From positions 1-16,786 of the forward strand of contig JACROW010000081.1 of the NCBI GenBank assembly GCA_016214245.1: a stretch of DNA of 16,786 nucleotides, given 5' to 3'. Both the position numbers and the translations under genes were made by a program. The notes under the pieces are model-generated. The model ran no database searches. It saw only the letters and a program-made list of their open reading frames with translations, and was not told where the DNA came from. Positions 1 through 16,786 of this stretch are shown here, piece after piece; the stretch's first letter is position 1; each line of letters starts with the position of its first letter. Source of the DNA: Candidatus Omnitrophota bacterium (GTDB taxonomy: Bacteria > Omnitrophota > Gorgyraeia > 2-01-FULL-45-10).

Positions 1-1
1 C

Positions 2-118
2 GATTTTGCCTAACTGCGACCAATGAGCTATATATTTCGGTAGGTCTTGTCAGGCAAAATCTCCTTAAGGAAAAACCCTGATGGTTTTTCCTTAACGTCC
101 CGAACTATCGTTCGGGAC
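2..118. repeat. Cluster of three abutting perfect inverted repeats
   Basis: Three exact inverted repeats follow each other almost without a gap. The outermost has 10-base arms (2-11 and 52-61, GATTTTGCCT/AGGCAAAATC) around a 40-base loop that contains a further GACC/GGTC pair (18-21, 43-46). The second has 13-base arms (65-77 and 83-95) and a 5-base loop. The third has 9-base arms (97-105 and 110-118, GTCCCGAAC/GTTCGGGAC) and a 4-base loop. On the minus strand these lie downstream of the promoter at 170-198, and there is no ATG or GTG between 163 and the window edge. This could be a structured leader, a small RNA or a palindromic intergenic repeat. None of the three has a good U-tract on the minus strand, so simple terminators are unlikely. 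I cannot assign a known RNA family. Confidence 0.6.
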
Positions 119-169
119 TGTTCCTTTTCCTTTCGCAGGATGTCTATTGCCCTAAAAACCGAATGGTAA

Positions 170-198
170 ATTATATCAAAATTTAAACAATATTTCAA
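170..198 (-). promoter_or_regulatory. Predicted sigma70-type promoter reading out of the left edge
   Basis: On the minus strand TTGAAA (193-198) is followed after exactly 17 bases by TATAAT (170-175), a full consensus -10. The -35 overlaps the stop codon of the 60-residue membrane protein gene. Transcription would start near 163 and run left through the inverted-repeat cluster. No ATG or GTG occurs before the window ends, so the transcript is either a long leader or non-coding. Confidence 0.65.
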
Positions 199-377
199 CG
201 GGGAATTATTTTATTGCGGTCTATTTTGGGATCGTATTCGTACTTTAAAGCCGGCTCAAGAAATTTGTAATAACGCGTCTTAAAATCAAAAGAGCCATAT
301 ATCAAAGATAAGAACGTCTTTATGATAAGGGCGCTGACTGCCAATACCAGTAAAATCTTCGCTATCTTCAGGCTCAT
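195..377 (-). CDS. Small single-pass membrane protein of unknown function, coupled to rpoD
   Basis: This 60-residue protein has a short N-terminus (MSLKIAK) and one hydrophobic helix at about residues 6-26, followed by a polar, Tyr/Lys/Asp-rich tail of about 35 residues. It resembles a tiny signal-anchored protein, with the tail probably outside the membrane. I do not recognise the family. Its ATG overlaps the rpoD stop codon (ATGA at 374-377), which argues for a real, translationally coupled gene and makes it the last gene of the dnaG-rpoD operon. Its stop codon lies within the -35 box of the next promoter, so the operon probably ends here, although no classic terminator is visible between them. 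The frame could be fortuitous, but the ATGA overlap and clean hydrophobic segment favour a gene. Confidence 0.55.
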
Positions 378-817
378 TCGGCAACGTTCATAGCAAGGAA
401 ATTCTTTAGTCTCCTGGATCTGATCGGATGCCTTAACTTCCTCAGCGCCTTCGCTTCAATCTGTCTCACGCGCTCCCTCGTGACTTTGAATACAGCGCCG
501 ACCTCTTCAAGCGTTCGAGGATAGCCGTCACCGATGCCGAAACGCAGCCTCAAGACCTTCTTTTCGCGATCCGTTAAGGTGTCCAACACATCGCCCATCT
601 GTTCTCTCAGCATAGAGTAGGCAGTTGCGTTTGCCGGCGATACAGCACGTTTATCCTCTATGAAATCCCCGAAGTGGGTATCGCCTTCATCGCCTATCGG
701 CGTCTGTAAAGATATCGGCTCTTGGGCTATCTTTAATATGCCCCTCACTTTATCCACCGGCATCCTCATCCTGTGGGCTATCTCTTCCGGGGTAGGCTCC
801 TTGCTCTTCTCCTGCAC
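374..817 (-). CDS. rpoD: RNA polymerase primary sigma factor RpoD, C-terminal part (regions 3 and 4), out of frame with the N-terminal part
   Basis: This is the downstream half of the primary sigma factor. Counting from the GTG at 817, it contains the end of region 3.0/3.1 ([11 protein letters not shown], residues 7-17), the region 3.2 finger ([18 protein letters not shown], 35-52) and region 4 ([16 protein letters not shown] from 71). The helix-turn-helix that reads the -35 box is at about 102-128 ([20 protein letters not shown]). The C-terminal residues are about 30 beyond the HTH, as is normal. The GTG is not the true start: in the same frame, codons for [12 protein letters not shown] continue upstream to about 853 and match the family, so this is one protein broken by a deletion at about 851-860 rather than a separate gene. 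It overlaps the next gene by ATGA. As it stands, the fragment could bind core polymerase and the -35 box weakly but could not melt DNA. Confidence 0.9.
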
Positions 818-834
818 GAGCGTCCTCGAGACCC

Positions 835-1947
835 TTACAAGTTTGTTGATCGTCGCCCAACGGCCTTCATAAGTCCGATGTTGCCCTCTTGGATAAGATC
901 GAGAAAGGAAAGCCCGCGATTAGTGTATTTTTTGGCGATGCTCACGACAAGCCTTAGGTTTGCGGCGACGAGCTCTTTTTTAGCTTTATTGAACTTCACC
1001 TCTCTGGATTTGATCAGCTTGAAATGTTCTTTTATATCATCTATCGGTTCGCCGAAATTTCTCCCTAACGATCTTTTCCGTTTCATCAATCTCTTTATAT
1101 CCCGCCTACGCTTCCCCCTCCTAAGCCTGGCTATTCTTTCATCGAGCCTTGAAAGCTCATCAAGATACTCCTCCATCTTTTTTATAATCTCTTCTATGAC
1201 GGACATCGCGAGATTGAGCTCATTCAGCAACCGCGCGATGCTGGATTTATTTCTTGCCTTTCTAAGGCTATTGGCCTGCCGGATGAGCCTCCGTGTGAGC
1301 CTGGCGCCTTTGAGCCTCGCATCAATATTTATAAACTCTTCGGGGTTCATCTCATTCTTTAAAATCTTGTTCAATATATCTAACGCCTTTGACTTTGATA
1401 GCCGCACTTCCGATACGGCATCTCTCAATTTGCCCTCCGCGTCCTTTATCCGCGCTGCAATCTCTATCTCTTCTTTACGCGTTAATAACGGAATTTGCCC
1501 CATCTGCCTCAGGTACATCTTGACGGGATCGTCTATCTGAACTAGCTTTGCGATCTCTTCTTTAGGCGCTTCTTCTTTCTTCTCCTCTTGGATCTCGCCG
1601 CCCTCGACCGCCTCCGCTTCCTTAGCAAGCTCCTCTTCGCTGTCAACCAGCCTTATGTTCTCATCGCCAAGTATTCCCAGGATCTCGTCTATCTCCTCCG
1701 ATGAGACTATTTCAACCGGGAGGATATTATTAACCTCTTCGAATGTGAGATGTCCCTTCTCTTTACCAAGCGCTATCAATTCTGATAATCCCTTAAAGGG
1801 CTTCTTTTTGCTAAGGGCTTCTTTTTTGGAAGGCTTAAGCCCTTCCTTCAATCTTGGCTCTCCTATCACACGTTTTCTGAATAGTTTTCTACGGCGCGAT
1901 ATGGTGCGTCTCTTTTTTTGTGTATGTTTTACTCTTCGCCCTTTCAT
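835..1947 (-). CDS. rpoD: RNA polymerase primary sigma factor RpoD, N-terminal part, truncated by a frame-shifting deletion
   Basis: RpoD directs core polymerase to housekeeping promoters. Visible in order are an unusually basic N-terminus (23 Lys/Arg in the first 50 residues), region 1.1 (about 53-106), an acidic linker (105-131), region 1.2 ([22 protein letters not shown], about 139-160) and a large charged non-conserved region (about 170-310). Regions 2.1-2.2, the core-binding helix, follow ([18 protein letters not shown] to [10 protein letters not shown], about 324-363). After Val363 the expected '[21 protein letters not shown]' type segment is absent, and seven unrelated residues lead to a stop. 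The family sequence resumes in another frame with TINKLV. The missing part is region 2.3/2.4 and the start of 3.0, about 40 codons. The start (ATG at 1947) is six bases after the dnaG stop; no other Met is available before residue 144. Confidence 0.9.
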
Positions 1948-1953
1948 GGCACT

Positions 1954-3708
1954 TTAGACCTTGCTATTCCTAACTAGACTGTCATATTCCACAAGAAGCC
2001 GTTTCACTTTGTTCTCATCTTTTGAATTATGCGCAGCCTTTATCGCAACCTGAAGCCTGTCGAGCTCGTCCCTGATATTATCCTTTTTTATTCTCGCGAT
2101 GCAATCGGTCACGGCCTTTTCTTTATCTTGAAATGTCTCAGCAAGGCCCGCAACTTCAGATATTAAAATAGCGGCCTCCTCTTTATTCTCCAGATGGTTT
2201 ATGAGCTTCGCCGGACGGATCTCTTTACGCTCTTTATATAGCTCTATAATAACCTTGGCTATATCTCTCACAGCGGAATCTTTGAATTCATCTATCGATA
2301 GATTCTCTCCCACCATCTTGACAAACCTTCCCTCTTCTAGCATAAGCGATAGAACCATCTTCTCGGCGCTTCGAAAGTCCTTTTTTCCTTCCTGCGGCTC
2401 TATAATATAGTGACGTGCCTCGTAGTCGGGTTTCACCTTTTTAAGCTCTGTTCGTATCGCCTCTTCGTCCACCGATAAGGCCTCAGCGAGTCTCTTTACC
2501 AAATTTGATTTTAAAACAGCGTTGGATATCCTCGCGATGGTTGGCAGCATCTCAGCCGCTATCCTCGCCTTTCCGTGTGCGCTTTTTATGTCGAATCGGG
2601 AAGCAGTTTTATCGAGTTTGTAATCGAAGAGGTTCTTGCTCGATTTTATAACCCTCGTAAACTCTTCAGCTCCAAATTTACGTATGTAGCTATCCGGGTC
2701 GTAACCGCTCGGAAGCTCAGCTACATAGACGTTAACATCTTCGCTTATGAATATATCCAGATTACGCAAACTTGCAGCCTCCCCCGCTTCGTCGGGGTCA
2801 TATACCATTATCACTGTGTTGGTGAATCGTTTCAGTAACTTCACCTGGTCTATCGTAAGCGCCGTTCCAAGTGTCGCGATCAGGTTAGCAATACCGGCTT
2901 GATAAGGAATTATAAAATCGAGATACCCTTCCACCACCAGAACATATCCTCTCTTCTTTATATCTTCTTTACTGAAGTTCAACCCATAGAGGTTCCTTCC
3001 TTTGGAATATATATAAGTCTCGGGAGAATTTATGTATTTCGGAAGGCTTGCATCCAATACCCTTCCGCCGAACCCCACGATCCTTTCTTTTAAATCGATT
3101 ATTGGAAATATAACCCTGTGCCTAAATCTATCGTAATAGCCTCCCCGGTCATTCGCTATCGCAAGTCCGGCCTTCTCCAATACGGCCTCTTGAACTCCTC
3201 TCTTTTTGAAAAAGCTTAAAAGGGCCTCCCATGCATTCGGCGCATAGCCGATCTTGAAAAACTTAATCGTTTCATCGCCTATACCTCTTGAGTTTAGATA
3301 GTCTCTTGCAGTATCATCCCCTGCAAGGCACGTCTGGAAAAACTGGCAGGCCAGTTCATTTATCTTATAAAGCTGACTTGCAAAAGAGCTAACGTCCTCT
3401 TTCTGCCGTGTGATATTGCGCGGTAGTATTACCCCGGTCTTTTTTGCAAGCATTTCTATGACTTCCGGGAATTCGAGGTTTTCGTGCCGAATGACGAAAG
3501 AAAATACGTTTCCGCCGGCTCCGCATCCGAAACAATGAAAAATCTTTTTATCAGGGCTGACTACAAAAGAGGGGGTCTTCTCGTGATGAAATGGACAAAG
3601 GGCCTTATAGCTTCTGCCTGTCTTCTTCAATGGTATATAGCGGGATATGACCTCGACAATATCGGCCCTGTCCTGAATCTGGTCGATGACGTCCTCTGGA
3701 ATGGCCAT
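1954..3708 (-). CDS. dnaG: DNA primase
   Basis: DnaG makes the RNA primers for chromosome replication and works with the replicative helicase DnaB. The 584 residues show the full architecture. The N-terminal CHC2 zinc-binding domain has ligands Cys38, His41, Cys59 and Cys62 (LCPFHHEKTPSF, HCFGCGAGG). The catalytic TOPRIM core has VVEGYLD (Glu260) and VYDPDEAG (Asp304, Asp306), almost the same numbering as the E. coli enzyme. A helical C-terminal domain (about 430-584) corresponds to the helicase-binding region. Basic DNA-binding residues are visible around 213-240 (GFGGRVL, PKYINSPET). The start ATG shares one base with the nif3 stop (TAATG), which implies coupled translation. The gene sits directly before rpoD, the order known from bacterial macromolecular-synthesis operons. 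The length is normal and nothing looks damaged. Confidence 0.97.
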   Translation of the reverse strand: MAIPEDVIDQIQDRADIVEVISRYIPLKKTGRSYKALCPFHHEKTPSFVVSPDKKIFHCFGCGAGGNVFSFVIRHENLEFPEVIEMLAKKTGVILPRNITRQKEDVSSFASQLYKINELACQFFQTCLAGDDTARDYLNSRGIGDETIKFFKIGYAPNAWEALLSFFKKRGVQEAVLEKAGLAIANDRGGYYDRFRHRVIFPIIDLKERIVGFGGRVLDASLPKYINSPETYIYSKGRNLYGLNFSKEDIKKRGYVLVVEGYLDFIIPYQAGIANLIATLGTALTIDQVKLLKRFTNTVIMVYDPDEAGEAASLRNLDIFISEDVNVYVAELPSGYDPDSYIRKFGAEEFTRVIKSSKNLFDYKLDKTASRFDIKSAHGKARIAAEMLPTIARISNAVLKSNLVKRLAEALSVDEEAIRTELKKVKPDYEARHYIIEPQEGKKDFRSAEKMVLSLMLEEGRFVKMVGENLSIDEFKDSAVRDIAKVIIELYKERKEIRPAKLINHLENKEEAAILISEVAGLAETFQDKEKAVTDCIARIKKDNIRDELDRLQVAIKAAHNSKDENKVKRLLVEYDSLVRNSKV

Positions 3709-4661
3709 TACCTTCTCACCCTCACAAACCCGGAACAGGGTATTATCTTAAACTTTGCCTTTTTCTCAAGAGAATCCAAAAGCAGATTCAATCCGAGAGT
3801 ATCGCTTGCTATGTGGCCTGCGATGACGATATTGATCTGTTCATCCTTCGCGTTCTTAAAATGCTCTTCGCTCAAGTGCATCGACAGAATAGTTCCTACG
3901 CCTGCCTGAGACAGCCTCGCGAATATCTTCTTCGGCCCTTCTGTCCCCCCCGTCATATCAACGAAAACCCTGCCTGCGTCCTTATCCGGGTCCCCGATTA
4001 AAACCCGGGGCCCTGAGTTCTTCTTCAGCGCATCAGAATATTCCGGTATATTCTTTAATATCGCAAGAACCTGTGATAATTTTTTTGGCCTTTTCCTATC
4101 AAATAATTTCTGCAGGTAATTTGCCACGTGGTTGTCGGCCGGGGTATGGACGCACATGAGCGGTATATCTAAAAGCCTCGCAATGTCGACAGCCCTGGTA
4201 TGGTTTGCCGGCGACACGGCTCTCCTGACCTCCTCGATTCTCTCTTTCAAAAGGTTCCTTCCCACTTCCAGCGGTATCCCAAAATTTTTTAAGATTATTG
4301 CCTGCATATGCATCACGCCGTAAAACCCGGCCCAGGCAGCGCCTTCGGGGTGATGCGCCATAACCAGATCCACGGCCTCGCCTCTTTCGTTAAGTCTATC
4401 GGCTGCCAATATCTCAGCGCCTTCCATATCTATCCCTATCATTATGCTGTTGATATCGCTATTTGGGTCGCCATGCAGTATCCTTGTATCCACATAGGGA
4501 TGCCGAAGCGTCTCTCTGTCGTAACTCTTCTTATCTACGCCCTTCAGCCTGCGAAATTCTTTTCTTGCCTTGGCAAGCTCCTCGTCTATCTCCCTTTTAG
4601 TGCGCGGGTCCTTTTCAAGACCTTTCTTGATGACAAAATTATATATATCGACCAATCGCAT
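3708..4661 (-). CDS. NIF3-like (DUF34) putative metal-binding protein
   Basis: This 317-residue member of the NIF3/DUF34 family shows its typical metal-site signatures: MAHHPEG (His103, His104), VHTPADNH (His172, Asp176), MHLSEEH (His262, His267) and AGHIASD (His283, Asp287). The family forms toroidal hexamers with a dinuclear metal centre. Its exact biochemical role is unsettled (GTP cyclohydrolase-like and metal-chaperone roles have been proposed). About 55 charged residues at the N-terminus precede the conserved region. A clear GGAG lies seven bases before the ATG. It lies between cvpA and dnaG; a nif3 homologue near dnaG and sigA is also known from Bacillus (yqfO), so the link with primase and sigma factor is not unique to this genome. 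Function here is not inferred beyond family membership. Confidence 0.88.
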   Translation of the reverse strand: MRLVDIYNFVIKKGLEKDPRTKREIDEELAKARKEFRRLKGVDKKSYDRETLRHPYVDTRILHGDPNSDINSIMIGIDMEGAEILAADRLNERGEAVDLVMAHHPEGAAWAGFYGVMHMQAIILKNFGIPLEVGRNLLKERIEEVRRAVSPANHTRAVDIARLLDIPLMCVHTPADNHVANYLQKLFDRKRPKKLSQVLAILKNIPEYSDALKKNSGPRVLIGDPDKDAGRVFVDMTGGTEGPKKIFARLSQAGVGTILSMHLSEEHFKNAKDEQINIVIAGHIASDTLGLNLLLDSLEKKAKFKIIPCSGFVRVRR

Positions 4662-4682
4662 ATACCTGCTCCTTCGTATTTG

Positions 4683-5309
4683 TCACTCTTCCCATTTCTG
4701 CTTACGCGCCTTTTTTTCTTTCTGGATCTTCGGCGCTATAGACTTATCAGATACGAGGTCTTTTACAAGACCTTCCCTGTCGGCCGCAAGGCCTTCCACC
4801 TTTATGGTTGGCAGAATCCCAGAGCACTTTTCATAGATAGTCGGGCCTATCCTTAGGAAGTGCATGCCTATTATCGACTTATCCCTAATAGACCATTGAA
4901 GATAGGTCATCGGCATCAGGGCTATGATCGTCAAAATAAGGCTCGCTACGATAGACGCTCTCATTATGCCGATGGTCAACCCGCCAAACCGTTCAATGAA
5001 GGGATGCCATTCCACCTTGATGATCTTGTCCAAAAACGCCTTTAATATCTTGAATATAAATCCTATAATTACAGCCAATAGGAGGTAACTTAAAAAGTTT
5101 GAAAGATCTAAAGGCATGTTAAAAATATTCTGCGAGATCCAAATGCCTATTCTTTTATAATAATGAAGGCATAAAACTATGATTGCGAGACTGCCTACGG
5201 CGGGGAATATTTCGTGGCTCAAGCCCTCTTGAAAAGCGACATAACTTATTCTAATTATTAGAATTATGACTAATAGATCTATCCAATTTATCCGTTTTAT
5301 TATCTCCAT
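4683..5309 (-). CDS. CvpA family inner-membrane protein
   Basis: This 208-residue protein has about four hydrophobic segments (roughly 9-25, 33-50, 68-90 and 110-132). It has the CvpA-type layout: an N-terminal 'NWIDLLVIILIIRISYVAFQEGL' type helix pair, a central amphipathic region (FLDKIIKVEWHPFIERFGG) and a small-residue-rich third segment. A polar Lys/Glu-rich tail follows from about residue 160, ending KKARKQKWEE. CvpA proteins were named for colicin V production in E. coli and are linked to envelope homeostasis; the molecular activity is unknown. It is the first gene after the promoter at 5336-5364, with a leader of only about 20 bases and no obvious Shine-Dalgarno. It leads the operon that includes dnaG and rpoD. 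The start is the first ATG after the promoter; a leaderless-like or weakly initiated start is possible. Confidence 0.8.
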   Translation of the reverse strand: MEIIKRINWIDLLVIILIIRISYVAFQEGLSHEIFPAVGSLAIIVLCLHYYKRIGIWISQNIFNMPLDLSNFLSYLLLAVIIGFIFKILKAFLDKIIKVEWHPFIERFGGLTIGIMRASIVASLILTIIALMPMTYLQWSIRDKSIIGMHFLRIGPTIYEKCSGILPTIKVEGLAADREGLVKDLVSDKSIAPKIQKEKKARKQKWEE

Positions 5310-5335
5310 AGACAGGCTTATTCGAAAGAATTAAA

Positions 5336-5364
5336 AGTATACCATAATATTTGATGATTGTCAA
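5336..5364 (-). promoter_or_regulatory. Predicted sigma70-type promoter of the cvpA-nif3-dnaG-rpoD operon
   Basis: On the minus strand TTGACA (5359-5364) is separated by exactly 17 bases from TATACT (5336-5341). The predicted start of transcription is near 5329, about 20 bases before the cvpA ATG. It lies in the only gap between the PilZ gene and cvpA, so the operon has its own start. Confidence 0.8.
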
Positions 5365-5386
5365 GGTAGGCGGGTTACATGGGGTA

Positions 5387-5833
5387 TTATTTCGTCATGT
5401 CCCAGCGGGGGGCCTGACGCCGTTCGCTTAAACGTATGAAATTATCTATGAGATCGACATCCTCTTTTTCTATCTTTGTAAAACAGACGCCCAGGCGATA
5501 ATGGCTTGCTGTTTTCATAACGCAAGAGGTAACTCTACCTATTACCTTCACGGACTCTTTACGTTCCCCGCCGGCGACATTTGTGAATGGCGTCGGGTCG
5601 ATCTTGATGTCCAAAATAACGCCGGGAGGTATTATGTATGGGGAATCGATGGCGCAACCTATTACGCTGATGTCCAAAAGGTTGGCTTTAACGAAAACTA
5701 CCTCAGCCGCTTCAGACTTTATTGAACTCTTTGGGATGTTAAGCTTGACCGTCTTTTCCGTAGATTCGTTTATAGCATATTCGGCTAAGGCCTCTACCGT
5801 CTCTCTCTTTTTAGCCCTCGTATTTAACGGCAT
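5387..5833 (-). CDS. PilZ-domain protein (possible cyclic-di-GMP receptor)
   Basis: The 148 residues form a single PilZ-type beta-barrel with little else. The DxSxxG motif is clear (LLDISVIGCAID, about residues 53-64), followed by hydrophobic strands (GVILDIKI, VKVIGRVTSCV, HYRLGVCFTKI) and a C-terminal helix (EDVDLIDNFIRLSERRQ). PilZ domains usually bind cyclic-di-GMP through an RxxxR motif 20-30 residues before DxSxxG. Here the only candidate is RAKKR at residues 6-10, about 45 residues upstream, so binding is uncertain. A strong GGAGG five bases before the ATG and a dedicated promoter show that it is transcribed separately from both neighbours. The target of regulation (motility, adhesion or polysaccharide) cannot be read from the context. 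Confidence 0.8.
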   Translation of the reverse strand: MPLNTRAKKRETVEALAEYAINESTEKTVKLNIPKSSIKSEAAEVVFVKANLLDISVIGCAIDSPYIIPPGVILDIKIDPTPFTNVAGGERKESVKVIGRVTSCVMKTASHYRLGVCFTKIEKEDVDLIDNFIRLSERRQAPRWDMTK

Positions 5834-5838
5834 ATCTG

Positions 5839-5843
5839 CCTCC
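5839..5843 (-). promoter_or_regulatory. Strong Shine-Dalgarno of the PilZ gene
   Basis: GGAGG on the minus strand lies five bases before the ATG at 5833. It fixes the start of the PilZ protein. Confidence 0.8.
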
Positions 5844-5856
5844 GATTATCAGTTAA

Positions 5857-5885
5857 ATAATACCCTATCGCTTTCAATTTGTCAA
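5857..5885 (-). promoter_or_regulatory. Predicted sigma70-type promoter of the PilZ gene
   Basis: On the minus strand TTGACA (5880-5885) lies exactly 17 bases before TATTAT (5857-5862). The start of transcription would be near 5850, leaving a leader of about 17 bases that carries GGAGG. A hairpin terminator lies just upstream (5895-5950), which insulates the gene from the unit before it. Confidence 0.8.
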
Positions 5886-5894
5886 TATACACAA

Positions 5895-5950
5895 AAAAAG
5901 AGGTTCTCTGAATTAGACACCCCCTTTAATGGTTTGTAGAACCTCTTTTT
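5895..5950. terminator. Bidirectional hairpin terminator with a large loop
   Basis: A perfect 13-base inverted repeat (5895-5907 and 5938-5950, AGAGGTTCT/AGAACCTCT flanked by A and T runs) encloses a 30-base loop. On the minus strand the hairpin is followed by a run of seven T, and it ends the 119/52-residue unit just eight bases after the small gene's stop. On the plus strand it also ends in a T run. The loop is longer than in a typical intrinsic terminator. Confidence 0.75.
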
Positions 5951-5958
5951 AAAATATA

Positions 5959-6117
5959 TTAAACGTGATTCAACCGCGATTTCAAAAACCGCGATTCGAA
6001 AAAGGTCATCTCGCGATTTATATCGTTGTACATCCTTTTGGCTTTCCTGTACATAAAATATCTCGATACCTTTTTACCGATCGTGCCATGCAGCCTTCTT
6101 GTGCTTAAATATGGCAT
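5959..6117 (-). CDS. Small basic protein of 52 residues, unknown function
   Basis: This short reading frame is supported by context rather than homology. It starts at ATG 6117, four bases after AGGGGGTGA, a very strong Shine-Dalgarno that overlaps the stop codon of the preceding 119-residue gene, so translation is probably coupled. It ends eight bases before the hairpin terminator, as expected of a last gene. The product has 13 Lys/Arg against 3 acidic residues, plus many aromatic residues (for example SRYFMYRKAKRMY at 18-30). Near its C-terminus are two similar stretches, ESRFL and KSRLN, from a near-repeat of the DNA (about 5972-6001). No membrane helix is visible. A nucleic-acid-binding peptide or an RNA-level function is possible; I do not recognise a family. 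Confidence 0.5.
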   Translation of the reverse strand: MPYLSTRRLHGTIGKKVSRYFMYRKAKRMYNDINREMTFFESRFLKSRLNHV

Positions 6118-6121
6118 AAGG

Positions 6122-6481
6122 TCACCCCCTTATAAAGCTTACCTTGAAGTAGTGGAGGAACGCTATAGTGTAGAGCCGTCTATCCACTACCGCATAAAAT
6201 ATTCCCGCTATTTTACAAATAAGCTTATCCGTACCAAGGCCGTCATTATGCTCCTTAAAGACAGAAAAATGCCGCTTCCCCAGAGGGGCGCTATTATTCT
6301 CTAGATCTATCCATTCTTTTAAATCATGCCCCTCGCTTAACTTCTTAACATCCTTTATAAAATAAAAACACCTTCTTTCGGTTGTTGAGATGAAGCCATC
6401 TTTCTCAAAAACCTCTCTCAAGAAGATGTCTTTCTTGCGGGACTCTATTGATTTTCGATGTTTAAAGGTAACTTCGTGCAT
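6122..6481 (-). CDS. Uncharacterised protein of 119 residues
   Basis: The family is not recognised. The frame can be read from an ATG at 6493, but that ATG is followed at once by GGAGG, which stands five bases before a second ATG at 6481. The second start is therefore preferred and gives 119 residues. The protein looks soluble and globular. A charged N-terminus (HRKSIESRKKDIFLREVFEKDGF) precedes a cluster of aromatic and Lys residues (RRCFYFIKDVKKL), and the C-terminus is hydrophobic and beta-like (KLICKIAGIFYAVVDRRLYTIAFLHYF, about 90-114). There are two Cys residues but no CxxC motif. It is the first gene of a small stand-alone unit with a consensus promoter and a terminator, which argues for a real, expressed gene of independent function. 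Confidence 0.65.
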   Translation of the reverse strand: MHEVTFKHRKSIESRKKDIFLREVFEKDGFISTTERRCFYFIKDVKKLSEGHDLKEWIDLENNSAPLGKRHFSVFKEHNDGLGTDKLICKIAGIFYAVVDRRLYTIAFLHYFKVSFIRG

Positions 6482-6558
6482 TGGGGCCTCCATAAAATAC
6501 TTTTTAAAACTTTTTATTTATATCCCCAAAAAAAATACTGCCTTTAATCTCAATATTA

Positions 6559-6587
6559 AGTATACACTAGCATTTTTAGGGTGTCAA
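6559..6587 (-). promoter_or_regulatory. Predicted sigma70-type promoter of the two-gene orphan unit
   Basis: On the minus strand TTGACA (6582-6587) stands exactly 17 bases before TATACT (6559-6564). Transcription should start near 6552, giving an AT-rich leader of about 70 bases. The -35 box is part of a 6-base inverted repeat (6583-6588 and 6597-6602, GTCAAT/ATTGAC) that could be an operator, or a weak plus-strand terminator since TTTTTT follows it; this part is speculative. Confidence 0.8.
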
Positions 6588-6613
6588 TAGGTAAAAATTG
6601 ACTTTTTTAAATC

Positions 6614-7246
6614 CTAACTGGATCTGAATATGATAGTCTTACTCTCCTCCCCTCTTAATAGCCTTCTTATGTTATCTTTATGTTTGTAACAATTTAAAAT
6701 ACAGATAGTTACAGCAAAAACTACTATGTAATATGGTTGACTTAAAATAGCTGCGCTAATCGGGAAAGACGCGCCAAGCACAAGCGATGCCAATGAAACA
6801 TACTTTGTAGCCAAAAATACAATAAGCCACGCAATGAGTGATGGCAAAAGTATCACCGGCGCGATAATCATAATGACTCCTATTGTAGTGGCTACGCCTT
6901 TACCCCCTTTAAATTTTAAAAAAACCGGCCAGATGTGGCCGCATATCGCAGCAAGGCCCAATATTGCCCTGTAAAGGCCGTAATCTAAATTTTTTATATA
7001 CGGATGAAAATAGGTGGCGACGATAGTTACCGCAAAAACCCCTTTCAATATATCGATGATTAATACGAGAAGAGCTGGAACTTTACCGACTACCCTTAAT
7101 ACATTTGTCGCACCAACGTTCCTCGACCCATGCTGTCGAATGTCTATGCCTTTCGTAACCTTAGCACATACAAAGCTCGTTGGAATAGAGCCGATGAGAT
7201 AAGATGCCAGGAGCGCCAGGGAGACTGTTAAAGTAGAGCTCATCAC
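6614..7246 (-). CDS. plsY: Acyl-phosphate:glycerol-3-phosphate acyltransferase PlsY
   Basis: PlsY transfers an acyl group from acyl-phosphate to glycerol-3-phosphate in the inner membrane, the first committed step of phospholipid synthesis in most bacteria. The 210-residue protein has about five to seven hydrophobic segments and the three hallmark motifs: SRNVGATNVLR (41-51), GHIWPVFLKFKGGKGVAT (103-120) and HKDNIRRLLRGEE (189-201). The frame begins with GTG at 7246, but the ATG at 7243 follows an AGG at better spacing and shares one base with the pgsA stop, so the real start is probably the second codon. It follows pgsA, so two phospholipid enzymes are co-transcribed. It appears to be the last gene of the long operon; no strong terminator is visible after it. 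Confidence 0.96.
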   Translation of the reverse strand: MMSSTLTVSLALLASYLIGSIPTSFVCAKVTKGIDIRQHGSRNVGATNVLRVVGKVPALLVLIIDILKGVFAVTIVATYFHPYIKNLDYGLYRAILGLAAICGHIWPVFLKFKGGKGVATTIGVIMIIAPVILLPSLIAWLIVFLATKYVSLASLVLGASFPISAAILSQPYYIVVFAVTICILNCYKHKDNIRRLLRGEESKTIIFRSS

Positions 7247-7797
7247 GCCGCCTTTTTTGAAATCAAATGATTTTCACTCAATATCCTTGAGCCTTTTATA
7301 ATATAATCTATGCCTGAGATGACGGTAAGAACGGCAGCCGAATTCCAGACCGCATATGAATATTTGAACTGAAGGAGAACGCTCGTTATGGTCATCATTT
7401 GAAAGAATGTCGTTATCTTCCCGAGGATGCTGGGAGTGACTTTTACGTCGCCTGTTATCACATGGATCATCACAGAGCCCAATACTATTATGGCGTCTCT
7501 TGAAATAACTATGATAGGCACATACGGAGGAAGCGATAGCCCAGAAGGTATATTTTTTACTATAGATAAACATATGAAGGCGCTTACCAGAAGAAATTTG
7601 TCTGCCAGGGGGTCCAGGATGGTGCCGAGCTTTGTCTTCTGATTTTGGGTCCTTGCTATAAAGCCATCCACCCCGTCGGAGATTATAGCCGCCGCGAAGA
7701 AAAAAAGGGCTATATCCATCCTCGAGTAAACGATAGAGGTTATAAAGAGCGGTATCAATATTATCCTCGTAATCGATATCTTATTCGCCAAGTTCAT
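7243..7797 (-). CDS. pgsA: CDP-alcohol phosphatidyltransferase, probably phosphatidylglycerophosphate synthase
   Basis: The 184-residue integral membrane enzyme carries the complete CDP-alcohol phosphatidyltransferase signature D-xx-DG-xx-AR-x8-G-xxx-D-xxx-D: Asp41, Asp44-Gly45, Ala48-Arg49, Gly58, Asp62 and Asp66. The four Asp residues bind the catalytic metals. About six hydrophobic helices are visible. PgsA converts CDP-diacylglycerol and glycerol-3-phosphate to phosphatidylglycerophosphate, the precursor of phosphatidylglycerol and cardiolipin. The size and the N-terminus (NLANKISITRIILIPLF) fit PgsA better than phosphatidylserine synthase, but the alcohol substrate cannot be proven from motifs. 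The stop overlaps the plsY start. A weak AAGG is seen before the ATG, 13 bases after lepB. Confidence 0.88.
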   Translation of the reverse strand: MNLANKISITRIILIPLFITSIVYSRMDIALFFFAAAIISDGVDGFIARTQNQKTKLGTILDPLADKFLLVSAFICLSIVKNIPSGLSLPPYVPIIVISRDAIIVLGSVMIHVITGDVKVTPSILGKITTFFQMMTITSVLLQFKYSYAVWNSAAVLTVISGIDYIIKGSRILSENHLISKKAA

Positions 7798-7810
7798 TCC
7801 GCACCTTTTC

Positions 7811-8389
7811 TTATCTAATTATCTTCATCCTGTGAAGCGGCCAATATATTAAGACCGCCTTGCCTATTAAGTTCTTCTTCGGAACGAATCCCCAATACCG
7901 CGAATCCCTCGAACTGCCGGAATTATCGCCCAGTACATAATAAGAGTCCTTTGGGGTGGTTATCTTTTGGCCTTCACCCCCGTAATCTCCTCTATTGTAA
8001 TAATAGATCGATGGTATAGGCGGACCGCTTTCGGCGATTTTACCATCTACTAAAATATTCCCGTCTTTTATCTCAACTGTCTGGCCTCCTGCGGCTATAA
8101 GTCTCTTCACAAAGTCTTTTTTGGGAGGCTCCGGTGAAACGAACACGATTATATCACCTATTTTAGGCTCCCTTATAGCCGGAAGCCGAAAGTCGGTAAA
8201 AGGTATTTTGGCTCCGTATAGGAATTTATTCACAAATATCCTATCCCCGATCTCAAATGTTGGTATCATAGAGCCGGATGGAATCTTAAAGGCCTGTATT
8301 ATAAAAGCCCTTATGAATAAAGCAAGCACTATAGCTATAACTATCGACTCCACCCATTCCCTAACTTGAGATTTAACTTGTTTGTTCAT
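7811..8389 (-). CDS. lepB: Signal peptidase I
   Basis: LepB removes signal peptides from secreted proteins at the outer face of the cytoplasmic membrane. The 192-residue protein has an N-terminal helix (about 11-33) that anchors it. The catalytic Ser is Ser40 in PSGSMIPTF and the general-base Lys is Lys95 in KDFVKRLIA. The conserved later boxes are also present: GDNSGSSRDSRYWGFVP and the C-terminal LIGKAVLIYWPL. It is of the short, single-helix type found in many Gram-positive and deep-branching bacteria rather than the two-helix E. coli type. The start ATG lies one base after the lepA stop, and the lepA-lepB order is a widely conserved pair. It is intact, with no unusual residues in the catalytic motifs. 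Confidence 0.97.
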   Translation of the reverse strand: MNKQVKSQVREWVESIVIAIVLALFIRAFIIQAFKIPSGSMIPTFEIGDRIFVNKFLYGAKIPFTDFRLPAIREPKIGDIIVFVSPEPPKKDFVKRLIAAGGQTVEIKDGNILVDGKIAESGPPIPSIYYYNRGDYGGEGQKITTPKDSYYVLGDNSGSSRDSRYWGFVPKKNLIGKAVLIYWPLHRMKIIR

Positions 8390-8390
8390 C

Positions 8391-10184
8391 TTATGCTTTC
8401 AGCGCCGCGAAAAACGCTTCCTGCGGGATCTCAACCTTTCCAAACTGCTTTAAACGCTTCTTCCCGGCCTTCTGTTTCTCCCAGAGTTTTCTTTTCCTCG
8501 TTATATCACCTCCATAGCATTTGGCGGTCACGTGTTTCCCGAGCGCCTTTATGGTTTCGCGGGCGATGACCTGGCCGCCTATCGCTGCCTGAAGAATGAT
8601 CTGAAACAGATGCCTCGGGATACTTTCTTTCAGCTTCTCTATTATTGCCCTCCCTTTGGCATAGGCTTTATCCTTATATACTATAGACGACAGCGCATCA
8701 CACACATCGCCATTTACCAGTATATCCAACCTCACTATCTTAGTCGGCCTATAGTCCAGGAATTCGTAATCGAGCGAGCCGTAGCCTCTTGTTATTGATT
8801 TTATCTTATCGTAAAAATCTACTATGATCTCCGAGAGAGGCAGGTCGTATATTATTTCGACTCGCTCTTCGTCCAGATACTGTGTAGAGACGTAAGCGCC
8901 CCGTCTCGACTCTGCCAGTTCAAGCATGTTGCCGATATATTCCTTAGGGGTTAGTATATACGCCCTGACAAAGGGTTCCTGGGTAGTCTCTATATCCTGC
9001 GGATTCGGCAATTTGGTAGGATTATCTATCTCCAACTCTTCGCCGCCTTTTTTTATAATCTTATATATAACGCTTGGTGTTGTCACTACAAGGTTCAGGT
9101 CAAACTCCCTCTCTAACCTTTCCTGAACTATCTCCATGTGAAGAAGGCCCAGAAATCCGCATCTGAAACCTAAACCTAAAGAAGCGGACTTTTCAGGTTC
9201 GTAAACGAACGACGCGTCAGAAAGCCTCAATTTTTCAATCGCTTCTTTAAGCGCAGGAAAATCGGCGCTGTTCACCGGATATACGCCGCTATAAACCATT
9301 GGCCTTACCTTCTTATATCCCAGCAGAGCTACCGGTGTGGGATTCTTTGCATCGGTGATGGTGTCTCCGATCAAAATCTCTTTCGCATCCCTTATATTAC
9401 AGGTGATATAGCCTACCTCCCCGCACGAAAGCCCTTCGACAAGCTGCGGCTTCGGCCTGAAGATGCCTACCTCCTGCACCTCGTAGATGCTTTTATTCGA
9501 CATCATCAGAATATGCATACCCTTTTTTACGACACCGTTCATAAGCCTCAGAAGTATCACTACGCCTTTATAGGTATCAAATTTTGAATCGAAGACCAAC
9601 GCCTGTAGAGGATTCGCTGCTTCGCCGCTTGGCGCAGGGATTCTCTTCACTATGGCTTCTAAAATCTCCTCGGTGCCTGTTCCGAGTTTTGCGCTGGCTA
9701 ATATAATGTCCTCATCCTTCAATCCCAATATATCGGATATCTCTTTCTTCGCCCTTTCGATTTGCGCATTTGCGAGGTCTATCTTGTTTATGACCGGTAT
9801 TATGACCAGTTTGTGCTCCATGGCAAGATATAGGTTCGCCACGGTTTGCGCCTCAACCCCCTGCGCAGCGTCAACTACCAAAAGCGCGCCCTCGCAGGCT
9901 TTGATGGACTTTGAGACCTCGTAGGTGAAATCTACGTGCCCCGGCGTATCTATCAGATTCAGCTCGTAGGTTTTCTTATCCTTAGCCTTATAATCTATCC
10001 GTACAGCGCTCGCCTTTATGGTTATGCCGCGCTCCCTCTCCAGGTCCATATCGTCGAGGAGCTGGTCATGGAACTCCCTTTCGCTTATCGCACCGGTAAA
10101 TTGAAGGATTCTATCCGCAAGCGTAGATTTTCCATGGTCTATGTGAGCGATTATAGAAAAATTTCTTATGAGAGACTTATCCAT
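8391..10184 (-). CDS. lepA: Elongation factor 4 (LepA), ribosome-associated GTPase
   Basis: LepA (EF4) is a translational GTPase that acts on the ribosome; roles in back-translocation and in 30S subunit biogenesis have been reported. The 597 residues match the family's length of about 600. Visible are G1 (AHIDHGKST, 13-21), switch I ([10 protein letters not shown], 50-59), G3 (DTPGH, 79-83), G4 (NKID, 133-136) and G5 (SAKLG). The domains that follow resemble those of EF-G, and the LepA-specific C-terminal domain ends in [19 protein letters not shown]. The absence of domain IV of EF-G and the sequence [12 protein letters not shown] are typical. It is the sixth-last gene of the operon, six bases after the mutase and one base before lepB. 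No clear Shine-Dalgarno is seen before its ATG, so it may depend on translation of the preceding gene. Confidence 0.98.
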
Positions 10185-10190
10185 TATTTA

Positions 10191-11624
10191 CTATGCGCTA
10201 TATGCTAATCTCTTGCAGAATTCCAGTATCTTCAACGCCTTCTTTTCGGTGGAGGCCTCGGCATAGATCCTTAAAATTGGCTCTGTTCCTGACAGCCTTA
10301 ACATGAGCCAGGAGGAGTCTTCACATATGAACTTATAGCCATCAATATCCTTTATCTTTATGATATTTTTGCCTAGTATCTTTTTCGGAGGGTGTGCCTT
10401 CAGATGCTGCATCAATCTTGATTTACTCTCATGAGGATATTTCACATCAAGCCTTCTATACTCATATGTGCCGTATTCTTTATCGATGGCTTTTAATATC
10501 TCGAGGATCTTTTTTCTCCTCATAACCATCATCTCTAATATCAAGAGGCCGGATAATATGCCGTCCCTTTCCGGGATATAATTTTTAAATGCTACGCCGC
10601 CGGTCTCCTCCCCGCCTATCAGAACATCCTTATCCTTCATTATCCCGCATATATATTTGAATCCGACCGGGGTTTCGTGCGTCCTCAATCGGTAAAGAGC
10701 GCATATCTTATCTATCAAAACCGTGCCGCAGATGGTCTGGACTACATCGCCTCTCATCTTCTTGTCTTCCAATAGGTGGAGCAGGAGGAGAACCATGACC
10801 TTATGCCCTGTAAGCAGTTTCCCGTTCGGCAGAGCCACCCCAAGCCTGTCCGCATCCCCATCCGTTGCGATTCCAATATCATATTTAGATGACTTTACTG
10901 TATCCGCCAGCTCCTTTAGATTCGGCAGTATAGGCTCTGGATTTATTCCGCCGAAACCGGGGTTCGACTCATTGTGGATGGTATCGATTTTACAATTTCC
11001 GCCCTTAAGAAGATACTCTATATAAGCGTCCCCTGTTCCATACATCGAATCGACGAGGACCTTCAAGCGGGATCTTTTCAAAAGTTTAATGTTGACATAT
11101 CTCTTCACAAATTCGAGATGGCTTGGGACTAAATCTATTATCTTCACGAGGCCTTTCGATTTTGCCTCTTCTATTGGGATATATTTAATATCATTTACGC
11201 CGAGATTCTCTTCCATCTTTTTTGTAATATCCGGATCTGCAGAGCCTGCATAGTAGGCTTTATATTTTATACCATTATACCTGGCCGGATCATGGCTTGC
11301 CGTTATGACAATGCCGCCTATCAGATTTCTATCCTTGATCGCATAACTTATGGAAGGGGTCGGTGTGGAACGATCGGTTAATATCGTCCTGATATCATTC
11401 CCGGCCATGACGCACGCGATGAGTTCCGCGTACTTATCTGAAAGAAACCTCGTGTCGTAGCCGACAACCAGTTCGAAGCGCCTGCCGCTTAAAACCGATT
11501 TTTGGCTCTTCACATAATCCGCCATCGCCTGGGCCACCTTCTTCACATTTGCGAATGTGAAGTCCTCGCTTATAACAGCCCTCCAGCCATCCGTGCCAAA
11601 TTTGATATCGCCAGCCATTTTCAC
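10191..11624 (-). CDS. Alpha-D-phosphohexomutase (phosphoglucomutase/phosphomannomutase)
   Basis: The enzyme interconverts hexose 1- and 6-phosphates through a phosphoserine. All four active-site loops of the alpha-D-phosphohexomutase superfamily are visible. They are the phosphoserine loop TASHDP (Ser110; Asp112 replaces the usual Asn), the metal loop DGDADR (Asp255, Asp257, Asp259), the sugar-binding loop GGEETGG (337-343) and the phosphate-binding loop RLSGTEP (443-449). At 477 residues the length is normal. A GTG at 11624 overlaps the rpe stop (GTGA), but the ATG at 11618 has AGGG five bases upstream and is the more likely start. Together with the mannose-1-phosphate guanylyltransferase upstream it may feed GDP-mannose synthesis; glucose specificity cannot be excluded. 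Confidence 0.92.
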   Translation of the reverse strand: MKMAGDIKFGTDGWRAVISEDFTFANVKKVAQAMADYVKSQKSVLSGRRFELVVGYDTRFLSDKYAELIACVMAGNDIRTILTDRSTPTPSISYAIKDRNLIGGIVITASHDPARYNGIKYKAYYAGSADPDITKKMEENLGVNDIKYIPIEEAKSKGLVKIIDLVPSHLEFVKRYVNIKLLKRSRLKVLVDSMYGTGDAYIEYLLKGGNCKIDTIHNESNPGFGGINPEPILPNLKELADTVKSSKYDIGIATDGDADRLGVALPNGKLLTGHKVMVLLLLHLLEDKKMRGDVVQTICGTVLIDKICALYRLRTHETPVGFKYICGIMKDKDVLIGGEETGGVAFKNYIPERDGILSGLLILEMMVMRRKKILEILKAIDKEYGTYEYRRLDVKYPHESKSRLMQHLKAHPPKKILGKNIIKIKDIDGYKFICEDSSWLMLRLSGTEPILRIYAEASTEKKALKILEFCKRLAYSA

Positions 11625-12256
11625 CCTCTCAATTTCTTTATCGCCTGCGCATAGTCCACGCTTCCGAATACCGATGTGCCCGCAACCAAGATATTGGCCC
11701 CCTGCTTCACTGCCTCGACTGCATTGACCTCGTTGATGCCGCCGTCTACCTCTATGTCCTTTTTGAATATTTTGCGCAAATCCCCTATCTTCGATAGACA
11801 GTCGAATATAAATTCCTGCCCTCCAAAGCCGGGCTCCACTGTCATGATCAATACCATATCGACCATATTCAATATCGGCTCGATGCGCCTCAATTCTGTC
11901 CTCGGCCTTATCGATACCCCTACCTTCTTTTTGAAATATCTAACCAACCTTATAATCTCCTTCGGATCCTCATCAACCTCTATATGAAATGTTATTATGT
12001 CGCTTCCGGCCTTGGCGAAACTCTCGATGTACTCCTCCGGTTTTTTTATCATGAGATGCACATCCAGCGGAAGCTTTGTAATTGGCCTGATCGATTTTAC
12101 GACAACAGAGCCTATAGTGATATTAGGGACGAAGTTGCCATCCATCACATCGACGTGTATCCAGTCTGCTCCGGCCTTTTCGGCATCCCTTACCTCCTGA
12201 CCCAGTTTTGAAAAATCCGCCGAAAGTATGCTCGGCGCGACTAACACTTTTTGCAT
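11621..12256 (-). CDS. rpe: Ribulose-phosphate 3-epimerase
   Basis: Rpe interconverts ribulose-5-phosphate and xylulose-5-phosphate in the pentose phosphate pathway. The 211-residue TIM barrel shows SILSADFSKLG, HVDVMDGNFVPN (His34, Asp36), DVHLM (His67), MTVEPGFGGQ and VDGGI (Asp171), followed by AGTSVFG. His34, Asp36, His67 and Asp171 correspond to the metal-binding and acid/base residues of the family. The loop that is usually 'NPxTP' reads SIRPRTELR here, a modest deviation. GGAGG stands six bases before the ATG, a strong site. It follows the M50 protease gene by 15 bases and overlaps the mutase start. Confidence 0.97.
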   Translation of the reverse strand: MQKVLVAPSILSADFSKLGQEVRDAEKAGADWIHVDVMDGNFVPNITIGSVVVKSIRPITKLPLDVHLMIKKPEEYIESFAKAGSDIITFHIEVDEDPKEIIRLVRYFKKKVGVSIRPRTELRRIEPILNMVDMVLIMTVEPGFGGQEFIFDCLSKIGDLRKIFKKDIEVDGGINEVNAVEAVKQGANILVAGTSVFGSVDYAQAIKKLRG

Positions 12257-12271
12257 ATGAAGCCTCCGTTA

Positions 12272-13324
12272 TTATGTCCTTTGAGATATCATGGCGTAGA
12301 TCCTGCCTATATCCTCGATAGTGATTATGCCCATAACCTCATCGCCCCTCACCACCGGTATGGCCCTGATGTCGTTTTCCTGCATGAGATTCTGGACATG
12401 GACCAACGGGTCTAGATCCTTTACCTTAGGGAAATCCCTTCTCATTATATCCCTCACGTTCTTCTCCATGCCGAATTGATGGATGTTGGTTATTATATCC
12501 TGCCTTGTGATAAAACCGACAAGTTTTCCGTCATCAACTATCGGGAAATCCTCTTGGTGTGAATGGAAAATAGTCTCCAGCACCTTCGCCAGTGTCGAAT
12601 CGCTTCTCAAGGTATAAAAATCGCGAGACAGTATATCGCGGACTCTGAATTTTTTCAAGGTTTCTTTTATGTCCGCTTGAAGCTCTTCGCCGGACGCGGC
12701 CATGTATATGAATATGGCGACCGCGATGAGCATCAGATTGAATCTCGTGATGCCGAGATAGGCGAATAATAGTGCAAATATATGCCCGAAGTTGACCGCG
12801 ATCTTCGTTGCCTTCTGGTAGCCTATCTTCACCGCTAATAGCGCCCTCAATACCCTTCCGCCATCCATCGGAAAGGCTGGGATGAGGTTGAATGCCGCCA
12901 ATATCAGATTGATCCAGTATATATAGGCTATCGTCAAGGGCCAGCTTTTTGTGGAGAGAGGATGAAATAATACGTCGGGACCTAAGACATATCTTAAAGG
13001 ATAGAATAAGGTTAATACGACGAGTATGTTGAAGAGGGGACCCGCTATCGATATGAAAAATTCCTGGCTGGGCCTGTCGGGTATCTTTGTCATCGACGCT
13101 ATCCCGCCTATCGGCAGGAGCGTTATCTCGCGGACGTTTATACCGTAATGCTTGGCTACGAGGGAGTGGCATAGTTCGTGGAGCGTCACAAAACAGAAAA
13201 TCGCCACTATGAGAAAGAGCCATTTCAGCCCGCCGGACAAAAATATTAGAAGCAGTAAAAGAAAAGTGACATGTATATTTATCGATATATCAAAAATCTT
13301 GAATAGCCTTATAGAGCCCTTCAT
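12272..13324 (-). CDS. M50 family (site-2 protease type) membrane metalloprotease with two CBS domains
   Basis: The 350-residue protein cleaves other membrane proteins within the bilayer, if it behaves like its family. The zinc site is His49-Glu50-xx-His53 (HELCH) in the second hydrophobic segment, with the third ligand Asp154 in NLIPAFPMDGGRVLRA. About six membrane segments lie within residues 10-208. The C-terminal part (about 228-347) holds two CBS domains: the first runs from VRDILSRDFYTLRSD to GFITRQDI and the second from VRDIMRRDFPKV to GIITIEDI. These may sense adenine nucleotides. The layout is like the SpoIVFB/Rip3-type M50 peptidases rather than the PDZ-containing RseP. The start overlaps the M16 stop (TAATG). 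The substrate is unknown. Confidence 0.92.
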   Translation of the reverse strand: MKGSIRLFKIFDISINIHVTFLLLLLIFLSGGLKWLFLIVAIFCFVTLHELCHSLVAKHYGINVREITLLPIGGIASMTKIPDRPSQEFFISIAGPLFNILVVLTLFYPLRYVLGPDVLFHPLSTKSWPLTIAYIYWINLILAAFNLIPAFPMDGGRVLRALLAVKIGYQKATKIAVNFGHIFALLFAYLGITRFNLMLIAVAIFIYMAASGEELQADIKETLKKFRVRDILSRDFYTLRSDSTLAKVLETIFHSHQEDFPIVDDGKLVGFITRQDIITNIHQFGMEKNVRDIMRRDFPKVKDLDPLVHVQNLMQENDIRAIPVVRGDEVMGIITIEDIGRIYAMISQRT

Positions 13325-14586
13325 TATAGGTGCAGTACCTCCCTTAAAGTGCTATCTTCCTTTATGGGGCCTATAACAGCCAGATTTAAATTCGAATCTT
13401 TAAACATGTCCTTCGATACCTTCATCAGGTCCTCCGGCGTGACGGCTTCGATGCGCCCCAAAATCTTAGCTGCGTTGAAATCCTTTTCACCGGTTATTAT
13501 CTTTTCACCGAGCCACAGCATATGGCTCATCGTATCCTCTAACGCGAAGAGGAGCTGACCCCTGTAATATTCCTTTGCGCGTTTTAATTCTTCGTTGGGC
13601 ACAGGTTCGTTCTTCATCCTCTTCAATTCTCTCATGACCACACCGAGCGCCTCGTTCAGCTTTTTGTCGTCAACGCCCATGCCCACAACGAAGACACCGT
13701 CATCATCGTATAGCCGCGCGCTTGACGATATTTCATAACATATGGCAAGTTCGTCCCTTACGATGTGAAAGAGCCTCGAGGACATATTAGCTCCCAGGAT
13801 TATATTTAAGAGAGCCAATACATATCTATCGGGATGGAATCTATTGATGGCGTGCAGGCCCAGTGCGACATGGGTCTGCTCAGTCTCTTTGAAATGGAGA
13901 TCTACTTTGGGCTCACTCTGGCCGAGCTTGACCTTCTCGAATTTCGGTATGGCGCTATCAGAAGGTTTCGATAAATATCTCTTCGACAATTTTACAATAT
14001 CATCTTCATTTATCCTGCCGGTGCCAACGAGAAGCATATTCTTCGGACTATAGTGTTCATTCTTATAGGAAAGGATCTTCTCCTTCGTAATCGCCATGAC
14101 ACTTTCGGCCGTCCCGGCAAGCGGCATACCCAGCGGCTGATTCGGCCACAGCATCTCGGTCAATATCTCGTGCACGTAATGAGAAGGTATGTCCTTATAC
14201 ATATTTATCTCTTCGATAATGACATCCTTCTCTTTCTTCATCTCTTCATCATCGAGGCGCGGATTCAATACCATATCACTCAATATATCAACGCCGAGCT
14301 CTATATCCTTGGATAGGACCTTTACAAGATAACAGGTGAACTCTTCTGCGGTAAAACCATTGAAGCTGCCGCCTCGGCCCTCGATCTCCTCTTTTATCTT
14401 CTTCATGTCTCTCGTTGTAGTGCCTTTAAAAAGGAGATGTTCCAATAGGTGGCTTATTCCATTAAAGCTTCTGTCTTCAAACCTTGAGCCTGTGCGGATC
14501 CAAATGGCCAGGGATATCGATTCCATATGGCCCATCTGTTCCGCAGCTACCCTCAATCCATTATCCAACAAAACCATCTTATGCAT
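13324..14586 (-). CDS. M16 family zinc protease (pitrilysin-like)
   Basis: The 420-residue peptidase has the inverted zinc motif HLLEH (His46, Glu49, His50) in GISHLLEHLLFKGT. A downstream Glu in VIIEEINMYKDIP (about 125-126) is the expected third ligand. A second, non-catalytic half follows (about 215-420), with the R/Y residues GANMSSRLFHIVRDELAICYEISS that help bind peptide in this family. The length fits the mitochondrial-processing-peptidase-like class and the YmxG/PqqL type of single-chain bacterial enzymes. No signal peptide is apparent, so the protein is probably cytoplasmic. The ATG overlaps the ruvX stop by eight bases and has AGG at reasonable spacing. Physiological substrates are unknown; the neighbouring M50 gene may point to a shared proteolysis role, which is inference. 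Confidence 0.95.
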   Translation of the reverse strand: MHKMVLLDNGLRVAAEQMGHMESISLAIWIRTGSRFEDRSFNGISHLLEHLLFKGTTTRDMKKIKEEIEGRGGSFNGFTAEEFTCYLVKVLSKDIELGVDILSDMVLNPRLDDEEMKKEKDVIIEEINMYKDIPSHYVHEILTEMLWPNQPLGMPLAGTAESVMAITKEKILSYKNEHYSPKNMLLVGTGRINEDDIVKLSKRYLSKPSDSAIPKFEKVKLGQSEPKVDLHFKETEQTHVALGLHAINRFHPDRYVLALLNIILGANMSSRLFHIVRDELAICYEISSSARLYDDDGVFVVGMGVDDKKLNEALGVVMRELKRMKNEPVPNEELKRAKEYYRGQLLFALEDTMSHMLWLGEKIITGEKDFNAAKILGRIEAVTPEDLMKVSKDMFKDSNLNLAVIGPIKEDSTLREVLHL

Positions 14587-15007
14587 GCGTCTCGCCTTTT
14601 TTCTGCGAATCTAGGTAGCTCTGCAGAATGACCTGTGCGGCAAGTTTATCCGACAGCCTTTTTCGTTTGCGCCTGCTCAAGTCAGCCTCTAAAAGCACCC
14701 GCTCAGCCTGAACGCTGGTAAGCCTTTCGTCCCATGTCTTGACCGGGATCTTGAGAATTTTTAATAGGTGGTCCAGAAATTCTATGACCTCTTTGGTCTT
14801 CGCGCTGTAAGTGCCATCCATATTGAGCGGCAGGCCGACGATGACTTCGGAGATGTTGTTATTTTTAATCAGATCGTCTATATGGCTTAAGTCACTATCC
14901 AAACTTTTGCGCTCGATCGTGGCTCGCCCCTGCGCTGTGAGCATCAACTCATCGCTGACGGCTACCCCTATCCGCTTAGTTCCTACATCCAACCCCATGA
15001 CCCTCAT
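14579..15007 (-). CDS. ruvX: Putative pre-16S rRNA nuclease RuvX/YqgF
   Basis: RuvX is an RNase H-fold nuclease; in E. coli YqgF is linked to maturation of the 5' end of 16S rRNA, and the family was first described as a Holliday-junction resolvase. The 142 residues carry GLDVGTKRIGVAVSD (first metal-binding Asp at residue 7), VGLPLNMDG, TWDERLTSVQAE and DKLAAQVILQSYLD, which together supply the acidic site. The length is normal. Its ATG overlaps the manC-like stop (ATGA at 15004-15007) and its stop overlaps the protease gene start, so it is translated as part of the long operon. Confidence 0.94.
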   Translation of the reverse strand: MRVMGLDVGTKRIGVAVSDELMLTAQGRATIERKSLDSDLSHIDDLIKNNNISEVIVGLPLNMDGTYSAKTKEVIEFLDHLLKILKIPVKTWDERLTSVQAERVLLEADLSRRKRKRLSDKLAAQVILQSYLDSQKKGETHA

Positions 15008-15927
15008 AAAATTTTTACCACCTTGCCGTTTCTTGCAACGAACTTCCTACCCTCCTTCATCAGCACACTTTTTAGACTATCGAAACCGCCCATATCCTGC
15101 CATCTGTATGAGCCCCTGACGCAGTAGATGTTATCCGCCTTCTCCATGACCGCATAGTCTATCGATATATCCGGCAATCCTTTGTAATTTTCATCTATTC
15201 TGTTTAGATCTTTCAAGCCGTTGAATATTCGAGGGGCGTATTTTTCAACTGCAGTTAATATAGAAGCTGCCGCAAATATAAATGCGCCTGCATTCCAGAG
15301 GTATCGGCCATCCTTCAGGTATCTTTTAGCCGTTTCGAGACCCGGTTTCTCAACAAATTTTTCGACTTCGTATATTCTTTCAGCTTTAAGCTGCGAGCTT
15401 TTAGCTTTAAGCTTCACATAGCCGAACTGCGTCGATGGAAAAGTGGGCCTGACTCCCAACACAAGAAGCGCTTCCCTATTATCTCTTACAAAATCTATGC
15501 CGCGTTTTAGAACGCCGAGGTATCGATCTACGTCCCGTATATACTGGTCTGTCGGCAGAACAGCCATGAGAGCATCCCTCGACCGCTTCTTTAGGATAAA
15601 TGCTGCCAATGTTATCGCAGGGGCTGTGTTTCTAGAGACGGGCTCCAGCAACATATTCCCGTTGGCGATCTCAGGAAAATCTCTTCGCACCAATTTCGCA
15701 TGACGTCTGTTTGCGGCGACGAGTATGTTATCGGACGGCAATATACTTTTTAGCCTATCCACCGTCTTTCTGAACATCGTCTTTCTATCTTTTGTTATCG
15801 ATAGAAATGCCTTTGGCCTCGAATCCGTTGATAGCGGCCTCAGGCGCTTGCCTTTCCCGCCAACTAATATCAGGGCGTAGGTTGGATTAGTATTGTGTAT
15901 TGTATATTGTGTATTGTGTTTAGGCAC
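15004..15927 (-). CDS. manC: Mannose-1-phosphate guanylyltransferase (single-domain)
   Basis: The enzyme joins mannose-1-phosphate and GTP to form GDP-mannose. The 307-residue nucleotidyltransferase fold shows the glycine-rich loop LVGGKGKRLRPLS (21-33) with PKAF, EPVSRNTAPAITLAA (95-109), LPTDQYI (124-130), FVEKP (191-195), WNAGAF (211-216) and a final SYRWQDMGGFDSL. No phosphomannose isomerase domain follows, so it is the monofunctional type. The start is a GTG (15927), and the first 16 residues (containing TQYTIHNT) come from a short tandem DNA repeat, so the native start may have been lost. A second repeat tract lies within the loop at residues 171-183. It overlaps the trpA stop by eight bases. 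A phosphohexomutase five genes later would complete the pathway. Confidence 0.88.
   Translation of the reverse strand: MPKHNTQYTIHNTNPTYALILVGGKGKRLRPLSTDSRPKAFLSITKDRKTMFRKTVDRLKSILPSDNILVAANRRHAKLVRRDFPEIANGNMLLEPVSRNTAPAITLAAFILKKRSRDALMAVLPTDQYIRDVDRYLGVLKRGIDFVRDNREALLVLGVRPTFPSTQFGYVKLKAKSSQLKAERIYEVEKFVEKPGLETAKRYLKDGRYLWNAGAFIFAAASILTAVEKYAPRIFNGLKDLNRIDENYKGLPDISIDYAVMEKADNIYCVRGSYRWQDMGGFDSLKSVLMKEGRKFVARNGKVVKIL
15382..15413. repeat. Short AGCTTTAAGCT repeat inside manC
   Basis: The 11-base palindrome AGCTTTAAGCT occurs exactly at 15382-15392 and again at 15403-15413, 21 bases apart (a multiple of three), with a related AGCTTTTAGCT overlapping between them (15396-15406). It encodes the KLKAKSSQLKA stretch in a loop of the enzyme. 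It looks like a small inserted or expanded element that keeps the reading frame. Confidence 0.6.
15888..15920. repeat. Simple tandem repeat (about GTATT-GT units) at the manC start
   Basis: Read on the minus strand, short units of ACACAATA and ATACAATA repeat several times directly after the GTG codon of manC. The stretch is low in complexity and encodes the odd N-terminus HNTQYTIHNTN. It abuts the trpA stop codon. Confidence 0.6.
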
Positions 15928-16711
15928 TGTGGATAGCCCTTGCTAAATTCGATGCGAATTTCGATACACGGGAAATGAGGTTGCCTTTCTCGCCGATTAC
16001 CTTGACAAGAGCGCTTCCCACTATCACGCCATCAGAGACTTCTGCAATCTCTTTTGCCTGGGCTGGGCCAGACACTCCGAACCCAACGCAAACAGGTTTA
16101 CTGGTCATCGATTTTATCAGCCTTACTTTTGATCCGATCTCTTCGGGCAAGGTCTTTCTGGCGCCCGTCACGCCAGTCAACGAGACATAATATATGAAAC
16201 CTCTCGAGTTCTTTACAATAGCTCTTAGCCGGGCTCGAGTTGATGTTGGCGCCGCCAAAAATATGGTTGCTACGCCGTTTCGTTTTGCGAATCTTACTAA
16301 ATCTTCTGCCTCCTCGAATGGCAAATCAGGAACTATCACCCCGTCCACGCCATTTCCTCTGCAGTCTTTAATGAATCGGTGCAGTCCGTATTTCAAGACC
16401 GGATTATAATAGGTCATGAAGGCGATCGGGATATTGGTCTTATCTCTTAGTGTTTTAACCGATTTGAAAATCTTCCCTAAAGTGGCCTTGCCTCGAAGCG
16501 CCCTTTGGGAAGCGGCCTGAATAGTTGGCCCGTCTGCCAATGAGTCCGAGAATGGTATGCCGAGCTCAAGGATATCGACACCCGATCTTTCAAGGGCCAG
16601 AACTGTTTTTTCAGTCATCGCCAGGTTCGGATCGCCTGCAGTGATATAAGCTATAAATGCCTTCTTATCACCTTTTGCCAATTCTCTAAATTTTTTATCG
16701 ATTCGAGTCAC
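15920..16711 (-). CDS. trpA: Tryptophan synthase alpha chain
   Basis: TrpA cleaves indole-3-glycerol phosphate to indole and glyceraldehyde-3-phosphate and passes the indole to TrpB. The 263-residue TIM barrel is full length. The catalytic Glu49 (ILELGIPFSD) and Asp60 (LADGP) have the same numbers as in E. coli. Other motifs are AYITAGDPN, FMTYYNPV, DGVIVPDLPFEEA, YYVSLTGVTGAR and VGFGVSGPAQA. In loop 2 the residue usually Pro57 is Ser (FSDSLADGP), an uncommon change near the active site. The start is GTG; upstream in the frame there is a stop and no ATG, so this choice is firm. An upstream six-codon frame ends in TGA overlapping that GTG. A trpB gene is not visible in the window, though it could lie just beyond the right edge. 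Confidence 0.96.
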   Translation of the reverse strand: MTRIDKKFRELAKGDKKAFIAYITAGDPNLAMTEKTVLALERSGVDILELGIPFSDSLADGPTIQAASQRALRGKATLGKIFKSVKTLRDKTNIPIAFMTYYNPVLKYGLHRFIKDCRGNGVDGVIVPDLPFEEAEDLVRFAKRNGVATIFLAAPTSTRARLRAIVKNSRGFIYYVSLTGVTGARKTLPEEIGSKVRLIKSMTSKPVCVGFGVSGPAQAKEIAEVSDGVIVGSALVKVIGEKGNLISRVSKFASNLARAIHSA

Positions 16712-16786
16712 CCCGCACGTTCTTCCATTCGCCCCGCCCTCCGCTCCTTTAAACTAATCTCTTTCCAAGAAGGTGCGGGGTTCATA
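16708..16786 (-). other. Right edge upstream of trpA: purine-rich leader with a possible micro-frame
   Basis: These bases hold a purine-rich, Shine-Dalgarno-like stretch (GGAGCGGAGG, about 16737-16747) before an ATG at 16728. That ATG opens a six-codon frame (MEERAG) whose TGA overlaps the trpA GTG; the frame is also open to an ATG at 16785 near the window edge. The alternative frame carries a TAG at about 16754-16756 that could be the end of the preceding gene. The fragment is too short to identify. Confidence 0.25.

Follow-up and report, generated by a model that had tools for sequence, protein, structure and literature searches.

An interrupted primary sigma factor gene in an Omnitrophota draft genome, very probably an artefact of assembly

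The window, that is, the whole stretch of DNA analyzed, is the entire contig C75 of an Omnitrophota metagenome-assembled genome (MAG). It is 16,786 bases long and contains no N bases. The bin to which it belongs comprises 724,322 bases on 132 contigs and is 73.9% complete. The window carries rpoD, the gene for the primary sigma factor, which starts at 1947 on the minus strand and is divided over two frames that meet at a short join (Table 1). All 20 named relatives of this rpoD come from MAGs labelled Omnitrophota or Omnitrophica, and in the relative L005 a dnaG-like ORF, judged by eye, also lies directly before rpoD. Apart from rpoD, the window looks sound, with 16 other ORFs, each in a single frame, 15 of which match a family at E <= 0.001, some of them under curated cut-offs. 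Rfam and tRNA scans of the window gave no matches. Near the contig end, a 9-base inverted pair, GATTTTGCC / GGCAAAATC, can be seen by eye at 2-10 and 53-61, followed by a terminator-like hairpin at 97-118, likewise picked out by eye.

Table 1. Coordinates of the rpoD parts, the join and the neighboring gene in the window.
Feature	Positions	Strand	Basis
rpoD N-terminal part (regions 1.1, 1.2, 2.1-2.2), open to Val363	859..1947	-	Pfam PF03979, PF00140, PF04542
Join: 5 bases where relatives have 126 (42 codons)	854..858	-	Comparison with relatives
Out-of-frame tail of frame 1, GRRSTNL and stop (837-835)	835..858	-	
rpoD C-terminal part (regions 3, 4), other frame, with stop (376-374)	374..853	-	Pfam PF04539, PF04545
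dnaG (DNA primase), one open frame, directly upstream of rpoD	1954..3708	-	TIGR01391, 464 bits

The first rpoD frame runs from 1947 to 835 and encodes 370 amino acids, in which the motif GLMKAV ends at Val363 (codon 861-859). The second frame opens with TINKLV and extends from a Thr codon at 853-851 to 377. Regions 1.1, 1.2, 3 and 4 are all recognized by Pfam, region 3 (PF04539) over positions 4-77 of 78 and region 4 (PF04545) over positions 1-50 of 50, both in the second frame. Region 2 is incomplete, with PF04542 matched at positions 1-40 of 71 only, and no single open frame passes through regions 1 to 4, which are split between two frames at 854-858. The N-terminal part is 71% identical to the rpoD of L005 over residues 29-353, and the C-terminal part, which is free of stops, is 90% identical over residues 392-552. 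Both halves are open and conserved, and signs of decay are absent. Since they align in order to one and the same gene, a chance pattern is ruled out.

The block that is missing from the window can be defined from the relatives. In 26 of 27 loci parsed by script (L004-L023, L025-L029, L031 and L032), exactly 42 residues separate GLMKAV from TIN[KR]L in an intact gene; the exception, L032 (genome G035), was not caught by the search string, yet its entire stretch was matched in the phylum-sample search. The 126 bases of the relatives are reduced to 5 in the window, a net loss of 121 that breaks the frame. Alignment to the 613-residue chain of E. coli sigma70, in which query residues 2-107 correspond to 382-487, identifies the block as residues 417-458, which make up regions 2.3/2.4. 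It is also the best conserved DNA of rpoD among the relatives, with a mean pairwise identity of 0.82 vs. 0.50-0.77 for the other segments.

These results agree with what the initial annotation had described at the site. It had the N-terminal frame normal up to GLMKAV, as the ORF reading and the matches to regions 1.1 and 1.2 bear out, and the C-terminal frame resuming five bases later at TINKLV in a different phase, which is what the five bases at 858-854 between the frames amount to. The site had been correctly placed at 845-870, with the exact join now narrowed to 853-859. The position of the lost segment, given as about sigma70 417-458, is confirmed by the full-length alignment, and the estimated net loss of about 121 bases holds against the parsed relatives.

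Sections of two studies describe Y425-W434, Q437 and T440 of sigma70 as acting in the melting and reading of the -10 box (PMC2613000, PMC4593229), and all of these residues fall inside the lost 42-residue block. The same sections describe a single change, W433A, that merely slows opening. The effect of single residues is not decisive here, as 42 residues are gone from the window rpoD.

Searches of the bin with PF04542, with a 108-aa segment of a relative and with the C-terminal part of the window rpoD returned no second copy or orphan fragment of the missing piece; the matches were to the window itself and to a separate sigma factor gene on contig C13. The latter encodes an intact, group-2-like sigma factor of 280 amino acids that includes regions 1.2, 2, 3 and 4 and contains a WWIRQ motif. 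Over a segment of 107 residues (regions 2.1-3), it shares 54% identity with the rpoD of a relative. Most of the relatives surveyed have a shorter second sigma factor as well as rpoD, and the C13 protein is thus no spare rpoD. The second rpoD copy suggested as an option by the initial annotation was not found in the bin, which is weak evidence since about a quarter of the genome is missing, and no second full-length rpoD match was found in any of 193 surveyed genomes or 37 relatives, a count to which the 108-aa search of the phylum sample did not contribute. As a separate observation, a second sigma gene seems to be truncated inside region 2 or shortly past it in G041 (C32, C45), G043 (C48) and G176 (C33), where the matches end or start near residues 368-409.

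A promoter scan of the whole window yielded 45 sites, compared with 29.8 +/- 5.0 in shuffled sequences. The four best sites, at 6587, 5885, 5364 and 198 on the minus strand, each have 11 of 12 matches, and at three of the four an ORF start follows the end of the -10 box at a distance of 24-66 bases. The four promoters predicted by the initial annotation are present as strong sites, though either sigma factor might read their -10-like boxes. The TATAAT-type -10 boxes at the four sites suggest that the cell has a working sigma factor. The site at 6587-6559 precedes a minus-strand ORF at 6122-6493 that encodes 123 amino acids and has no Pfam match.

The same bin contains other faulty joins. Twenty of the 132 contigs were taken, 18 of which were readable and amount to 116,715 bases, and runs of N occur in only two of these, C85 and C1; C85 was included knowingly, its N run having been noted beforehand, which leaves one run in 17 contigs as the unprompted yield. 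On C85, rpoC is divided over two frames that meet at a 4-N run (L098 7483-7486). On C1, a 4-N run (L086 2821-2824) is flanked directly on both sides by an identical 16 bases and represents overlapping contig ends that were joined and written as a gap. The rpoB gene on C85 matches only from residue 86. In the place of its first 85 residues (L098 about 11520-12069), and with no N in between, an unrelated frame comes to its end; this frame has a weak likeness to AddB (25.6 bits, E 3e-6, far under the family cut-off) and no Pfam match. Residues 3-47 of rpoB are found on contig C36, right at its end. Another RNA polymerase gene of the bin thus contains a wrong join that is free of N bases. The start of C85 also cuts tuf, within which C85 (1-127) and C36 (6-132) have exactly 127 bases in common, as expected from a graph of 127-base k-mers. 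The overlap between C36 and the end of C79 is 92 bases long, which does not fit a picture of 127-base words. The near equality of the rpoD loss (126 bases, net 121) to 127 is only suggestive and is not used as evidence.

Breaks in rpoD are also found elsewhere in the phylum. The sample of 193 Omnitrophota genomes was made up of 155, 18 and 20 genomes, the last 20 searched with the 370-aa and 108-aa queries. The rpoD match is full-length in 169 genomes and interrupted in 13, where the cause is the end of a contig, an N run or, in the window genome, the deletion. In 11 genomes (G171, G188, G052, G088, G091, G099, G112, G114, G125, G130 and G043) no rpoD was found, just other sigma-like matches. 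Two further genomes, G005 and G006, in which rpoD is broken near residues 160-222 and 165, respectively, are outside the 193 and were not counted. Of the 13 interruptions, seven (in the window genome, G023, G105, G123, G083, G093 and G101) are within residues 308-394 of the 552-residue reference, where a uniform spread would put about 2; six other MAGs are thus broken in region 2 or at its edge. The interruptions in G044, G110, G155, G177, G193 and G097 are elsewhere in the gene. The binomial probability of this clustering is 0.0017 with the window genome and 0.006 without it (6 of 12), a rough and weak test, as the region was picked after inspection of the data; with the same post hoc choice of region, the independent assemblies show 6 breaks of 12 in region 2 against an expected value of about 2. 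For G023, G105, G123, G093 and G101, the loci were fetched and show the contig end; for G044, G110, G155, G177 and G193, it was deduced from match positions. The contig end in G101, at residue 309-310, is at the edge of the region, and the overlapping ends in G155 (258-329) reach into it, although this genome was counted as outside.

In the two remaining cases, the break is a run of N that is shorter than the DNA it stands for. In G083, 8 N stand for about 70 bases of region 2 (L063 2050-2057), and in G097, about 144 bases of region 3 are represented by 16 N (L070 1332-1347). Joins in rpoD have thus been made over skipped DNA whose size was underestimated. Stop codons were counted inside 14 of the 169 full-length matches, some of which may lie upstream of the start. 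One of the full-length genes, that of G072 (L109, G072:C284), carries a TAG stop codon in frame at residue 329, which belongs to region 2, and was tallied among the 169 and not among the 13.

Sigma70 domains were also encountered inside very long open frames in three other Omnitrophota genomes. G129 (L106 3544-15000, G129:C9) has two sets of sigma70 regions in one frame of 35,009 codons, while G162 (L107, G162:C111) and G048 (L108, G048:C24) have one set each, in frames of 25,048 and 7,637 codons, all three lengths being those given in the search output. The fetched stretches of 10-15 kb contain no N and are open for 3,333-4,000 codons round the matches. Pfam regions 2, 3 and 4 are found in these frames, and nearby are matches to radical SAM (G129), PEP-utilising (G162) and helix-turn-helix (G048) domains. 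Giant ORFs in this phylum are described in passages of PMC10066038, a paper in which the word “sigma” occurs once, in a company name. Among the papers listed by a literature search, none has a title concerning sigma factor domains in Omnitrophica giant genes.

Taken together, the deletion in rpoD is almost certainly an artefact of assembly and not a real biological feature. It is most simply explained by a faulty join that the assembler or scaffolder introduced into the most conserved part of the gene, and an ordinary, intact rpoD is most likely present in the living cell. The initial annotation favored an assembly or consensus error, and three lines of evidence speak for it. Joins in RNA polymerase genes are faulty in the same bin, one of them, in rpoB, without N; region 2 of rpoD is also broken, or spanned by a gap of underestimated size, in other Omnitrophota assemblies; and the relatives carry the block (26 of 27), with no second full-length rpoD in the 193 genomes. 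We infer that the join originated with the assembler, and the step responsible may have been as follows. The region 2 DNA, being the best conserved of rpoD, would tangle or lose coverage in the assembly graph of a mixed community. The two sides of the gene would then be joined and the intervening stretch dropped, leaving the 5-base filler, the net loss of 121 bases and the broken frame. Passages of PMC11443906 describe how de Bruijn assemblers, at conserved regions where strains cannot be connected, fragment or build consensus or chimeric contigs.

Several observations count against an artefact. The join itself contains no N, and the window otherwise looks sound. For the 5 filler bases there is no explanation: words from relatives that span them reach 10 bases at most, and in the relatives the word of that length codes for an unrelated N-terminal stretch or falls outside the gene. 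The exact shared runs between the relatives compared are at most 47 bases, shorter than 127, so that tangling would need closer strains in the sample. The 92-base overlap of C36 and C79 also belongs here.

Other origins of the join were considered. Slippage between direct repeats was rejected because no direct repeat ends at the join in the sequence present in the window. The sole repeat pair found across it, at 713-721 and 1042-1050, has 8 of 9 bases alike and is 130-185 bases off. A template switch with the second sigma gene was also rejected, since the words shared at the join are no longer than 8 bases. Ribosomal frameshifting would not suffice as a rescue, as its product would still lack 42 residues.

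A real deletion could be read in several ways, all of them very improbable. The deletion might be carried by a minority of the cells or strains, or by a dying sub-population, with the assembler picking this allele while most cells are intact. Strain mixing is possible in draft genomes, and the join is free of N and clean on both flanks. However, cells without the residues that melt and read the -10 box should not grow to assembly depth, and the other misjoins in the bin make an artefact simpler. This is very improbable, and the population variant mentioned by the initial annotation gains no support. Even less credible is a fixed deletion alongside a second, intact rpoD that resides in the quarter of the genome absent from the bin, a possibility that a completeness of just 73.9% leaves room for: a second full-length match would be without parallel in the 193 genomes and 37 relatives, and we give this the least credence of all.

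Alternatively, the deletion might be fixed and the C13 sigma factor, which spans regions 1.2 to 4, might have taken over housekeeping transcription. It is intact, has the WWIRQ motif and resembles a relative's rpoD through regions 2.1-3, and the -10-like boxes in the window might suit either factor. However, the second sigma factor beside rpoD in most relatives speaks for accompaniment and not for substitution, and regions 3-4 of rpoD are still 90% identical and stop-free, which would be odd for a dispensable gene. We consider such a takeover extremely improbable. The same slight credence applies to the broader proposition that the lineage runs on a group-2-like sigma factor of the C13 type, its sole primary sigma factor lacking the melting segment and the pieces of rpoD serving as leftovers or regulators. 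A limited literature search found no paper on a primary sigma factor lacking region 2.4, by which the existence of one is not excluded.

Were it real, the deletion would call into question the rule that a primary sigma factor is indispensable. Taken as an artefact, it is a warning that the best conserved stretches of essential genes can be misjoined in short-read MAGs. As a rough rate for the phylum, rpoD is interrupted in 13 of 193 genomes, and 11 more lack it in the bin. Essential domains that are missing from MAGs should be given no biological reading without the reads.

Compared with the group 1 sigma70 factors RpoD and SigA, the window copy has regions 1.1, 1.2, 2.1-2.2, 3 and 4, with normal similarity, in the usual order and beside dnaG. 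It differs in being without regions 2.3/2.4 and split in two frames, whereas its relatives are normal. SigO/RsoA of Bacillus is a two-part sigma factor, whose region 2 and region 4 parts are encoded in separate frames. The window rpoD likewise has its region 2 and region 4 parts in separate frames, but its regions 2.3/2.4 are in neither part and were not found elsewhere in the bin. A split, two-part sigma factor was thus rejected, as the segment that reads the -10 box is in neither part and the only other sigma factor found in the bin is that on C13. A further parallel is with the misassembly of conserved genes in metagenomes, which parts of PMC11443906 describe for 16S rRNA and strain mixtures. 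In keeping with it, the most conserved stretch is where the break falls, other MAGs are broken at this site too, and the bin has misjoins elsewhere, one of them free of N. The window rpoD is different in having lost an internal stretch, with 5 filler bases left at the site.
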